Assembly (NCBI RefSeq): GCF_000243255.1
Contig: NZ_CM001436.1
Location: 2,748,743 to 2,812,742, forward strand
DNA: 64,000 nucleotides
Direction: 5' to 3'
Source of the DNA: Methanoplanus limicola DSM 2279
GTDB taxonomy: Archaea > Halobacteriota > Methanomicrobia > Methanomicrobiales > Methanomicrobiaceae
Below, piece by piece: positions 1 through 64,000 of this stretch (positions within the stretch are counted from its first letter, which is position 1; each line of letters opens with the position of its first letter). The notes below the pieces were generated by a model that was not told the DNA's origin, did no database searches, and saw nothing but the letters and a program-made list of their open reading frames with translations. The position numbers and the translations under genes were made by a program.

Positions 1-1
1 T

Positions 2-157
2 TATTTCACCCCTCTCTCAGGGACGCCTTTTGAAGGTGAAAAACCCGCGCCTCTTATTCCGGATGTGAACAGAATTCTCGGAAAACTCTCCCTTAACGGA
101 AAAGTCACCGGCTACTGGATTGAGAGCGGGTCAAGGTTTTTTAATCAGAACAAATGA
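2..157 (+). CDS. C-terminal end of an unidentified protein (cut by window edge)
   Basis: An open frame enters from the left edge and ends at TGA 155-157, giving about 51 residues. The tail contains a PFEGEKPAPLIPDVNRIL stretch and a GYWIESGSRFF stretch, so it looks like a real, folded C terminus rather than random sequence. I do not recognise the family. The stop is 9 bases before the start of the downstream phosphoesterase, so the two are probably co-transcribed. Confidence 0.55.
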   Translation, partial: YFTPLSGTPFEGEKPAPLIPDVNRILGKLSLNGKVTGYWIESGSRFFNQNK

Positions 158-166
158 TCAGATAAT

Positions 167-808
167 ATGAAGAAAATACTCGTATTGACCGACCTGCACG
201 GCAACTACGGAAAGATGGAGGCATTCCTTGAACTTGATCCTGATTTTGTCGTAATTTCAGGAGACCTGACAGAGATGGGGCCATCCGAACCGGCCATTGC
301 CATGCTGGACTCAATCGATGTACCCTGCTTTGTGGTTCCGGGAAACTGTGACCCGAAGGATATCCTTGAACACCTGGAGGATTCTTCTGCCGTATCAATG
401 CACGGCACGGCACTTGACATTGGCAATATAACTTTTGTCGGCCTCGGGGGCTCAAATCCAACGCCTTTCTGCACCCCCTTTGAACTTCAGGAGGAGGAGA
501 TCGAAGAGGTCCTCTCATCAGCAGAGAAGAGGATGAGGAAAAATGTGCATAATATCCTCATATGCCACGCCCCGCCGTTCGGGACGCTGGATAACGTTGG
601 GGAAAATCAGGTCGGGAGTACGGCCCTAAAAGAGCATATGAATAATTATGACCTCATATGCTGCGGGCATATACATGACGATCCGGGTGTAAAAGAGACA
701 GATGGCACTGTGGTCGTAAACCCAGGACCTGCATCAGAGGGCAGATGCGCCGTAGTAACACTCGGCGACGATGCAAAGGATATAAGAGTTGAGCTGTACA
801 GCTTCTGA
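167..808 (+). CDS. Calcineurin-like metallophosphoesterase (YfcE/MJ0936-type)
   Basis: 213 residues, the usual size of a single-domain archaeal metallophosphoesterase. All metal-binding blocks are visible: D9-x-H11 (TDLHGN), G32-D33 (SGDLTE), G59-N60-C61-D62, C133-H134 (ICHAPPFG) and G167-H168-I169-H170 (CGHIHDD). This di-metal site hydrolyses phosphomono- or diesters; the natural substrate cannot be read from sequence. There is no signal peptide, so it is cytoplasmic. It follows the upstream partial gene by 9 bases and is probably in its operon. Family assignment is firm, substrate unknown. Confidence 0.9.
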   Translation: MKKILVLTDLHGNYGKMEAFLELDPDFVVISGDLTEMGPSEPAIAMLDSIDVPCFVVPGNCDPKDILEHLEDSSAVSMHGTALDIGNITFVGLGGSNPTPFCTPFELQEEEIEEVLSSAEKRMRKNVHNILICHAPPFGTLDNVGENQVGSTALKEHMNNYDLICCGHIHDDPGVKETDGTVVVNPGPASEGRCAVVTLGDDAKDIRVELYSF

Positions 809-845
809 AGAAGAGCAATCTGATTTCCGGCAGAAAACCACCTGA

Positions 846-880
846 GAGAGATTATGCAGAGTAAATCTCTCCCGGATTTT
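846..880 (+). terminator. Possible stem-loop terminator after the phosphoesterase gene
   Basis: GAGAGATT (846-853) and AATCTCTC (864-871) form an 8-bp perfect stem with a 10-base loop, followed by a short T run (CGGATTTTTC). It lies between convergent genes ending at 808 and 981. A T-rich tail is what archaeal RNA polymerase needs; the stem itself may be incidental. Confidence 0.35.
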
Positions 881-980
881 TCAGGAAGCCTTCGCGGAGC
901 AGACGGGAAGGCAGACCCGGAATTATGATATTCAGGGCCTCAAAAAAAGTGAATCTGCCGGAGAAATAACCGTAATATAC

Positions 981-1517
981 TCAGAAATTACCCTCTTTTT
1001 CTATAATCATCTCAAGATATGACGTCTGGATGCTCTCACCGGTTACCTCAAGAAATTCCTTAATTTCGTTTATCTTCTCAGCAGCTGAGTCCTTATCTTC
1101 AGAAATTATCTCTATTTCAACGAAATGACCAAGGCCCTCAACGATATCAAGTGCAATTGTGGCATCCATGAACAGATATTCTTCTCTTCTCTTCTTCACG
1201 CCCCTTGATACGAAAAATCCGGTTTTTAAAAGCACTTTCTCCATATCCTCAGCAGACGATATGGCGACATTGTACTCTTCTCTCGCCTTCGCGCCCGCAG
1301 CCTTAACCTTCGGCCCTTTATATGTAAGTTCAGCTGAATCACCGGTATCTCTGATCCTTAAAGCTTCATCTGTCCTTGCGTAGTCCCGGATCAGGGAGTT
1401 GTAATACATATCATCCTGCATACTGACACCGAGATATCCTGCATTATTCTCTTCAAGAATCTGTTTAATGCGATCTATAGATTCCACCCGGTTCTTTGAC
1501 TCAACTTCGTAGATCAT
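981..1517 (-). CDS. cyaB: CYTH-domain protein, class IV adenylate cyclase (CyaB)-like
   Basis: 178 residues, matching the archaeal CyaB/CYTH family. The N terminus carries the family-defining E-x-E-x-K signature as E4-V-E6-S-K8, followed by the expected strands with basic and acidic residues lining a triphosphate tunnel (for example LRIRDTG, LTYKGPK, REEYNV and FVEIEI). CYTH proteins bind triphosphates; relatives act as adenylate cyclases, thiamine triphosphatases or polyphosphatases, so the cyclase label comes from the closest family and is not proven. The gene is divergent from the FKBP gene with a 51-base gap that must hold both promoters. Confidence 0.8.
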   Translation of the reverse strand: MIYEVESKNRVESIDRIKQILEENNAGYLGVSMQDDMYYNSLIRDYARTDEALRIRDTGDSAELTYKGPKVKAAGAKAREEYNVAISSAEDMEKVLLKTGFFVSRGVKKRREEYLFMDATIALDIVEGLGHFVEIEIISEDKDSAAEKINEIKEFLEVTGESIQTSYLEMIIEKEGNF

Positions 1518-1568
1518 TATGTCACCTTATATTAGGTACGGTTGCAAATAAATATAGACAGGTGTAAA

Positions 1569-2333
1569 ATGACAATCAAAGAAGGAGATTTCATCAGACT
1601 CAGTTATACCGGCGAAAGCGAGGGTATAATCTTTGACACAACCTACGAAGAGGTTGCAAAAGAAGACGGAACATATTCAGAAGAGAAGAATTATGGACCA
1701 ATTGTTGTCCGTGTAGGCGGACAACATCTTATACAGGGCCTTGATGAAGACCTCACAGGCAAAGAGACCGGAACAGAGTACTCAGTAGAGATCTCACCTG
1801 AAAAGGCATACGGAGAGAGAAACCAGGAACTCGTCCGCTCAGCATCCACAAAGGACTTCGGCGAGAAGCCAACAGTCGGAATGCGTGTAAAGGCAGACGA
1901 CAGACAGGGTGTAGTTGTAAATGTAGTAGGAAAGCGCGTAGTGATTGACTTCAACCACATGCTCGCCGGAAAGACAATCTCCTACAAATACACAATCGAG
2001 AGTGTAATCGAAGAGCCAAAGGAACAGGCAGCAGCACTCTTCAAACTCTTCTGCGGAAAGGAGATGGAGATGGACCTTACAGACGGTGTTCTTACAGTAA
2101 TCCTCCCGCCCGGAATCACATATGACAAGAACTACATGTACGGCAAAGGCATGGCAGTACACCAGATCTTTGAGTACGTTGAAGGTGTAGAGGAAGTAAT
2201 TCTCAAAGAGTCCTTCAAGAAACCAGAAATATACAATGAAGAAACTGCTGAAGTAACTGAGGCAACAGAGGTTGCAGCTGAAACAGAAGTTTCTGAAGTT
2301 AAAGAAGAGACAGCTGAAGCATCCGAAGAATAA
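1569..2333 (+). CDS. Long archaeal FKBP-type peptidyl-prolyl isomerase (SlyD-like)
   Basis: The start is ATG 1569, preceded by AGGTG; the frame is open from TTG 1542, but those residues do not belong to the family. 254 residues. FKBP core at about 5-85 and 140-160 (FIRLSYTGES, GGQHLIQGLDEDLTG, AYGERN) with the insert-in-flap chaperone domain between (about 90-135, containing GMRVKADDRQG and IDFNHMLAGK). It should catalyse cis-trans isomerisation at proline and act as a cytoplasmic folding chaperone. After residue about 160 there is a second domain, as in the long archaeal FKBPs, ending in a Glu/Val/Thr-rich acidic tail of about 35 residues. Assignment is firm. Confidence 0.92.
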   Translation: MTIKEGDFIRLSYTGESEGIIFDTTYEEVAKEDGTYSEEKNYGPIVVRVGGQHLIQGLDEDLTGKETGTEYSVEISPEKAYGERNQELVRSASTKDFGEKPTVGMRVKADDRQGVVVNVVGKRVVIDFNHMLAGKTISYKYTIESVIEEPKEQAAALFKLFCGKEMEMDLTDGVLTVILPPGITYDKNYMYGKGMAVHQIFEYVEGVEEVILKESFKKPEIYNEETAEVTEATEVAAETEVSEVKEETAEASEE

Positions 2334-2382
2334 ACCCGGATATTCAGCAAAAATATTTTTTAAAACCAAAATTCAAATTATC

Positions 2383-2402
2383 AAAAAACCACATGGTTTT
2401 TT
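2383..2402. terminator. Bidirectional terminator between convergent genes
   Basis: A near-perfect palindrome with A6 at the left and T6 at the right (AAAAAACCA, CA, TGGTTTTTT) lies between the FKBP gene ending at 2333 and the pelota gene ending at 2528. It gives an oligo-T end in both directions. A second T run (ATATTTTTT) closer to the FKBP stop, at about 2353-2361, may also act on plus. Confidence 0.6.
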
Positions 2403-2527
2403 CGTAAAAAAAGTTCTCTTCTAAGGAAATTGATCAGAGTTTTTCCGATTTTTATCGTGAATGAACAGAGTGAATATCGGGTATGTTTTACACCGGAAAT
2501 ATCAGAAATTCCGGCGAAAAAAGTGAT

Positions 2528-3550
2528 TCATATTTTAAATCTTAGCAGTGCCGCAATGCCGCCAAGCGCCTCAAGCCGGCTTCCGGGTTCAAACTCAGTC
2601 GAGAGAACAACTATGCCTGCCCTCATATTCTCAGCAGTCTCAAGAAGTGCTGATATGTTATCGTCCCGAAGCAGGCTGTCACAGACAAGCACCTCGTCCA
2701 CAGCACCATAGTCAATAGCCTGCCTGACCTCAGATACTCCGTACGCGACAGCACCTCCGGTTGAGATCCTCTTTAACAGCTCATCAATGGCCTTAACTTC
2801 CCTCGCAAGCTGAATGTCCTCATTTATCCGGCCTGTGATGCCAAGCCCGATAACCTCCTGCACTGCACCCCTGCCTATACGCCTCGTCTCGGCAGTGATG
2901 CACCTCTCCGCAAGTTCAGCATCCTTTGACTTAAGGAATGAGATGAAATCATCCTTGACAAAACCAGGCCCTGCAACGACAACCGGCCCTGTAATTGCCG
3001 ACAGAAAACCATACACCTCCAGAAAAAATTCCTTCCGGCTGTCAAGACCCTCACGCTTGCCTGAACCGCCCAGAACCGAAGTAACCAGTTCAGGGCCAAA
3101 CTGTCTGAGCCTGAAGAGTTCAGCCTCACCCTCCTCAACTGTCAGTATATGTATAAGACCCAGTGAAGAGGCCTTAACCGCCCTGTCAATCCTCTCAAGA
3201 TCATAGGACGTCCAGTTTTTTATCACCGAAATTTCATGTCCGGACTCCAGATTTAGGGAATGGTGAAAGCCGGTATCAGGGCCATGCTCAATAACACCGC
3301 CAGCCCTCAGCCTCCCGGAGTTATGATGAAACTCAACCTTCTCAATCCGGATGCCAAGGCGCACGGGCTTCTTCTCCGTCTTCTCAGGCCTTGCCTTGTC
3401 GGTTGCAGAGTCAATACTTCTGAAGGTTGTTGCAAAGACGAGGTCACCCGGCGCTATCAGGTGCTTTAAGTGCCATAAGTCATCAAGGGTCTCCGGAAAG
3501 AGTTTAATCTCCCCGAAATTTCTCTTCAGCCCGCAGAATTCGGATTTCAA
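2528..3550 (-). CDS. pelA: mRNA surveillance protein Pelota
   Basis: 340 residues, the normal archaeal Pelota length. Three eRF1-like domains are visible: an N-terminal Sm-like domain (GEIKLFPETLDDLWHLKHLI, about 13-32), a central domain (VVVAGPGFVKDDF) and a C-terminal eRF1_3 domain (YGVSEVRQAIDYGAVDEVLV). The GGQ loop of true release factors is absent, as expected. With aEF1A, Pelota enters the empty A site of a stalled ribosome and hands it to ABCE1 for splitting. It starts 4 bases after the RqcH stop, so the two are one operon, and abce1 lies divergently 3.5 kb away. Assignment is very secure. Confidence 0.95.
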   Translation of the reverse strand: MKSEFCGLKRNFGEIKLFPETLDDLWHLKHLIAPGDLVFATTFRSIDSATDKARPEKTEKKPVRLGIRIEKVEFHHNSGRLRAGGVIEHGPDTGFHHSLNLESGHEISVIKNWTSYDLERIDRAVKASSLGLIHILTVEEGEAELFRLRQFGPELVTSVLGGSGKREGLDSRKEFFLEVYGFLSAITGPVVVAGPGFVKDDFISFLKSKDAELAERCITAETRRIGRGAVQEVIGLGITGRINEDIQLAREVKAIDELLKRISTGGAVAYGVSEVRQAIDYGAVDEVLVCDSLLRDDNISALLETAENMRAGIVVLSTEFEPGSRLEALGGIAALLRFKI

Positions 3551-3554
3551 CTTA

Positions 3555-5444
3555 TCACTCCGCTATATCCGAGCCGCCCGGCGGGACAAATGCTGCAATA
3601 TTCTCAGTATTCAGAACTTTCTTAAGGTTCTTCTGCTCATTTTCCGGAATCATCTCCTTTAAGGCCTTAAGGATCTTCCTTGCGATATCGTTCGGCTCAT
3701 AAGTGCCCGGGACGATCCGTACAAAATAGCCCTTTCTCTTCTCAATAGCTGAAGACGGCCCGCCGATAATACCATACTCAGGAGATGTCTGAAGCCCGAC
3801 TGAAATTCCGGGTGCGACATTCCTGTAATATTTCCTCTCACCCCTGATGACAAAGGCACCGCGTTTTAAGGACTCACCAGACTCGGCAGTCTTGCTCACC
3901 TGATCCCTCGGCACTGCATAGACATCCGCGCTGTAAAAACCGGATTTCCAGGCGTTGGAATAGGATACTGCAAAGACTGCCGCTTCGTCCATGCACTCAG
4001 TCTCACCCTTAACAGCCACAGCACTTCCGCCGTGGATGTCGGCATGAAGAAATGTATCCTTACCTTCGAGATATTTCCTGACAATATCCTCATTTGTGCC
4101 GGCATCACGCCCGCCGATTACCAGGACATCGTCAGATGTGTAAAACCACCTGAACTTATGATACCACTTCGGTTTTATAAATTTAATATCGGTCCTCTTC
4201 CTCTCCGGCCTTTCGGTAACCTTAAACCTCTCCATTGCAACGAGTGCACCGGCCTTCTTCTTTTTGAATTTTTTAATCTCGGAGTAATACCTGCCCGCAT
4301 TACCCTCAACACCCTCAGAGGCATACAGTTTAATCGTTTTTCCGTCCAGGAGAATATCAACGGCTGCCTCTGACGGATAAACCCTCTTTATCATCTTAGC
4401 CATCGGATTATCAGCATTTTTCAGGATATCCTCAATCTCCTGCCACGACATCTTTAACGAAGCATCTGAGAGGGTTTTGACTATATCTGCAATGGTCTGG
4501 TAGTTGGCATAGATAATCTCAACCTTCTCACTGGCAAGGGTAATTTTCTCCTCAAACTTAACAATAGCCTCCTGCTGCCTCTTTCTGATAATCTCAGCCT
4601 TGGAGAGCTTCTTCTTCACTTCCGCCTCAGAGACCTCAGGAAGGCCGAAGTACGAGTCAAGTGCCTGACTGTACGTCTCAAAAGTCTCCTCCGGAATTTC
4701 GCCCTCAAAGATTAACGGCCAGCAGCCGCTCTTTGTAATAGCCGGAGACTTTTTGGACTCGAGATCTCCGGAGAGAGTCTTAAACGCCGCAATAATCACC
4801 GCAGGGTCGGCCTCAGATGCCGGAGCTTCCCTGGCAATGCCCGATATGCGGCATATCTCCTCTGCATACCTCCCGCCAAGCATAAATGAGGATGCAAGTG
4901 TACGTACAATATCCTTATCAGACTCTGCAAGAACTATTCCGGCAGACTCCTCATCATATTCAGTGATGTCTTTTCCCGTGACAGCATACTTCTCCCCCGC
5001 AATGATATCCCGGTCCTTAAACCTGTGCCTCTTAAGCGCATTTAAGATCGTATATTCAGAGTCACAGAGAATTGCATTGCCCTCATCAAAAAATTCAAAG
5101 ATTAGATGGTAAATGCTCTCACTTTTACCTATAGTAAGGTCAAGAACCCTCTGGATTCCCGGCTGATTTATCTCAAGAATTCTTCCGCCGGAGAGATATT
5201 TTCTGAGATACATCGAATATCCGGATGGGTTCTCCGGTGATTTCGGAAGTTTTTTTGTCAGGTGAACCCTGACTCCGGACTCAGCAATAATACTGAATTT
5301 CTGCCTGTCCTCACCGTTAAGCCTGAATCCGAATGCATTCTGGTCATATTGGTATATCTTTCCAATCCAGAGCGGCATCAGGCCGTTTAACTCAGCTATT
5401 ACTGCCCTCAGGTCAAGTCCGCTCATTCCTTTTTTAACAGCCAT
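3555..5444 (-). CDS. rqcH: RqcH / NFACT-family ribosome quality control protein
   Basis: I use ATG 5444 (MAVKKGMSGLDLRAV), which matches NFACT N termini; the frame stays open to 5576 but that extension is hydrophobic and not family-like. 629 residues: NFACT-N (about 1-210), a helix-hairpin-helix and long coiled-coil middle (about 260-420, Lys/Glu-rich), then the NFACT-R domain (about 455-570, with FRWFYTSDDVLVIGGRDAG and DTFLHADIHGGSAVAVKG). NFACT proteins bind split 50S-peptidyl-tRNA complexes and add C-terminal tails (Ala tails in bacteria) to stalled chains. It is co-directional with pelota 4 bases downstream, coupling rescue and quality control. Family firm; tailing activity in this organism is inference. 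Confidence 0.92.
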   Translation of the reverse strand: MAVKKGMSGLDLRAVIAELNGLMPLWIGKIYQYDQNAFGFRLNGEDRQKFSIIAESGVRVHLTKKLPKSPENPSGYSMYLRKYLSGGRILEINQPGIQRVLDLTIGKSESIYHLIFEFFDEGNAILCDSEYTILNALKRHRFKDRDIIAGEKYAVTGKDITEYDEESAGIVLAESDKDIVRTLASSFMLGGRYAEEICRISGIAREAPASEADPAVIIAAFKTLSGDLESKKSPAITKSGCWPLIFEGEIPEETFETYSQALDSYFGLPEVSEAEVKKKLSKAEIIRKRQQEAIVKFEEKITLASEKVEIIYANYQTIADIVKTLSDASLKMSWQEIEDILKNADNPMAKMIKRVYPSEAAVDILLDGKTIKLYASEGVEGNAGRYYSEIKKFKKKKAGALVAMERFKVTERPERKRTDIKFIKPKWYHKFRWFYTSDDVLVIGGRDAGTNEDIVRKYLEGKDTFLHADIHGGSAVAVKGETECMDEAAVFAVSYSNAWKSGFYSADVYAVPRDQVSKTAESGESLKRGAFVIRGERKYYRNVAPGISVGLQTSPEYGIIGGPSSAIEKRKGYFVRIVPGTYEPNDIARKILKALKEMIPENEQKNLKKVLNTENIAAFVPPGGSDIAE

Positions 5445-5483
5445 TATATACCAAACTACATATTGTCTGAAGACAAAAAAATA

Positions 5484-5855
5484 ATGACTGATGTTTATAT
5501 GAGTGAGGAGATTTCTGCAGACCCAATAACAGAGAAAATAAGCAGCAAAAGTGACGCGGAGAAGGTTGCCGGACATCAGCAGCGCATGATAAGGACATGC
5601 GTCGGATGTTTTATGGGAATCATAACCGGAGTATTGTCATATCTGTTCATAGGTGACCCTGTATCACCAGCAGGTGAACCAAAAGCGATACTTGGATGGC
5701 TTTTGCTTCTTGCAGGGATAGTTTTTCAGAAGCATGTCTTTATGGCATTAAAGATCGATTATTCCGAACTCGGAGCGAAGGACTGGTTTTATCAGGGATT
5801 CATGGCATTTGCCTTCTGGTTCATATCATGGACAGTTCTTCTCTCAATAAACTAA
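5484..5855 (+). CDS. EMC6-like small membrane protein (archaeal)
   Basis: 123 residues from ATG 5484; TTG 5463 and ATG 5499 are alternatives. An acidic N terminus is followed by three membrane spans: RTCVGCFMGIITGVLSYLFI, ILGWLLLLAGIVFQKHVFM and FMAFAFWFISWTVLLSI. The conserved-looking block between spans 2 and 3 (KIDYSELGAKDWFYQGF) resembles the archaeal EMC6-like family. Eukaryotic EMC6 is part of a membrane-protein insertase, so a role in membrane insertion is plausible but not shown. It is divergent from rqcH with a 39-base gap and lies 37 bases before abce1, placing it among ribosome-recycling genes. Confidence 0.6.
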   Translation: MTDVYMSEEISADPITEKISSKSDAEKVAGHQQRMIRTCVGCFMGIITGVLSYLFIGDPVSPAGEPKAILGWLLLLAGIVFQKHVFMALKIDYSELGAKDWFYQGFMAFAFWFISWTVLLSIN

Positions 5856-5892
5856 ATTACATTTTTTATAAAAAATTTACAGGTTGATTAAT

Positions 5893-7668
5893 ATGCGAAT
5901 TGCCGTTGTACATAAAGACAGGTGCCACCCTGTAAAGTGCGGACAGGAATGTATATTATACTGTCCGAGAGTCAGAACAGGCGACGAGACAGTAGTTATC
6001 GGGGAAAACGGCAAAGCAGTAATATCCGAAGAACTCTGTGTCGGGTGTGGAATATGCGTTAAGAAATGCCCTTTTGAAGCTATAGATATAATTACACTCC
6101 CCGAAGAGCTTGAACACCCTACGCACAGGTACGGACAGAACGGCTTTGCCCTCTATGGCATGGCAATGCCTTCTGAAGGAAAAGTCATGGGAATACTTGG
6201 AGAAAACGGTATAGGTAAGAGTACTGCCGTAAGCATACTCTCAGGGCAGTTGATACCAAACAGGGGCGCATTTGACGAAGAACCTACCTGGGACAAATTC
6301 CTTGCCGACTACGCAGGCACTGAACTCTTCGACTACATACAGCTCATATCACAGGGAAAGGTGAGCGCCTCCGTAAAACCGCAGTATATTGACTTTATAC
6401 CAAAAGTATTCAAAGGAAAAGTGAGCGAACTCCTAAAATCCACCGATGAGAGGGGAATACTGGGCCACCTGACAGCCAGACTTAAGCTTGACCCAATACT
6501 TGACAGGGAGATTGCCCAACTCTCCGGCGGAGAACTGCAGAGGGTTGCCCTTGCGGCATGCCTTGCAAGAGATGTTAATTTTTACTTCCTTGACGAGATA
6601 ACGCCCTATCTTGACATATACCAGAGAATGGCAGCAGCAGAACTCATCCGGGAAGTTGCTGAGAAAAAACCTGTTATGATAGTCGAGCATGACCTCGCAA
6701 TACTCGACATGCTTGCTGACAATATCCACGTAGGATATGGTAAACCGTCGGTATTTGGTATCATTACAAGGCCGAAAGGTGTAAGGATCGGAATTAACCA
6801 GTACCTGGAAGGATTCCTTGCCGAGGAGAATGTAAGGTTCAGGCAGTATTCGGTTGACTTTGAGACGAGATCACACTCCAGAGAGACTGAAAGGGAAATA
6901 CTGATGAAATTTCCGGCAATGAAAAAGAGCTACGGCGGCAAATTCACCCTCAATATCAATGGCGGAGATATACGTCATGGTGAGGTGCTCGGAGTTGTTG
7001 GCGCAAACGGTATAGGAAAGAGTACCTTTGCAAAGCTCCTTGCCGGTGCTGAAAAGCCCGATTCCGGGAGGATTTCAGATACTGTAAAAGTATCATACAA
7101 ACCGCAGTATATCAAGACAGATTCAAAAGACTCTGTAGAGATGCTCCTTCGGAAAGCGACCACAAAATTCGATTCCAACTTCTACAAACACGAGATCTTA
7201 GAGCCGCTGACACTTGAGCCGCTCCTTCAGAACTGTGTTGACCAGCTTTCCGGCGGAGAACTGCAAAGGGTTGCAATAGCACTCTGTCTCTCACAGGAGG
7301 CTGATATATACATCCTCGATGAACCAAGCGCACACCTCGATGTTGAACAGCGTGTGAAACTTGCAAGAGTACTGAAGCGCCATGCTGAGAGCACAGAATC
7401 CGGAGTTCTGGTAATTGATCACGACATATATGTCATAGATATGATCAGTGAGAGACTTTTAGTCTTTGACGGAAATCCGGGAGTTGAAGGAACCGCCCTT
7501 GGCCCTTATTCAATGAAAGACGGGATGAACCACTTCCTAAAGGAACTTGAGGTCACATTCAGGCGTGACAAATCCGGAAGGCCGAGGATAAACAAGCCGG
7601 GAAGTTACCTTGACAGGGAGCAGAGATCGGCCGGGGAATACTATTACGCGGAAATCTCAAAAACATAA
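5893..7668 (+). CDS. abce1: ABCE1 / RLI ribosome-recycling ATPase
   Basis: 591 residues from ATG 5893 (MRIAVVHKDRCHP) with AGGTTGA upstream; the TTG at 5884 is less likely. The N terminus has the RLI cysteines and an [4Fe-4S] ferredoxin domain (CHPVKCGQECILYC; CVGCGICVKKCPF). Two ABC cassettes follow: Walker A GENGIGKST and GANGIGKST, two identical signatures LSGGELQR, and Walker B FYFLDEITPYLD and IYILDEPSAHLD. The first Walker B has DEIT where many homologues have DEPS. ABCE1 splits ribosomes after termination or Pelota rescue. It sits next to pelota/rqcH, forming a rescue and recycling neighbourhood. Assignment is certain. Confidence 0.97.
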   Translation: MRIAVVHKDRCHPVKCGQECILYCPRVRTGDETVVIGENGKAVISEELCVGCGICVKKCPFEAIDIITLPEELEHPTHRYGQNGFALYGMAMPSEGKVMGILGENGIGKSTAVSILSGQLIPNRGAFDEEPTWDKFLADYAGTELFDYIQLISQGKVSASVKPQYIDFIPKVFKGKVSELLKSTDERGILGHLTARLKLDPILDREIAQLSGGELQRVALAACLARDVNFYFLDEITPYLDIYQRMAAAELIREVAEKKPVMIVEHDLAILDMLADNIHVGYGKPSVFGIITRPKGVRIGINQYLEGFLAEENVRFRQYSVDFETRSHSRETEREILMKFPAMKKSYGGKFTLNINGGDIRHGEVLGVVGANGIGKSTFAKLLAGAEKPDSGRISDTVKVSYKPQYIKTDSKDSVEMLLRKATTKFDSNFYKHEILEPLTLEPLLQNCVDQLSGGELQRVAIALCLSQEADIYILDEPSAHLDVEQRVKLARVLKRHAESTESGVLVIDHDIYVIDMISERLLVFDGNPGVEGTALGPYSMKDGMNHFLKELEVTFRRDKSGRPRINKPGSYLDREQRSAGEYYYAEISKT

Positions 7669-7713
7669 TTTTTTATTGATTAAAAAGAACTTTTAGTGAA
7701 AGGGTTTTGATCT

Positions 7714-8913
7714 ATGCCAAGGGGAGAAAAACTTACAGATGCCATAAGGTACGAGAAAGTTGAATCATTAAAGACAGATCTCTTTCTCTACATTGACAAC
7801 AATCCGGAAAAAATCTCAAATAACCTTCCTGTATTTTTCGGGCATGTGATGTCTGCACTTGAAAACGCCTTTCCCGACATTGACGATTCAACCCACGACG
7901 ATTTTATTGATTCGGTCGCCTACAGGATAATGATCTCAAGTTCAGAGGCAAAAAAAACCGAGTTCATTGAGAAGATCATCCAGAATGCAGTCCGTTGCAA
8001 GAGAAAGAAGACAAAGAAATCAACACTCAAGGTATTTTCCGGAATTAAACTGATGGATGTCGGGAAATACTGGGAAGCTATCAGTTATTTCGGAGACCTC
8101 TGGAAACACGATGCCAGGATCGGAATATATATTGCATTCTGCTATTATGCCCTCTCTGAGGATGAGAATAAATCATCACAAAATATAAACGAACTTGCAG
8201 GAAGGCCATCGGAGTATGAACTTGCATCAAGGGAGATTCTGCTCGAACTTGCAAGGTCGCAGCCGGAGATTAACAGATTAAAGCAGATTGATATTAAAGA
8301 TACTGAAATCATGGACAGGGCCTTCTGGCTTATGATAAATAAAGCCCTGGAATGGTTCCCCTCAGAGAGATGGTTCTTAAAGATCGGAATTGCCAAGGCA
8401 AAAAATGACGGCAATGAGATAAAGAGATCGCAGCTTCTCTCATATGCCATTGAAAAATATACCAATGATCTCGACTTTATGAGGGAATATTACTACTATA
8501 AACTGGAGAAACGCGATGCAATGGGTGCCTCAGGCATTGTAAAGCAGATGATCCAGCAAAACCCCGACAACCTCGAACCGGTATATTACGGGATCAAACT
8601 GTCTCTCCTTTCAAACAGCAAAAACACCTACAATCAGTACAGGAAGGATGCGCTGGAGAAAGGGATACCACATTATTTAATTCAGCTTTATGACCTTGCG
8701 ATATATATAATGAGAGAGGAGAAAAAAGAAGCGGATTTACAGCTAAAACTGATTAAAAAGAAGTTTAAATCACTTCATTTCTACCTTGCTGTTATTGAGT
8801 ACCTCATGAAGGATATCTTCTCTGATGACAGTGAAAGGAAAAAAGCGGCAAAAAATGTCTTCTTCGATTCTCTTGACCGTTATTCAATGCAGGTCATAAA
8901 AATTCAGGAGTAA
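7714..8913 (+). CDS. Conserved helical protein with TPR-like repeats, function unknown
   Basis: 399 residues, no signal peptide or membrane span, strongly alpha-helical and rich in Lys/Glu. From about residue 100 onwards it looks like degenerate tetratricopeptide repeats (KLMDVGKYWEAISYFGDLW, FLKIGIAKAKNDGNEIKRS, IVKQMIQQNPDNLEPVYYG). The N-terminal 95 residues form a separate helical segment followed by a basic cluster KRKKTKK. TPR arrays are protein-interaction scaffolds; no partner can be inferred. It lies 45 bases after abce1 on the same strand and may be co-transcribed with it. I do not recognise a named family. Confidence 0.6.
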   Translation: MPRGEKLTDAIRYEKVESLKTDLFLYIDNNPEKISNNLPVFFGHVMSALENAFPDIDDSTHDDFIDSVAYRIMISSSEAKKTEFIEKIIQNAVRCKRKKTKKSTLKVFSGIKLMDVGKYWEAISYFGDLWKHDARIGIYIAFCYYALSEDENKSSQNINELAGRPSEYELASREILLELARSQPEINRLKQIDIKDTEIMDRAFWLMINKALEWFPSERWFLKIGIAKAKNDGNEIKRSQLLSYAIEKYTNDLDFMREYYYYKLEKRDAMGASGIVKQMIQQNPDNLEPVYYGIKLSLLSNSKNTYNQYRKDALEKGIPHYLIQLYDLAIYIMREEKKEADLQLKLIKKKFKSLHFYLAVIEYLMKDIFSDDSERKKAAKNVFFDSLDRYSMQVIKIQE

Positions 8914-8942
8914 TTTACCGGGTCCGGTTTAAACAACAGATT

Positions 8943-8968
8943 ATCTTTTTTTAAAGCCGGAGAACACC
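8943..8968 (+). terminator. T-rich terminator after the TPR-like gene
   Basis: ATCTTTTTTTAAA lies 30 bases after the stop at 8913 in the gap before a convergent gene; it is followed by a small CCGG/CCGG inverted repeat. Oligo-T is sufficient for archaeal termination. Confidence 0.4.
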
Positions 8969-9031
8969 GGAAATAATATTGCAATGTATCATAAAGTGAG
9001 AGGCCGTAAGGCAGTAAGCCTGAAATTCCGG

Positions 9032-10243
9032 TTAAAAGGGCCACAATACCCCGATAATTACATCAATAAAGCTCTTCTCCGAATATAAATCACTGCTGTC
9101 AGGCATATTTTTGGAGTATGATTCATCTGAACTGACCGGATAATCACCCATATCTTCTGATCCTGCCGGTGACATACCCCCGAACTCACGGTTCAGGACA
9201 AATTCTGCCGATGAGAACTGGGTATAGACCGGTGAATAGTAATATCCAACAGTTTTTTTGGTTGAGAACCAGACTCTCCCAAGCGAATCCGGGAAAACTT
9301 TCTTTATATTATTCTCGGCAATGCCGTCATACCTTGTGACATGGTCAACAACAACGCCGCCATATAGGAGAACCAGGCCATAATCGGTGGCGGCTGATGT
9401 CCTGCCGTCATGAAGAACTGCAATGTCATTTATCTTTCCAGCTCCGGAAGGCAGCATACTGAGGTTCAGGAAATTATGTACATTGCCATCCCCGTAAAAG
9501 ACAACTGCCTCAGAACTGTTGAAGAAGATCACACCGCCTAAAGGATTTGAGACCACATCTTCGCAGCCCACCGGAAGAAGGCCCGGGTCAATCTTTTCAA
9601 AACGGGGTGATGTTCCGGTTGAATTCTCAAGAAGAAAAGCGCCGCTATACTTTGAGACGATATACAGAGTATTGTCACGGCGATCAGATGCCATATCAAT
9701 GATGAAGTTCGCATCCGGACCTGACTCCGAGTATGGCTTAAACCAGAACCAGTCACCGTCATAATACCTGTAAAGGCCCGAAGTTCCGGTTGAGACAAAC
9801 ATAGCCTCTCCAACCGGTTCCAGCTCATTTATATCATTTCTGACAAAAAAACGATCATTCCCGGAGATTGTTACAGGCCGGCTGTACCCGTCATAGATCT
9901 GCAGAGCACTGGAGTACCCGAGCCAGAGATTTCCGGAAGAGTCAAATTCAACGTCAGTGATGTAATCGTCATAAGGCACTGAATCAGGATTATCACTACC
10001 ATCATTCCTTTCCGCATGGATAATATTCCACCCGCCTTTTTCATATACTGAAAGTCCGTTAGAGGTTGCAAAATAGAGTATCTGATTGCTGTCCTCAGCC
10101 ATATCCCTGATGTCCGCAGTGCTTACAGAACCGGAGCCGGGCCAGAACTGGACAACTGCACCGGACACAGGTGAAGCAGATAAAAATAAAGTTAAGATAA
10201 TTATGCAGTAAAATAAAGAACGGGAACTCAGAATTCTATGCAT
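9032..10243 (-). CDS. Secreted beta-propeller protein (two-component-propeller type)
   Basis: 403 residues with a clear Sec signal peptide (RSLFYCIIILTLFLSAS, cleavage near VSGA-VVQ at about 28). The body contains repeated propeller blades of the kind found in sensor-kinase input domains: ILYFATSNGLSVYEKGGW, LWLGYSSALQIYDG, MFVSTGTSGLYRYYDGDW, SAATDYGLVLLYGG and VWFSTKKTVGYYY. There is no kinase or anchor after it, so it is probably extracellular or surface-bound. Its start lies inside the last codons of cheD (16-base overlap), making it the last gene of the chemotaxis operon and suggesting a role in signal input. That role is inference. Confidence 0.7.
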   Translation of the reverse strand: MHRILSSRSLFYCIIILTLFLSASPVSGAVVQFWPGSGSVSTADIRDMAEDSNQILYFATSNGLSVYEKGGWNIIHAERNDGSDNPDSVPYDDYITDVEFDSSGNLWLGYSSALQIYDGYSRPVTISGNDRFFVRNDINELEPVGEAMFVSTGTSGLYRYYDGDWFWFKPYSESGPDANFIIDMASDRRDNTLYIVSKYSGAFLLENSTGTSPRFEKIDPGLLPVGCEDVVSNPLGGVIFFNSSEAVVFYGDGNVHNFLNLSMLPSGAGKINDIAVLHDGRTSAATDYGLVLLYGGVVVDHVTRYDGIAENNIKKVFPDSLGRVWFSTKKTVGYYYSPVYTQFSSAEFVLNREFGGMSPAGSEDMGDYPVSSDESYSKNMPDSSDLYSEKSFIDVIIGVLWPF

Positions 10244-10719
10244 TTTCCATCTGCCTTTCGGATGATTACCTTACCGTTATCTTCCGGATAATAAATTATT
10301 GATCTCCCGACAGTGCCGCCTGTATCTTCCTCAACCAGTGGAATATGGTACTTTTCAAGAGCAGATTTTATAGCTGCAACATTTCTGGAACCGATATCAA
10401 GATTTCCCTTAAAATGCTTAAACATGCTCGAACCTCCGGCAATCTTAGCAACGATATCCCTTTTATTGCTGCCGCCGGATATCAGTTCTTCATAAAGAAC
10501 AGTCACTGCCGTATCGGCAAATTTACCGGGACGTTCCATCTTCCCGTTGCTCTCCGGAAGCATGACATGGGCTACTGCACCCTTCTTCCATTTTCTGTCG
10601 TGGAGAATTAAGGCTACACACGATCCAAGACCAATTGAGGTCATTACGAAATCACCTGTATAGTATTCTCCTATACCGACATTCTGTCCTTTCATCTCAG
10701 GTTTACGAGGTTCGGTCAT
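10228..10719 (-). CDS. cheD: CheD chemoreceptor glutamine deamidase
   Basis: 163 residues, normal for CheD. The catalytic cysteine is in SIGLGSC (C34) and the catalytic histidine in AVAHVMLPES (H51). CheD deamidates specific glutamines in methyl-accepting chemotaxis proteins and also binds CheC, raising CheC phosphatase activity. The gene lies 16 bases after cheC and overlaps the following propeller gene. Assignment is secure. Confidence 0.95.
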   Translation of the reverse strand: MTEPRKPEMKGQNVGIGEYYTGDFVMTSIGLGSCVALILHDRKWKKGAVAHVMLPESNGKMERPGKFADTAVTVLYEELISGGSNKRDIVAKIAGGSSMFKHFKGNLDIGSRNVAAIKSALEKYHIPLVEEDTGGTVGRSIIYYPEDNGKVIIRKADGKCIEF

Positions 10720-10735
10720 GGCTGCAACCCGGATA

Positions 10736-11350
10736 TTATAACTGCGGATTTAACACTTTGTCCAGTAATTCCAGAATGGTATCGAGAGTGTTTGTATCCG
10801 GAAGCATCACTATTGTACTCTGAATATCGTGCATTCCGGATTTCAGCTCGGTCCTGAAGAGAATTATCTCATCTATATCGACGGCAATCTGTGCAACTAT
10901 ACTTGCGAAAGCCGCATGTGCCATATCGATGGCAATTGCCGGTGGTGAAGGGAGCATTACAATGCCAAGAAGTGTGGCTGTTGCATCCAGGAACTGTGAG
11001 ACCATTATATTGCCGACTTCAAGAAGGGCACTCTCATCCATCTCATTCAGTTCGCGTTCCATGTCAGTAGAACCAAGCATGGTATTTGTCAGGCGTATTG
11101 CCGACTCCTTTGGCAGGTGAAGCACCACATATCCACCGGGGTGCAGTTCACCCTGGATCTCAAATACAACCAGTGCCGATATTTCATCTCCGAAATAATC
11201 TGAAATATCACAAATATCGACCATAATTGCTTCAGGCACAGTCATGTCTATCTGTGACATCAGCATTGTCGAGAGTGATGTCGCAGCATGCGATGCCCCG
11301 ATATTTCCAAGTTCCGCCATTGCATCCAGCTGCTGATCTGTTAACTGCAT
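10736..11350 (-). CDS. cheC: CheC CheY-P phosphatase
   Basis: 204 residues. Both CheC active-site copies are present: AELGNIGASHAATSLS (E13, N16) and LLEVGNIMVSQF (E and N near 111-114), the pair of Glu/Asn motifs that dephosphorylate CheY-P. The C-terminal half retains the FRTELKSGMHDIQST segment. It acts with CheD in adaptation. It starts 15 bases after the cheA stop, in the che operon. Confidence 0.94.
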   Translation of the reverse strand: MQLTDQQLDAMAELGNIGASHAATSLSTMLMSQIDMTVPEAIMVDICDISDYFGDEISALVVFEIQGELHPGGYVVLHLPKESAIRLTNTMLGSTDMERELNEMDESALLEVGNIMVSQFLDATATLLGIVMLPSPPAIAIDMAHAAFASIVAQIAVDIDEIILFRTELKSGMHDIQSTIVMLPDTNTLDTILELLDKVLNPQL

Positions 11351-11365
11351 AATTATATCTCCAAA

Positions 11366-13840
11366 TTACATTATTATCATTGTATTCACGTCAAGAATCG
11401 GCACTACATCGCCGTCTCCGGGGATGGTAATACCACCAACGCCCGGACAGTTACCTATTACATTGCTTACAGGCTTAACAACAACTTCCTGCTGTCCTTC
11501 AACAACATCAACAGGTATGCATGACTTTGTGCCATGATTCTGAACGATAACCACTATACCACTATCTTCACATGCCCCAAACATCTCATCAAGGCGGCTT
11601 ATCTGAAGCACCTCATCCCTTAAAAGGACTGCCTCGGTGCTGCCGATTCTGTTAATTCTCTTAGTATCAATCTTTGCAACCTCAACAACGGCATTTATCG
11701 GTATGGCACATCTCTTCTTATTGATTCTGACCATCATAACCTCTATAATAGCCATTGTGGGCGGAAGCGTAAGTCTGAATTTAGTTCCTTTTCCTTCCGT
11801 AGAACTGACCTTTATTGAACCTTTAAGGGATTCTATTGCGCCTTTTACAACATCAAGGCCTACGCCTCTTCCGCTGATGTCAGTGACCTGCTCAGCTGTC
11901 GAAAAACCTGCCTGGAAGAGAAAGGACGGGACCTCTTCATCGGGCAGTAATTCAGCGTCCTCAGGTGAGATGAGATTCCTCTCAATTGCTTTTCTGAGGA
12001 CTTTATCCCTCGGAATTCCGCCTCCGTCATCGGCAAGCTCAATTATGACATTGCCCTGATCGCGCCATGCAGAGAGAGTAAGGGTACCCTTTGCCGGTTT
12101 TCCGGCTTTTAACCTCTCTTCCGGAGTTTCAATGCCGTGATTGACACCATTCCTGATGAGATGCAGAAGAGGGTCACCAAGACCGTCAATAACACTGCGG
12201 TCAAGTTCGGTCTCTCCGCCGGTCATTATGAACTCGACCTCTTTTCCGTCATGGTGGGCCACATCCCTAACAACCCTGGGAAAACGGTTGAATATCTGAT
12301 TGAGCGGGATCATCCTGATATACATCATCAGGTTCTGAAGGTCTGAGATTGACCTGCCGACCATGCTCAGGGCTTCATCCATCTCTTTTATCTGATACTC
12401 CTTTGATATCTGCTTCAGGCGGCCGCCGTTGATAACGAGATCCTCGACAAGGTTCATCATCTGGTCAAGACGGCTGATATCAACACGGATATTTTTGACT
12501 TCCTTCTTTTTCTTCTCGCTCTTCTCCTTTTTCTCCGGAATTTTCATTCCGGATACAGACTCTGATAACTCATTGGATGCCGGTTCTTCAGCTGATTTGC
12601 CATCATCTGCAGGATTAACAGATTCAGCTTCAGCTCCGGGAATGACTTCTTCTGATTCATCCGGAGTTTTGGGTAAAGATTCGGATACCAAAATCCATCC
12701 GGCACTATCAAAGGAGTAATCAGAACCTTCTGCACGGAAAAGACTCACAGATGCGGTGTCAGGCCCTGAGGATAAATGAATCAGGTCATCTCCGGATTTC
12801 TCCGAAGTCATTATGACGGAGAAGAAATCCTCAATACTGCCTGCATCAATCTCTTCATAGGTGGGCCTTGAAGAGATGATATCTCCCGCCTTCTCCAGAT
12901 TCTGAAGGATAATCATTGCCCTGATGTCCTTCATACTGCATTCAGGGGAGATAATTATATCAAGCCTGTACACCGGATTTTTGGAGGAGATATCCCTCTC
13001 AGCAGGAAATACCTCAACTTCTGAGACATCCGTGACTTTGGCAGCGCTTAAAAGCGCCTCTTCGCCGTCCTCACTCTCGATTACAACTTCAAATATATCA
13101 CTGCATACACCTTCATCCAGTTCCCCGGCTGTAGGCCTGCTTGAGATAATCCTGCCGAGGTCCTCAAGGTTCTGAAGGATTATCATAGAGCGGACATCCT
13201 TCATATTGCAGTCCTCTGAGAGGCGGGCAACAATCCTGTACCTGTTGATTACGGCTGAACCTTCATTATAATCTGCCCTGAGATCAGGATCAAATTCTTC
13301 AGGAGAATAAACTTCTGAACCTTTGCCCCCTGAGGTTTCAGGACTTTCATTTTTATCATCATATGGAGCAGAAGCAGCGGAATTCAGGATTGCATCTATC
13401 TCTGAGGATACAGGCCCATTATCTCCGGAAAGAGCACCTTCCGGTTTGCAGGACTCAGCAGCACTCTCTATCTCCTCAAGCTGTGATATGAAATCTCCGA
13501 TTGAAAAGGTGGAAGTATCTCCGCCGTTTTCGACATCATCGATCATCTCCTCGATACTGTCTGTGCATGCCAAAAGCAGGTCAGTCAGTTCGGGAGATAT
13601 TTCAATTGCTCCGGATCTTATACAGTGAAAGACATCCTCCATTTTGTGGCAGAGATGTTCCATTTCAGAGTACCCCATCGATGCAGACATCCCCTTGAGA
13701 GTATGTGCAGAACGGAAAATTTCATCAATTGCAGTATCGTCAGAACCCTCTTCAAGAATAAGAATATTATTTACGATAGTCTCATGATTTTCAAGAGATT
13801 CTGCAACAAAAAGTTTCCGGTAGGATTCTTCATCTGTCAT
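11366..13840 (-). CDS. cheA: CheA histidine kinase with duplicated P2-like domain
   Basis: 824 residues, longer than bacterial CheA (about 650). P1/HPt domain has the phospho-acceptor in SAHTLKGMSASMGY (H46). An acidic linker (about 110-190) is followed by two tandem copies of a P2-like module, each with an (M)KD(V/I)R(S/A)MIILQNLE core and ISSRPT. Then come an acidic linker and the P3 dimerisation helices (RLDQMMNLVEDLVINGGRL), the P4 kinase (N box HLIRNGVNHGIETPEER, G1 DDGGGIPRDKV, G2 SGRGVGLDVV) and the CheW-like P5. It phosphorylates CheY and CheB in receptor arrays. All catalytic boxes are intact. Confidence 0.97.
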   Translation of the reverse strand: MTDEESYRKLFVAESLENHETIVNNILILEEGSDDTAIDEIFRSAHTLKGMSASMGYSEMEHLCHKMEDVFHCIRSGAIEISPELTDLLLACTDSIEEMIDDVENGGDTSTFSIGDFISQLEEIESAAESCKPEGALSGDNGPVSSEIDAILNSAASAPYDDKNESPETSGGKGSEVYSPEEFDPDLRADYNEGSAVINRYRIVARLSEDCNMKDVRSMIILQNLEDLGRIISSRPTAGELDEGVCSDIFEVVIESEDGEEALLSAAKVTDVSEVEVFPAERDISSKNPVYRLDIIISPECSMKDIRAMIILQNLEKAGDIISSRPTYEEIDAGSIEDFFSVIMTSEKSGDDLIHLSSGPDTASVSLFRAEGSDYSFDSAGWILVSESLPKTPDESEEVIPGAEAESVNPADDGKSAEEPASNELSESVSGMKIPEKKEKSEKKKKEVKNIRVDISRLDQMMNLVEDLVINGGRLKQISKEYQIKEMDEALSMVGRSISDLQNLMMYIRMIPLNQIFNRFPRVVRDVAHHDGKEVEFIMTGGETELDRSVIDGLGDPLLHLIRNGVNHGIETPEERLKAGKPAKGTLTLSAWRDQGNVIIELADDGGGIPRDKVLRKAIERNLISPEDAELLPDEEVPSFLFQAGFSTAEQVTDISGRGVGLDVVKGAIESLKGSIKVSSTEGKGTKFRLTLPPTMAIIEVMMVRINKKRCAIPINAVVEVAKIDTKRINRIGSTEAVLLRDEVLQISRLDEMFGACEDSGIVVIVQNHGTKSCIPVDVVEGQQEVVVKPVSNVIGNCPGVGGITIPGDGDVVPILDVNTMIIM

Positions 13841-13845
13841 AATTT

Positions 13846-14868
13846 TTACTCCAGAGCGGCAACCGACTTCATTATTTCACGTGGTATTGATTTTAGCGGG
13901 AGAACCCTGTCAACGCAGTTCCGCTCAAGGGCAGACCTTGCCATACCATAAACAAGGCAGTCCTCCTCTTTAACAACGACTGTTCTGCCGCCGCTCTCTT
14001 TTAATACCGACATGCCTTCCCCGCCGTCACTGCCCATACCGCTGAGTATGACTGAGACTGTCCTTGAACCAAAGACCTTTGCAGCAGAGGCAAAGGTTTT
14101 GTCAACAGCCGGCCGGACCGCATGCACAGGAGGTGATTTGGAATGTGTTATTTTTCCGCTCATCCTGCCACTGTGATCAGGATTTGCAGAAATTATTGTA
14201 TGATAGCCGCCCTTTGATACATATACCTTCCCGACATGCAGGATGTCCCCGTTCTCAGACTCCTTAACATTCAGCTGTGATATCCTGTTGAGCCTCTCTG
14301 CAAGTGATGCTGTAAAACCGCCAGGCATATGCTGGGTGATCACAACTGCCGCATTAAGGTCGGACTTAAGTGACGATACAAGGGAATCCAGCATTGGAGG
14401 ACCACCTGCAGATGATCCGATAAGTACTATATTGTCAGCCGGAATTCCTCTTGATACAGGTTTGTTTCTGACCGGAGGTATTGTTATCAGATGTTTAATT
14501 TTTGTGATTAATTCCTGTTCAATGCCTCTGACCTTGCCAAGATTTTTTGGCTTTAACATAAAGTCATCAGCACCGAGATCAAGCCCTTTTTTTGTAAGCT
14601 CTGCATCCCTGGATGTAAGGGTGCTGAGCATCAGTATTTTAGGCGGGTTTTCATAAGATGACAACTCCTCCAGGACCTCTATGCCATTCATAACCGGCAT
14701 CTGAATATCCAGGGTGATAACATCAGGGGAGAGTTCCTCAATTTTCCTGAGGGCTTCTTTTCCATCCTCTGCTGTACCCACAACCTCTATAGAGGAATCA
14801 TGCTTTAAAAGGTCAATTAAGACCGTACGCATGAATACGGAATCATCAATTACAAGGACTCTAATCAT
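13846..14868 (-). CDS. cheB: CheB receptor methylesterase/deamidase
   Basis: 340 residues. N-terminal receiver domain (VLVIDDSVFMRT; phospho-Asp in DVITLDIQMPVMNG) and C-terminal methylesterase with the catalytic triad blocks GSSAGGPP (Ser), TQHMPGGFT (His) and SGMGSDGGEGM (Asp). CheA-P activates it to remove methyl groups from chemoreceptors. It lies 5 bases upstream of cheA and 4 bases after cheY in one operon. cheR and cheW are not in this window. Confidence 0.97.
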   Translation of the reverse strand: MIRVLVIDDSVFMRTVLIDLLKHDSSIEVVGTAEDGKEALRKIEELSPDVITLDIQMPVMNGIEVLEELSSYENPPKILMLSTLTSRDAELTKKGLDLGADDFMLKPKNLGKVRGIEQELITKIKHLITIPPVRNKPVSRGIPADNIVLIGSSAGGPPMLDSLVSSLKSDLNAAVVITQHMPGGFTASLAERLNRISQLNVKESENGDILHVGKVYVSKGGYHTIISANPDHSGRMSGKITHSKSPPVHAVRPAVDKTFASAAKVFGSRTVSVILSGMGSDGGEGMSVLKESGGRTVVVKEEDCLVYGMARSALERNCVDRVLPLKSIPREIMKSVAALE

Positions 14869-14872
14869 ATAA

Positions 14873-15235
14873 TCAGGAACTTAGCACATTATTTACTTCT
14901 TCAAGAACTTTCGGGGCCTGGAATGGTTTTACAATGTAACCTTTGGCACCGGTCTTTATTGCAAGCTTTACCATCTGCTCCTGGCCGACAGCAGTGCACA
15001 TAACCACACGTGCGCCGGGATCTTCTGCCATAATTGCCTTTAAAGCCTCAATTCCATTCATCTTGGGCATAACGACATCCATAGTGACAAGATCCGGTTT
15101 CAGCGACTTATACTTAGCAACGGCCTCCTCACCGTCTTCAGCCTCACCTACAATATCATGAGAACCTGAAAAAAGAATATTTTTTAATAATGTTCTCATA
15201 AACATCGTATCGTCTACGACAAGAATTCTTCCCAT
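14873..15235 (-). CDS. cheY: CheY chemotaxis response regulator
   Basis: 120-residue stand-alone receiver domain. Acidic pocket in [12 protein letters not shown] (D8, D9), phospho-acceptor D53 in [13 protein letters not shown], switch Thr in MCTAVGQ and conserved Lys in [10 protein letters not shown]. In archaea CheY-P binds CheF, which links it to the archaellum motor. It is the first gene of the che operon and is preceded by a good TATA element. Confidence 0.96.
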
Positions 15236-15299
15236 TGTTAATCATTTAGTATTCTCTTACAATCGGTATTAAGAGTATCGAATATGATTAAAAAGAACC

Positions 15300-15307
15300 A
15301 ATATAAA
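15300..15307 (-). promoter_or_regulatory. Probable TATA box of the che operon
   Basis: Reading the minus strand, TTTATATT lies about 65 bases before the cheY start. With initiation about 25 bases downstream this gives a leader of about 40 bases. It is separated from cheF by an apparent terminator, which supports two transcription units. Confidence 0.5.
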
Positions 15308-15435
15308 GGTGAATATATCCGGAATTACAGAGGAGATATGGAAATATTATTTCCCGGAACAGATACCGATAAACAACTGCATATAGCACTGCAGGAACCT
15401 GAGTATTTAAATTAACCGGAGCAATTATTAATATT

Positions 15436-15463
15436 TAAAAAGTCAGTCATGAGCAATGGCTCA
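15436..15463 (-). terminator. Stem-loop terminator of the arl operon, after cheF
   Basis: On the minus strand TGAGC-CATT-GCTCA (15450-15463) forms a perfect 5-bp stem, followed about 9 bases later by a T run (15436-15441). It lies 43 bases after the cheF stop. T-rich sequence also directly follows the stop codon at 15506. Confidence 0.45.
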
Positions 15464-15505
15464 CAGATGATGAATGAAAAACAGAAATATTTCCCAGAAA
15501 AAAAA

Positions 15506-16300
15506 TCAGGTTTTTACAGATTCGTTTACAAACCTGACTCCCTTGGTGGTCAGTTTTACTTCACGCCTTGTAAGTACAACATCAACAATCTGCTTTTCGA
15601 TCAGTTTGTCATAGACAGATTCAAGCTGTTTATGGCTGATATTAACCATCTTCTCTATTGCATGCGAGTCCATTCCGCTGTACACAAGCATGGCGACCTG
15701 GCCGGAGACCGAGTCAAGTTCACCCGCTGAGACATCGAGATCTTTGGTTGTATCCTTCAGATAATTGTACAATATTTCCAGGGTTGTGAGCGGGCATAGA
15801 ATGAAACTTGTTACAACCTCATCGTTCTCAATATGGTCAATATGTATGACATCACTGTCTTTTCCCTGAACTTCCCTCTTTGTAATCTCAATACCCGATA
15901 CTTCGTCAAGAGGAATTGAGATCTGCTTGTCGCGGCCAACAAACCAGATGGACGTCTTAAGTACTGCAATAGCACCTTTATCCCATTTGGCAGAACTTAC
16001 CAAAACTCCGCCCCTGATGGCCGGAGACATGAAATATGCAACAAGCCTGTACGCAGTACAGCCCATAATCACAGTCCGTTTAAGAATCTGAAGGACTTTT
16101 GGGATAGATGCAATTTTATAGGAATTTCCGGACTTTGTATTTAATACAAGTATATTCCTTTTTTCTTCAACATCATCTATCTCCTTGATTTTTATCTCTT
16201 TATTTATCGGTTCGGGAAAAGAGATAGCATTCTCTGAGATTCCGATCTTTATCGCATGCCATTTACTTTCATGCTCAATCTTTACAGGCACCTGTTTCAT
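15506..16300 (-). CDS. cheF: CheF, archaeal chemotaxis-to-archaellum adaptor
   Basis: 264 residues, no signal or membrane span. Length, location between arl and che genes, and the overall pattern (N-terminal beta-rich region with IKIGISENAISFPEP; middle YFMSPAIRGGVLVSSAKWDKG; helical winged-helix-like C terminus with AIEKMVNISHKQLESVYDKL) fit the archaea-specific CheF family (DUF439). CheF binds CheY-P and the ArlCDE switch proteins. Its start overlaps the stop of the upstream acidic gene by 4 bases, so it is translated as part of the arl operon rather than the che unit. Confidence 0.85.
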   Translation of the reverse strand: MKQVPVKIEHESKWHAIKIGISENAISFPEPINKEIKIKEIDDVEEKRNILVLNTKSGNSYKIASIPKVLQILKRTVIMGCTAYRLVAYFMSPAIRGGVLVSSAKWDKGAIAVLKTSIWFVGRDKQISIPLDEVSGIEITKREVQGKDSDVIHIDHIENDEVVTSFILCPLTTLEILYNYLKDTTKDLDVSAGELDSVSGQVAMLVYSGMDSHAIEKMVNISHKQLESVYDKLIEKQIVDVVLTRREVKLTTKGVRFVNESVKT

Positions 16301-17748
16301 TCTTCTTCTGACCCCTGGTTTATCACAGCAGACAACTCTTCACTATTCTCTTTATCCCCTGCTCTATTTGTCTTTTCGATCTCTGCCCCCAGAGAAAACA
16401 TCAGGGATTCAAGACCCTCGATAAGCTCTTCGCTCGAGACCCTGACATCTTTCATATCCCTTATAAGACTTGTCTCCTGGATATTAACTGCCTTTTGGGT
16501 ATCTGACTTGAGCATTGCAAAGAGATCGCCATCATCACTGCCCTTTTCAAAAGATGCAGTGAAAGACTCCTCCTCAGAATCCTGTGACATCAGTCCGAAA
16601 CTGCCCTGCTCCCACTCTTTTGGAGGTGCGGCGAATATGTCCTCCTCTTCTTCAGAGATATCAGGGGAGGCAGATTCACCATCTCCGGACTCATCACCGA
16701 GTTCTACGCTTACCTCTTCTTCCGGTTCAAATTCATCCTCTTCATCTATCTCAATCTCATCGAGATCAAGGTCGTCCAGGTCACCCAGTTCATCAAATTC
16801 ATCCCCGCCTTCAAACTCAAGACCGGAGATGTCCTCATCAATACCGGAGATCTCTTCAGAACCGGAAGGACTGCCGGAAAGTTCCTCTGAGGAATCAGTT
16901 TCATCGTTAATTTCAGATATGCCGGAGAATTCATCATCCTCAAGTTCAAGATCAATTCCTTCCTTTGCAAGAATCTCTGCAATGGTTGACTCAGGAATCT
17001 CCTCTTCTGCCTGGAGAATACTGCTGACAGAGGAATCAAAGTCCTCATCAGATTCCTCCTCAATTCCGAGATCAAGGCTGTCAAAATCTGAAAAGTCGTC
17101 CTCGTCCTCACCTGAGTCAGAAATATCATCCTGAGACTCATCTTCAGAACTCTCATCTTTTGTTCCGGGAGCAGAAGGCACCACATCATTTACAGTATGG
17201 TCAAGAAGTTCATCGATCTTCTTCTGCTTCTCCTCTCTGGATTTCTTTCCGGATTTTAAGGATGAAAATAATGTGCCGACCCCGGCGAAGAGACCCGCGG
17301 ATTCACTTTTGCCTTTATCCTCAGTAACTTCCTTCTTCTGGTCCTCACCGTCCTTTTTCCTGCCAAACGGAAGTTTTGCCATTAAACCGGCAAAAGGAAC
17401 TTTTGACTCCTTATCTCCTTTGCCGGAGAATAAACCGCCTTTCTTCTCTTTATCCTTTTTGGCATCTTCCTTTGGTTCTTTGGGAGGTTTTTCCTTACCG
17501 GATTTTTTATCTTCCTCCTTCTTTTTAAAAGTTACAGGCTGGCTCAGCCTGTGCCTGAATGCCTTAAGACCTGACTTAATCTCACCAAAAGTCACCATTC
17601 CGAGTGCAAAAAGCATCACAATGCCCATAACTACGGCTATAACGAGAACCAGGAGGGGACTTAAGTCAATAAAAGTTAATGCTGACCCTGCAAAGATGAT
17701 GGTCAGCATCATTATCATTCTTCTTCTGCTGTCACTCATACCTGCCAT
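16297..17748 (-). CDS. Unrecognised acidic membrane protein between arlJ and cheF
   Basis: 483 residues. The N terminus has two membrane spans separated by a very short turn (MIMMLTIIFAGSALTFIDL, then LLVLVIAVVMGIVMLFALGM, about 10-55). A basic, Lys-rich segment with SGKEKPPKEPKEDAKKDKEK follows (about 75-180), then about 230 residues dominated by Asp, Glu and Ser (for example DLDDLDLDEIEIDEEDEFE). A more ordered helical end contains IRDMKDVRVSSEELIEGLES. It abuts arlJ with no gap and overlaps cheF by 4 bases, so it is co-translated with both. I know no named arl/fla family with this build; a membrane-tethered organiser of the motor or switch is inference. Confidence 0.7.
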   Translation of the reverse strand: MAGMSDSRRRMIMMLTIIFAGSALTFIDLSPLLVLVIAVVMGIVMLFALGMVTFGEIKSGLKAFRHRLSQPVTFKKKEEDKKSGKEKPPKEPKEDAKKDKEKKGGLFSGKGDKESKVPFAGLMAKLPFGRKKDGEDQKKEVTEDKGKSESAGLFAGVGTLFSSLKSGKKSREEKQKKIDELLDHTVNDVVPSAPGTKDESSEDESQDDISDSGEDEDDFSDFDSLDLGIEEESDEDFDSSVSSILQAEEEIPESTIAEILAKEGIDLELEDDEFSGISEINDETDSSEELSGSPSGSEEISGIDEDISGLEFEGGDEFDELGDLDDLDLDEIEIDEEDEFEPEEEVSVELGDESGDGESASPDISEEEEDIFAAPPKEWEQGSFGLMSQDSEEESFTASFEKGSDDGDLFAMLKSDTQKAVNIQETSLIRDMKDVRVSSEELIEGLESLMFSLGAEIEKTNRAGDKENSEELSAVINQGSEEE

Positions 17749-19347
17749 TTATATTGCCTCAAATCCCGGTATTGCAAAAAGCACCTTAACTATAATCGGT
17801 GCTGCTATGTACATAATTCCTGTAAGAGTCAATAAAATACTACCGAAAAAATAATACATATAACGGTGCCCGCCTTTGACAATTCTTCCGGCAAGGATGT
17901 TTGCAACCGTTACAATCATGATGCTCGTAATGATGAAGGTCTGCATCTTATCCTCCGGAAAATTTGTGAATATGTTTATTGAACCCATCATGCTGCCGCC
18001 TACAGAGGATGAACTTGAACTGAGTGCCGAAGATGTCTCTTCAAAGGTTTTCAGAACCGAGCTTATGGCATGCGACATTGTAATCAGAATATTATAGAGG
18101 AAGGCGAAAATCCCGATCATCGCAACATGCATAGGAATTAAAAGGACAATAAATCCGGTTGCAAGCATCTCCCTCTTCTGTCTGAGAAGGGTCTGTTCAA
18201 GCATGGAACCGCTTACGATATATGCCACCTCGTTTGCACCGGCGCCAAGATTGATTGAATCGCGAAAAATTCCAAGATATTTGTAAATAAGGTTGCTTCC
18301 GGTCTCCATGATAAATTTCCGCCATACAAGAGTCTCCTCAAGACCGATATTCATCTTGGAATAGACGGCATCAATAAAGGGTCCGAGTACGTGGAGGGAT
18401 TTCCGGTCGACATCAGCAAGCGCAGGGCCTATTGTAAGCCCCATACCGCCCATAATTGATCCAAGACCCCGGATAAATGTCGTGAAATCCTCATCCCTTG
18501 AGATGATGTTTGAATCATCGATCCACCCGAGGTATCCGAGAGGTGCGAGCATTATTCCGACAAGCATGCAGATAAGGCCAAAATTTATCCCAAGTACATA
18601 GAGTATTATTCCTGCAATAAGGGCCATAGGGACTATTACCCGCTCAAGCCGGGCAATCATGATCTGCTCATAACTGCCCATACCCTCAAGACCGTGGCAT
18701 TTCTGGTCATCGGGGATGGCCTTGTACATTGTGATAATGCCAAAAGCGGAGACACCCAGTGTCAGAAAATAGGAGGAATTTAGAGTGGATTCAAGATTGT
18801 CAGGGGCATAAATCGCCACCGAGATCATGATGATTATACTTACAACCGTTGCTGAGAGCATGAGTGCAATATAGGCATCACCCCATTTCTTGAGCATCTC
18901 AATGCCCTGCTCAAAGTTATTCCGGTACACATTCCTTATTGTGGCGAGTTCTGACCGGAGAAACTCCTCGTCCGGAACTCCGGACTCGATGGAGTTTCCA
19001 AAACGGTTTAAGAGACTCTGAAGAATCTGATTACGGACCCTCTCTGCAACCAGCCTGAGGCTTTCGGCGTAGCTGTAATTCCATCTCTTTACAAAGCATT
19101 CAACCCTCTTTATCGCCCTTGTGGAGATGTACTCCTTTCTCTCGGCTGTATATGCAAATATTTCAGGCCTTGAGACATTTGCATGGGTGATTGAGGCCAT
19201 GTATGTGACCATAAAAAGAAGGTCGTTACTCATCCTTTTGTTATCTGAAATATCAGAGAGCTTCTTTTTAATCTCCTTTACCGTATCCTCAAAAGGTAAC
19301 TGGCCGTTGTTCTTCTCCTTAAGGTCCGCAATGAGATCTTCAAACAT
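17749..19347 (-). CDS. arlJ: ArlJ (FlaJ) archaellum membrane platform
   Basis: 532 residues, a T2SS-F/FlaJ-type polytopic protein. Cytoplasmic helical segments alternate with membrane spans (YIALMLSATVVSIIIMISVA, IVPMALIAGIILYVLGINFG, FIVLLIPMHVAMIGIFAFLY, and others near the C terminus). It is the membrane core on which ArlI and ArlH assemble to build the filament. It starts 8 bases after the arlI stop. Confidence 0.95.
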   Translation of the reverse strand: MFEDLIADLKEKNNGQLPFEDTVKEIKKKLSDISDNKRMSNDLLFMVTYMASITHANVSRPEIFAYTAERKEYISTRAIKRVECFVKRWNYSYAESLRLVAERVRNQILQSLLNRFGNSIESGVPDEEFLRSELATIRNVYRNNFEQGIEMLKKWGDAYIALMLSATVVSIIIMISVAIYAPDNLESTLNSSYFLTLGVSAFGIITMYKAIPDDQKCHGLEGMGSYEQIMIARLERVIVPMALIAGIILYVLGINFGLICMLVGIMLAPLGYLGWIDDSNIISRDEDFTTFIRGLGSIMGGMGLTIGPALADVDRKSLHVLGPFIDAVYSKMNIGLEETLVWRKFIMETGSNLIYKYLGIFRDSINLGAGANEVAYIVSGSMLEQTLLRQKREMLATGFIVLLIPMHVAMIGIFAFLYNILITMSHAISSVLKTFEETSSALSSSSSSVGGSMMGSINIFTNFPEDKMQTFIITSIMIVTVANILAGRIVKGGHRYMYYFFGSILLTLTGIMYIAAPIIVKVLFAIPGFEAI

Positions 19348-19355
19348 AAAGCCGG

Positions 19356-21218
19356 TTATACCTCGATTTTTATCAGTCCCTGCTTCTTTACCTTCGTCAT
19401 CATATGGTAAAGGTCCCAGAATCTTGTATAGCCGGCCTTATGAAGTCTCTGAAGAATTCTTGCCCTCTTCTCAACCTCAAAATACATATCGGATTTTTTG
19501 TTGTCCGGAATACCAAGGAGGGTTGCAATCTTATTTTCAAGAAGATAGCTGCTGCCCTTTCCAGGGAAGTCAAACTCATCGGTTATCGGATTCCAGATAA
19601 ACATCGAGACGAAGGAGAAACCGCCACTTTCGGGGTCATAACCGACAAGTTCGTTGACGCTCAGCATTCTCCTGACCATATCACCGTTAGGTCTTCTGAC
19701 CGCGCTCTGGATGATAACAAGATTGAGGTTATCGACATGAGTCATCGGGATGTTGATAGGGTCACTGCAGAGACGCTGGATGAGCTTTTCAACCGATGCA
19801 GCGTGGAAAGTGCTCATTACAGGGTGACCTGTCTGCATTGCACCAAAAGCGACTGCTCCTTCAGAACCACGAATCTCACCGACAAGGATGTAATTGGGCC
19901 TCTGACGAAGAGCTGCACGGAGAAGGTCAAACATTGTAACCTCGCCGCTCTCTCCTTCACCCTTTCCTTTTCCTTTTGAGACCTCCCTTGTCCAGTTCTT
20001 ATGCGGGACAGTAAGTTCAGGGGTATCCTCAATCGTCACAATCTTTGATTCCGGGGCAATGAAGGTGGTGAGGGCGTTCAGGCTTGTCGTCTTACCGCTG
20101 GCGGTCTCACCGCTCATAAAGAGAGACATGCCGAATTCAATACAGATCCAGAGATATCCGGCAACCATATAATCTGTAGTCTTCCATTCTACAAGCTGCA
20201 CTATACTTGCAGGTTCTTCGGAGAATTTACGTATGGTAAAATTACTCCCGTGCTTTGATACTTCTGTACCGTAGACGATGTTGATACGGGAGCCGTCCGG
20301 AAGTGTGGCATCGACGATAGGGTTTCTGTATGTGATCGGCCTTTTTATTCTCTCTGCCATCTTTATGACAAAGTCATCTATGTCATCGGAATATTTGAAC
20401 TCTACAGCAGATTTAATTCCTTTGAATATCTTGTGTTCAATAAATATCGGCCCGACACCGTCACAGGTGATATCCTCAATATAAGGGTCAGAGAGGAATG
20501 GTTTTAATATCCCCATCTGGATTTTGTCCCTTATCATCAGGTATTCAATTGAGCGGTACTCGGCAAGTGAGAGAATTATCTTTCCGTCGGACGTCACCGG
20601 AATTTTGCTCTTTACAATGGCATCAAGGTCATCTTTGGATGAAAAGTCTTTATTTAAAAACCCGATTATTTTATCTTTAAGGCTTTCTGACTCTCCATGG
20701 GTGCCGCCAGTCAGTGCCGCGATGTTCTCCTCCGGAGATTTGATGTATATAACTTCCTTAAGTACTCTCTTCAGTACCTCAATCCTCTCTTCTTCTGTGA
20801 CGGGATCTTCTTCCAGGACATCGACTATATCAACCAGTTTTTTCTCAATGAGAGGCATTGCCTCGGCAACCGAGTGCATGAATGAGGGTTCGATAGGGAT
20901 GTAAAAATTTCTTACATCGTCCTGGTCAGCAAAGATATGAATAAATGTAAACTCATCCACGGGGTAGATGATATTCGGGTTATCCATCCCTTTAAGTTCT
21001 CTCTTTAATTCTGAGAAGAATAGCGGGATACCGAATAAATTTACGGGAAAAATCTGGAGATATTCAAGGAGGTGCGGACTCTGTGCGACATATTCCTTTG
21101 CATTGGCAGGCAGCATCCTGTAGAGTGCTGATGATTCATAATCTGAATAGATGTCATCATCTTCATCCACCTCTTCCGGTTTGAAAGGAAGGTTAATATT
21201 TGCACTCAGTGAACCCAT
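19356..21218 (-). CDS. arlI: ArlI (FlaI) archaellum motor ATPase
   Basis: 620 residues, a secretion-superfamily hexameric ATPase. Walker A GETASGKTTSLNAL, Walker B/Asp-Glu region YILVGEIRGSE, and the His box around MSTFHAASVEKLIQRL are present. The N-terminal third is the family-specific part. ArlI powers both assembly and rotation of the archaellum through ArlJ. It lies 46 bases after arlH in the arl operon. Confidence 0.96.
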   Translation of the reverse strand: MGSLSANINLPFKPEEVDEDDDIYSDYESSALYRMLPANAKEYVAQSPHLLEYLQIFPVNLFGIPLFFSELKRELKGMDNPNIIYPVDEFTFIHIFADQDDVRNFYIPIEPSFMHSVAEAMPLIEKKLVDIVDVLEEDPVTEEERIEVLKRVLKEVIYIKSPEENIAALTGGTHGESESLKDKIIGFLNKDFSSKDDLDAIVKSKIPVTSDGKIILSLAEYRSIEYLMIRDKIQMGILKPFLSDPYIEDITCDGVGPIFIEHKIFKGIKSAVEFKYSDDIDDFVIKMAERIKRPITYRNPIVDATLPDGSRINIVYGTEVSKHGSNFTIRKFSEEPASIVQLVEWKTTDYMVAGYLWICIEFGMSLFMSGETASGKTTSLNALTTFIAPESKIVTIEDTPELTVPHKNWTREVSKGKGKGEGESGEVTMFDLLRAALRQRPNYILVGEIRGSEGAVAFGAMQTGHPVMSTFHAASVEKLIQRLCSDPINIPMTHVDNLNLVIIQSAVRRPNGDMVRRMLSVNELVGYDPESGGFSFVSMFIWNPITDEFDFPGKGSSYLLENKIATLLGIPDNKKSDMYFEVEKRARILQRLHKAGYTRFWDLYHMMTKVKKQGLIKIEV

Positions 21219-21264
21219 GTACTACCTCAATATTGGTGCTGACATATCTGATTACCGGAGTATA

Positions 21265-22026
21265 TCATACTCTTGCAACTGACATCGGAATTATCTTCAT
21301 TCCGTATCCGGGGTGAACCTCAAACGAGACAACGTTTCCTGTAGTCTTTCTGGCTCCCCTGACTTTGATTACTTCCATAACCATAACGTATTTATCCCCG
21401 ACAAGGGCCTTTTTCATGAATAAATGTGCATCACAGATTGAACGTATCCTGACAAGTGTGTCCTCTTCAAAGGCATATGTGTGCAGAGTTATAAGGATTG
21501 TTTTTCCATGGTCAACGAGATTCTTGCAGTTTGTTAAAAATGCAAGCAGATCGGTCTGAGATGTTGATTCTGTCAGGAGTGTCAGTGAGTCAATGATGAT
21601 GACATCCGCATCACTGCTCTGGATCTTACGGATAATCTTCTTTAATATTCCCTGCATCTCCTCTTCGCCCCATTCAAATCCGATTGTGTGCATGGGGTAT
21701 ATTCTCAGATAGCCCCAGGCATAATAATCTGATATATCAAGGCTCATGGAGTTCATCTGGTTTAAGAAACTCTTGGATGTGTTCTCTGAAGTGTAGAGGT
21801 CCACGTTCAGGCTGGCTTTCATTGCACCCCAGATTATCTGCTGTGTCATGACACTCTTGCCGGTATCGTTTTCACCTTCAATCAGAGTGAGTGACTCAAG
21901 CGGCAGTCCGTCTGCAAGTTTCTTGTCGATCTCCGGATTTCCGGTTGACAAAATCTGTCTGTCACTGCCCCCGATTATATCTCCAAGGGATCCTCTTTTT
22001 TCTTCTTCGTCAAACATCTCTGCCAC
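21265..22026 (-). CDS. arlH: ArlH (FlaH) RecA-like ATP-binding motor regulator
   Basis: 253 residues, KaiC/RecA-like fold. Walker A GENDTGKSVMTQQ and Walker B DVIIIDSLTLL are intact. ArlH binds ATP, forms a ring under ArlI and is thought to control the assembly/rotation switch. It immediately follows arlF with no gap. Confidence 0.94.
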   Translation of the reverse strand: MAEMFDEEEKRGSLGDIIGGSDRQILSTGNPEIDKKLADGLPLESLTLIEGENDTGKSVMTQQIIWGAMKASLNVDLYTSENTSKSFLNQMNSMSLDISDYYAWGYLRIYPMHTIGFEWGEEEMQGILKKIIRKIQSSDADVIIIDSLTLLTESTSQTDLLAFLTNCKNLVDHGKTILITLHTYAFEEDTLVRIRSICDAHLFMKKALVGDKYVMVMEVIKVRGARKTTGNVVSFEVHPGYGMKIIPMSVARV

Positions 22027-22491
22027 CTATATATATGCTGATACTGAAATTCCGTTCGGAGTTGCCATTTTTGCCCATACCGGTTCGTCACCGGTGTATG
22101 TTATATTGACCTGCATCACTTCATCAGGGTCGAGAAGGCCGGGGTTGATTATATCCGGAATTATGGATACAATTGCCCAGCTGCCCTCGCCCATTGGATA
22201 GTATATAGGAGGTTCTGTACTTGAATTGACTGTGTACACGTCAATGTACTCAAAGTCCTCAATTATTGTGCTGCCCGTATTTTCAATATCAAGGGTAAGG
22301 TTACCTGAGGATATACTGGCTGTATTTATTGAGAGTGATGTCCTCATTCTCAGCTCCTGCTGATTCACCTGGTCTGTCTGGGCATATGAGACAACCTGGG
22401 CTGTGGTAAGCACTACCCCTACCAGAAAATATGCGGTAATTATCAGCATTATGAGAGCAAATGCAGTTGCAATAAGTGAAGCGCTTGCCAT
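22027..22491 (-). CDS. arlF: ArlF (FlaF) archaellum stator component
   Basis: 154 residues: one N-terminal membrane span (LIATAFALIMLIITAYFLVG) and an extracellular beta-sandwich that resembles archaellin, with LTLDIENTGSTIIEDFEYI. ArlF binds the S-layer and, with ArlG, anchors the motor. I call this one ArlF and the upstream gene ArlG from order and from the ENTGST versus IKNIGS wording; the two families are similar, so the labels could be swapped. Confidence 0.75.
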   Translation of the reverse strand: MASASLIATAFALIMLIITAYFLVGVVLTTAQVVSYAQTDQVNQQELRMRTSLSINTASISSGNLTLDIENTGSTIIEDFEYIDVYTVNSSTEPPIYYPMGEGSWAIVSIIPDIINPGLLDPDEVMQVNITYTGDEPVWAKMATPNGISVSAYI

Positions 22492-22497
22492 TGTTAT

Positions 22498-22998
22498 CTA
22501 ACCACTGGTGGTATATGTCCGTGATACTGTTACGCCGTTTGGGAGGGCCAGCTGAAAGTAGAGATAATTGCCTTCGCCGGCAGGAATCGATGCTGAGTTA
22601 ATCTCTATCTCTAAGGTTTCCCTCTGGTCCCAGTAGTTATTCTCTGTACTTTCTATTACAGAATAACTCCATTCACCGTCGGCAGGTGTCCCGTCAGGGT
22701 CAAATATGAGGATATCATAGTCACCCTCTTCTCCGAAAAATACGTCTGACATATCAAGATTTGATTTTGGAACTCTTGCAGAACCGATATTTTTTATCCA
22801 GATTTTAGCATCCGGACTTACGGCAAATGTGTTGATGATCTTTATTTCTGTACGCATCCGTTCGTCTGCCGACTGTGAAGAGTCACTGAATGTTGATGTT
22901 GCCTGATAGATTACGGGAAAGAATGCATTGACAAGCACTGCCGCAGCTACTATTGCTGTTATCAGAAATATGGCTGTGGCAAAGGTTTCACTCGACAT
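22498..22998 (-). CDS. arlG: ArlG (FlaG) archaellum stator component
   Basis: 166 residues: N-terminal span (TAIFLITAIVAAAVLVNAFF) followed by a beta-sandwich with the FlaG-like block IWIKNIGSARVPKSNLDMSD. ArlG filaments capped by ArlF link the motor to the S-layer. It lies between arlD/E and arlF with 6- and 20-base gaps. Confidence 0.75.
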   Translation of the reverse strand: MSSETFATAIFLITAIVAAAVLVNAFFPVIYQATSTFSDSSQSADERMRTEIKIINTFAVSPDAKIWIKNIGSARVPKSNLDMSDVFFGEEGDYDILIFDPDGTPADGEWSYSVIESTENNYWDQRETLEIEINSASIPAGEGNYLYFQLALPNGVTVSRTYTTSG

Positions 22999-23018
22999 TA
23001 TCTCTTACAGGCGTAATA

Positions 23019-23828
23019 TTAAATCTCTTCAAGCATATCGATCCAGTCCTCTTCGATTGACTCTCCCTTTGAACTCCCTTTGGATTTTACGAGGTCTTCT
23101 ATACTCTTGTTGTCCATCATGACATCTATCATCTCTCTGTCAAGGGATGAGTCATCAGGGTAGAGAATTCTGTTTAATACATATAATTCGGCTACGAATT
23201 CTTCTGAACCGATCTCATGATATTCCCCTATTGACTGCGGCATCAGGCGGGCGATGTCTTTTATCTGCGTGCAGTACTCGTCCGAGACATAGCCCATTGA
23301 ACGGTATGACTCCATCATTATTTCCATTCGGTCATGGCCGTACTTTTTGACCATGCGGGCGGTCCACTCAAATATCCTGTGAAGTTTCTGAAGTTTAGGC
23401 TTTTCCTTTGCCTGTTCTGAAACTTCAGGTGCATTTTTATTTATGTCATCTATCTGCCTGTGCAGTGCTGCAAGGAGATCTTCATCTTTTAATGATGATG
23501 AGAGGGAATCTGTGGTGTTCTTATCCGGAAGAGCCGGGGTGATGTCCTCTTCACCGGGGACTGCCGGAAGGGTCTCTTCCGGGGTTTCCTCTTCTGCTGC
23601 CGGAAGTTCATTCTGCTTCTTCGGGCTTTCGAGTGCGGTTTCGGAGTAGTTGCTCAGAATGAAGGGGTTGTCAAGCTCGTTCATTCTCTCTCTTAAATCT
23701 ATTAATAGCTTCTTTACAGATTTTTTAAGGAGGTCAACCTCATCCTGAAGGTTTTGTAGTTTAACATCAGGATCATCCGCCGAGGCTGTGCTTAGAATGT
23801 GATCTACCTGCGACTGGTTAACTGCCAT
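23019..23828 (-). CDS. arlE: ArlD/E (FlaD/E-type) archaellum switch protein
   Basis: 269 residues. An N-terminal coiled coil (LQNLQDEVDLLKKSVKKLL, about 23-45), a Pro/Glu-rich linker, and a C-terminal FlaD/E domain (LHRIFEWTARMVKKYGHDRM through AELYVLNRILYPD). ArlCDE proteins form the cytosolic switch that receives CheF/CheY-P signals. It is the first gene of the arl operon; no separate arlC is visible, so this may be a fused C/D/E protein as in related methanogens. Confidence 0.88.
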   Translation of the reverse strand: MAVNQSQVDHILSTASADDPDVKLQNLQDEVDLLKKSVKKLLIDLRERMNELDNPFILSNYSETALESPKKQNELPAAEEETPEETLPAVPGEEDITPALPDKNTTDSLSSSLKDEDLLAALHRQIDDINKNAPEVSEQAKEKPKLQKLHRIFEWTARMVKKYGHDRMEIMMESYRSMGYVSDEYCTQIKDIARLMPQSIGEYHEIGSEEFVAELYVLNRILYPDDSSLDREMIDVMMDNKSIEDLVKSKGSSKGESIEEDWIDMLEEI

Positions 23829-23854
23829 GCTAAGGAATATATTTTTCTATTATG

Positions 23855-23864
23855 GTTTAAAGCT
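23855..23864 (-). promoter_or_regulatory. Possible TATA box of the arl operon
   Basis: On the minus strand CTTTAAAC lies about 30 bases before the arlD/E start, which would give a very short or absent leader. A second AT-rich block (AAAAATATATT) sits closer to the start and is an alternative. Confidence 0.3.
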
Positions 23865-24042
23865 TTATTGTTAGTGGCCGGGGGAAATAATATTGGGTGA
23901 ATTTCCGGGCCGGAGAAATAATTGCTCTGTAATTAATGAGTAATATCGGTATAATTTCACAGATGATGTATCAGTCAGGCGATCAGATTGACTTTATGGT
24001 TGTACAGTAGTGCACATTTTGGGTTTTGGGACCTGTAAAAAA

Positions 24043-25944
24043 TTATAATGGTTTTTTCTGTACAGTTATTGAACTGTCATAAAGATTTTCAATAAAAGGA
24101 ATCCAGAATGAATAACCATTGAATTTAGCTTCTGAATAGAAGAAGAGCATAACTATCTGCCATGCCAGAGGGATAGATACTAAGAGAACCATTGAAATTA
24201 TAAACCATTTGACAGATATTATCTTCATTTCAACAAGAATAAAAGCAATAATTGTAACAAAAACCATGATATACACAAGATACATGAAAAAAGATGTGTA
24301 ACCACCATAATTGGCTCCAAAAGGATGCTTAAAGATCATAACAATGATTAAAAGCGGAACAACAGTTAATGCCGAGGCAACCATTGCAAGAGTAATCTTT
24401 TTCTCATTAATCGTTTCAGTGTTTTTGTTTTTATGGAAGACAGAAAATACACCAAAAATACCCAACAACCCCATTGGAAGATAAGCAGGAGTCATGTACC
24501 GAATGTCCGGAATGACGCCGTGGCTTATATTCATACCATGAATACGGTTGAAGTAGGCTGCCCAGATTGCCACTGCTGCAAACAGGAGGAATATGATTAA
24601 TGATATGTCCTTGTCTGAGAATATGGACTTATTCCTGAAATATAATACCGGCAGAATTACAATTCCGATGAATAGCAGCGGGCAGACAACACCCACCCCG
24701 ATATTTTCGGATTCAGGCTTCAGTAAAACTCCGAATATATCATATATGAGAGTAGTAACCTGAAATCCCATCTGGTTCTGAATTATATTTACAAAACTGT
24801 CAATTCCACCCGATGGTGCCGGGACTGAGTATGAAACATTATTGATTGTACTGCTTCCGATTACATTCCCATTGACGTCCACTGCCGAGAGATGCTTCTG
24901 GAGATATACATAAAATGTCGGAACAAGCGGATTTCCGGTTACGTAGAGATTATTTATGAAGAACGGAACTGCACCGAGAACGGTGAACAGTGGTGCAAAT
25001 ATCTTCAGCCTGAAAAATTCAGAGCGGTTCTCTTTTTTGTACAGATTGTAGCCAAGATAGTATACAAGTGAGAATACAAATACTGCCGCGCCGACCTCCG
25101 GACGTGCCCAGGCAAGCATGCCCATTAAGAAGAATGCAAAGAATGCATCCAGCACTTTTCCGGATGTGATGTATCTCACCATAAAGAGAATCACAAATGC
25201 AGTGAATGCAACTGTAAGCATATGATCCTTGCAGTTTGCTGCCCAGAAGAGGTACGATGAGCACGACATGCAGGCAATTGTTCCGAATACCGAATACCAG
25301 TCATTCTTAAACATATACCGGCAGATGAGAAATATTGCAACCGCGGTTAATGCGAAGAGTATATGATTAGTAAATACAACCGCTGCAACTTCCTGCGGTG
25401 AATCCCACGTTCCGAATTTGAATGGATAATATAGCAGGATATTCAGGAGCATAAATGCAAATGCTGTGATTATTACCGGCCATTTGAGAGAGATTTCACC
25501 AATCTTAAGCCACTTAGGCCTGTATTTCTCAACCAGAAATACCATTGCTATCGGTATTAAACTCCAGAGCAGAACTATGAAGAACCTGAACTGTTCACCG
25601 AACAGACTGAATAATTTCAGTGCGGGGAGCGACAGTACAGGGAGCATTAAAGAATAACCGAGGAGGTTGTTACGCGATGAAAAGTATAAACCCGGAGTAC
25701 CATTAAGAAAGGTTCCGTATTTTCCCTCATTATATATTAACTGCTGACCTCTATCCAGCTGATTTAACTGATTTACAGTTATCCATTCATCATTGATGAA
25801 AATGGCCGGATTTGAAAAAGTCATTATGAAAAATAATCCTATAAAAAATACTAAAATTATCAATAAATTATGATCTGCTAATCTGTTTATTTTATCAGAA
25901 ACAGATAATATATCATCCTTACCTTCATTTTTCAAAAAATTCAC
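24043..25944 (-). CDS. Polytopic GT-C-type glycosyltransferase (ArnT/PMT-like)
   Basis: 633 residues with about 12 predicted membrane spans. The first extracytoplasmic loop has an acidic motif (INDEWITVNQ) in the place where ArnT/PMT-type GT-C enzymes carry catalytic acids. A second, longer external region lies at about 345-400. Such enzymes transfer a sugar from a lipid-phosphate donor to a protein or lipid outside the membrane. It lies between the arl operon and the archaellin genes on the same strand, so archaellin or S-layer modification is a reasonable guess, not a demonstration. T-rich sequence follows the stop codon. A family member within DUF2029/GT39/GT83 cannot be fixed by eye. Confidence 0.65.
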   Translation of the reverse strand: MNFLKNEGKDDILSVSDKINRLADHNLLIILVFFIGLFFIMTFSNPAIFINDEWITVNQLNQLDRGQQLIYNEGKYGTFLNGTPGLYFSSRNNLLGYSLMLPVLSLPALKLFSLFGEQFRFFIVLLWSLIPIAMVFLVEKYRPKWLKIGEISLKWPVIITAFAFMLLNILLYYPFKFGTWDSPQEVAAVVFTNHILFALTAVAIFLICRYMFKNDWYSVFGTIACMSCSSYLFWAANCKDHMLTVAFTAFVILFMVRYITSGKVLDAFFAFFLMGMLAWARPEVGAAVFVFSLVYYLGYNLYKKENRSEFFRLKIFAPLFTVLGAVPFFINNLYVTGNPLVPTFYVYLQKHLSAVDVNGNVIGSSTINNVSYSVPAPSGGIDSFVNIIQNQMGFQVTTLIYDIFGVLLKPESENIGVGVVCPLLFIGIVILPVLYFRNKSIFSDKDISLIIFLLFAAVAIWAAYFNRIHGMNISHGVIPDIRYMTPAYLPMGLLGIFGVFSVFHKNKNTETINEKKITLAMVASALTVVPLLIIVMIFKHPFGANYGGYTSFFMYLVYIMVFVTIIAFILVEMKIISVKWFIISMVLLVSIPLAWQIVMLFFYSEAKFNGYSFWIPFIENLYDSSITVQKKPL

Positions 25945-26248
25945 TCACCATATAAAATGTCATTAAGAAATATATCATTAATCATAGATTCAAAAATATC
26001 AGAATAATTAGAACTAATATTTATAGAACCATATTAATTGCAGTATAATTACACGAAGCTGTTGATTTTGTCAGGAATAAAGCATAATCTAAGTTATCGG
26101 ACCAGTAAAAACTAGTATTTCAAAATGAGACCCATAATAATTTTTTTAGTAGATATAATGACAGGAAAATTCAGTTACAAGATAATCGAGTCATTATTGT
26201 AAAATATTATCAACATATATAATAAAAAAAAGAATTTTAAAGATGCTC
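25945..26248. other. AT-rich gene-free gap between the archaellin and glycosyltransferase genes
   Basis: About 300 bases, strongly AT-rich. It holds the terminator T run of the archaellin unit on its left-transcribed side and presumably the promoter of the glycosyltransferase. No ORF, RNA or clear repeat is visible. Confidence 0.5.
26224..26231 (-). terminator. Oligo-T terminator of the archaellin operon
   Basis: Eight T in a row on the minus strand, 18 bases after the stop of the second archaellin gene. Oligo-T tracts are the standard archaeal termination signal. Confidence 0.55.
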
Positions 26249-26863
26249 TCAGTATAAGAGATTCACCTGCTTAATTCTTGCAGGAGCAGTTCTCTTAATA
26301 CCATATGACGCACCAGTCGGAGGTTTAAGCTCAAGACTGAATGCTTCATTTGCACCTATGTACTGATTAACATTGTCCTTATAATTCTTTGCGTAGATCG
26401 TAAACTGCTTCTGGTTTTCAAGAAGTGCTGACGAATCATCTGCATTGGCCATATAGATAATACCCCACTCCCCAGAACTAAGTTCACCTTTTGTAACCAT
26501 TGCATCAGATGCTGTCATCGTAGACCTCTCCAGATCTAAGATTGTCCTATCATTCTTAAATACCATTGTGGTCTTTGAAAGATCAACAGGGCTTCCACCA
26601 GCGGTCAAACCTACAACAAACTCAATTGCTGAAATTGACTCTTTACTATCAGGGTTGTGACCATACACATCACCCAATACTTCCATACTGGAAGATGCCA
26701 TATCTACACTGGAATAGACTACTTCCTGTGATTTCTGAGTTGTGAAGAAACCGGCGCCGAGAACCACATATGAGAATACTGCAGCAACAACGACAAATGC
26801 AATAAGTACAATTGCAGCTTCAAGACCGGTAAATGCTTCATCTGATTTTATTAGTTTTGACAT
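26249..26863 (-). CDS. arlB2: Archaellin (second of tandem pair)
   Basis: 204 residues. Class III signal peptide with the ArlK/FlaK processing site before LEAAIVL (DEAFTG|LEAAIVLIAF), followed by the long hydrophobic helix that polymerises in the filament core (VVVAAVFSYVVLGAGFFTTQ). The rest is the surface beta domain, ending in IKRTAPARIKQVNLLY. There is no N-x-S/T sequon anywhere in the protein. It lies 13 bases after the first archaellin stop; the N-terminal 45 residues of the two are nearly identical, while the surface domains have diverged. Confidence 0.95.
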   Translation of the reverse strand: MSKLIKSDEAFTGLEAAIVLIAFVVVAAVFSYVVLGAGFFTTQKSQEVVYSSVDMASSSMEVLGDVYGHNPDSKESISAIEFVVGLTAGGSPVDLSKTTMVFKNDRTILDLERSTMTASDAMVTKGELSSGEWGIIYMANADDSSALLENQKQFTIYAKNYKDNVNQYIGANEAFSLELKPPTGASYGIKRTAPARIKQVNLLY

Positions 26864-26876
26864 TTATAACACCACC

Positions 26877-27473
26877 TTAGTAAAGAACATTTACTGATTT
26901 AATATTTGCAGGAGCAGTTCTTGAAATCGTGTATGCAGTACCAACAGCAGGCCTCATATTAAGACTAAATTCTTCATTAGCACCAATTAAATATCCTGTA
27001 GGTACACCCACTTTTATTGTAAACTGTTCATTTCCTTCAAGCAGATACTTTGTAGCAGAAACAGTTGCCTGATTAGCTGCGCTTACAACATTCCACTGAC
27101 CGGCAGCATAGTGTGCATTAGCAATTGTAGTATCTGGACCGTCAAGTCTTATAACAGCCTCTTCATCAGAGAATGTAATTGTGGTCTGTGCGAAATCGAC
27201 CGAAGAACCACCAGCAGTTAAACCAACAGTAAATCTTATTGTATCAATTCCATTAGCAGGAGTTGCTGCCTCACCATATACATCTCCAAGTATTTCGATA
27301 CTTGAACTTGCCTGATCGACACTCGTATACACAACTTCCTGTGATTTCTGGGTTGTGAAGAAACCGGCGCCGAGCACTACGTACGAGAACACTGCGGCGA
27401 CGACAACGAATGCGATAAGCACAATTGCGGCCTCAAGACCGGTAAATGCTTCATCATTTCTTATTTTTAACAT
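26877..27473 (-). CDS. arlB1: Archaellin (first of tandem pair)
   Basis: 198 residues from ATG 27473 (MLKIRNDEAFTG), chosen because GGAGG stands 9 bases upstream; the frame is open further to 27524 without family similarity. Same class III signal peptide and core helix as its neighbour (AFTG|LEAAIVLIAF). The surface domain is different and also lacks any N-x-S/T sequon. First gene of the two-gene archaellin unit, which lies apart from the arl motor operon. Confidence 0.95.
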   Translation of the reverse strand: MLKIRNDEAFTGLEAAIVLIAFVVVAAVFSYVVLGAGFFTTQKSQEVVYTSVDQASSSIEILGDVYGEAATPANGIDTIRFTVGLTAGGSSVDFAQTTITFSDEEAVIRLDGPDTTIANAHYAAGQWNVVSAANQATVSATKYLLEGNEQFTIKVGVPTGYLIGANEEFSLNMRPAVGTAYTISRTAPANIKSVNVLY

Positions 27474-27554
27474 TACTATTCCTCCATTATAATTCCATTT
27501 CGAGAGACTATTGGATCCCTCCAATATCTATCAATAGTTATTAATAACGGCATA

Positions 27555-27564
27555 CTTTAAAAAG
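27555..27564 (-). promoter_or_regulatory. Probable TATA box of the archaellin operon
   Basis: CTTTTTAAAG on the minus strand, about 85 bases before the first archaellin start, preceded by an A-rich BRE-like stretch. It implies a leader of about 55-60 bases that includes the GGAGG site. Confidence 0.45.
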
Positions 27565-28198
27565 TTATTTCATTGAACAAAAAAATATGGTGCCAATAAT
27601 TACGTGATCAACATAATAAAACAAATGTTGGGAAATAATGTTTCAATCAAACAGGGATTTAAGAAACCATATTTCCATTAATGCCAAGTCAGCGGGACAC
27701 CCGCAGATCATACACAGGATGAAATAATCTCTACGGTAAATCAATACAGAAATAATATATAATACTTCCTGTAGAGCAGTATGAATATCCGAAAACCCAC
27801 AAATATAAATATCAGAGTATGATGTGAACACAGATTTCATAAAAGCCGTTATGGGCTTTAATATCTAAATAATAAACATAAAAGAGAGATACAGATAAAG
27901 AGAATACTTGCGCCAAAGGTAAGCGGGCACCTGCCCACTCCCCGCAGATGCCTGTATATGTGAGGAGGTGATAAATATTTCTTGGGTAAATCAGGAGATC
28001 TGATTCAGCGGGATATTGTCAGAATGGAATTATTATTACAAATAATCCCTAAAGGTACATGAGATATATCCGGCATCGGACTTAGCCAGCACGGACTTGT
28101 AAACAGGTCCAAAGAAAAATAAAGTTCAGAAGAGAGCCGATAAATACAATTCAGAGATAAAATAAATTTCAAAAATAAGATATATCTCAGAACGGGCA
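27565..28198. other. Gene-free region with two diverged copies of a hairpin-bearing segment
   Basis: About 630 bases with no convincing gene; short frames here have no family character. Segment A (27683-27743) and segment B (27911-27993) both read GCCAA..., AGCGGG, then CCCGCAGAT, then a purine-rich GATGAAATA/GGTGATAAATA block and finish with GGTAAATCA. In each the AGCGGG/CCCGC parts can pair. Near 28043-28110 a third structured stretch shares motifs with 53.79 kb. These may be RNA genes or remnants of an old element. Confidence 0.35.
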
Positions 28199-28208
28199 CA
28201 TATATAAA
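28199..28208 (+). promoter_or_regulatory. Probable TATA box for the polysaccharide gene cluster
   Basis: ACATATATAAACC lies about 55 bases before the GT2 start codon, giving a leader near 30 bases. It is divergent from the archaellin promoter. Confidence 0.45.
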
Positions 28209-28262
28209 CCAGCCATTGATTACAGCATATAACAGAAATTAAAGGAAAATAGTCCAGAGAAC

Positions 28263-29216
28263 ATGTATAAAGAAAGAAAAATCGGAGTAGTTGTTCCGGC
28301 ATACAACGAGGAATTATTAATTGGTCCTACGCTTGAGACAATGCCGGAGTTTGTCAACCGGATTTATGTGGTGGATGACTGCTCTACAGATAAAACGGCG
28401 GAGCGTATTGATGACTGCACAAGGAAGGACGCAAGGATAGTTAATATCCGGCATGAAATTAATTCAGGAGTGGGAGCTTCGATAATTACCGGGTATAAAG
28501 CCGCGCTTGCGGAGGGGATGGATATTATTGCTGTAATGGCCGGAGACAACCAGATGGACCCTGCATTCCTGCCGGAATTATTAAATCCAATCGTCAGTGA
28601 GAGGGCGGACTATACTGTCGGAAACAGGCTTATCAATGAGAAATTCAGGGCCAATATGAGCAGGTGGAGATTTGCCGGCAATGCAACCCTTACACTTCTG
28701 ACAAAGATCGCATCCGGATACTGGCAGATGATGGATCCACAGAATGGTTATACTGCAATATCAAAGAGGGCGCTTGAGACGATACCACTGTCACAGATAT
28801 ATACAAGATATGGGTATTGTAATGATCTCCTGATTAAACTGAATGTATTTGGTTTCAGGGTGATCAATGTCCCGCACCCTGCAAGGTACGGGCTTGAGAA
28901 ATCCGGAATAAGGTACAGTTCTTATATTGTGAAGGTTTCATGGTTGTTGTTCTCCGGATTTTTGTGGAGAATGAAGAATAAGTATGTTCTGATGAGTTTT
29001 CATCCACTGGTATTCTTTTATTTCTTTGGATCGATATTCACCATTCTTGGATTCTTTGGAGGACTTTACAGCCTGTATGAAAAATATATTCTTATGAATA
29101 ATGTCCTCTTTGTCCATGGCGGCCTTGCATTACTTGTATTTATGCTTGGAATGATGTTTGTTTTGTTTGCAATGCTCTTTGACATGCAGCAGGAGAGAGC
29201 GGGCGGGTGGTACTGA
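28263..29216 (+). CDS. GT2 glycosyltransferase with C-terminal membrane spans (DPM1-like)
   Basis: 317 residues. GT-A fold with VVVPAYNEELLIGPTLE (about 9-25), the acidic VDDCSTDKTAERI and the metal-binding AGDNQMDPAFLPEL region (DxD equivalent). Two hydrophobic spans follow at about 245-265 and 282-305. The pattern fits dolichyl/polyprenyl-phosphate sugar synthases that load a lipid carrier on the cytoplasmic face, which would supply GT-C enzymes such as the one at 24.0 kb. First gene of a plus-strand surface-glycan cluster. Confidence 0.85.
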   Translation: MYKERKIGVVVPAYNEELLIGPTLETMPEFVNRIYVVDDCSTDKTAERIDDCTRKDARIVNIRHEINSGVGASIITGYKAALAEGMDIIAVMAGDNQMDPAFLPELLNPIVSERADYTVGNRLINEKFRANMSRWRFAGNATLTLLTKIASGYWQMMDPQNGYTAISKRALETIPLSQIYTRYGYCNDLLIKLNVFGFRVINVPHPARYGLEKSGIRYSSYIVKVSWLLFSGFLWRMKNKYVLMSFHPLVFFYFFGSIFTILGFFGGLYSLYEKYILMNNVLFVHGGLALLVFMLGMMFVLFAMLFDMQQERAGGWY

Positions 29217-29264
29217 TTGGCAAGAATCAAAAATCTAATACCTTTATTTATAGTTTGAAATAAT

Positions 29265-30083
29265 ATGACTCTAGATTTTACTCTTGAAAAATATACAGAA
29301 CTATGCAACGCTATCCAACGTAATTACTCCACCTGCACATTTTATGATTTTCTAATTAATTTTAAGAAAATTAATGAAGATATTAACTGTTTAGAAAATA
29401 TCTCTTATTATACAGTACATAGAAAAATAGATGCCAGAATCTGCATAATCCGTCATGATGTTGACCGGAAAATCAAGAACTCCCTTATTATGGCTGAAAT
29501 TGAACATGATCTGGGAATACGTTCTTCATACTATTTCAGGCATCCATATACATTTAAACCGGATATTATCAGTAAAATTCATGAGCTTGGTCATGAAGTT
29601 GGTTACCATTACGAAACACTAAGCAAGGCCAGGGGAGAACCTAAAGTAGCAATAAAACTCTTCGAAGAGGAACTCAATGAATTCAAAAAAATTCATGAAA
29701 TCAAAACTATTTGTATGCATGGTAAACCACTCTCAGGATATGACAATCGCGAACTCTGGAAATATTATGATTTCCATGATTATGGAATTGAAGGAGAAGC
29801 GTACCTTTCAATAGATGAACAGAAAATACAATATTTTACAGATACGGGTCGAAACTGGAGTAACAAAAACTCCCTGAGGGACTTTATGTCTGTTCCCCAA
29901 ACATATTCCGTAGAAACAACAGATGACCTGATTAACCTGATTAAATCCGCCGAAGAAAGTTACCTGTATTTGAATATACACCCGGAAAGGTGGACAAAAA
30001 ATTATTTTAACTGGATTTCCAGTTATCTTCAGGACAATTTGATAAATGCCGGAAAAACTATTATTGCGGCAATACAACAATGA
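29265..30083 (+). CDS. Polysaccharide-deacetylase-like (NodB-fold) protein
   Basis: 272 residues. The RHDVD motif (about 65-69), HELGHEVGYHYE (about 109-120) and the late HPERW match the metal-binding Asp/His set and other motifs of carbohydrate esterase family 4-like proteins. No signal peptide is visible, so it probably acts on nucleotide- or lipid-linked sugars in the cytoplasm. Its stop overlaps the next start by 4 bases (ATGA), so it is translated with the FemAB-like gene. Substrate unknown. Confidence 0.75.
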   Translation: MTLDFTLEKYTELCNAIQRNYSTCTFYDFLINFKKINEDINCLENISYYTVHRKIDARICIIRHDVDRKIKNSLIMAEIEHDLGIRSSYYFRHPYTFKPDIISKIHELGHEVGYHYETLSKARGEPKVAIKLFEEELNEFKKIHEIKTICMHGKPLSGYDNRELWKYYDFHDYGIEGEAYLSIDEQKIQYFTDTGRNWSNKNSLRDFMSVPQTYSVETTDDLINLIKSAEESYLYLNIHPERWTKNYFNWISSYLQDNLINAGKTIIAAIQQ

Positions 30084-31108
30084 GAAAAATATTAAGGCAA
30101 ATCCCGGAAAACGAATGGAGAAAGTATATAAATTGTTGTAGTAACGCGACCATCTACCATACTCCTGAATGGAAAACATTTTTGGAGAAAACATTTGGCT
30201 ACAAGCCCTACTATATCTTCGCTACCGATGAATATGGACAATTAGCTGGAATGTTACCACAATTCCATGTGAAAAGCATACTTACAGGAAACAGATTATG
30301 CTCAGTTCCCTTTTCTCATGAGTGTGGTTGTCTCGGAGACAACTACATATGCACTGCCTTAACTAATGAGGCAATTAATCTAAATAGGCAGCTAAATATT
30401 GGAAAAATTGAAATCAGGGATAGCATAAATAATTCCGTTTTTGAAGGAAAGAGCACTTTTTGCACCCACAAGATTGAATTATCTCAGAACTTGGATGAAA
30501 TATGGAAGAAAATGGACAAAGGCAGTGTCCGCTGGGCCGTAAATAAGGCAAAAAAACTTGGAGTGAAAGTTAATTCTTCAATAAACATTGAGGATCTAAA
30601 AGAATTTTATGAATTAAACTGCATCACAAAACATAACCTTGGCGTACCTTGCCACCCCTGGGATTTCTTTAAGAATTTATTTGATTTTCTTGAGGGGCAT
30701 GTTAAAATGTACCTCTCAGAATACAATGGAAATATAATTGGAGGAGGAATTATGTTATATTACAAGGATAAAGTCATTTATGGTTACGGCGCTGCAAATC
30801 CGGATTACCTTAAATTATACCCATATAATGCTTTCATCTGGAAAAGTATTGAAGATGCATGTATAAATGGTTATCAGATGTATGATTTTGGCCGGACTTC
30901 TTATGATAACACCGGCCTGATTAAATTCAAAGAAAGATGGGGCACTCAGGAGAAAAAACTTTGGTACAGCTATTACCCCAAATATACCAATTCCTCATTA
31001 AAAGATCGTAATTCCGGATATTCACAATTTGCGAATAAGGCCGTCAGAGTAATCCCTATGCCAATATACAAAGCCTTTAGTAAATCTATTTTCTCACATC
31101 TGGGGTAA
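30080..31108 (+). CDS. FemAB/GNAT-like acyl- or aminoacyl-transferase
   Basis: 342 residues, double-GNAT FemAB-related fold. Typical pieces are YHTPEWKTFLEKTFGY (about 26-41), VRWAVNKAKKLGVKV (about 151-165), and the C-terminal YPYNAFIWKSIEDACINGY, YDFGRTSYDNTGL and FKERWG blocks. Relatives attach amino acids or acyl groups to cell-wall or exopolysaccharide precursors. In a glycan cluster this suggests decoration of a surface sugar. Substrate is not predictable. Confidence 0.75.
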   Translation: MRKILRQIPENEWRKYINCCSNATIYHTPEWKTFLEKTFGYKPYYIFATDEYGQLAGMLPQFHVKSILTGNRLCSVPFSHECGCLGDNYICTALTNEAINLNRQLNIGKIEIRDSINNSVFEGKSTFCTHKIELSQNLDEIWKKMDKGSVRWAVNKAKKLGVKVNSSINIEDLKEFYELNCITKHNLGVPCHPWDFFKNLFDFLEGHVKMYLSEYNGNIIGGGIMLYYKDKVIYGYGAANPDYLKLYPYNAFIWKSIEDACINGYQMYDFGRTSYDNTGLIKFKERWGTQEKKLWYSYYPKYTNSSLKDRNSGYSQFANKAVRVIPMPIYKAFSKSIFSHLG

Positions 31109-31111
31109 TAT

Positions 31112-32161
31112 ATGAGAATTGTTATTGACATTAATCATCCGGCACAGGTTCATTTTTTTAAAAATTTCACTCTTGAAATGAAGAAAAAAGGGCATGATAT
31201 TCTCATTACAGCAAGTAAAAAAGATCTTACTGAAGATCTATTAAAAAAATATAAATTTGAGTATTGTTTTCTTGGTAGCTATGGCAAATCAATAATCAAA
31301 AAAATACTCAATGTTCCAATAATAGATATTAAAATGTACCTTTTAGTTAAAAACTTTCAACCCGATATATTTCTTGGATTTGGATCCATAAGAGCGGCCC
31401 ATGTTTCTAAATTAATGGGAAAAAAATGTATTAATTTCGATGATGATGAATATTCATACCCATATTATCATTATTTCACAGACACAATTTGTGGATTCTC
31501 CGGATTTAAAATAAATGGAGATAAAGTTCTGAAAATAAACAGTTTCAAGGAGATAGCATACTTACATCCAAATTATTTCAAACCCAATCCGGAGTTATTA
31601 AAGAAAAATGGTATTGACCCTTACGAAAAATTTGTTCTCGTAAGATTTGTATCATGGAATGCATTCCATGATTTTGGACAAAATGGTTTGAGTGCTAAAT
31701 CAAAAATTCAACTTATAGATGAATTGAGCAAAAATTCAACAATATACATTTCATCAGAAGCACCTTTGCCAAAAGAACTGGAAAAATACCGTTTATCTCT
31801 CCCACCAGAAAACATTCATGATCTTCTATATTATGCAACCCTGCTTGTTTCTGACTCTCAAACTATGACAACTGAAGCAGCAGTGCTTGGAACACCTGCA
31901 GTTCGGACTAACAGTTTTGTTGGAAATAACGACATGGGCAATTTTATAGAACTTGAAAAAAAGTATAATCTTATATTCAACTGTAATTCTAATGAAGCAT
32001 TAATTGAAAATTGTATAAATATATTAAATTTTAAAAATGTGAAGCATGAATGGAAAATAAAAAGAGAAAAACTTCTTGAGGATAAATCAGACATTACTAA
32101 GTATATGATATGGTTAATTGAAAATTATCCCCAGAGCATTAATGAAATAAAAAATAGATAA
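31112..32161 (+). CDS. DUF354 glycosyltransferase-like protein
   Basis: 349 residues. The start MRIVIDINHPAQVHFFKNF and the middle GFGSIRAAHVSKLMGKKCI are typical of DUF354, a GT-B fold family near UDP-GlcNAc 2-epimerases and found in archaeal polysaccharide clusters. Later blocks YISSEAPLPKELEKY and SDSQTMTTEAAVLGTPAVR resemble the nucleotide-sugar site. Only 3 bases separate it from the FemAB-like stop. Codon use is very AT-rich. Confidence 0.75.
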   Translation: MRIVIDINHPAQVHFFKNFTLEMKKKGHDILITASKKDLTEDLLKKYKFEYCFLGSYGKSIIKKILNVPIIDIKMYLLVKNFQPDIFLGFGSIRAAHVSKLMGKKCINFDDDEYSYPYYHYFTDTICGFSGFKINGDKVLKINSFKEIAYLHPNYFKPNPELLKKNGIDPYEKFVLVRFVSWNAFHDFGQNGLSAKSKIQLIDELSKNSTIYISSEAPLPKELEKYRLSLPPENIHDLLYYATLLVSDSQTMTTEAAVLGTPAVRTNSFVGNNDMGNFIELEKKYNLIFNCNSNEALIENCINILNFKNVKHEWKIKREKLLEDKSDITKYMIWLIENYPQSINEIKNR

Positions 32162-32475
32162 CATTAGAAAAAGTTAAATCTCCATACATGATGCTTTCAT
32201 TTGATACTACTGAATTAAGAACCGAATTTATGGCAGGAGTCCATAACGCTGATCATACTGCAAGAGCACAAATTTTTGAAAAAGAATATAATGAAAATTA
32301 CTTCAGGATTCTGGAATATTTTGAAAAACTCACTTATAGGGCTGTTTTGTTGAATACATCCTTTAATTTGCACGGTTATCCAATAGTTAATACTCCAAAT
32401 GAGACCATGTAGGTATTTGAAAATTCCGGTCTTGATTATGTTGCTATTGGAAATTATTTGATCAGTAAAAAATAG
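32158..32475 (+). pseudogene. C-terminal remnant of a NodU/CmcH-type carbamoyltransferase with internal TAG
   Basis: About 105 codons, in one frame, match only the far C-terminal domain of O-carbamoyltransferases: SPYMMLSFDT, HNADHTARAQ, LLNTSFNLHGYPIVNTP, and then FENSGLDYVAIGNYLI. An in-frame TAG at 32410-32412 interrupts this last part, while family similarity continues on both sides of it. The first 450-500 residues of the family are missing, and a stop (32155-32157) closes the frame upstream. It is therefore a decayed fragment. It sits between intact glycan genes. Confidence 0.8.
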
Positions 32476-32497
32476 AAGTATATTTTGTATTATAATT

Positions 32498-33751
32498 ATG
32501 ACTCATGAAAAAAAAGGGATTTTTCCGATATTTAACAAAAATATTTTAGAAATCTGCCACACATATGATTTCTTCCAGCGTGACCCAACGGAATTAATAT
32601 CACCCTATTTTAACAGAACTGATGTGCTGGTCAGAATAAACCCATTCGCAGAATTAACTAAAATAATTCCCGTAAATAGATATTCCAAATATATAAAGAG
32701 AAATAAACTGTGCCCTTCAGGAAATATCGATAATATCCGGATATTGCCAACCAATGTTTACTATTTGCCAGGAAATTACTTATACAAATATGTCGGGAAT
32801 TTACACTATAAATCAGTTAAAAGGGCTATACTGAAAAATAATTTAGCATTTGATTTAATACATGCTCATTTCACATGGTCAGCCGGTTATGTAGGTGCAC
32901 GTCTTAAGGAAGAGTATGATAAACCATTAGTAATCACAGCTCACGGTTATGATATCTATGACCTGCCCTTCAGAAATTATGATTGGAGAAAGAAAATAGA
33001 ATCTGTCCTCAACACTGCTGATCATATAATAACTGTCAGCAACAAGAATCTTGAATTCATAAATCAGTTGGATGTATCCACACCCGTTAGTGTTATACCC
33101 AATGGGTTTAGGAATGATCTCTTTTATCCACGTAATACCACAGAATGTAGAAATAGACTAAAACTCCCACTGGACAAAAAAATAATTCTGACGGTAGGGA
33201 ATCTTGAGCCTGTAAAAGGCCATAAGTACCTTATAGAAGCAATACATAAAGTAATTCAGCAAAGAAAAGATATCCTTTGCATAATTGTCGGTTCCGGAAG
33301 TCTGCATAATTCTCTTAAGCGCCAGATAAAAAAACTTGGACTGGAGGATTATGTTTTACTTGCAGGCGGCAGGCCACATAATGAAATTCCACTATGGATG
33401 AATGCATGTGATCTTTTTGTGCTTCCAAGTCTGAATGAGGGTAATCCCACCGTTATGTTTGAAGCACTGGGGTGTGGTAAACCTTTTGTTGGAACTAAAG
33501 TTGGTGGAATTCCAGAAATTATTATATCTAACAATTATGGTTTATTGAGTGAGAGAGGTAAATCGGATGAACTTGCAGAAAAAATCTTAACCTCGCTTGG
33601 AAAAAACTGGAACCATTATGAAATAATTGAATATTCAAAAATATTTACATGGATTAACATAGCAGATCAATTGATGGCAATATATGAGAAGTATTTAACA
33701 GGGAAATCTAAGAATTATAATAACAATATTTTCACAAATTCAACAAAGTAA
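32498..33751 (+). CDS. GT4-family glycosyltransferase
   Basis: 417 residues, GT-B fold. N-terminal domain contains DLIHAHFTWSAGYVGARL and VITAHGYDIYDLP; hinge ITVSNKNLEFI and SVIPNGFRNDLFYP; C-terminal domain has ILTVGNLEPVKGHKYLIEAI, IVGSGSLHNSLK and the E-x7-E-like donor site FVLPSLNEGNPTVMFEALGC. It transfers a sugar from a nucleotide donor during surface-glycan assembly; donor and acceptor are unknown. It is 15 bases upstream of a second GT4 gene. Confidence 0.88.
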   Translation: MTHEKKGIFPIFNKNILEICHTYDFFQRDPTELISPYFNRTDVLVRINPFAELTKIIPVNRYSKYIKRNKLCPSGNIDNIRILPTNVYYLPGNYLYKYVGNLHYKSVKRAILKNNLAFDLIHAHFTWSAGYVGARLKEEYDKPLVITAHGYDIYDLPFRNYDWRKKIESVLNTADHIITVSNKNLEFINQLDVSTPVSVIPNGFRNDLFYPRNTTECRNRLKLPLDKKIILTVGNLEPVKGHKYLIEAIHKVIQQRKDILCIIVGSGSLHNSLKRQIKKLGLEDYVLLAGGRPHNEIPLWMNACDLFVLPSLNEGNPTVMFEALGCGKPFVGTKVGGIPEIIISNNYGLLSERGKSDELAEKILTSLGKNWNHYEIIEYSKIFTWINIADQLMAIYEKYLTGKSKNYNNNIFTNSTK

Positions 33752-33766
33752 AATATATCTGATAAA

Positions 33767-34933
33767 ATGAACATTTATTATTATTATAGATTCTCCGGCG
33801 GGAATAAAACCGGAGTAGATAAAAAAGTAATCTCACAGATAAAAAATCTCTCTGATCTTGGAGTAAACTGTACATTATTTTGTATTTGCTTAGGTAACGA
33901 AGAGTTTCAATATCCAGAAATTAATGTAAAAAATGTAAGACTAAAAGGCACCAATAAAAAAGGGATATCAAATAAAATAAACAGGGAAAAATTAGTAAAT
34001 ATTGAATTTGAGAATCTTATCCAGTCTCTTAATCATGATGACATAATATACATGAGAAGTCCATATCCTTCCCCTCAAATCTCAAGAATTTTAAAAAATA
34101 AAAGAAGATGCAAAATTGTTATTGAATACCAGACCATTGAACCACTTGAATATAAAACTAAGAAAAAATACTGGTATCTGCTGATTGATTATCTTTTTGG
34201 GAATGACATCCGGAAATACACTGACGGAATAGTAGGAGTAACTGAAGAAATAACCCAGTATCAACTATCCCGATCCGGCAACCCTTCAAAACCACACATT
34301 ACAATAGGAAACGGCTTTGATATAAATTCAGTTCCCATCCGGAATCCACCAGAATTTTCCGGTGATGAACTTCACCTTTTGTGTGTTGCAAATGTTAGCC
34401 CATGGCATGGTCTTGACAGATTGATCAGGGGAATGGCTGAATATAAAGGTCCAACAAAAGTGGTACTGCATATTGCCGGAGATGGATCAGAAGTTCCGGT
34501 TCTTAAAAATCTGGCTAAAAATCTTAATATTTCAGATCAGGTTATTTTCCATAGTTTCCTTTCCGGAAAGGATTTAGACATTCTGTTTGATAAGTGCCAC
34601 ATTGCTGTTGGAAGTTTGGGGATTCAACGAAAAGGATTAAAGCAGACATCTGAATTGAAAGCAAGAGAATATTGCGCACGTGGGATGCCATTTGTAATTG
34701 CATGTGATGATCCTGATTTTCCAAAGGATTTTCCCTATATCCTCCATTTACCTCCTAATGAATCTCTGATTGACATAAAGCAGGTCATTGCCTTTACAGA
34801 GAGAATATTTGTTAATCCAGAAAACTCACGAAAAATGTGTGAATATGCCATAGAACATCTGGACTGGTCAGTAAAGATGAAAAAGCTAAAAGGATCTCTT
34901 GAGGATTTAGTTTATGATAATGATAATGTGTAA
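33767..34933 (+). CDS. GT4-family glycosyltransferase, divergent
   Basis: 388 residues, GT-B fold with SGGNKTGVDKKVISQIKNL near the N terminus, IVGVTEEITQYQLSRSG and IGNGFDINSVP at the hinge, and LLCVANVSPWHGLDRLIRGM and LHIAGDGSEVPVLKNLA in the C-terminal domain. The donor-site region is less typical (LGIQRKGLKQTSELKAREY replaces the E-x7-E of other GT4 proteins but keeps Glu residues). Last gene of the plus-strand glycan cluster; it faces the radical SAM fragment across a 313-base gap. Confidence 0.8.
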   Translation: MNIYYYYRFSGGNKTGVDKKVISQIKNLSDLGVNCTLFCICLGNEEFQYPEINVKNVRLKGTNKKGISNKINREKLVNIEFENLIQSLNHDDIIYMRSPYPSPQISRILKNKRRCKIVIEYQTIEPLEYKTKKKYWYLLIDYLFGNDIRKYTDGIVGVTEEITQYQLSRSGNPSKPHITIGNGFDINSVPIRNPPEFSGDELHLLCVANVSPWHGLDRLIRGMAEYKGPTKVVLHIAGDGSEVPVLKNLAKNLNISDQVIFHSFLSGKDLDILFDKCHIAVGSLGIQRKGLKQTSELKAREYCARGMPFVIACDDPDFPKDFPYILHLPPNESLIDIKQVIAFTERIFVNPENSRKMCEYAIEHLDWSVKMKKLKGSLEDLVYDNDNV

Positions 34934-35246
34934 ACGCTCACTATAAAATGGGTAGAATTTAAACGATATTTGCATTATTGAAAATCTGGACAGAAACGAC
35001 AACAATCAGGAATATTTGTATTATATTCTACCCTTTCGCTGATCCGAGATCCTAAATCAGAGATTGATACAAATGTCCTAATTTGCCACACATTTCACCC
35101 AAAAAACATCTCAATTTCCAGAGGTGATAAGTAAAACCAGAATATCATCTTACTCTCTCATGAATAATAATTTCACCTATAATCTGGCACATATGGCCTT
35201 AATGTATAAATTAATCCCAAATATGAGGATTTAAGATTCAATTTGA
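34934..35246. other. Gene-free gap with a 9-bp inverted repeat
   Basis: AT-rich, no ORF. GGGTAGAAT (34950-34958) and ATTCTACCC (35025-35033) are exact inverted copies 66 bases apart; the enclosed DNA is AT-rich. This could be a terminator-like structure or the ends of a small non-autonomous element. No flanking duplication is obvious. Confidence 0.35.
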
Positions 35247-35753
35247 TCATTTGCCTTTTGAAATGGGCGAAAGGCCAGTATATTTGTAATCATTCCTTTT
35301 AGAGATAAAAAAAGGATTTTTCCAAACATCTTCATCACTAAAAATATTCCCATTTCCAGGTTTAGGAATCATCATTTTACAACAACCTTCAACGCTACCA
35401 AAACCATCAACCCTTAATGTAGTAAAATAAGCTGAACAATTACCCGAAACTAATTTATCATTTCTTTTAATATAAACAGGAGGATTAATTATTAATTTTC
35501 CAATATTACTATTTATGACTCCATTGATAAAATCAATATCATCCATATCATCATCAAAAATACAATTATTACTTTCATTAATATCACTTGGCAGATAATT
35601 CTGAACATCTAAAATTGGAATATTATTGGATATGCAAAACTCTACAGCGTCCAATAATTTAGATCTTTCTTGTTTTATATAAACGATCGAACTTCTGACA
35701 ATCAATGAAGGATATTTTTTTACCTCAGTATTAACAAGATATCGAATATTTTT
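35247..35753 (-). pseudogene. C-terminal half of an IS-split radical SAM gene
   Basis: About 169 codons that continue the radical SAM protein whose N-terminal half is at 39929-40419. The frame runs to the IS66 boundary. The half contains a Cys cluster at the end (SGNCSAYF, then GSVEGCCKM) like SPASM/twitch domains that bind auxiliary iron-sulfur clusters. Removing the insertion and one copy of its 8-bp target duplication rejoins QIEKN with IRYLVN in frame, giving a protein of about 329 residues. The gene is disrupted and presumably inactive. Confidence 0.85.
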
Positions 35754-35761
35754 GTATATAT

Positions 35762-37089
35762 TCAGTGTTGTGAAGGATGAATCAAATTAAGCAAATCTTC
35801 AATTAAATCTGCACCATTGTTCTGACTGGTAAAAAGTACAGATGCAAGTATTTCTAATGTCCGAGAACCTTCTGGTGATCTCGTTCCTCCGGAAATTTTC
35901 CTTTTTACAGTCATTGGCCTAACAGCTCTTTCAGCTTTATTGTTAGTACTCTCTACTTTCGGATTAATCACAAACTGAAATAATTTTTCCTTAACTCTCT
36001 TTAAACTCTCCCCAAATTTCCTGCATTTTAAATTTTTATAAGGTCGGTCTAATTTATCCTGCAATTCTGAGATTAAATTTTCAACATCCTCCGGGCGGCC
36101 TTTTCCCTCGAATGATTTTGCTTTAGCATGGATGTACTTCATTGTTTCATGGATATGTTTGCCCTCTTCACCATAAAGTTTTGAAAGATCTTTAGAATCT
36201 ACAAGAAGATGAAACCAGCAAATCTGTTGTGCTCTGTTTCCGGTTTTTCTTGCCAATGTATTATACGCAGAGAATCGGTCATGAACATCTATTCCTTTTG
36301 GGTTTTCTCCAAGAATAGAAAGTGGTTCCTTGTGACTGCGGGTTTTTGCAATCATGTATAGTGCTACACCTTCCGCAACAAAAACCCACAACCATTTGTT
36401 AATTCCACTCTCTCTCCAGGAAGTTTCATCCATGTATCTGACATCGGCTTCTCTGACCATCTCTTTGAGAACCTCATAATATTCAGAGAATTCCTTTGCA
36501 ATCAATTCACCCATTTTTTTGACTTCACCAGTGCTGATTTTAAACCGGTAAAGTTCTTAAATATTTTAGGTATTCCAACTGCAGTACCTTTCATTACAAC
36601 ATCCATCCAGACCGCAGTAAGCATAGCCCTTAAACCTATCCTTGCGTTTGGAAGAGCATCTAAAACTTCTCCTTCAACCATTTTTTTACATTTTGAGCAA
36701 TATCTCCGAGGGATATGATACATTGTAACAATTGGTTTAACTATGGGGATATCCTCAACAATTCTTGTCCTTTCTTCCTGCACTTTGCTCAATTTGGTAT
36801 TGCCGCAGTAAGGGCATTCAGCCACATCAATTGTCTTATGTATGTCAACCTTCTCCGGTTTTGGCCTAAAATTACCCTTATGTCCAGGTTGTGCCCCTCT
36901 CTTCTTTTCTTCTCTGTTTTATTATTATCTGGATCCTTGGAATCTTTAGTTGTGCTTTTTTTGACTCTTTTTTTATGGCATATGGTTTGCCACCTTTTTC
37001 TCCTGTAGTTGGTGGATGCCTGAATTTGTACTCATTGAATTCTTTTTTCAGCTTTTCATTTTCGTAGAGTAACTCTATGTTGGTGGATT
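35762..37089 (-). pseudogene. IS66 transposase, frameshifted main part
   Basis: The transposase frame continues from the N-terminal piece at 39499-39633. It shows a Lys/Glu coiled coil (NIELLYENEKLKKEFNEY), a zinc-finger-like CPYCGN ... YCSKCKK, and the DDE core (YMDETSWRES, IDVHDRFSAYN, STNNKAERAVRPMTVKRKIS). At least two breaks are visible: in an A-rich stretch around 36880-36970, where the frame leaves and returns at RGAQPGHKG, and at a run of seven A near 36510, where the frame moves from KSKKWVN-stop to KKMGELIAKEFS. With the IS21 insertion the protein cannot be made in one piece. Confidence 0.85.
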
Positions 37090-37150
37090 TGTAAAAAATC
37101 ATTAAAAGTGATCCAGTGAAATCATCGTAATTGATCCACCCTTGACTGAG

Positions 37151-37894
37151 TTATATGTCCTCATTATTCTTATTTGTTGCTACGAATTCTCTCTGCCGGT
37201 AGCTTTTACCGGTCATATTTATTATCACCGCATGGTGAGTAACCCTGTCAAGTATTGCAGTAGTTATGGCCTTATCATGAAAGATACGAATCCAATCAGA
37301 AAATGTCAGGTTAGTTGTAATAATTGTGGACTTATGTTCATATCTGAGAGCAAGAAACTGGAAGAGCAATTCTGCTCCTTCTTCATCAAAGGAGATATAC
37401 CCAAGTTCATCAATAATTACAAGGTCCATCTTTCTAAACCTCTTCTCAAATTTAGAAAGACGAAGTTCCTTCTTTGCTTCTTTTAGATCGTTTATTATTC
37501 CAGCTGCTGTTCTGAAATATACAGAGTACCCATTCTCACATGCAGCAATTCCTGCCGCTATTGCAAGATGAGTTTTGCCTGTGCCGGAATTTCCTATCAG
37601 GATAAGGTTTCTGTCTTCTTTGAGAAATGCAAGATTCTTAATTTTCTCAAAGGCTTCTTTCCCATCCTTTGGGAGCATATCCCTTTTAATCTCTTCAAAT
37701 TTTTTGAAAGCTGGGAATCCGGCCTGATTTATTGAGCGTTCAATTCTTCTGGTTTCTCTTGACTTCACTTCTGCGTTTAGTATCTGGAAAAGAAAATCTT
37801 CAGGGTCTTTAAAATCTTCAGCTATACTTTGATATGATTGATATACTCCAGGCAATCTAAGTTGCCTACAGAGCGTTTTTATTTCATTGTCCAT
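37151..37894 (-). CDS. istB: IstB, IS21 transposition ATPase
   Basis: 247 residues from ATG 37894 (MDNEIKTLCRQLRLPG), with AGGAG 9 bases upstream; ATG 37924, which overlaps the istA stop, is an alternative. AAA+/DnaA-like helper: Walker A IGNSGTGKTHLAIA, Walker B LVIIDELGYISFD, and sensor-like ALRYEHKSTIITTNLTFSDW. IstB selects the target and activates IstA. The reading frame is intact. Confidence 0.93.
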   Translation of the reverse strand: MDNEIKTLCRQLRLPGVYQSYQSIAEDFKDPEDFLFQILNAEVKSRETRRIERSINQAGFPAFKKFEEIKRDMLPKDGKEAFEKIKNLAFLKEDRNLILIGNSGTGKTHLAIAAGIAACENGYSVYFRTAAGIINDLKEAKKELRLSKFEKRFRKMDLVIIDELGYISFDEEGAELLFQFLALRYEHKSTIITTNLTFSDWIRIFHDKAITTAILDRVTHHAVIINMTGKSYRQREFVATNKNNEDI

Positions 37895-37913
37895 TTTCAT
37901 CATCTCCTGATGT

Positions 37914-39376
37914 TTATCTGTCATATTCTCTAAGGTCTGGATTGGGTACTTCAATATCATATTTGTAATCGAAATCTTCAAATTCTGGACTATTTTTAAA
38001 ATTAAGATTCAGTTTTATCAATTCATAGTCCGGAATAATTCCATCATTCCTAAGTCCCTTTATTGCAGCAATAACTTCTTCATGGGAATACTCCCGGATA
38101 AGAAGAAGAATCATGATGAATTTTTCTGGTTTATCCACATAATTCTCAGAATAGAGATCTTTTAAATTTTGATCCATTACTTTCAAAAGTCTGGATGACC
38201 TGAGCGAACCAGGTTTATTCCTTAATGTGCTCAAATAATGTTCAACATTTAACGAGTACTTGTTTTTATCAAATATTCTTGGATGCTCAGCGATTAATTC
38301 ATCACCTTCAAAAATTTCAATTTTGAAGCAATAAATTTTCAATGAAAGTCTCTCAGCTTTGCAGGATTCAGGAACGGAGTAATTATTTCTTTCAAATGTT
38401 ACAGTTGAATATCTGTCAACTTTCCTGTACTTTAAGTCATAAGGTTGAAAATCCATTGAAGGAAGCGGAATAAATGATTTTTGCTCTATTTTCAAGGCAT
38501 CAATAGGAATCATTTCCCTATTTCCAACTTTGCAACTATTGATCCTTGAAAGGGTATTTTTTAAATGCTCATTAGCTTCTTCCAAGGAACTAAAGGTATC
38601 CTTAAGGCCAAATGCAGAAGTCCTGATTACCGATACTGTTTTTTCCACTGTTCCTTTTTCCTGTGGGGAATGAGGATTGCATGCATTGGTTTTAAATCCA
38701 TAGTGGGCGGAAAAACGAAGAAATCTTTCGTTAAAGACTTTCTCTTTTGGATTGGTAACAACAGTCTTCATATTATCAAAGAAAATGTTCTCAGGAACTC
38801 CGCCAATTTCATGGAAAAATTCAATTAGGGCATGGAAAAGATTTTCCTGTGACTCATTTGGATATATTCTTCCGAAGCGATAAAGAGAATAATTCAGAAC
38901 TGTCGAAAATTGCTTGTACTTTGCTGGTTCTTCAGGAATTTTTAATACAACGGTTCCCCAGTCACACTCTGATCTAAAGCCTGAATCATATTCCTGAGCT
39001 ATGCAAACATCTTTGAAGGAGTTGCTTTCCTTCCATTTTGAAACTTCTCTCAGAACAGTTGAATAGCTAATCTTTTCTCCTTCCCCAACAAGAATTGAAA
39101 ATATCTGTTTTGCGTTTAGTCTTTGTTTTTTGGTTTTTCCTGATTCTCAAGAAGCATTGAGAGAATCCGATCTCTGATTTCTCCTTTGCATACTGTATTT
39201 GGTCTTGCAACTTTCTCATCTTCTGGTAAGATCTCATTGGTTAATCCATTTTTACAGTTTTCAATACGATTAAGGTACTTTGAAACAGTGTTTCGGGATA
39301 TTCCCATTATTTCAGCTACTTTCCTCTTTGATCGTGTTTCAAGGTACAGCTGATAAATCCTGTTAACATCGCACAT
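37914..39376 (-). pseudogene. istA: IstA transposase with one frameshift
   Basis: The start ATG 39376 has an excellent site (AGGTGGTGA). The N-terminal 85 residues hold an HTH (KRKVAEIMGISRNTVSKYLN). The first frame stops at TAA 39116-39118; the next frame is open from there through the whole catalytic core to 37914, with the three acidic positions in SECDWGTV, FFDNMKT and SPQEKGTVEKTV. The shift is at a run of six A (CCAAAAAACAAAG). It may be a mutation, a sequencing error or a slippage site; I class it as broken. Confidence 0.8.
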
Positions 39377-39498
39377 TGATTTCACCACCTTGTGTTTGTC
39401 GTCTTATGCAGTTTCATTTACTGCCAGTGTTACTGGGGGTGGATCAATTACGATGATTTTTTTGACGAAAAGTGGATCAGTTACGATGATTTTTTACA

Positions 39499-39633
39499 GG
39501 AATTAGCCTGACTCAATTTTTTATTCAACTTCTCGTTTTCGACCTTCAGTTGAATAATATCATGAGATAATTTGGCTATTTCTTTCTTGTACCTGTATGT
39601 TTTGTTGTAATTACGGATACTTTCGCAATTCAT
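39499..39633 (-). pseudogene. N-terminal 45 codons of the IS66 transposase
   Basis: ATG 39633 starts MNCESIRNYNKTYRYKKEIA and runs in frame to the IS21 boundary at 39499. This coiled-coil head joins TNIELLYENEKLKK on the far side of the IS21-like insertion. Confidence 0.8.
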
Positions 39634-39639
39634 CTGATA

Positions 39640-39804
39640 TCAGTCTTCAGGCCCTACAATTACAAGATAGACTTTCTTTCCAAGGTGTTCCTTTGGACAA
39701 TCAACCTTCGCACTTGTTCCAAAGGGTGTAACTTTTCGAATGTAGAACCCCTCAATGTTTTTGACATTAAGTTCAGTTTCTGCAACAATTGGTACTTTTT
39801 TCAC
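39640..39804 (-). CDS. DUF2080-type transposon-encoded small protein
   Basis: 54 residues, GTG start at 39804 and TGA at 39640-39642. The sequence has the small AbrB-like pattern of DUF2080 transposase-associated proteins: EGFYIRKVTPFGTSAKVDCP followed by KEHLGKKVYLVIV. It precedes the transposase start by 6 bases inside the IS66-like element. A DNA-binding or transposition-regulating role is inferred from family and place only. Confidence 0.75.
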   Translation of the reverse strand: MKKVPIVAETELNVKNIEGFYIRKVTPFGTSAKVDCPKEHLGKKVYLVIVGPED

Positions 39805-39928
39805 AGATATCTATTAGATATCTAAAGTATATATAACTTACGATTTGAATCAAAATAGCGATATTTCCAGAAAAGTGATTCAAAAAAATGGAAAATTAGG
39901 ATATTGCTTCAGAAGACTGAACATTTAC

Positions 39929-40419
39929 ATATTTTTTTCAATTTGTTTAAATACCAAAGAGTCCACACCGGTCGTTTTTGAAAAATCATCTGGATTTAAT
40001 CCATGTAAACTAACAGAGATTGAGTCAAATGATGCACCAATTTGACCAAAATATCTATGCAACAGACTCCCATTGGTAACTACCGATGTCTTTTTGCCAC
40101 TTTTCTTTGCTAAAGATGCCATTTCAATAATATCCTTAACCAAAAAGGGTTCACCAACACCAACAAAAGAAACTGACCTTATAGATGGGTATTTAATTAA
40201 AATCTTCTTCAACCCTTCAATTTTAAAATCCGATTTTAATATAGATTCTCCTTCAAAAACTGAGGAATTTATTGAGAGATTTCGACTGCAATAGTTACAA
40301 GAAAAATTACATCGCCGCGTAGTGAATATATTCAAACTTATAGGTTTAGGAGGAATATAACCTCTTATGAGAAATAAACCATAGTATTTATTTAAATATT
40401 TCCGAAATTTATGAATCAT
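39929..40419 (-). pseudogene. N-terminal half of an IS-split radical SAM gene
   Basis: About 161 codons up to the 8-bp target duplication. It contains the radical SAM cluster motif CNFSCNYC (C-x3-C-x2-C), the glycine-rich VSFVGVGEPFL and the later VVTNGSLL and ISVSLHG blocks of the TIM-barrel. The stop shortly after (near 39925) comes from IS66 sequence. The other half is at 35247-35753. Neighbouring sugar genes suggest a surface-glycan or peptide-modifying role, which cannot be fixed. Confidence 0.88.
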
Positions 40420-40494
40420 GCCATCACAATTAAAGCTACTAAACTATTAAGTCCTGAAATTATTTCATCTTTTTTGTCATTAATTCGTTGACAT

Positions 40495-40776
40495 TTAATT
40501 ATATCTCAGAGATTTGACTATTGTTACCAATCCATCCCATAACCATTTCTCAGAACCATATTCTTGATGCAGTATTTCAGGAGATTTTATGTACATTTCA
40601 AATTTTTCTTCCGTAAAACCAAGCTTTTTCATTACAAATTGTTTATCTTTCTCTTCTTGTCTTGGATCTAGATACGGGGGCATTTTCAACATCCCTATTG
40701 CCTCCCCGCGAGTAATATGTCCACTAATAATTAACGATGAGAGATGAACAAGCCTTTTATCCACCCCAAATTTTCT
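40495..40776 (-). pseudogene. C-terminal fragment of an N-acetyl sugar amidotransferase (WbpG/PseA-like)
   Basis: About 93 residues, RKFGVDKRLVHLSSLIISGH and PPYLDPRQEEKDKQFVMKKL followed by SEKWLWDGL, resemble the C-terminal end of N-acetyl sugar amidotransferases that put an amidine on nonulosonic or uronic sugars. The upstream 270 or so residues are missing: the fragment begins at the CTAG duplication of the IS1182-like element, and across that element lies wecB rather than the rest of this gene. A frame starting inside the IS adds about 12 foreign residues. Confidence 0.75.
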
Positions 40777-42448
40777 AGGAGGCTGTCCGAAAACAGGAGT
40801 TTTTCTCAGCAAATTTTACGCAACAAACAAATTTGCTAACAGAAATATGATCTAAAATTTCTGTGCAAAAAATTCTACATCGACGCACCTTCCCGAGTGC
40901 ACGATTTATAGAGATTTTAATAGCGCTAACAGATTGTTCTGCTAAAAAGCTACATAAAGCCAGATTATTTGAAAATGAAGACACAAAATTAATACTTCTC
41001 AAATATCTCACTGATTTTTTGAGATTGTGACAGGAACAAATAAGAGCAAATTCACCTTTTGCTTTTTCGAATCCTCTTAAATGAATATCTCTAAAACCCT
41101 TATTTTTAATTTGACCGAACACCGGTTCGACAATAGTTTTACGTCTGGCGTAAATCTCCTTTGATGATAATTGTTGCATTTTATCCCTCATCTCATTTCT
41201 TAATGGTTCGTAATCATCAGTTGAAACAGTTCTTGGTTGACCCCTTTTGGACTTACAACAGGATATTCTATATTTACAATTGAGGCACTCTTCTTTAATC
41301 CCAGAATATATCCTTTTACCATCCTTACTCTTAGATTTAAGCTTCATTATTTTCTCATTTGGGCAAATAAAAACATCTTCAGCTTCAACATATGTAAATA
41401 CTGATTTACCGAAGAGTTTTCCTTCGCCTTCTTTATTATCAACATCCTGTTTTTCTTCTCTGCCCACAGCTACGAATGCATTCACTCCGAATTTTTTTAA
41501 TGCTTCAAGATTATGACCAGAGAAATATCCATTATCAAAACTCATTGAATCTGGCATTTTACCATAATCATCAAGGATCTGTGTTAATGCCGGCATAACC
41601 TCTTGTTTATCATTTGCATTTTGAGTAAGATGCTGAGCAATAATTATCTGATTTTTACTATCGACAGAGATTTGTCCGTTATAACGATAGTCAAAATCAC
41701 CCTTTTTACCCATAATTCTTGCATCAGTGTCTGCAAAACTAATTTGAGATTTATCTGGTATTTGCTCACCGGGATTAATATTTTCTTCCCTTATTTCAAG
41801 TGCTTCTTTGGATTCAATTTTTTCAATTTCTGTCATTATATTTTCTATAAATTTCTCTAATTCAGCTATTTTATCCTTCATTCTGCCATAACTCATTGCT
41901 TTATGCTTTGATGTATCAGCTTTAAATTTGGAGCCATCCTGACTCACATTTTTAAAATCCATTAAGCCATTTTCTTCTGCAATAGCCACGCTTTCTTTAA
42001 ACAGAGTTTGAAAATAATCATTGTTGTCCTTTCTAAAATCACTTAATACACGGAAATTAGGACAATTCATGCGTGAAATATACATATATCCAAGATCCGT
42101 ATGACATTTCCTTTCGATTTGCCGGGAACTATATACACCATCACAATAGGCATAGATCAAAATTTCAGTTATTCGCCCTGGATGATATGCACGCTGCCCT
42201 AAAGGACTATAATCACTCATTAATGGTGTATAATCGAGTTTTTTAAAGATTTTGGTATATTCAAAGCACTCATGATCATCGGGTAAATAATCAAAAATGT
42301 GCATGAAGGATAATTTAGATTGAGTAAAATCGACAGAATCTTCCTTAAAATAAATATCTGGCGGACTTTTTTTTATTGTATCTGGAGATAGTTCATCAGG
42401 ATTTCCAAACCAATAGTCTCTTTTAGATTTTACTGAGGAGTCAACCAT
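40775..42448 (-). CDS. IS1182-family transposase
   Basis: 557 residues, intact. N-terminal HTH-like region with YHPGRITEILIYAYCDGVYS and CPNFRVLSDFRKDN, DDE catalytic parts (VSQDGSKFKADTS; DSMSFDNGYFSGHN; TIVEPVFGQIKN), and a Cys-rich insert (CLNCKYRISCCKSKRGQ). About 100 residues follow the last catalytic block. The stop codon TAG uses bases of the CTAG target duplication rather than IS sequence. Confidence 0.93.
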   Translation of the reverse strand: MVDSSVKSKRDYWFGNPDELSPDTIKKSPPDIYFKEDSVDFTQSKLSFMHIFDYLPDDHECFEYTKIFKKLDYTPLMSDYSPLGQRAYHPGRITEILIYAYCDGVYSSRQIERKCHTDLGYMYISRMNCPNFRVLSDFRKDNNDYFQTLFKESVAIAEENGLMDFKNVSQDGSKFKADTSKHKAMSYGRMKDKIAELEKFIENIMTEIEKIESKEALEIREENINPGEQIPDKSQISFADTDARIMGKKGDFDYRYNGQISVDSKNQIIIAQHLTQNANDKQEVMPALTQILDDYGKMPDSMSFDNGYFSGHNLEALKKFGVNAFVAVGREEKQDVDNKEGEGKLFGKSVFTYVEAEDVFICPNEKIMKLKSKSKDGKRIYSGIKEECLNCKYRISCCKSKRGQPRTVSTDDYEPLRNEMRDKMQQLSSKEIYARRKTIVEPVFGQIKNKGFRDIHLRGFEKAKGEFALICSCHNLKKSVRYLRSINFVSSFSNNLALCSFLAEQSVSAIKISINRALGKVRRCRIFCTEILDHISVSKFVCCVKFAEKNSCFRTAS

Positions 42449-42554
42449 AATTACATATTATGTTGTTTTTACAAAATATAATTCTTACGATCTACATCAA
42501 AAAATATATTTCATAATAATTGGTCATATTGTGATACCATTCTCGGACAGCCTC
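40779..42554 (-). mobile_element. IS1182-like insertion sequence
   Basis: 1776 bp. Terminal inverted repeats begin GAGGCTGTCCGA at both ends and continue less perfectly. Each end is flanked by CTAG (40775-40778 and 42555-42558), a palindromic target of the type seen with this family. It carries one intact transposase. It lies between the wecB 3' end and a truncated amidotransferase. Confidence 0.9.
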
Positions 42555-43701
42555 CTAGTATTTTATTGAATATACTAATTTCAGAAACTATTAATTCAGA
42601 AGAATCCCCATTACCAAATCTTCCTGTGTTCTGGAGATTATTAAAGACTTGATTATTTTTAATTTGTTCATATTTTAATATAGCCAAGATGATTTTAATT
42701 TTACCTGCTCCTGTTAAAATATTCATTCCGTCCTGAAGGGTTTCAACCCATTCTGTGTTATCTCTGAGGGTTACACAGGGAACATTAAGGATATAAGCCT
42801 CCTTCTGAATTCCTCCGGAATCTGTAAAAATCATTTTCGCATTTGACATCAGGAGAAGCATATCAAGATATGGGAGAGGATCAATGAGGACAATCTTTCC
42901 GGGTTTATATTGGTTTTTGTTTGATATTATTTCATATAGTCCGTATTCTCTAAGGCACTTTACTGTTCTTGGGTGTGCAGGGAATATTATCTGCGCATCT
43001 TCAGAGTTTGCTATTTCTATAAAGGCTTCAATGATGTTTGTCAGGTTTTCTTTTGAGTCAGTATTAGAAGGTCTATGGACAGTTGCAACATAATATTTTG
43101 AAATTTTGTTTGAATTATCATCTATAAGGTTTAATCTTTCAAGGATAGTTGATTTTTCTTCAGCAATTTTTAGATTATACTGGAGAGCGTCTACCATCAC
43201 ATCACCTGTCAGGTGAACACCTTTGGTAATTCCTTCATTTTTGAGGTTATCAACGGCGGTCTGGGTGGGGCAGAAGAGTAGGTCTGATAGGTGATCAGTC
43301 ATAATCCGGTTAATCTCTTCAGGCATTGTTCTGTCAAAGGATCTCAGGCCGGCTTCAACATGGGCTATTGGGATGTGAAGCTTTGCAGCTGCAAGGGCAC
43401 CGGCAAGGGTTGAATTGGTGTCACCATAGACAAGCACCATATCCGGCTGCTCTTTTATCAGGACTTTCTCAATCTCAATGAGCATCTTTCCGGTCTGCTC
43501 TCCCTGGCTGCCGGAGCCGATATTGAGATTATAATCCGGCTTTGGGATACTTAACTGCTCAAAGAAGATGTCAGACATATTGGCATCATAATGCTGACCT
43601 GTGTGGACTAAGATCTCCTGGTGTTCTTTTCTAAGCTCCCTTGATACTGGTGCACACTTGATAAACTGCGGACGTGCGCCGACTATTGATACGATTTTCA
43701 T
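42511..43701 (-). CDS. wecB: UDP-N-acetylglucosamine 2-epimerase, C-terminal end altered by IS
   Basis: 396 residues. GT-B-like epimerase with SIVGARPQFIKCAPVSREL at the start, VYGDTNSTLAGALAAAKL, HVEAGLRSFDRTMPEEINR, YYVATVHRPSN and FTDSGGIQKEAYILNVPCVT near the active site. It interconverts UDP-GlcNAc-type and UDP-ManNAc-type sugars for surface glycans. Next to a Gfo/Idh oxidoreductase the pair resembles WbpI/WbpB-type di-N-acetyl uronate synthesis, an inference. The last 15 or so residues (GCPRMVSQYDQLL) are read from the IS1182-like element; the catalytic part is complete, so activity may survive. Confidence 0.9.
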   Translation of the reverse strand: MKIVSIVGARPQFIKCAPVSRELRKEHQEILVHTGQHYDANMSDIFFEQLSIPKPDYNLNIGSGSQGEQTGKMLIEIEKVLIKEQPDMVLVYGDTNSTLAGALAAAKLHIPIAHVEAGLRSFDRTMPEEINRIMTDHLSDLLFCPTQTAVDNLKNEGITKGVHLTGDVMVDALQYNLKIAEEKSTILERLNLIDDNSNKISKYYVATVHRPSNTDSKENLTNIIEAFIEIANSEDAQIIFPAHPRTVKCLREYGLYEIISNKNQYKPGKIVLIDPLPYLDMLLLMSNAKMIFTDSGGIQKEAYILNVPCVTLRDNTEWVETLQDGMNILTGAGKIKIILAILKYEQIKNNQVFNNLQNTGRFGNGDSSELIVSEISIFNKILGGCPRMVSQYDQLL

Positions 43702-44203
43702 GATATTACAGCATATTTTTCATCTGGCTTAGATAACTCAACCATACTGATCAATATTTTATCCAGACACCACATATTCACTAATTCAGATAATCCACAC
43801 CATTTTATTTAGAAATTATGGAATTGCGCAGATACTACAATCTACCAGTAACCCTCTCGCAGAAGAGAAGATTACCAAGACCATCCTCAGGCGTTACCGG
43901 AAAAGGTTTCCTCTTCTCCGAACACTCAAGGAAGAGACTCAACTCCGTCTTTAAAGGTTCAATCTTTCCCACCATAACTTTCTCTATGATGTTCTCCTGA
44001 TAATACCTCTCAGCCTCAATCTGGTAATTCTCAGGCTTCCAGTAGACATAGAGTTCCTGCGTCATAAAGTCACCCTGAAGTGTGAATTCCTCTTCTTCAA
44101 TATGGATGGTTCTGATCTTCCTCGATGATTTCCGGCTTGCAGATAGATATACAGGTGTATTATGCAGAGGATAGGTATAAGCATCATCCTGCTCATGCAC
44201 CCC

Positions 44204-44343
44204 CTGCATACCTCCCTGGATACCTTGCATACTCTGCATAACTCCCTGAGTACCTTGCATACTCTGCATAACTCCCTGAGTACCTTGCATACTCTGCATA
44301 CCTCCCTGGATACCTTGCCCACTCTGCATATCACCACCCTGTG
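44204..44343. repeat. 30-bp minisatellite inside the oxidoreductase gene
   Basis: Four 30-bp units, at 44204, 44234, 44264 and 44294, each of the form CTGCATA(C/A)(C)TCCCTG(G/A)... CTTGCATACT, with a partial fifth. Units 2 and 3 are identical; units 1 and 4 share other variants. On the coding strand each unit gives ten residues of the type MQSMQGTQGV. Because 30 is a multiple of three, changes in copy number keep the frame. Confidence 0.92.
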
Positions 44344-44539
44344 CACTCCGCAGATTATGACCATTGTCATACTGCATCATAAGAGAGCAAACATCAAAAG
44401 TTCCAAAGGCTTCCATTCTGTCAGGCTGACCAAAGAGTGAATGAAGAACTACGTCAATATCATGGATCATCAGGTCCTCCACTACAGAACTTCCTGTAAC
44501 CCTTGCTGAAGCCGGATTGTGCCTCTTGATTTCAACATA

Positions 44540-44556
44540 CAGGGGGTCCCCCTGAT
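44540..44556. other. G5-A-C5 palindrome at the frameshift
   Basis: CAGGGGGACCCCCTG forms a 15-base perfect palindrome with a single central base. On one side of it the oxidoreductase is read in one frame, on the other side in the next. Homopolymer runs of this kind slip easily in replication and are also hard to sequence. Confidence 0.7.
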
Positions 44557-45112
44557 TATCTCTTTGATCTCTTTTATGATTGGGTTAAACCTCTCTATAT
44601 GACCTACGCCGACTACCGGACCTCTGAGATTACCCGTAACATTAAGATTACCAGTACCGTCAATGCTGCAATCATCATTATCACTGTTGCGATAATCATT
44701 ACCACTGCTACGGTAATAATTGCCACAACTGCTATTATAACCGTCACTATTACCATAACCCGGAATAAGACTGATAAGCTCCCTTGCAGCCTCCGAGTTA
44801 TGGCATATCGGTTTTTCGATTAAGACATCAATCCCTGTATCGGCAATGAATATCTCTTTAGCAACTTCAAAATGATATGGTGTTGGCACGCAGAGACTTA
44901 CGGCGTCAACATTGCCCAGGAGCACGTCCAGCGATGATGTGGCAATACCCTCATTCTTAGAGGCAACATCTCCGGCAGCCTTCTCATCTGTATCATAGAT
45001 ATAAAAGTTGTCCACCTTCTTAAGCTCTGAATACACACGGGCATGATTCCTGCCCATTGCCCCCGCACCAATTACTCCGACATCCATATTATTACTCCGC
45101 CAATAAACCACA

Positions 45113-45148
45113 ATATATTTAAATTAAATTTGGCAAATCTACCAAATT
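45113..45148 (-). promoter_or_regulatory. TATA box with upstream palindrome for the oxidoreductase/wecB unit
   Basis: On the minus strand TTTAAATATAT (45113-45125) lies about 30 bases before the start codon. Directly upstream, AATTTGG (45127-45133) and CCAAATT (45142-45148) form an inverted repeat with an 8-base spacer, well placed for a regulator that blocks TBP/TFB. Confidence 0.4.
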
Positions 45149-45628
45149 ATATCAAACTCTTCCTGATTAATATATAACATCCCTCATTTATGAGGCTATT
45201 TCTGATTTCAGCAATTATCTTTGAAATAACTCATATATTTAGCAATCAATGTCCAAAATATTCTGACAATAACTCCTGAAAATATTACTAATTAATTGGT
45301 ATAGCCCGCATATTAATTTAAAATACTCATTTTTACAGCACTAAATGATACACGACACATTCTCAGACTTCACAAAACGATCAGAATATTAATCCACAAT
45401 TACCAATTCATCATACCATTATCAGACTCACAGACAACAATCAAAACCATGCCATACAAATTCATAACAGAACTTCCGAATTCGGTAAAAACTAACCCCT
45501 AAAGACATGCACATGAGACTTTCCCCAAAGCATCCAACAATGTCTGGAAAAAAAACGAAAGCAAAGACAAATGAGACATAAATTTAATTGGTGCATCCGG
45601 CTGGATTTTAAAATAATCTGAAATCCTG
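45149..45628. other. Gene-free AT-rich gap
   Basis: About 480 bases, AT-rich, no ORF with coding character and no RNA that I recognise. It separates the glycan locus from the HicAB pair. Confidence 0.5.
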
Positions 45629-45865
45629 TTATTTATTATTGAAAAGCTTACAGTATTCTTCAGTTGTCAGTCCTGCCTTATTAATTATCCTTTTAAGAAG
45701 TCCCGGACCCATTGTTTTTCCGGAATGAACTGGTATTGAAAGATGAACATTACTGCCATCTTTTATGAGGATGTAATGACTGCCCTCAATATGATTTATC
45801 TTCCAGCCATCTTTTTTCAGTGCATGTATATGTTTTTCACCGGATGCGCGTGGCAGTTTAGGCAT
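45629..45865 (-). CDS. hicA: HicA-type mRNA interferase toxin
   Basis: 78 residues from ATG 45865 (MPKLPRASGEKHIHALKKDG). The double-stranded-RNA-binding-like fold with the catalytic histidine in IEGSHYILIKD is typical of HicA/YcfA, a ribosome-independent mRNA nuclease. Its start overlaps the antitoxin stop by 8 bases; the antitoxin is encoded first, as usual in one HicBA arrangement. Confidence 0.88.
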   Translation of the reverse strand: MPKLPRASGEKHIHALKKDGWKINHIEGSHYILIKDGSNVHLSIPVHSGKTMGPGLLKRIINKAGLTTEEYCKLFNNK

Positions 45866-46106
45866 AACTGCTACCTGTATTTTCAGATATGTCAAGCGAG
45901 AGATTTAATTTTTCATCAGATTCGATAAATTTAATATTATTTATTGCACTTTTCAGCCTTGATTTCAGGCAGCCAATGATAGCCTCATTCAAGTTCCTGA
46001 TAGCTTCATCCTGAGTATCACCTTCAGTAATACAACCCGGTAAATCAGGGCATTCTGCAATATATCCTCCTTCTTCATCTTTTTCAATAATTATATTAAA
46101 TTTCAT
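45858..46106 (-). CDS. hicB: HicB-type antitoxin
   Basis: 82 residues. The partly degraded RNase H-like HicB fold has the signature EKDEEGGYIAECPDLPGCIT and the following GDTQDEAIRNLNEAI. It neutralises HicA and normally represses its own operon through a C-terminal DNA-binding part; here that part is short. Start supported by position; a weak GGGAG lies just upstream. Confidence 0.88.
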   Translation of the reverse strand: MKFNIIIEKDEEGGYIAECPDLPGCITEGDTQDEAIRNLNEAIIGCLKSRLKSAINNIKFIESDEKLNLSLDISENTGSSYA

Positions 46107-46121
46107 ATCTCCCTTATGTTT

Positions 46122-46147
46122 TGATTAATATGATATATATTTAATCA
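46122..46147 (-). promoter_or_regulatory. hicBA promoter with overlapping inverted repeat
   Basis: TGATTAA (46122-46128) and TTAATCA (46141-46147) are inverted copies around a TATA-like ATATATATCAT. The element is 16-41 bases before the hicB start, exactly where an autorepressor would compete with TBP. Confidence 0.45.
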
Positions 46148-46314
46148 TGGGCAAATAATTTTTAAAGCTACATCAGGACCATCATTTACAAGTGAACAAA
46201 ATGATTCCTTATACCGGACCTGAGGAAAATAAAGACAACATTAACATTATCCAAAAAAAAGAGATTTATTAAATTTTATAAAAAACAGCCAGATTCAGAC
46301 CCGACTACAAAAAT

Positions 46315-46398
46315 GCGAGGGATGGGATTCGAACCCATGGACCCCTTCGGGAACGGATCTTAAGTCCGTCGGTTTTGGCCAAGCTTACCTACCCTCGC
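46315..46398 (-). tRNA. tRNA-Leu (anticodon UAA)
   Basis: 84 bases, class II tRNA with a long variable arm. Acceptor strands GCGAGGG / CCCTCGC pair perfectly. The anticodon stem ACGGA/TCCGT closes the loop CTTAAGA, giving anticodon TAA. The T arm GGGTTCGAATCCC pattern is intact. CCA is not encoded. No integrated element is visible at its 3' end. Confidence 0.96.
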
Positions 46399-46621
46399 CC
46401 ATATTAAATGAAACTCCATCAAATTAACATTTATGCAATTGTCCCCAAAAATCCTGATAAAACCAATAGCATAACAAAAATCCCCAGGACTCACGCATAG
46501 AAAAAAGCCAGCATAAAATTCCGGCAAAAAACAAACAAATCACAAACATATACTGGCAAATACCAAAATAAAACGGAAAAAAGACCAAGTATTCAAAAAA
46601 ATATTAGAAGATTATTATCAA

Positions 46622-48262
46622 TTACAGCAGAATCAGATACGCAATCACCGAAAAAACAAGCGCAACACCAAGTATTGCAACACCAAGGGGCGCGACATAG
46701 GTGAGCATTGCATTGACCGTGCTTGCAAGCTGCGAGATCCTCTGCGAGCCAAACACCACAACACCCTCACACCACCCGGTAGAGGCTGCGGCAGTCGCAG
46801 GCGAGAGGTCTTTAACCGCAGTCCTGACCGAATCAATAACATACGGAATAATATCCTCAGGAGGAACCCGAAGGCCCACCGGGTTCTTGCCGCTCATCGT
46901 ATTAACCACATGAGAATCGCTCGTCATAAGCTCACACTCATCAACATGCCTTAAAACCTCATCACGGATCTTCTCCCTGACACCCTGATGAATATTATTC
47001 CCGTCAAACAGCACATATGCAGTCCTCTGTCCGGCAGTCTCAACAACAAGCGTCTGAATACCGAGATCACCAAAACCGTCCTCACGTGTAAATGGCAGAT
47101 CCATCCGGCAGACACCAATTGAGAACTCATCCTGCCCACAGTCAGAGCACCCCTCAAATGCCGACAGTGCCCCCCTGATATATTCATATGCAGTAAAAGA
47201 AGCAGGCAGCACAGATGTAACAACATCAGTCATACAGTTGTGGGCATCAACAAAAGCGACATTCTTAAACCTCTTATGCCCCTCGGCCATAATAGCAAGG
47301 CCAATCGGATAATCAAGATCCTCAGTCATTCCCGGAGACCTCGTGCTGATAGCAAGGACACTGTCACCGAAAGTCTGCACAAGAGTCTTGACAGTCCCAC
47401 ACTCAAAGCGCATCGACTTTCCGGCAGACTCAAAATATTCAATACCGAGAGCAGACTTCCTCACAGCATCAGCAATCTTTGCAACCTCGTCCTCAGATAC
47501 AAGATTGAAGTCGTGCGTTGCGCACCCGTGTGCGACAAAAGCCTCACCAGGAAGAGAATCATGCAGAATACGTGGTAGATTGCCGCCGCCAATCTCACCC
47601 ATAGGTCCGGGATGGAGGTTTGGCACAGTAAAGATCACATCCTCCTTACCCTCCCTCTTAAAGAAGAGCGAGACCTGCGGGACATAGACCTCCTCACCAA
47701 TCTCCCTGAAAAAAGTCTCAAGCGCCTTAGAGCCATCAGTATTGTGCGCAATAAATGCATTGATGAAATTGAGGGCACTTATATTGAAATTCTTCTTAAG
47801 CGGCCGCTCAATGAGCCACAGGAAGAGAAACACACATATCCCGAAGAGAATATGCGTCGTTGCCGAGAGCAGCAGAAAATCCGGTCCGAAATAAAAATAA
47901 CCCACAAAAGTCCCGAAGAAACTCTGAGTTACCGCTGCCGGAAACATCTTTTTTAGCCGGAAATCTGCTATTGCTACAAGAACAATCAGTCTTATCCCGA
48001 ATATAAACCCAAGGGACACCGCAAAGAGAAGCGGAACAATCCCTTCAAAGATCAGCAGAACCGGAAAGAAACTGATAATCACCGAAAATATAAAACAGGC
48101 AAGAACCAGCAGTGCAGACCTGTTCCAGGTAATCTTCTTCCCGAAATATTCAACAAGAGGTTTTGTTAAGACAAAGGATATTATTGCAGGCAGAGTAAAA
48201 CCAAGCGTCCCGAAAAACCTGAATTCACTGTTACCGAAAACGCTGGCAATATCTGTCAGCAT
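46622..48262 (-). CDS. DUF2070 archaeal membrane protein
   Basis: 546 residues from ATG 48262. About six N-terminal membrane spans, then a large soluble domain with VPNLHPGPMGEIGGGNLP, AHGCATHDFNLVSEDEV, VDAHNCM and the C-terminal TSDSHVVNTMSGKNPVGL, and one or two final spans (YVAPLGVAILGVALVFSVIA). This is the archaea-specific DUF2070 family; its biochemical role is not established, though the His/Asp-rich domain suggests a metal site. The frame stays open for 36 more codons upstream with family-like residues (GLSRYLFIAPSWPRSL) but no ATG, GTG or TTG; an ATA at 48335-48337 follows AGGTGAT by 6 bases and could be the real start. Confidence 0.85.
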   Translation of the reverse strand: MLTDIASVFGNSEFRFFGTLGFTLPAIISFVLTKPLVEYFGKKITWNRSALLVLACFIFSVIISFFPVLLIFEGIVPLLFAVSLGFIFGIRLIVLVAIADFRLKKMFPAAVTQSFFGTFVGYFYFGPDFLLLSATTHILFGICVFLFLWLIERPLKKNFNISALNFINAFIAHNTDGSKALETFFREIGEEVYVPQVSLFFKREGKEDVIFTVPNLHPGPMGEIGGGNLPRILHDSLPGEAFVAHGCATHDFNLVSEDEVAKIADAVRKSALGIEYFESAGKSMRFECGTVKTLVQTFGDSVLAISTRSPGMTEDLDYPIGLAIMAEGHKRFKNVAFVDAHNCMTDVVTSVLPASFTAYEYIRGALSAFEGCSDCGQDEFSIGVCRMDLPFTREDGFGDLGIQTLVVETAGQRTAYVLFDGNNIHQGVREKIRDEVLRHVDECELMTSDSHVVNTMSGKNPVGLRVPPEDIIPYVIDSVRTAVKDLSPATAAASTGWCEGVVVFGSQRISQLASTVNAMLTYVAPLGVAILGVALVFSVIAYLILL

Positions 48263-48430
48263 TCCAAGAATTATAATTATTGTTAGAGAACGCGGCCAGG
48301 AAGGCGCAATAAACAGATATCTGCTCAGACCCTCTATTTTTGTATCACCTGAAGCAGACAGATCAAATCACTCTCCCGGATTATATAATATAATAAATTC
48401 TGATTAATAAAGGCAATAATCCCGGATAAA

Positions 48431-48513
48431 TGCTCCGGAATAATAGTCCGATACTAAACTTTCCGGAATTATCCGGAAAGTTAGTCTGAGACTATGCAGT
48501 GTGACCGGAGTGC
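48431..48513. other. Long, strongly paired stem-loop (candidate structured RNA)
   Basis: Three nested helices: CTCCGG (48433-48438) with CCGGAG (48505-48510), ATAGTC (48443-48448) with GACTAT (48490-48495), then ACTA (48453-48456) with TAGT (48482-48485) and the perfect 10-bp ACTTTCCGGA/TCCGGAAAGT (48458-48467/48472-48481) closed by a 4-base loop. It lies 24 bases after the PfkB stop and upstream of DUF2070. No coding function is visible. It could be a terminator, an RNA processing signal or a leader element. Confidence 0.6.
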
Positions 48514-48536
48514 ACGTTTCGAAATGCTCTCCGGGC

Positions 48537-49448
48537 CTACCTACGCTCAGGTTCTGCACTATAAATAACAGCCTCAAGTTTACCGAAGTGCTCCTCATAG
48601 CGCAGCTTCATTCTCTCCCAGTCGGGGAGATTAGTCTGCGGGCCAACCGACTCCACATTAAATGAAGCGGCAACAGTACCAATCTTACAGCAGGTCACAG
48701 GATCGTAACCAATCTGCTGAGCCGTCAGAAAACCTGCCCTGTAGGCATCACCGGCACCGGTTGGATCAGCAAGCGTCACAGGAACGGACGGTATCCTCGT
48801 CTTACTGCCATTCATATGAATAACACTGCCGTCACCTGACATGGTAACAACCGAAACAGGAACAGATTTGATAATATCGGCCTCTGAAATCCCGATCTTC
48901 TCAGCCATCCCCTTCATCTCATGCTTATTTGCAAAGAGAATATCAATATTGTCAAGAATGACGGAGAGCTGCTCACCGGAATAATTTATAAGATCCTGTC
49001 CGGGATCGAAAGATGCGAACTCAGAATTTTCAGATACTTTCACATTGAAAGACGGATCTGCGGTTGCCATATGGACACACTCAAACCTGGGCGAATCTGC
49101 GGTTGTAAAAAGCTCAGAAGCACCCCATTCAAAGAATGTGATCTGATCTCCGTCCTCATCATTATACAGATAGCAGGATGCAGTCCTTTTATCATCCGAG
49201 CAGAGAAGGTTCTTCCGGATACCAAGTTCGTCCATCCAGAGATCATATTCACTGCCGGAAAAATCAAAACCAACGGCAGAGAAGAGTTCACATTCCCCCC
49301 CGAGTTTTGCAATTCCGGCTGCGATATTCGCCGCGCCTCCGCCATAATATATTTTATGATCAAGAATCGGCACCGAGCTGTGCCTTTCAGGAAACACCGG
49401 GACCTTAAAGATATGGTCTGTTGCAGTGTGGCCCACGACCGAAATCAT
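48537..49448 (-). CDS. PfkB-family carbohydrate/nucleoside kinase
   Basis: 303 residues, ribokinase fold. N-terminal [20 protein letters not shown] with [20 protein letters not shown] (di-glycine substrate motif), and C-terminal [19 protein letters not shown] carrying the anion hole and catalytic Asp. Phosphorylates a sugar or nucleoside using ATP; substrate unknown, possibly a ribonucleoside as in other methanogen members. Its start overlaps the DUF555 stop by 4 bases, so the two are co-translated. Confidence 0.88.
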
Positions 49449-49789
49449 GCCTTGATTTCCTCTACTTCTACAATCTTGAGCGGAATATCACGGAGTGCCC
49501 TTCCGATTACAGATTTTGCAATTCTTCCGGCATGCTCCTCACTCTCAGCCTTAAAGACCTTCATCTCAAGTATAAGACCGACAAGAGCAAGATTTCCAAC
49601 AAGCAGAGCGTTATTAAGCTCCTGCTCACAGAAAGGACAGGTCAGCTGCCCAATCTCAATTTCAACAAACTTTGCCGAAGGATTGAGGCGTTTTCCGGCC
49701 TCACTGATAGCAATACCAATTGCATCGTCGAGAGTCTCGACATCCTTGATAATCCATCCGGATTCAACAGTTACAAGATAATCCGCCAT
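49445..49789 (-). CDS. DUF555 (UPF0212) protein
   Basis: 114 residues. Compact alpha/beta protein with a zinc-ribbon-like [19 protein letters not shown], the hallmark of this archaeal family; the C-terminal Lys/Glu-rich strand is [13 protein letters not shown]. Function unknown. It lies 5 bases after the nitroreductase stop and overlaps the kinase gene. Confidence 0.82.
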
Positions 49790-49794
49790 AATAT

Positions 49795-50322
49795 CTACCA
49801 GACATCTTCATGAATATGTTCATTTACAGGCATCCTCTCCGGTCTTTCTCCGGAAACGACCCCTCTTCCGAGTGCCAGTATGGCAACCGGGCGTGCATGC
49901 TGCGGCAGAGACAGAATCTCCGGGACAGCTTCATCATCAAACGCACCGGTCCAGCAGGTCTGAAGACCCATTGAATGTGCGGCAAGCATCATATATGTAC
50001 ATGCAATAGAAGCATCCTCAATTGCATAAAGAATTCCCCTCTCGCCGTACTGCGACATGGAGCGCACATAATTTGCACATACCACAAGCAGTACAGGGGC
50101 CGATATGAGATGCTGCTGCTGGAAAGCCGCATCTGAGAGGTCTTCTTTAAGCCCGGGATCTGTGACAATGATAACATCCCAGGACTCCCTGTTGCCCGCA
50201 CTTGGTGCTTCAGAAGCACATTTAATTATAACGGAGATCTCTTCATCAGAAACCTCTGTCTCCGAATAATCCCTCACAGAAGATCTTGTGGAGACAAAAT
50301 TCAGAAAATCAAATGAGTTCAT
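49795..50322 (-). CDS. Nitroreductase-family flavoprotein
   Basis: 175 residues from ATG 50322; ATG 50328 is also possible. The FMN-binding start [17 protein letters not shown], the middle [36 protein letters not shown] and the C-terminal [11 protein letters not shown] match small nitroreductase-like oxidoreductases that use FMN and NAD(P)H. Substrate unknown. Its start lies within the end of the upstream gene, so translation is coupled. Confidence 0.85.
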
Positions 50323-50665
50323 TTTCACTCAGTACCGTCCATGCCGACTGTGCAGGCGTGGTGCATTTTGTAATTGCCATTGAGAGAGTCATTACTGCAT
50401 CATCAAAATCCTCATCCTCAATCTGCTTCTTTGCCTTATCGATAAGATCCGCAGATTCACCGAATTCTTTAAATCCGGTCTTCTGCCCGGCAATATTAAG
50501 CTGGGTCCAGTATGAATCAAGCAGAATCAGCAGGACTTTCTTTGCACCGCTCTTCTCCGCACCCTTAAGTCCGGATACAACAGCAATGGTCTGTGATGCA
50601 GTTATCAGATTCAGCTTCCCGTTTTCACCAAAAAGATAAGACTGAACTGCTTCATTAGAATTCAT
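50309..50665 (-). CDS. Small conserved-looking protein of unknown function
   Basis: 118 residues, soluble, alpha/beta, with TASQTIAVVSGLKGAEKSGA, KVLLILLDSYWTQLNIAGQ and a C-terminal DFDDAVMTLSMAITKCTTPA. I do not recognise a family. It overlaps the nitroreductase gene by 14 bases and follows the DUF5350-like gene by 61, so it belongs to this minus-strand unit. Confidence 0.6.
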   Translation of the reverse strand: MNSNEAVQSYLFGENGKLNLITASQTIAVVSGLKGAEKSGAKKVLLILLDSYWTQLNIAGQKTGFKEFGESADLIDKAKKQIEDEDFDDAVMTLSMAITKCTTPAQSAWTVLSENELI

Positions 50666-50726
50666 TACAATAACCTCCCCTGAAATACAGGTTTAAGAAA
50701 AAATTTCAAAATAATATCCGGAAATA

Positions 50727-51008
50727 TTATTTTGAACCCTTTGTGCCTTTTACTGATGCCGGAGAGCGCTTGATACGCCTTCTGAATCTTGGATCAATCT
50801 GTTTGCCGCGGCCTCTTGCAGGTCTTCCCCCTCTTCTGCCGCGTCCTGCATCCTGGCTCTTGCTGATAGCTTTCTTCAGTTTTGCACCGGATTTAAAACG
50901 CTGGTTTGGGCCTGGTTTTTTATACCCGGCTTCTTTCTGCGGGACAAGCCTAAGCTGTCCGGAAACACTCTTAATCTGAGTCCAGGTTGTGGTTCCTGTT
51001 TTTCCCAT
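50727..51008 (-). CDS. DUF5350-like basic protein
   Basis: 93 residues, very basic, with an N terminus MGKTGTTTWTQIKSVSG and an Arg/Gly/Lys-rich C-terminal half (GRGRRGGRPARGRGK). It resembles the small methanogen DUF5350 proteins. The charge and its place 44 bases after the S3Ae gene suggest RNA or ribosome binding, which is inference. Confidence 0.65.
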   Translation of the reverse strand: MGKTGTTTWTQIKSVSGQLRLVPQKEAGYKKPGPNQRFKSGAKLKKAISKSQDAGRGRRGGRPARGRGKQIDPRFRRRIKRSPASVKGTKGSK

Positions 51009-51052
51009 TGTATCTTCAGCTCCTTTAAATATATCTGATTTTGTTGATTAAA

Positions 51053-51658
51053 TTACTGTGCATAAACCGAGGATGCTTCAATACCCTTGGATTTAATGAC
51101 CTCAACACGGCGGACAGGATGGATCTTCTTTACGAGCTTAAATACCTCACGGGAGATGTCGCCAAGAACCATTTCCTTTACAAACTGTTCATAAGAAAGC
51201 TCAGCAGCCCTTGCCTTAACAGAATCTGTTATTGCCTGCCTGATTGCATGCGCCTGACTTGAATCAGCCCTGTTAATTGTAAAGCATGTGGTTGTAACCC
51301 TGAGTTTTCTGCCGTCCTTTGTTGTGAGAAGAACGATTGAATCAATCCTTGATGTTCTGCGCTTCACCATTGCACGGAGGTAATCCTTTGTAACCTCATG
51401 ACCGACAAAGTCAGTGTATGCAGAATCTCCTGCTACATTGTTGACTTTAAATCTCATCTTGATGTTCTGCTTGGAATAATCCTGGGTCATCTCACCAAGT
51501 GTTGTCTGCATTACTCTTCCGTAAACCTTCTCAGGTTCATTGGAGATGGTGTCGCCAAGGTATGCTTTATCGAAATTTTCAGGAGCATATACCTTGTACC
51601 AGCTCTTCGCCTTCCATCCCTCTACTCTTCTTCCAACTGACTTTCTTCTTGCTGCCAT
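51053..51658 (-). CDS. rps3ae: Ribosomal protein S3Ae (eS1)
   Basis: 201 residues, normal archaeal length. Conserved pieces KSWYKVYAPENFDKAYLGDT, RTSRIDSIVLLTTKDG and TTCFTINRADSSQAHAIRQA identify eS1, a small-subunit platform protein near the mRNA exit. Follows the pcc1 gene by 16 bases, in the usual archaeal S15-DHH-Pcc1-S3Ae order. Confidence 0.96.
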   Translation of the reverse strand: MAARRKSVGRRVEGWKAKSWYKVYAPENFDKAYLGDTISNEPEKVYGRVMQTTLGEMTQDYSKQNIKMRFKVNNVAGDSAYTDFVGHEVTKDYLRAMVKRRTSRIDSIVLLTTKDGRKLRVTTTCFTINRADSSQAHAIRQAITDSVKARAAELSYEQFVKEMVLGDISREVFKLVKKIHPVRRVEVIKSKGIEASSVYAQ

Positions 51659-51674
51659 TTATTCACCTTTTTTA

Positions 51675-51923
51675 TTATTTTCTGCTACTCCCCTTAACAA
51701 AAGATACACAATTGCATATATCCTCTGCAACAGAGAGATTCATCAGATAATCGTCCACCGATGCTGTCACCGATCTCAGCTTATTTCCTTCTGCCGTGGT
51801 CCTGACATAAACTCCGTCCGGAACCGTCCTCATTGAGAGCAGATTGTCTGCTGACAGTGCCTCTGCGACACATTCCGGGAATTTATGAGATGTCCTTATC
51901 TCTCCTGAGATGAGAAGACTCAT
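51675..51923 (-). CDS. pcc1: KEOPS complex subunit Pcc1
   Basis: 82 residues from ATG 51923; the longer frame upstream overlaps the DHH gene in another reading and is not real. The fold-defining parts are ECVAEALSADNLLSMRTVPD and LRSVTASVDDYLMNLSVAED. Pcc1 dimerises KEOPS, which transfers threonylcarbamoyl to A37 of tRNA (t6A) together with Sua5, encoded at 54.8 kb. ATGA overlap of 4 bases with the DHH gene. Short and divergent, but context supports it. Confidence 0.82.
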   Translation of the reverse strand: MSLLISGEIRTSHKFPECVAEALSADNLLSMRTVPDGVYVRTTAEGNKLRSVTASVDDYLMNLSVAEDICNCVSFVKGSSRK

Positions 51924-53134
51924 GCAAACACTCCCTCTATTCCTCTTCTGAACGCCGGATAACCGGACTCCGGAAATGTTGCACCGCCTCTTGATACATG
52001 ACCGCCGCCAGTACCACCGCACCCGGATGCAAGTTTTTCGAGAAACTCTCCGATATTCAGCCCATAACCGGGAGGACACCGGGCAGAGATATTATATCCG
52101 CCGTCATCCTTCCTCGCAACCGTAAATACGGGTGAATCTGAGAGGAGATCTTTTGAGAGAATATCCGCCACACTGCCCGAGACCTTCGGGTTGTCAATCT
52201 CAAAAAGGCCAAGATTTTCATCCGGTTTTTTTGCGCTTTTGAGTGAGGAGATTACGTTAAGCCTGAATGATACGGCAGTCTCTTCCGCCATCTCCCTGTA
52301 GCGGACTGAACGCAGGCATAAAGCGGCGCCAAGACCGCCCCTCCCTGAAAGCCCGCACCCTTCCACAGTTGCGGCAAGGGTGTGTGCATCATGAATAACG
52401 CCCCGTTCAATCTCATATATATCTCCCCAGACCGACTGCATTGCATGAAGACTTGACTGACCGGCAATCTCGAGTATGACTGAAGAGAGCATATTGTCAG
52501 GATCACTTTTCAGATCAGAACCGGACTTTGAAATCTCAAGAGCCTTAGCCTTATCACCGCTTATTCCGGCGAGATAAGGATCGGTTGCTGTATAGAGCTT
52601 TTCAGCCGTATCCCTGCCAGGAAGGGCAATGCCTCTTCCCGGAGTTATGAACTGATTTCCAATCCCTTCGGTTATGATCTCTTCATTCTTTCCGGTAACT
52701 CTCTGACCGTCACCGATTATGCCAAGCAGAGCAAGTCCGCAGAGATCCCTGTTGTCACCCATCCGGTTTGCAACAATAAATGCCGCACCCGAAGATGACA
52801 GTTCGTTATCTCCGTCAATCCCGTGCAGTCTCGGATTTACGTGGAATTCTCCGGAAAAACGGGGAAGATGGTGATCAACAACCATCACGCCCTCTGCAAG
52901 ATCTTCGAGTGATGAACCGAAATCACACAGTATTGTGGGGATTTCGTCACTGACATCCCCGGCACTGATGCCGGATTTAATAGTCAGGTGATATTTTTTT
53001 CCAAGGCGTGAGAGGGCATGGCAGATAATTGAGGCGGATGCTATTCCATCCGCATCATGGTGGCCATATACCCTGACAAAATCCTCTTTGGATAAATTAT
53101 CAGCCAGAATTTCCGCAGCGGCTTCGATGGACAT
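51920..53134 (-). CDS. DHH-family phosphoesterase, archaeal RecJ-like (GAN type)
   Basis: 404 residues. DHH domain motifs: YGHHDADGIASASII, ILCDFGS, VVDHHLPR; and the DHHA1 end with GCGGTGGGHVSRGGATFPES. This build matches archaeal RecJ-like proteins, including the GINS-associated nuclease that acts in the replisome, and is found next to S15 in many archaea. Exonuclease activity is inferred from the family. It starts 7 bases after the S15 stop. Confidence 0.88.
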   Translation of the reverse strand: MSIEAAAEILADNLSKEDFVRVYGHHDADGIASASIICHALSRLGKKYHLTIKSGISAGDVSDEIPTILCDFGSSLEDLAEGVMVVDHHLPRFSGEFHVNPRLHGIDGDNELSSSGAAFIVANRMGDNRDLCGLALLGIIGDGQRVTGKNEEIITEGIGNQFITPGRGIALPGRDTAEKLYTATDPYLAGISGDKAKALEISKSGSDLKSDPDNMLSSVILEIAGQSSLHAMQSVWGDIYEIERGVIHDAHTLAATVEGCGLSGRGGLGAALCLRSVRYREMAEETAVSFRLNVISSLKSAKKPDENLGLFEIDNPKVSGSVADILSKDLLSDSPVFTVARKDDGGYNISARCPPGYGLNIGEFLEKLASGCGGTGGGHVSRGGATFPESGYPAFRRGIEGVFA

Positions 53135-53141
53135 TATCAGA

Positions 53142-53600
53142 TTATCTTGATAGCAGGAACTCCGCAGTATCAGGCTTGTATGCCCATCCCTTTGGCATTT
53201 TGCCGGTTCTTACGTAGTACTTACCAAGTCTGCGCACCTTTGCCTCAGTGAGGTGAAGCTGACGCTTGTTGTGTACATCTTTCTTATTCTCAGAGAGATG
53301 CTTTCTCATACCAAGTGCCTTTACAATGAGATTTCTCAGATCTTCAGGAATATCGGATTCAAGTCCGTTGTCTGCGAGAATCTGGTCAACTCTCTTACCG
53401 GTTGCGAGTTTTACACTCGGAACACCGTGCTTGTCTCTCATGACAAGACCGATTGCGGCACTTGAAAGGCCATCCTTTCTTAGTTCTACTACTGTCTTTA
53501 TGATCTCTGCTGCGTCCTTGTTGGACCATTCCGGTGCTTCTGTGCGGAGTGGACGGACTGAGCCGGATTTACCGCGCCTGCGGGCGTGCATTCGTGCCAT
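53142..53600 (-). CDS. rps15: Ribosomal protein S15 (uS15)
   Basis: 152 residues, archaeal/eukaryal length with the N-terminal extension MARMHARRRGKSGSVRP. GLSSAAIGLVMRDKHGVPSV and LHLTEAKVRRLGKYYVRTGK are diagnostic. Binds 16S rRNA at the central domain. Strong GGTGGTGA site upstream. First gene of the S15-DHH-Pcc1-S3Ae operon. Confidence 0.97.
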   Translation of the reverse strand: MARMHARRRGKSGSVRPLRTEAPEWSNKDAAEIIKTVVELRKDGLSSAAIGLVMRDKHGVPSVKLATGKRVDQILADNGLESDIPEDLRNLIVKALGMRKHLSENKKDVHNKRQLHLTEAKVRRLGKYYVRTGKMPKGWAYKPDTAEFLLSR

Positions 53601-54094
53601 TTTTCACCACCTTTATTTTAAAAGATACTTTAACGGGCATCTGCGTCCTTTGCGCATGATTAATTGCGCATTCAGCAGAGTTGCCCAGGGACAATTACTG
53701 ACTAATATCCCGCTTTTTCCGGTTCTGAAGTATCAAATACCATCCGGATTCAACTGTAAGTCCACAAAAAGAGCCATATACTGACCTTTTTGTAATCCCT
53801 AGCCATAAGGCAGTGCCTGTTGTACAGAACACGTCGGACTTACAAAAGCCAGCACTATCAAAGATAAGTGCTTCATAAAACTAGGATGGATGAGATATTA
53901 ATAATATCGCAGGGATTTATTCCGGGGCGGCAGCAATACATAACACCTCTTCCCGTTTATACCGGTGAAATGTCAGGAAACTGCAACTGAAGAACAGAGA
54001 AAACAATACAATAAAATCTATATCAATTATAAATCAATTGATCAGAAGGTTATTGAAGAGAATATAATCCGGAATTTTCGGAAATTTTTAGAAT
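53601..54094. other. Intergenic region with structured segments upstream of rps15
   Basis: About 490 bases between divergent genes. It holds a nested inverted repeat around TGCGCA (53641-53680) and a structured block at 53755-53872: TGTAAGTCC (53755-53763) pairs with GGACTTACA (53836-53844), and AGCACTATC/GATAAGTGCT (53851-53872) forms an adjacent hairpin with one bulged base. Promoters for both directions must be here. No ORF has coding character. Confidence 0.5.
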
Positions 54095-54778
54095 ATGACA
54101 GAATCAGGCGATATTTCGGTTAGGGCTGTAAGCATAATCTGTGAGCACAGACAGGGAGTTCTGCGTGACATATCTGAAGTTATGGCAGAGAATGGTGCAA
54201 ATATTGAGATGGTACAGTCTTCAGTGCTCCCATTCGGGCCGGACAGAGGCAGATCACTCCTATATTTTGAATTCGGAGATATTGGAGATTATGAGAGTCT
54301 TAAAGAGAGCCTTCTCGGACTGGATACGGTTTATGACATCAAGACCTACAGACCGCTGTCACAGATCTTTGGAAAGAGGATTATAATATTCGGGGGAGGC
54401 GCACAGGTTGCACAGGTCGCGCTAGGTGCAGTCAATGAGGCAGACAGGCATAATATCCGCGGAGAGAGAATTTCGGTGGATACATTTCCGGTTGTCGGAG
54501 AGAAGAACCTGACTGCTGCCATTGATGCAATATCACGCCTCCCGAGAGTTGCAGTGCTGGTCCTTGCAGGGTCACTGATGGGCGGCACAATCGTGTCTGT
54601 TGTGGAGAGAGTGAAGCAGTACGGAATTCCGGTTATATCCCTCTCAATGGCAGGAAGTCTGCCGGATCACGCAGACCTTGTTGTAACCGACCCGATACAG
54701 GCAGGAGTTTTTGCGGTTATGCATGCAAGTGAGCTGGCAGTATTTGACATATACAGGGTAAGGGGGCGGCATTTCTGA
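54095..54778 (+). CDS. ACT-domain protein with DUF5612 C-terminal domain
   Basis: 227 residues. ACT domain at about 8-85 (SIICEHRQGVLRDISEVMAE, EMVQSSVLPFG) normally binds an amino acid; the C-terminal DUF5612 half has IIIFGGGAQVAQVALGAVNE and VLVLAGSLMGGTIVSVVERV. This methanogen family may be a small-molecule sensor; function is unproven. The stop overlaps the sua5 start by 4 bases. Confidence 0.75.
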   Translation: MTESGDISVRAVSIICEHRQGVLRDISEVMAENGANIEMVQSSVLPFGPDRGRSLLYFEFGDIGDYESLKESLLGLDTVYDIKTYRPLSQIFGKRIIIFGGGAQVAQVALGAVNEADRHNIRGERISVDTFPVVGEKNLTAAIDAISRLPRVAVLVLAGSLMGGTIVSVVERVKQYGIPVISLSMAGSLPDHADLVVTDPIQAGVFAVMHASELAVFDIYRVRGRHF

Positions 54779-55356
54779 ACCAAAAAACAGAAGAAGCAAT
54801 AGAAGTTTTAAAGAAAGACGGCCTTGTCGTATATCCGACTGAGACAGTCTATGGTCTTGGCGGGGATGCATTCTCCGACCATGCGGTTGAGAAGGTTTAC
54901 CATGCAAAGCACAGGTCACTGTCAAAGCCGATATCAATTGCGGTGTCAGATATGGAGATGCTCCATGCAGTGACTATTCTTGAGGAGAAGGAAGAGGATT
55001 TCATCCGGCATTTCATGCCCGGACCTGTGACTGTTGTTGTCAGGGCATCAAAGTGCGTACCGGACATACTGACCGGAGGAACGGGTCTTATCGGCATAAG
55101 AATGCCGGCGCATGAGACTGCACTTGAGCTGATCAGCGGGTTTGACTGTCCGATAACATCAACGAGTGCAAATATCTCAGGGCACATATCTCCGGTTGAG
55201 TTCTCACAGGTGAATGTTGTCCATGATATATTTATTGACGGCGGAAGACTTCCCGGAACGCCGAGTACAGTTATTGATTTAAAATCAGGCAGTATAATCA
55301 GGGCAGGCAGTGATATTGAGAAAATAGGCAAATATCTGGCAGAACACGGAATTTAA
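54775..55356 (+). CDS. sua5: Threonylcarbamoyl-AMP synthase (Sua5/YrdC), CTG start
   Basis: 193 residues if started at CTG 54775. The YrdC domain is complete only with this upstream part: GLVVYPTETVYGLGGDAFSD, AKHRSLSKPISIAV, GPVTVVVRAS, IGIRMPAHETALEL and TSTSANISGH. It makes threonylcarbamoyl-AMP from Thr, bicarbonate and ATP for t6A synthesis by KEOPS. In this frame there is no ATG, GTG or TTG between the last stop and the domain; CTG overlaps the previous stop as CTGA, mimicking the usual ATGA coupling, with a GGGGG stretch about 8 bases upstream. ATG 54943 would delete the active site. Confidence 0.85.
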   Translation: MNQKTEEAIEVLKKDGLVVYPTETVYGLGGDAFSDHAVEKVYHAKHRSLSKPISIAVSDMEMLHAVTILEEKEEDFIRHFMPGPVTVVVRASKCVPDILTGGTGLIGIRMPAHETALELISGFDCPITSTSANISGHISPVEFSQVNVVHDIFIDGGRLPGTPSTVIDLKSGSIIRAGSDIEKIGKYLAEHGI

Positions 55357-55358
55357 AG

Positions 55359-56288
55359 ATGAAACCTATAAGACTGAGAGATTTTTTTGAGGATAATGAC
55401 GGATGCCTCTATGCAGTCTCGGCATATGACAATGAGACAAAGGCAGGCGGAGTATTAAGATATGTCCCTGATGAAGAGGGAGAAAGAACCTCTCCGGAAG
55501 GGATAAAATACAGGAAATATGATTTTGAGCCGGCCTTTGAGTATATCAGGAAATATAAACCGGAATATCTGGACGTGGTTCACAGGGTGCCCCCTGAGGA
55601 CATTAAGAGAGTTTTCAAACCGGAAGTTGAGGTTGAAAAAATTGCAGAGAGGGACAACAGAGTCAAAAAACTGCTCAGGATTTTTGATGTCCCTAAAGGC
55701 AGGGCCGGATGCACAGGATCTCTCCTTCTCGGGCTTGAGAATGATGTTTCGGATATTGATATGGTCGTTTACGGCAAATACTGGTTTTTGGCCCAGAAAA
55801 ACCTGATATCTGCCGTTAAGAAGGGGGAAGCCTCACCTCTTTCCGAAGAACTCTGGAAGAAGGTTTACAACAAGCGTATTCCGGAGATTGATTATGAAAC
55901 TTTTATACTCCATGAGAAGAGGAAGTGGAACCGTGGTGAGATTGACGGGACTTATTTTGACCTGCTCTACACCCGCGACTATGAAGATCTGAACAGAATT
56001 GCGGTCAGCAAGGGCAGAGTCACCGGAAAGATGGAGATTGAGGCCACAGTTACCGATGCCTCATTCTCGTTTGACAGCCCTGCCATATACTCTGTGGATC
56101 ATGAAGAGATCTCAAAGGTGCTCTCATTCACACATACATACAGCGGACAGGCGCTTGATGGAGAGTTAATAAAGGCCTGTGGCTATGTGGAAGAGCACGG
56201 TGAGGAGAAGTGGCTCATAATAGGTTCAACAAGAGAAGCCAAAGGTGAATACATCATCTCAAAGACGCTTGTTGAGAACGGGGAGTGA
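55359..56288 (+). CDS. Nucleotidyltransferase-domain protein
   Basis: 309 residues. A pol-beta-type nucleotidyltransferase motif is visible in the middle: CTGSLLLGLENDVSDIDMVV (about 127-146; GS...D-x-D). N-terminal part begins MKPIRLRDFFEDNDGCLYAV. Other conserved-looking parts are IDGTYFDLLYTRDYEDL and AIYSVDHEEISKVLSFTHTY. The nucleotide and acceptor are unknown; archaeal relatives occur in information-processing operons. It starts 2 bases after sua5, in the same operon. Confidence 0.75.
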   Translation: MKPIRLRDFFEDNDGCLYAVSAYDNETKAGGVLRYVPDEEGERTSPEGIKYRKYDFEPAFEYIRKYKPEYLDVVHRVPPEDIKRVFKPEVEVEKIAERDNRVKKLLRIFDVPKGRAGCTGSLLLGLENDVSDIDMVVYGKYWFLAQKNLISAVKKGEASPLSEELWKKVYNKRIPEIDYETFILHEKRKWNRGEIDGTYFDLLYTRDYEDLNRIAVSKGRVTGKMEIEATVTDASFSFDSPAIYSVDHEEISKVLSFTHTYSGQALDGELIKACGYVEEHGEEKWLIIGSTREAKGEYIISKTLVENGE

Positions 56289-56317
56289 GAAAACCAACCA
56301 GAAACCAAATGATTAAG

Positions 56318-56386
56318 AGGTCAAAATTAAAAGGTCACAGCGTTGACCCGATAAACCAATATTTTGACCTTTTAAACCACAATATA
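56318..56386. repeat. Partial degenerate copy of an internal segment of the next gene
   Basis: AGGTCAAAATT, AAAAGGTCAC and GACCCGATAAA occur here in the same order as at about 56633-56680 inside the AlbA_2 gene, and a later TTGACCTTTTA also matches. On the minus strand it can be read KGQ-LSG-DLL as in the gene. It lies just beyond the gene's 3' end and may be a remnant of a paralogue or a local duplication. Confidence 0.5.
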
Positions 56387-56439
56387 TCACACATTTTGGT
56401 GAACTTATTGATGAACACCCAAATGAGCCACCACAAAAA

Positions 56440-57888
56440 TCATTGATCTTTAGCCTGACCCGCACCATCAGAGATTATTTCCCAGTGCCCTGTCTTTTTC
56501 GACCCAATACGTCTCAAAATGCCTGCATTCTTTAATTTCTGAATATGCCGTTTAACTGTTGCTTCACTTACCCCAACAGATTTTGCCAATGCTTTATAGT
56601 CACTCCGAGGATTTGATTTAATTACATTTATAAGGTCAAAATTGGATTTTAAAAGGTCACCGTGTAGACCCGATAAAACTCCTCCCTGACCTTTTATTTC
56701 ATCATGTTCCTCCATCCCCAGCAATACCCCCTGAACTTTTCGGTGAACCGTAACAGTGAACTTACAGCCTTCACGATCGTCCTCAAAGTCAATATCGGGC
56801 CACTGTTCAAGTGCACGCTTTATTCCTGAACCAAGCCCATGATACGGCAACAGCCCCTTCGCCACATAGGATACAAGAATCGGGTTTCTTATATTTGAAT
56901 TACCTGTCCTAATCTTCTCCACCGTCAAATTATTGGGAAGATGACCAGGACTTATAATCTCTATCCGGTTATCAAAAATAAAAATACGGATCGGTGCACT
57001 CACAAAATAATCACGATGAACCAGTGCATTTACAAGCAGTTCCTCAAAGACACTTTCCGGAACCTCAGGGAGTCCCGGAGAATTAATTCCACGTCCGGCC
57101 TGAACCTTGTGCAGATTGCGCATGATAAAAGCAAGAGAACTTTCAAAGACTTTCTGAAAAGGACCTTCATAATTTTCCGTATCCAGATATTCACTGATAT
57201 GAATATCATTTCCCGGATAGCATATTGCCTTGACAATAAACTGTGGTTTTACCCATTCGGGCCTTTCGGCAAACATCAGCACACCTGCAAGATTCAGCAT
57301 CCCATCATCAGTTGCAAGATTCATATTCTGCAAAAGTCTGATAAGTTCTTCAGAAGATGATGGCACATCCTGTTTATATGCACTTTTTAAAAAGTCGCGG
57401 AAGCGAATATTATCAAGCTTATCAATACCTGCTTTAGTTGGAACTTCATCTGCATGGAACTGATCAGTCACCTGAAACAACCGGCGCAGTTCCTCCTTTG
57501 AATTGATCCTTCGTTTGTCTGAACCGGTTTTCAGCCAGATTACACCATTCTTATCAAAATAAGGTTTGTATATGCCCTTAGGAACAGTAAGTACAATCAC
57601 TACTCTTCCGGTTTCAAGGACAACATTTTCAGTATGTACAGAAAGCGGACTTCTGACCTGCTGGCTGGCGGCATTGCTTATAAGCTGATTTATCCGGGAA
57701 ACATCCTCTTTTGTCAGACCCGGAACATTACTATCATCAGCAACCCCAATGTATATTGTGCCACCCTTTGAATTGGCAAAAGCTGCCATCTCTGCTGCTA
57801 TGGACTCACCACTACGTACATCAACCTTAAACTGATGAGTGCTGTCCTCTCCGGCGGCTATCTGAAGAGCTAAATCGGACTGTTTCAT
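56440..57888 (-). CDS. AlbA_2 (Schlafen-type)/RecG-like ATP-binding transcriptional regulator
   Basis: 482 residues from ATG 57888, with GGAG upstream. N-terminal AlbA_2/Schlafen domain (EDSTHQFKVDVRSGESIAAE, FANSKGGTIYIGVAD, KGIYKPYFDKNGVIWLKTGS), a GHKL-like ATPase middle (VNALVHRDYFVSAPIRIFIF, GLLPYHGLGSGIKRALEQW), and a C-terminal winged helix (YKALAKSVGVSEATVKRHIQ). Such proteins act as regulators or nucleic-acid-binding components and are frequent in defence and mobile regions. The 3' side carries a short duplication. Beside an ABC-3C system, a defence role is suspected. Confidence 0.82.
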   Translation of the reverse strand: MKQSDLALQIAAGEDSTHQFKVDVRSGESIAAEMAAFANSKGGTIYIGVADDSNVPGLTKEDVSRINQLISNAASQQVRSPLSVHTENVVLETGRVVIVLTVPKGIYKPYFDKNGVIWLKTGSDKRRINSKEELRRLFQVTDQFHADEVPTKAGIDKLDNIRFRDFLKSAYKQDVPSSSEELIRLLQNMNLATDDGMLNLAGVLMFAERPEWVKPQFIVKAICYPGNDIHISEYLDTENYEGPFQKVFESSLAFIMRNLHKVQAGRGINSPGLPEVPESVFEELLVNALVHRDYFVSAPIRIFIFDNRIEIISPGHLPNNLTVEKIRTGNSNIRNPILVSYVAKGLLPYHGLGSGIKRALEQWPDIDFEDDREGCKFTVTVHRKVQGVLLGMEEHDEIKGQGGVLSGLHGDLLKSNFDLINVIKSNPRSDYKALAKSVGVSEATVKRHIQKLKNAGILRRIGSKKTGHWEIISDGAGQAKDQ

Positions 57889-57965
57889 ATGATTACTCCT
57901 ATATTCAAAATCCCAGGACATTGGCACTGGCAGGTTGCAACCATAAGACTATCAAAAACAAAAAT

Positions 57966-58340
57966 TCAGCATGACAGTGCCATTTTTCCGGATGGGATAT
58001 TAGACTCATTAAGTCCTGTTACAGAGATTACTTTAGGGACATGCCGGTTTCTTCTTTCAAGAGTAAGATTGACGCTGAGTTCAACCACATTTTCAGATAT
58101 TTCGAGATAAATCTTAATCTCTTCGGGTTTCCTTAATTCAAATTTAGAAACACCAAATTTTTCAGAGGCCCCAAGTATTTCAACACCTTTTATCTGATAT
58201 TTATCATCAAAATCAACAATTATATTATCCAGATTTAATGACTGTTTATACCCCATTCCTTTTGTATACAAAAACAAACTGTCATTCTCATAATCATAAT
58301 CAATTGAATCTGCCTTCTGCTGAACTGGATTATTATTCAT
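57966..58340 (-). CDS. DUF2283 domain protein
   Basis: 124 residues from ATG 58340, with GGAAG upstream; TTG 58361 is possible. The DUF2283 pattern is clear: SIDYDYENDSLFLYTKG, then NLDNIIVDFDDKYQIKGVEI and LGASEKFGV. This small beta-rich family is often next to toxin-antitoxin or defence genes; function unknown. The C-terminal half (ENVVELSVNLTLERRNRHVP) is an extra domain. It lies between the AlbA_2 gene and the ABC-3C operon. Confidence 0.75.
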   Translation of the reverse strand: MNNNPVQQKADSIDYDYENDSLFLYTKGMGYKQSLNLDNIIVDFDDKYQIKGVEILGASEKFGVSKFELRKPEEIKIYLEISENVVELSVNLTLERRNRHVPKVISVTGLNESNIPSGKMALSC

Positions 58341-58432
58341 CTTTTCTTCCGGTGATCTCAATTATCCGCAATTTATACACACAAAAAATCTATATTCTCG
58401 TTTTAAGTCCACATCTACAACCCATGAATCAT

Positions 58433-60208
58433 TCATATGCCGGTATTTCTCTTACTTAACTCAAACTGGAAACCAAATAGCGAATCTTCCGGATTTTTAT
58501 CATTAAGTCTCAGACAGATAAAATCATCTGCTTTAAAGTCATCACTTAAATCAGAGTACGGAATCATATCCGAATTAAATGTGCAAATGTATTGAAATCC
58601 TGATTCTCTAGCCTTATAATGTCCATGTTCCAGAGCATGTGCTATTTGACGGGAATCTACACCATCAAACATAGTACTGTCATGAATCAAAAAATCAATA
58701 CCACCAGAAACGGAAAATATATCCACCAGCATCAAATCATAGCAGAATATTTTCATCTTCCCAACACCTTCACTATTACTACGCGGAATATCTACATCGA
58801 AACTGTAAGCATTGCCTGAAACTCTACCACCATCAGGAGTATTAATTATCAGATAGCCAGGTTCATTGTAAAGAGCCTGAGAATTATCATTAAAACCATT
58901 AACTGCTTTCTCCCACCGGGGACGTGATTCTTCAAAATCGCGTTGAATTTTAGAATCCAGCTCTATTCTTTCAGATCTGATTTCCTTTTTCTTCTCTGAC
59001 ATTTCCTGAATCTCAGAGATCATCTGTAATGTTTTCTCTAAATGGACTTTTTTTTCAGTAACTCTATTCTGAAGCATAGAATATTCTTCAAGTGCATGGT
59101 GCGTACTTAATACCTCCATTATTTCAGCGCGTTCAGATGAGATATTCTCCATATATTTTTCATTATTACCAATTTTATTTTTAATTGCCTCAATCTCAGC
59201 CTCTAAAAAGAGTTTTCTGTTACGGACAATTTCATTATGAAAGTTTCTTGTTTCCTCAAGAGTTTTTTTTAAGGCAGAACTAAAATGAAGCCCGGCCTCC
59301 TCATACAGATCTGCTACTGATAAATTATCAGGTGCTTTTTCGGACTGGACTGATTCCTCATACCTGTCCAGTTTTCTTCGTAGAATTATATTTTCATCTG
59401 CCAACAGATGAATACTTTTGGTTAAACTATCTGCTTTTTCCTGAATTACACGATACTGAGGATGAACTTTGAACGTACTCAAAGCTTTCTCCTCAATCTC
59501 AAGTTCATGCTGAAGCCTGACTTTCTCTGCCTCAAGTTCGCCCTTTGATGGTCTCATACCCGACTTAATAGCACCATCAACCATTTTTATTGATTTTTCT
59601 TTCTCTTTTAATTTCTGTACTTCAATCGGATGAAGCCAGTTCATACCCAATAAAAAGGCATTTGCAACCTGTATTTGTATGGCACTCTGGTTTTTATAAA
59701 AACTAAAAGGAGTACTGTAGGCATCTATACCAGTACGGATAAAATATGAAATCAGAGTTCTGAAAGTCGGCATATATTTAATATGAGTTGTGGATGGAAT
59801 ATTAAAAAGAGAGATTCCAAGAAGATTTTTCCAGTCTTTATGCTTATAATAGTAAAACCCCTTGTTTTCATTATATTCAGGAACCAATGGAAGATTTAAA
59901 AGATTACTACCATCAACACATATAATTCCAGGGTCCCCAATACTCCGGCCGGCAGTAATTTTTTCACCACCAAGATCAATATCAATATAAAAAGTCCAGT
60001 CAGAAATATCTTCAACCGGCAGAGATGATTTTTCCAAATCCGAACCAAGACAGAAATGAATGATATTTAACAGTGAGGTTTTCCCAAGTCCGTTACGTGA
60101 ATCTTTACTGCCGGAGTCTTCCTTCCGGTCAGCAACAATAATATTAAGACCTTCATTAAATATAACTGATTTAAACCTCTTATCACTGGCATATAGCCCA
60201 TGAATCAT
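58433..60208 (-). CDS. ABC-3C system ATPase (DUF2326, SMC/RecN-like)
   Basis: 591 residues. N-terminal P-loop in DSRNGLGKTSLLNIIHFCLG (about 34-53), long coiled-coil regions (about 200-265 and 300-430), and a C-terminal ABC half with SNSEGVGKMKIFCYDLMLVD and a Walker-B-like IDFLIHDSTMFDGVDSRQ. This split-head, coiled-coil layout with DUF2326 is typical of ABC-three-component ATPases, thought to sense invader nucleic acid or its processing. Start overlaps the middle-component stop by 4 bases (ATGA). Confidence 0.85.
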   Translation of the reverse strand: MIHGLYASDKRFKSVIFNEGLNIIVADRKEDSGSKDSRNGLGKTSLLNIIHFCLGSDLEKSSLPVEDISDWTFYIDIDLGGEKITAGRSIGDPGIICVDGSNLLNLPLVPEYNENKGFYYYKHKDWKNLLGISLFNIPSTTHIKYMPTFRTLISYFIRTGIDAYSTPFSFYKNQSAIQIQVANAFLLGMNWLHPIEVQKLKEKEKSIKMVDGAIKSGMRPSKGELEAEKVRLQHELEIEEKALSTFKVHPQYRVIQEKADSLTKSIHLLADENIILRRKLDRYEESVQSEKAPDNLSVADLYEEAGLHFSSALKKTLEETRNFHNEIVRNRKLFLEAEIEAIKNKIGNNEKYMENISSERAEIMEVLSTHHALEEYSMLQNRVTEKKVHLEKTLQMISEIQEMSEKKKEIRSERIELDSKIQRDFEESRPRWEKAVNGFNDNSQALYNEPGYLIINTPDGGRVSGNAYSFDVDIPRSNSEGVGKMKIFCYDLMLVDIFSVSGGIDFLIHDSTMFDGVDSRQIAHALEHGHYKARESGFQYICTFNSDMIPYSDLSDDFKADDFICLRLNDKNPEDSLFGFQFELSKRNTGI

Positions 60209-60432
60209 AATTTAACCCTCACAAGCTTATTATTTTTAAATTCAATGAGACCTAATGAATATAATAAATCCAGTGAAAGAATAAAACGCTCAAAACTGCC
60301 AATCTGAGAAGAATTCCTGACAGAATCCCATAACTCCGACAGATTTTTTTCACAGGATAAATACTTCAGTAATATTGCACCAACACCGATTAAAGCTTCA
60401 TCTTCTTTGATATATTTATTTGGCAGTATCAT
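60205..60432 (-). CDS. ABC-3C middle component (MC6-like)
   Basis: 75 residues: MILPNKYIKEDEALIGVGAI then GSFERFILSLDLLYSLGLIE, a small winged-helix-like protein. Size, gene order and ATGA overlaps at both ends match the small middle component that couples the ATPase and effector in ABC-three-component systems. The sub-type number is a best guess. Confidence 0.78.
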   Translation of the reverse strand: MILPNKYIKEDEALIGVGAILLKYLSCEKNLSELWDSVRNSSQIGSFERFILSLDLLYSLGLIEFKNNKLVRVKL

Positions 60433-61187
60433 TTTTCAAATACCTCACAGATTTCAAACATATGAGTCAGGATAACCAGACGGGCGGCATCCTGCCCAAA
60501 GTCATGTTCAGCACCCTGAAAATGTGTAAGCATCTCCATGAAGAGATCATCTCCGGAAAACTCCCTGTTTAATTCGAGGTACTTCTTTTTAAAGCCATTT
60601 TTTAACCTATCAGGGAAATCAGGATCTAGTTTTGACATCTCGGATAAATATTTACTTACCTCTCCACTACCACATAAACCCATTGAAATCAGCCGCCTTG
60701 ATCTCTTCCCCAGACCATTCTTCAATATCTTTTCTTCAGGAGAGATAACCGTATAATCACTGCCTTCAAAATTCTCTCCCGAAGATATTGCTTTAGCAGC
60801 AATTTCTAATTCTGCAAAATCAACTTTAGCAACTGATATTTCAAGTTGATCTGAAACCCAGTTTTCATGTTCTGTTTTTATCTTCCGGAGCACATCGACC
60901 GAATATTTCTCCGGTTGTTCATCCACTATTTTATGACAGGTTGGACAGAGAAGAATGTAATTATCATAGCAATTCAGTTCTTTATCAGTATAATTTTCAT
61001 CCCCACGTGGCCCTTTAGAACTATGTGCCACAATATGAGCAATTTGTCCAATCTGATTTATGCTCCCATCATCATCCGTATCAAGAACAATATTTTTACG
61101 GCAATCTCTAAAAGAACAGCGTCCTGCTGCTTTTGAAAACAATATTTTTATATCCTTAGCAGAGGGATTTTTCCTCGAATCACCCAT
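60429..61187 (-). CDS. ABC-3C effector: HNH endonuclease with ABC-3C C-terminal domain
   Basis: 252 residues from ATG 61187 (MGDSRKNPSAKDIKILFS), with GGAG upstream. HNH zinc/catalytic motifs: AAGRCSFRDCRKNI (Cys pair), IGQIAHIVAHSSKGPRGDEN (His) and CYDNYILLCPTCHKIVDEQP (Asn, CxxCH). After about residue 110 a helical domain without nuclease motifs follows; this should be the ABC-3C C-terminal domain that docks to the other components. It is the likely toxic effector of the operon, cutting DNA when triggered (inference from family). Confidence 0.83.
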   Translation of the reverse strand: MGDSRKNPSAKDIKILFSKAAGRCSFRDCRKNIVLDTDDDGSINQIGQIAHIVAHSSKGPRGDENYTDKELNCYDNYILLCPTCHKIVDEQPEKYSVDVLRKIKTEHENWVSDQLEISVAKVDFAELEIAAKAISSGENFEGSDYTVISPEEKILKNGLGKRSRRLISMGLCGSGEVSKYLSEMSKLDPDFPDRLKNGFKKKYLELNREFSGDDLFMEMLTHFQGAEHDFGQDAARLVILTHMFEICEVFEK

Positions 61188-61298
61188 ATGATATCTCCAC
61201 AAATAATTTTAAGCAAAACCTGATCGCTAGGATAATAATACAAAAGCAATGTGTTAAAAATTTAACTGAAGGTTAAAAATATAAATTAACCCATAATC

Positions 61299-63131
61299 TC
61301 ACAGAACACTCTGAATTTCTCTTTTAAGGAGCTCGCTGATAACCTTGCCGTCAGCACGCCCGCGGGCCTCCTTCATGACAACACCCATAAGCGGACCTAA
61401 GGATCTCATGCCCTGCTCTTTGATGAATTCCTGCCTCTCACCGATAATCGTCCGGATAATGCCGGTCAGCTCCTCTTCTGAAATTCCGGGTGCGACACTC
61501 TCAACAGCCTCAGCCGGAGACATGCCCTTTGAAACGGCACGGATGAGATCAGGGATCGCCTCCTTTGCTGCCTTCCCGTCTTCAACAAGTTTCAGAAGCT
61601 CAAGCAATGAATCATCAGATAATGAATAGGTATCAACACCGTCACGGTAAAGCTCCCTTAAGGTTGCCAGAAGCGTTCTTGACGCAAGATTTGCCTTAAT
61701 ACCCTCACGAATCATCCTCTCAAAGAGGGGCATACGCGGAGAGTAGGCCATCTGCCTGGCAACCGCCCCGTCAAGGTTCAGTTCATTCTTAAACCTCTCC
61801 TCTTTGGCAGTTAAAAGCTCAGGTATCTCAAGTGAATTCCAGTATTCATCAGTAATCTCAACCGGAAATACATCAGTCTCAGGATACATCCTTGCAGCGC
61901 CGGGAAGTGGCCTCATATAAGCAGTGCTGCCTTCCTCAAGCATCTTTCTTGTCTCTTCTGGAACACCTTCAAATGCCATATTCGAGCGCTTAATAATCTG
62001 TGAGATTGCACACTCAGCCCTCTTTTTCTTATCCGCAACTATGATGACACAGTCCTCATCAGCAGCACCGACAAACTCCCTGAGTTTTGCAACCTCATCC
62101 TCAGTCACTCCATATGCCGGCAGTTCATCCGTATGGAAAAGCCCGCCGACACCGCACTTCTTTGCATAATCAGAGATCTCACTGCCAAGCCTTCTTCCGG
62201 GCTGGATCTCCCTGCCTACAAGCCCTGCAAAACCTCTGAGATTCACCGCAAGAATAGTCTTAGCCTTCTTTAAAATGCTTGAACCGGTCTCAGAGAAGAC
62301 AGATGTAACATCAGTATAATCTTCCGGAACAGAAGCATTGCGGCGGATAAGCTCAGCACGGATCTCAAGGAGATTCACCTGCCTTAAGGCCTCACGCTTC
62401 ACAACCTCCTCAATAAGGCTTAAATCCTGAATACCCTTGATCTCAACACGGGCACCCTCACTGATGGAGATATTGACATCCTGCCTGATGGTCCCAAGCC
62501 CTCTCTTAACGCGGCCTGTTGACCGGAGAATCATTCCGATATATGCTGCGACCTCCTTTACCTCATGAGGAGTCTTCATATCGGGGCCGGTTGTGATCTC
62601 AGCAAGAGGAATGCCAAGCCTGTCAAGTGAGAATATATCACCCTCAACCCTCTGTGCCGCCTCCTCCTCAAGGCATATCGATTCAATGACTGCACCGGCA
62701 GGGATTTTTCCGTTCAGTGCAACAAGTGCAGTCCTCTGAAAACCGGAAGTGTTTGAACCATCAATGACAAGCTTTCTCATCACATGAATCTGCTCAACAG
62801 GAGTCATGCCAAGCATCTTTGCAATAGTCATTGCAAGCCCGACAGCCTCAGGGTTCATCGGTGCCGGAGGTTCCTCATCGTTCTCTACAAGGCAGGTCGT
62901 GTCATAGGCATAATAGGTATAGGCACGATCCTCCTTCTTCATCTCCTCTTCTGCCGCCCGGTCAATCTTTCCCATCTCACTCTCGGTTGCCCGGAGAAAT
63001 CTGAAAAATTCTCCATTCCTCTCTTCAGCATCACGGAGCAGAGTAGGGCAGTGGCAGAAGAGCTTCTCCCTTGTATTGAGCTGCTGATGAATCTCAATTC
63101 CGGCCTTAAGACCTAATTTCTTATAATCCAT
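61299..63131 (-). CDS. gatE: Glu-tRNA(Gln) amidotransferase subunit E
   Basis: 610 residues from ATG 63131 (MDYKKLGLKAGIEIHQQLNT); the frame is open to 63155. GatB/E kinase-transferase domain with EIHQQLNTREKLFCHCP and TTGPDMKTPHEVKEVAAYIG, an inserted AspRS-like domain (about 280-420) typical of GatE, and the YqeY-type tail (PLMGVVMKEARGRADGKVIS). With GatD it converts Glu-tRNA(Gln) to Gln-tRNA(Gln). Start overlaps the gatD stop by 11 bases. Confidence 0.96.
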   Translation of the reverse strand: MDYKKLGLKAGIEIHQQLNTREKLFCHCPTLLRDAEERNGEFFRFLRATESEMGKIDRAAEEEMKKEDRAYTYYAYDTTCLVENDEEPPAPMNPEAVGLAMTIAKMLGMTPVEQIHVMRKLVIDGSNTSGFQRTALVALNGKIPAGAVIESICLEEEAAQRVEGDIFSLDRLGIPLAEITTGPDMKTPHEVKEVAAYIGMILRSTGRVKRGLGTIRQDVNISISEGARVEIKGIQDLSLIEEVVKREALRQVNLLEIRAELIRRNASVPEDYTDVTSVFSETGSSILKKAKTILAVNLRGFAGLVGREIQPGRRLGSEISDYAKKCGVGGLFHTDELPAYGVTEDEVAKLREFVGAADEDCVIIVADKKKRAECAISQIIKRSNMAFEGVPEETRKMLEEGSTAYMRPLPGAARMYPETDVFPVEITDEYWNSLEIPELLTAKEERFKNELNLDGAVARQMAYSPRMPLFERMIREGIKANLASRTLLATLRELYRDGVDTYSLSDDSLLELLKLVEDGKAAKEAIPDLIRAVSKGMSPAEAVESVAPGISEEELTGIIRTIIGERQEFIKEQGMRSLGPLMGVVMKEARGRADGKVISELLKREIQSVL

Positions 63132-64000
63132 GAGGTGTGCACCCCCCAAGTTCACCGCGTAAATCAGAGAGCATGAGCTGCCTCACCTTCTCCTTATCAT
63201 CTTCCATGCCAAGCACCCACATCAGTTTGACCATAGCAACCTCGGGAAGCATATCCTCACCCTCAATAATTCCGGCCTCAATAAGATCCCTGCCCGTATC
63301 ATAGACACGATCACATACCCTGCCATTCAGACACTGAGAGGTCATAACAACCGTAGTTCCGGATGATACAAGTTCCCTCAAAGGCTCAATACAGACTGAA
63401 GATGTGTGCCCGAGACCGCTTCCGGCAACGACAAGCCCGGCATAACCGTCATAACTGCGGATAACATCAGGACTCATACCAGGATAGAACTGCACAAGCC
63501 CTACCTTCTCCTCAAGATCAGCACAAAGTTCCGGTTCAGAACTGCCACGCCTCACGGCATGCTTATTCAGACTGACCTCAAGTGAGGGATATTCAACCTT
63601 ACCGAGAATGTCAATATCAATACTCCGGAACGCATCACGCCTGGAGGTATGCATCTTTCTGACCCTCGTGCCCCTGTGAATGGCGCAGTAGTCATCATTT
63701 GATGTCCCGTGCATCACAACCGAAACTTCGCCTAAGTCAGAGACAGCCGCAGCAGCACTGCACAGGCCATTCATCAGATTGTCACTTGACGGGCGGTCAG
63801 CTGACCTCTGAGAACCGACAAATACAACAGGAACAGGGGTTTTGAGCATGAAACTTACAGCAGCAGCCGAATACGACATGGTATCAGTACCGTGCGTAAC
63901 AATAACTCCCGCAACACCGGACTCAATCTCACTGTAAATGGTTGAGGCAAGCTCTTTCCAGATATAAGGAGTCATATTCTCCGAAAGAATAGTTGCCGGA
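63121..64000 (-). CDS. gatD: Glu-tRNA(Gln) amidotransferase subunit D (N terminus outside window)
   Basis: About 290 C-terminal residues are present; the frame continues through 64000 (SENMTPYIWKELASTIYSEI and further), so the N terminus lies outside. L-asparaginase-like glutaminase: VIVTHGTDTMSYSAAAVSFM with the catalytic Thr/Asp pair, GSQRSADRPSSDN, and HGTSNDDYCAIHRGTRVRKM. It supplies ammonia to GatE. Confidence 0.95.
   Translation of the reverse strand, partial: PATILSENMTPYIWKELASTIYSEIESGVAGVIVTHGTDTMSYSAAAVSFMLKTPVPVVFVGSQRSADRPSSDNLMNGLCSAAAAVSDLGEVSVVMHGTSNDDYCAIHRGTRVRKMHTSRRDAFRSIDIDILGKVEYPSLEVSLNKHAVRRGSSEPELCADLEEKVGLVQFYPGMSPDVIRSYDGYAGLVVAGSGLGHTSSVCIEPLRELVSSGTTVVMTSQCLNGRVCDRVYDTGRDLIEAGIIEGEDMLPEVAMVKLMWVLGMEDDKEKVRQLMLSDLRGELGGCTPHGL

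Follow-up and report, generated by a model that had tools for sequence, protein, structure and literature searches.

Gene X, a conserved and apparently unnamed archaellum-operon gene behind arlJ in Methanoplanus limicola, and its possible role as a membrane tether of the arl2-type motor

In the window, i.e. the whole 64,000-nucleotide stretch of the Methanoplanus limicola genome that was analysed, an open reading frame on the minus strand (16297..17748, stop codon included; start ATG at 17748, stop codon at 16297-16299) encodes a 483-aa archaellum-operon protein, here referred to as X. Its start is the base right after the stop codon of arlJ, which encodes the platform protein and lies directly upstream (17749..19347, minus strand; NCBIfam ArlJ, E 3.5e-211), and X overlaps by 4 bp with cheF directly downstream (15506..16300, minus strand; Pfam CheF-arch, E 4e-15). 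Two archaellin-like stator genes together with arlH and arlI span 19356..22998 on the minus strand (Pfam), and the ArlD-type ring protein that we propose as a partner of X is encoded at 23019..23828 (minus strand; Pfam Arch_fla_DE, 21.6 bits with a cut-off of 21) by a complete ORF without a TM segment. Specifically, the archaellin-like genes are located at 22498-22998 and 22027-22491 (minus strand) and from the gene order we infer that these are arlG and then arlF; one stator gene matches Pfam Arch_flagellin at E 4e-12 and the second only at E 3.6e-4, which is below the cut-off. The arlH and arlI genes were called through Pfam (KaiC-type ATPase and T2SSE), as was cheF, while cheY, cheB, cheA, cheC and cheD were named from our own inspection of the sequence. 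Along the minus strand the order is ArlD-type ring gene, the two stator genes, arlH, arlI, arlJ, X, cheF, cheY, cheB, cheA, cheC and cheD. An overlapping plus-strand ORF (16256-17134, 292 aa) was taken as a putative shadow of low-complexity DNA. The arl set in the window has a single ArlD-like gene and lacks a separate ArlC gene, and the gene set agrees with the fla2/arl2 type of cluster known from Methanomicrobia according to sections of two reports (PMC1914349; PMC12488501). M. limicola itself is a methanogen reported, in part of PMC4149034, to be weakly motile with polar flagellar tufts.

The AlphaFold model of X (mean pLDDT 53.5, pTM 0.24) has a membrane hairpin after an invariant RR pair (residues 6-48, 17605..17733, minus strand as for all features of X; helices 6-26 and 31-48), a helix that follows the hairpin (residues 54-69, 17542..17589) and, beyond these, no structure other than short helices at residues 168-187, 253-262, 407-419, 439-452 and 469-476. 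Both ends of the hairpin are probably in the cytoplasm. TM calls outside the AlphaFold model were made by a hydropathy scan (mean Kyte-Doolittle >1.7 over 19 residues), which gives TM segments at about residues 11 and 30 in window X and two segments in 27 of the 28 sequences from its order, Methanomicrobiales; R9, R10 and G21 are invariant in the 28 sequences and G42 nearly so. A Lys-rich neck (residues 71-185, 17194..17538; 30 Lys in 115 residues) overlaps with the short helix at residues 168-187 (17188..17247; AlphaFold and alignment), which carries a 'KIDxLLDxT' segment that aligns with 'KEIDEKLEEVV' of relatives from outside the order. It is followed by an acidic, mostly unstructured linker (residues 186-405, 16534..17193; composition and AlphaFold) with 88 Asp/Glu and 35 Ser per 220 residues and a net charge of -84, within which AlphaFold places the short helix at residues 253-262 (16963..16992) in an 'EEIPxSxIAxILAKEGI' segment. 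The pI of X is 4.1. Finally, a conserved C-terminal two-helix motif ('DDLLxxLK...SLLRDLKD...EELxxELxxVL') covers residues 406-455 (16384..16533), and L413, S427, R430, L442 and L446 are invariant in this block. The sequence-only reading had claimed the 483-aa ORF abutting arlJ and overlapping cheF by four bases, which is borne out by the ORF coordinates, and a membrane hairpin, Lys-rich neck and acidic tail, which composition and the AlphaFold model confirm.

Conservation of X is restricted to the N-terminal membrane anchor and short motifs, notably the C-terminal block, and the linker is fast-evolving. Compared with the sister species, residues 1-352 have a dN/dS of 0.19 and the C-terminal part has one of 0.07, and in residues 405-455 all of the 50 aligned residues are identical (50/50) at dS 0.92, which shows that X is no chance ORF.

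X is a conserved family under selection. A search with the single sequence found X in 39/60 genomes, its own genome counted. Among the 30 loci fetched from these, arlJ is present in all 30 and cheF lies within the short flanks in 28, and X could be read behind arlJ in 29, the exception (L021) having an in-frame stop; the alignment (A1) includes 28 of the 30, with L021 and a locus carrying an IS insertion (L002) left out. With a profile of the C-terminal block matches were obtained in 141/199 genomes of the order (110/132 among those of good quality). Each positive genome has one significant C-terminal match (141/141), that is, no paralogues at that sensitivity, and with the widened profile described below two of 81 matching genomes have two matches. 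ArlJ scores above its curated cut-off in 137/199 genomes of the order, and in 138/141 genomes X is paired with ArlJ on the same strand, downstream and with a gap of <3 kb. For the three unpaired genomes, X and pieces of ArlJ are on separate contigs in G124 and G035, and in G178 the ArlJ match is very weak (E 7.6e-4). Moreover, X is present in 139/142 genomes of the order with an ArlJ match of at least 379 bits, and in the remaining three ArlJ is positioned <850 bases from a contig start, on the side where X would lie. None of the g21 genomes, in which ArlJ is weak or absent, is among the 141 X-positive genomes.

Across the phylum, the C-terminal profile matches in 66/294 genomes, and after it was widened with relatives from outside the order in 81/294, of which 33 are from outside the order. 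The families concerned are f9, f8 and f14, which we take to be Archaeoglobaceae, Methanosarcinaceae and Methanocellaceae, respectively, together with f12, and the holders presumably include Archaeoglobus fulgidus, Methanocella arvoryzae and Methanococcoides burtonii. We fetched 29 of the 33 loci (G349, G365, G412 and G435 were left out). X is directly behind arlJ in 26 of these, one gene separates the two in L088 and L109, and in L110 (genome G326) X is flanked by arlH and arlI and is not next to arlJ. These relatives are shorter than window X, about 200-395 aa, and have a single N-terminal TM segment in 15/15 aligned cases, after which most show a segment like 'IDEKLEEV', then an acidic stretch and the C-terminus also seen in the order; the alignment concerned (A5) consists of X from 15/29 loci and P0001. 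With P0001 kept out of shared membership, profile-profile comparison of the C-terminus between the order and the other families gave E 2.8e-11 (reversed control 0.029), and hhalign of full-length X from the order against the other relatives gave E 5.3e-7. A joint alignment (A4) was built from 13/28 rows of the order and 12/16 other rows; L087, L089, L098 and the second L090 fragment were left out, and L085 is not included as it was missed by the motif pattern.

The gene that follows arlJ in Methanosarcina-like and f10 genomes encodes an acidic-rich protein with no predicted TM segment (11/11). Judged by sequence these may be relatives of X, with a convincing motif match only in L143 (E 6.2e-6), the others having E of at least 0.015 or not being listed. 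An amphipathic N-terminus as a substitute anchor in these proteins was considered and rejected, since only L143 is clearly above shuffled sequences. Among the 12 haloarchaeal loci (label inferred; the order of G336), of which 10 have a recognisable arlI and 7 a recognisable arlJ, no motif score is better than E 0.27. X was found in none of 151 Thermoproteota genomes (0/151) in a profile search run without a positive control; ArlH is found at E 1e-12 in 46 of these. Matches of full-length A5 in Thermoproteota (best E about 3e-4 to 6e-4) correspond to TM, charged or coiled stretches and were judged to be compositional. Thermococci and Methanococci lie outside the searched set.

We consider it possible, at slightly less than an even chance, that X is a membrane-anchored flexible tether and a structural part of the arl2-type motor in Halobacteriota other than haloarchaea. 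The short N-terminal anchor, which would be a hairpin in Methanomicrobiales and a single TM helix in genomes of the Archaeoglobaceae and Methanocella types and in several of the Methanosarcinaceae type, would keep X near ArlJ, and the long, acidic and unstructured tail would reach into the cytoplasm as a flexible spacer. Helical motifs in the tail, chiefly the C-terminal two-helix motif, would then clip onto a cytoplasmic part of the motor, for which the soluble ArlD-type ring, or else the ArlH/ArlI complex within it, is the likeliest candidate. The membrane anchor, which crenarchaeal ArlX has in cis, would here be provided in trans by X, and the ring would be held still by X while ArlI and ArlJ turn. 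Conservation confined to the anchor and short motifs is what is expected of a tether, and a short anchor, a long unstructured spacer and, at the distal end, short conserved helices for docking together suggest a tether-like design. While the anchor varies from two TM segments to one, the tail and the end motif are retained in both forms.

The ring protein lacks a TM segment in 29/29 Halobacteriota loci parsed, all with complete ORFs (16/29 complete at first fetch, 13 completed by upstream extension). Sulfolobales ArlX, found beside an ArlH matching PDB 4yds at 100%, has its own TM segment, as does the ring protein (roughly 405-444 aa) of a group that we label Nitrososphaeria-like. In Thermoproteota, a gene for a small TM protein with a plan similar to that of X is situated directly behind arlJ in 6/11 loci with a soluble ring vs 0/8 loci whose ring protein has a TM segment (Fisher p 0.018), a comparison that is indicative only as it was made post hoc on the loci where the pattern was noticed, and without correction for kinship among the genomes. 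The count covers 19 of 21 loci: L115 and L116 are included in the TM-ring class, and L128 was excluded since its ring ORF is cut at the fetched edge. L132 was excluded as parsing gave no ring gene there; its arlJ is followed by a seventh TM gene. The remaining five soluble-ring loci (L112, L117, L126, L130 and L131) have no TM gene behind arlJ. The small TM proteins have no detectable homology to X and the arrangement would therefore be convergent. It is conceivable, if rather doubtful, that X and the ring correspond to a split ArlX, where the arl2 motor combines a soluble ArlD-type ring with a separate membrane tether encoded behind arlJ, and that other archaea solved anchoring independently through a fused TM segment or unrelated small TM proteins.

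Several observations count against a tether. X is interrupted by a transposase gene in the sister genome G001 (see below); it was not found in the haloarchaeal loci, whose ArlCDE work without it; the possible relatives from Methanosarcina-like and f10 genomes are TM-less in 11/11 cases; and there are the five soluble-ring Thermoproteota loci without a TM gene behind arlJ, as well as the lack of homology between X and ArlX.

X might instead be a partner or assembly factor of ArlJ, that is, a platform stabiliser or a gate of the switch of ArlH/ArlI from assembly to rotation, without any ring contact. We regard this as unlikely. The arlJ-X gene order is the tightest linkage seen, and according to a section of PMC8978795 Sulfolobus ArlJ is unstable without ArlX. 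However, X is positioned between arlH and arlI, apart from arlJ, in G326, and its most conserved part is the C-terminus, which in window X is about 360 residues from the hairpin and thus suits a remote partner better.

Bacterial HubP and FimV are built from a membrane anchor, a long acidic cytoplasmic part and a short conserved C-terminus, and the anatomy of X is similar to this architecture. By analogy, X could be a polar hub that gathers archaella and polar cap at one pole, which appears somewhat less likely than a role on ArlJ. The polar flagellar tufts of M. limicola (part of PMC4149034) would agree with a hub, as would the description of the polar cap, in a section of PMC8978795, only as 'most likely proteinaceous'. 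The same section presents the polar cap as a hallmark of Euryarchaeota, yet X was not found in the haloarchaeal loci, and a FimV/HubP model is absent among the Pfam and NCBIfam matches listed for the X family.

The neighbouring cheF gene raises a further alternative, namely that X is a chemotaxis adaptor tether, which holds CheF (and CheY-P) at the motor. In the order the two genes are close: cheF is within the short flanks of 28/30 loci, starts at most 50 bp from X in 27/29 loci with X read, and in L002, one of the two misses, is found just behind the IS insertion. Nevertheless, X is retained in the arl operon of G326 (one contig, 99% complete), while a search of this genome identified neither CheF nor any CheW domain. 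Hence X is not restricted to chemotaxis-bearing genomes, and chemotaxis does not account for its being there. The Pfam CheF model was found in 27/44 genomes searched and misses G227, G235 and G284, whose loci carry che genes; absence of CheF alone therefore says little, and the argument rests on G326, where CheW is missing too. Moreover, cheF is the next gene after X in none of the eight f9 (Archaeoglobaceae-type) loci where cheF was seen (0/8), and in L149, which belongs to Methanomicrobiales like the window, X is followed by a gene on the opposite strand. An adaptor role is quite improbable, and X appears to belong to the motor rather than to chemotaxis. Among the roles put forward in the sequence-only reading, docking of the switch onto CheF is weakened by G326 and the f9 loci, while sequence evidence lends good support to a dedicated archaellum-motor component: the search for homologues and their gene context did not reveal regular occurrence outside arl/che loci, and linkage to arl genes holds across lineages (behind ArlJ in 138/141 genomes of the order, and directly behind arlJ in 26/29 of the other loci).

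In G001, the sister species and the only other genome of the genus included here, a DDE transposase gene splits X between the linker and the C-terminal motif, and the remaining arl and che genes are of full length. This genome presumably represents M. endosymbiosus, for which flagella are reported in part of PMC4149034, and if so X may be dispensable in a flagellated cell, or its loss recent. This insertion is the single natural hint as to whether archaellation or motility requires X. Still, it is very improbable that X is a minor and dispensable lineage accessory retained through operon context, as this IS disruption, the fast evolution of the linker and the possible relatives without TM in some lineages would suggest, given its presence in 139/142 genomes of the order with a strong ArlJ match (ArlJ being near a contig start in the other three), the 50/50 identical C-terminal residues at dS 0.92 and its retention in 33 genomes from outside the order.

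Returning to the tether, X is a component of a known motor that apparently has no name, and the role proposed for it is specific and testable. No X-like component is named in the sections covered of the literature searched, including PMC4858521, PMC8978795, PMC1914349, PMC2666748, PMC12024892, PMC4149034 and PMC12488501, and X may be a nameless arCOG in the supplement of PMC4858521. According to part of a 2025 review ArlCDE has no membrane tether (PMC12024892), and a section of a 2022 review has the polar cap proposed as a substitute anchor (PMC8978795); in these sections, the reviews leave open how the euryarchaeal cytoplasmic archaellum ring is held and what the motor pushes against. With X beside the platform gene in 139/142 genomes of the order with a strong ArlJ match and present in 33 genomes of other families, the question of the ring anchor becomes a one-gene test. 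If the tether reading is correct, X would be the membrane tether so far missing for the ring of the euryarchaeal archaellum, with independent solutions elsewhere in the form of a TM segment fused to the ring protein (Sulfolobales and Nitrososphaeria-like) or unrelated small TM proteins behind arlJ (further Thermoproteota).

With respect to known protein families, no Pfam or NCBIfam match is convincing or describes the X family. For window X, no Pfam family matches at E 1, and NCBIfam gives only two matches, both far below cut-off; one candidate, NCBIfam PomA, was rejected as it matches residues 12-74 at E 0.006, far below cut-off. Among the matches listed, the best Pfam family is LapA_dom (PF06305), which matches 7/28 members weakly (best E 1.1e-5), presumably via the two-helix hairpin, and the best NCBIfam match of the 16 A5 members has E 9e-4. 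A PDB search with the C-terminal profile gave IcmE/DotG at E 7.6e-5, with 14 positions aligned and no stretch passing alone, and this was judged to be chance.

CheF (PF04283), for which no TM segment is expected, is the neighbour of X in most loci of the order, but X also occurs in a genome without a CheF or CheW match. HubP and FimV share with X the plan of anchor, acidic part and C-terminus; they carry a periplasmic LysM part that X lacks, and X is confined to arl loci. ArlC/D/E (Arch_fla_DE), the proposed partner, is encoded in the same operon but upstream of arlG/F and has no TM segment. Profile-profile comparison of X with ArlD-type ring proteins gave about 0.1% probability, the Arch_fla_DE and FlaC models are not among Pfam matches of window X, and in the 28 members they do not appear in the best 25 of 30 families. 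Against three Sulfolobales ArlX sequences, hhalign gave E 0.03-0.06 and 1-2% probability, i.e. homology was undetected. A homology of X to ArlX, ArlD-type rings or the small Thermoproteota TM genes was accordingly rejected, since profile-profile comparison finds only the hydrophobic stretch, and the likeness is one of architecture and place only. ArlX has a single N-terminal TM helix, whereas window X has a hairpin and its relatives from outside the order a single TM segment. The helical domain of ArlX is weakly like ArlD-type proteins (profile E 0.008, 5% probability), and X has no such domain but is, unlike ArlX, acidic and mostly unstructured. The ArlX gene is located upstream of arlG/F, after the archaellin gene, and that of X behind arlJ, or flanked by arlH and arlI in G326. 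What ArlX (FlaX) of Sulfolobales and X have in common is that both are products of the arl operon with an N-terminal TM anchor and a tail that is cytoplasmic in ArlX and probably so in X.

In the only other genome of the same genus in our set (G001), the gene for X, the membrane-anchored acidic protein encoded between arlJ and cheF, is interrupted (L152:8447-11640). The interrupting gene lies on the opposite strand and encodes a DDE transposase of 388 aa. The insertion of approximately 1.7 kb has the acidic linker on one side and the conserved C-terminus on the other, and the remaining arl and che genes at this locus are kept at full length. A second copy of the C-terminal motif of X is present at L090, in a 90-aa ORF (4186-4458, minus strand) approximately 12 kb away from the main arl copy, and this ORF is perhaps a duplicated fragment.

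In ten loci of the Archaeoglobaceae-type family the gene next after X encodes a product of approximately 200-225 aa (L083:5539-6210, with equivalents at L082, L086, L088, L089, L094, L096, L097, L098 and L099). In the L083 protein Pfam recognises a phosphoacceptor segment of the HisKA type (E 3.7e-8), placed so close to the C-terminus that an ATPase domain of a kinase could not fit behind it. Several Thermoproteota encode small single-TM (transmembrane segment) proteins directly behind arlJ (L118, L123, L124, L127, L129, L132 and L133), with no detectable homology to X.

The che cluster in the window closes with a gene overlapping cheD (9032-10243, minus strand), and its 403-aa product matches the two-component-regulator propeller (Reg_prop). 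For the ArlD-type ring proteins, comparison of the window gene (23019-23828, minus strand) with the ring genes of L165-L177 revealed, as read by eye, that they share conservation near the N-terminus, following the pattern DxxxxLExEVxxLKGSVKKLLxDxRExxNxLENPF.

Finally, a Thermoproteota genome has both arlI and arlJ split into two ORFs each (L131:1576-4818), and at four loci arlI is an ORF of unusual length, between 845 and 1270 aa (L112:6700-9738, L117:5399-7936, L132:5116-8076 and L140:5598-9410); judged by eye, the insertion at L112 looks like an intein.
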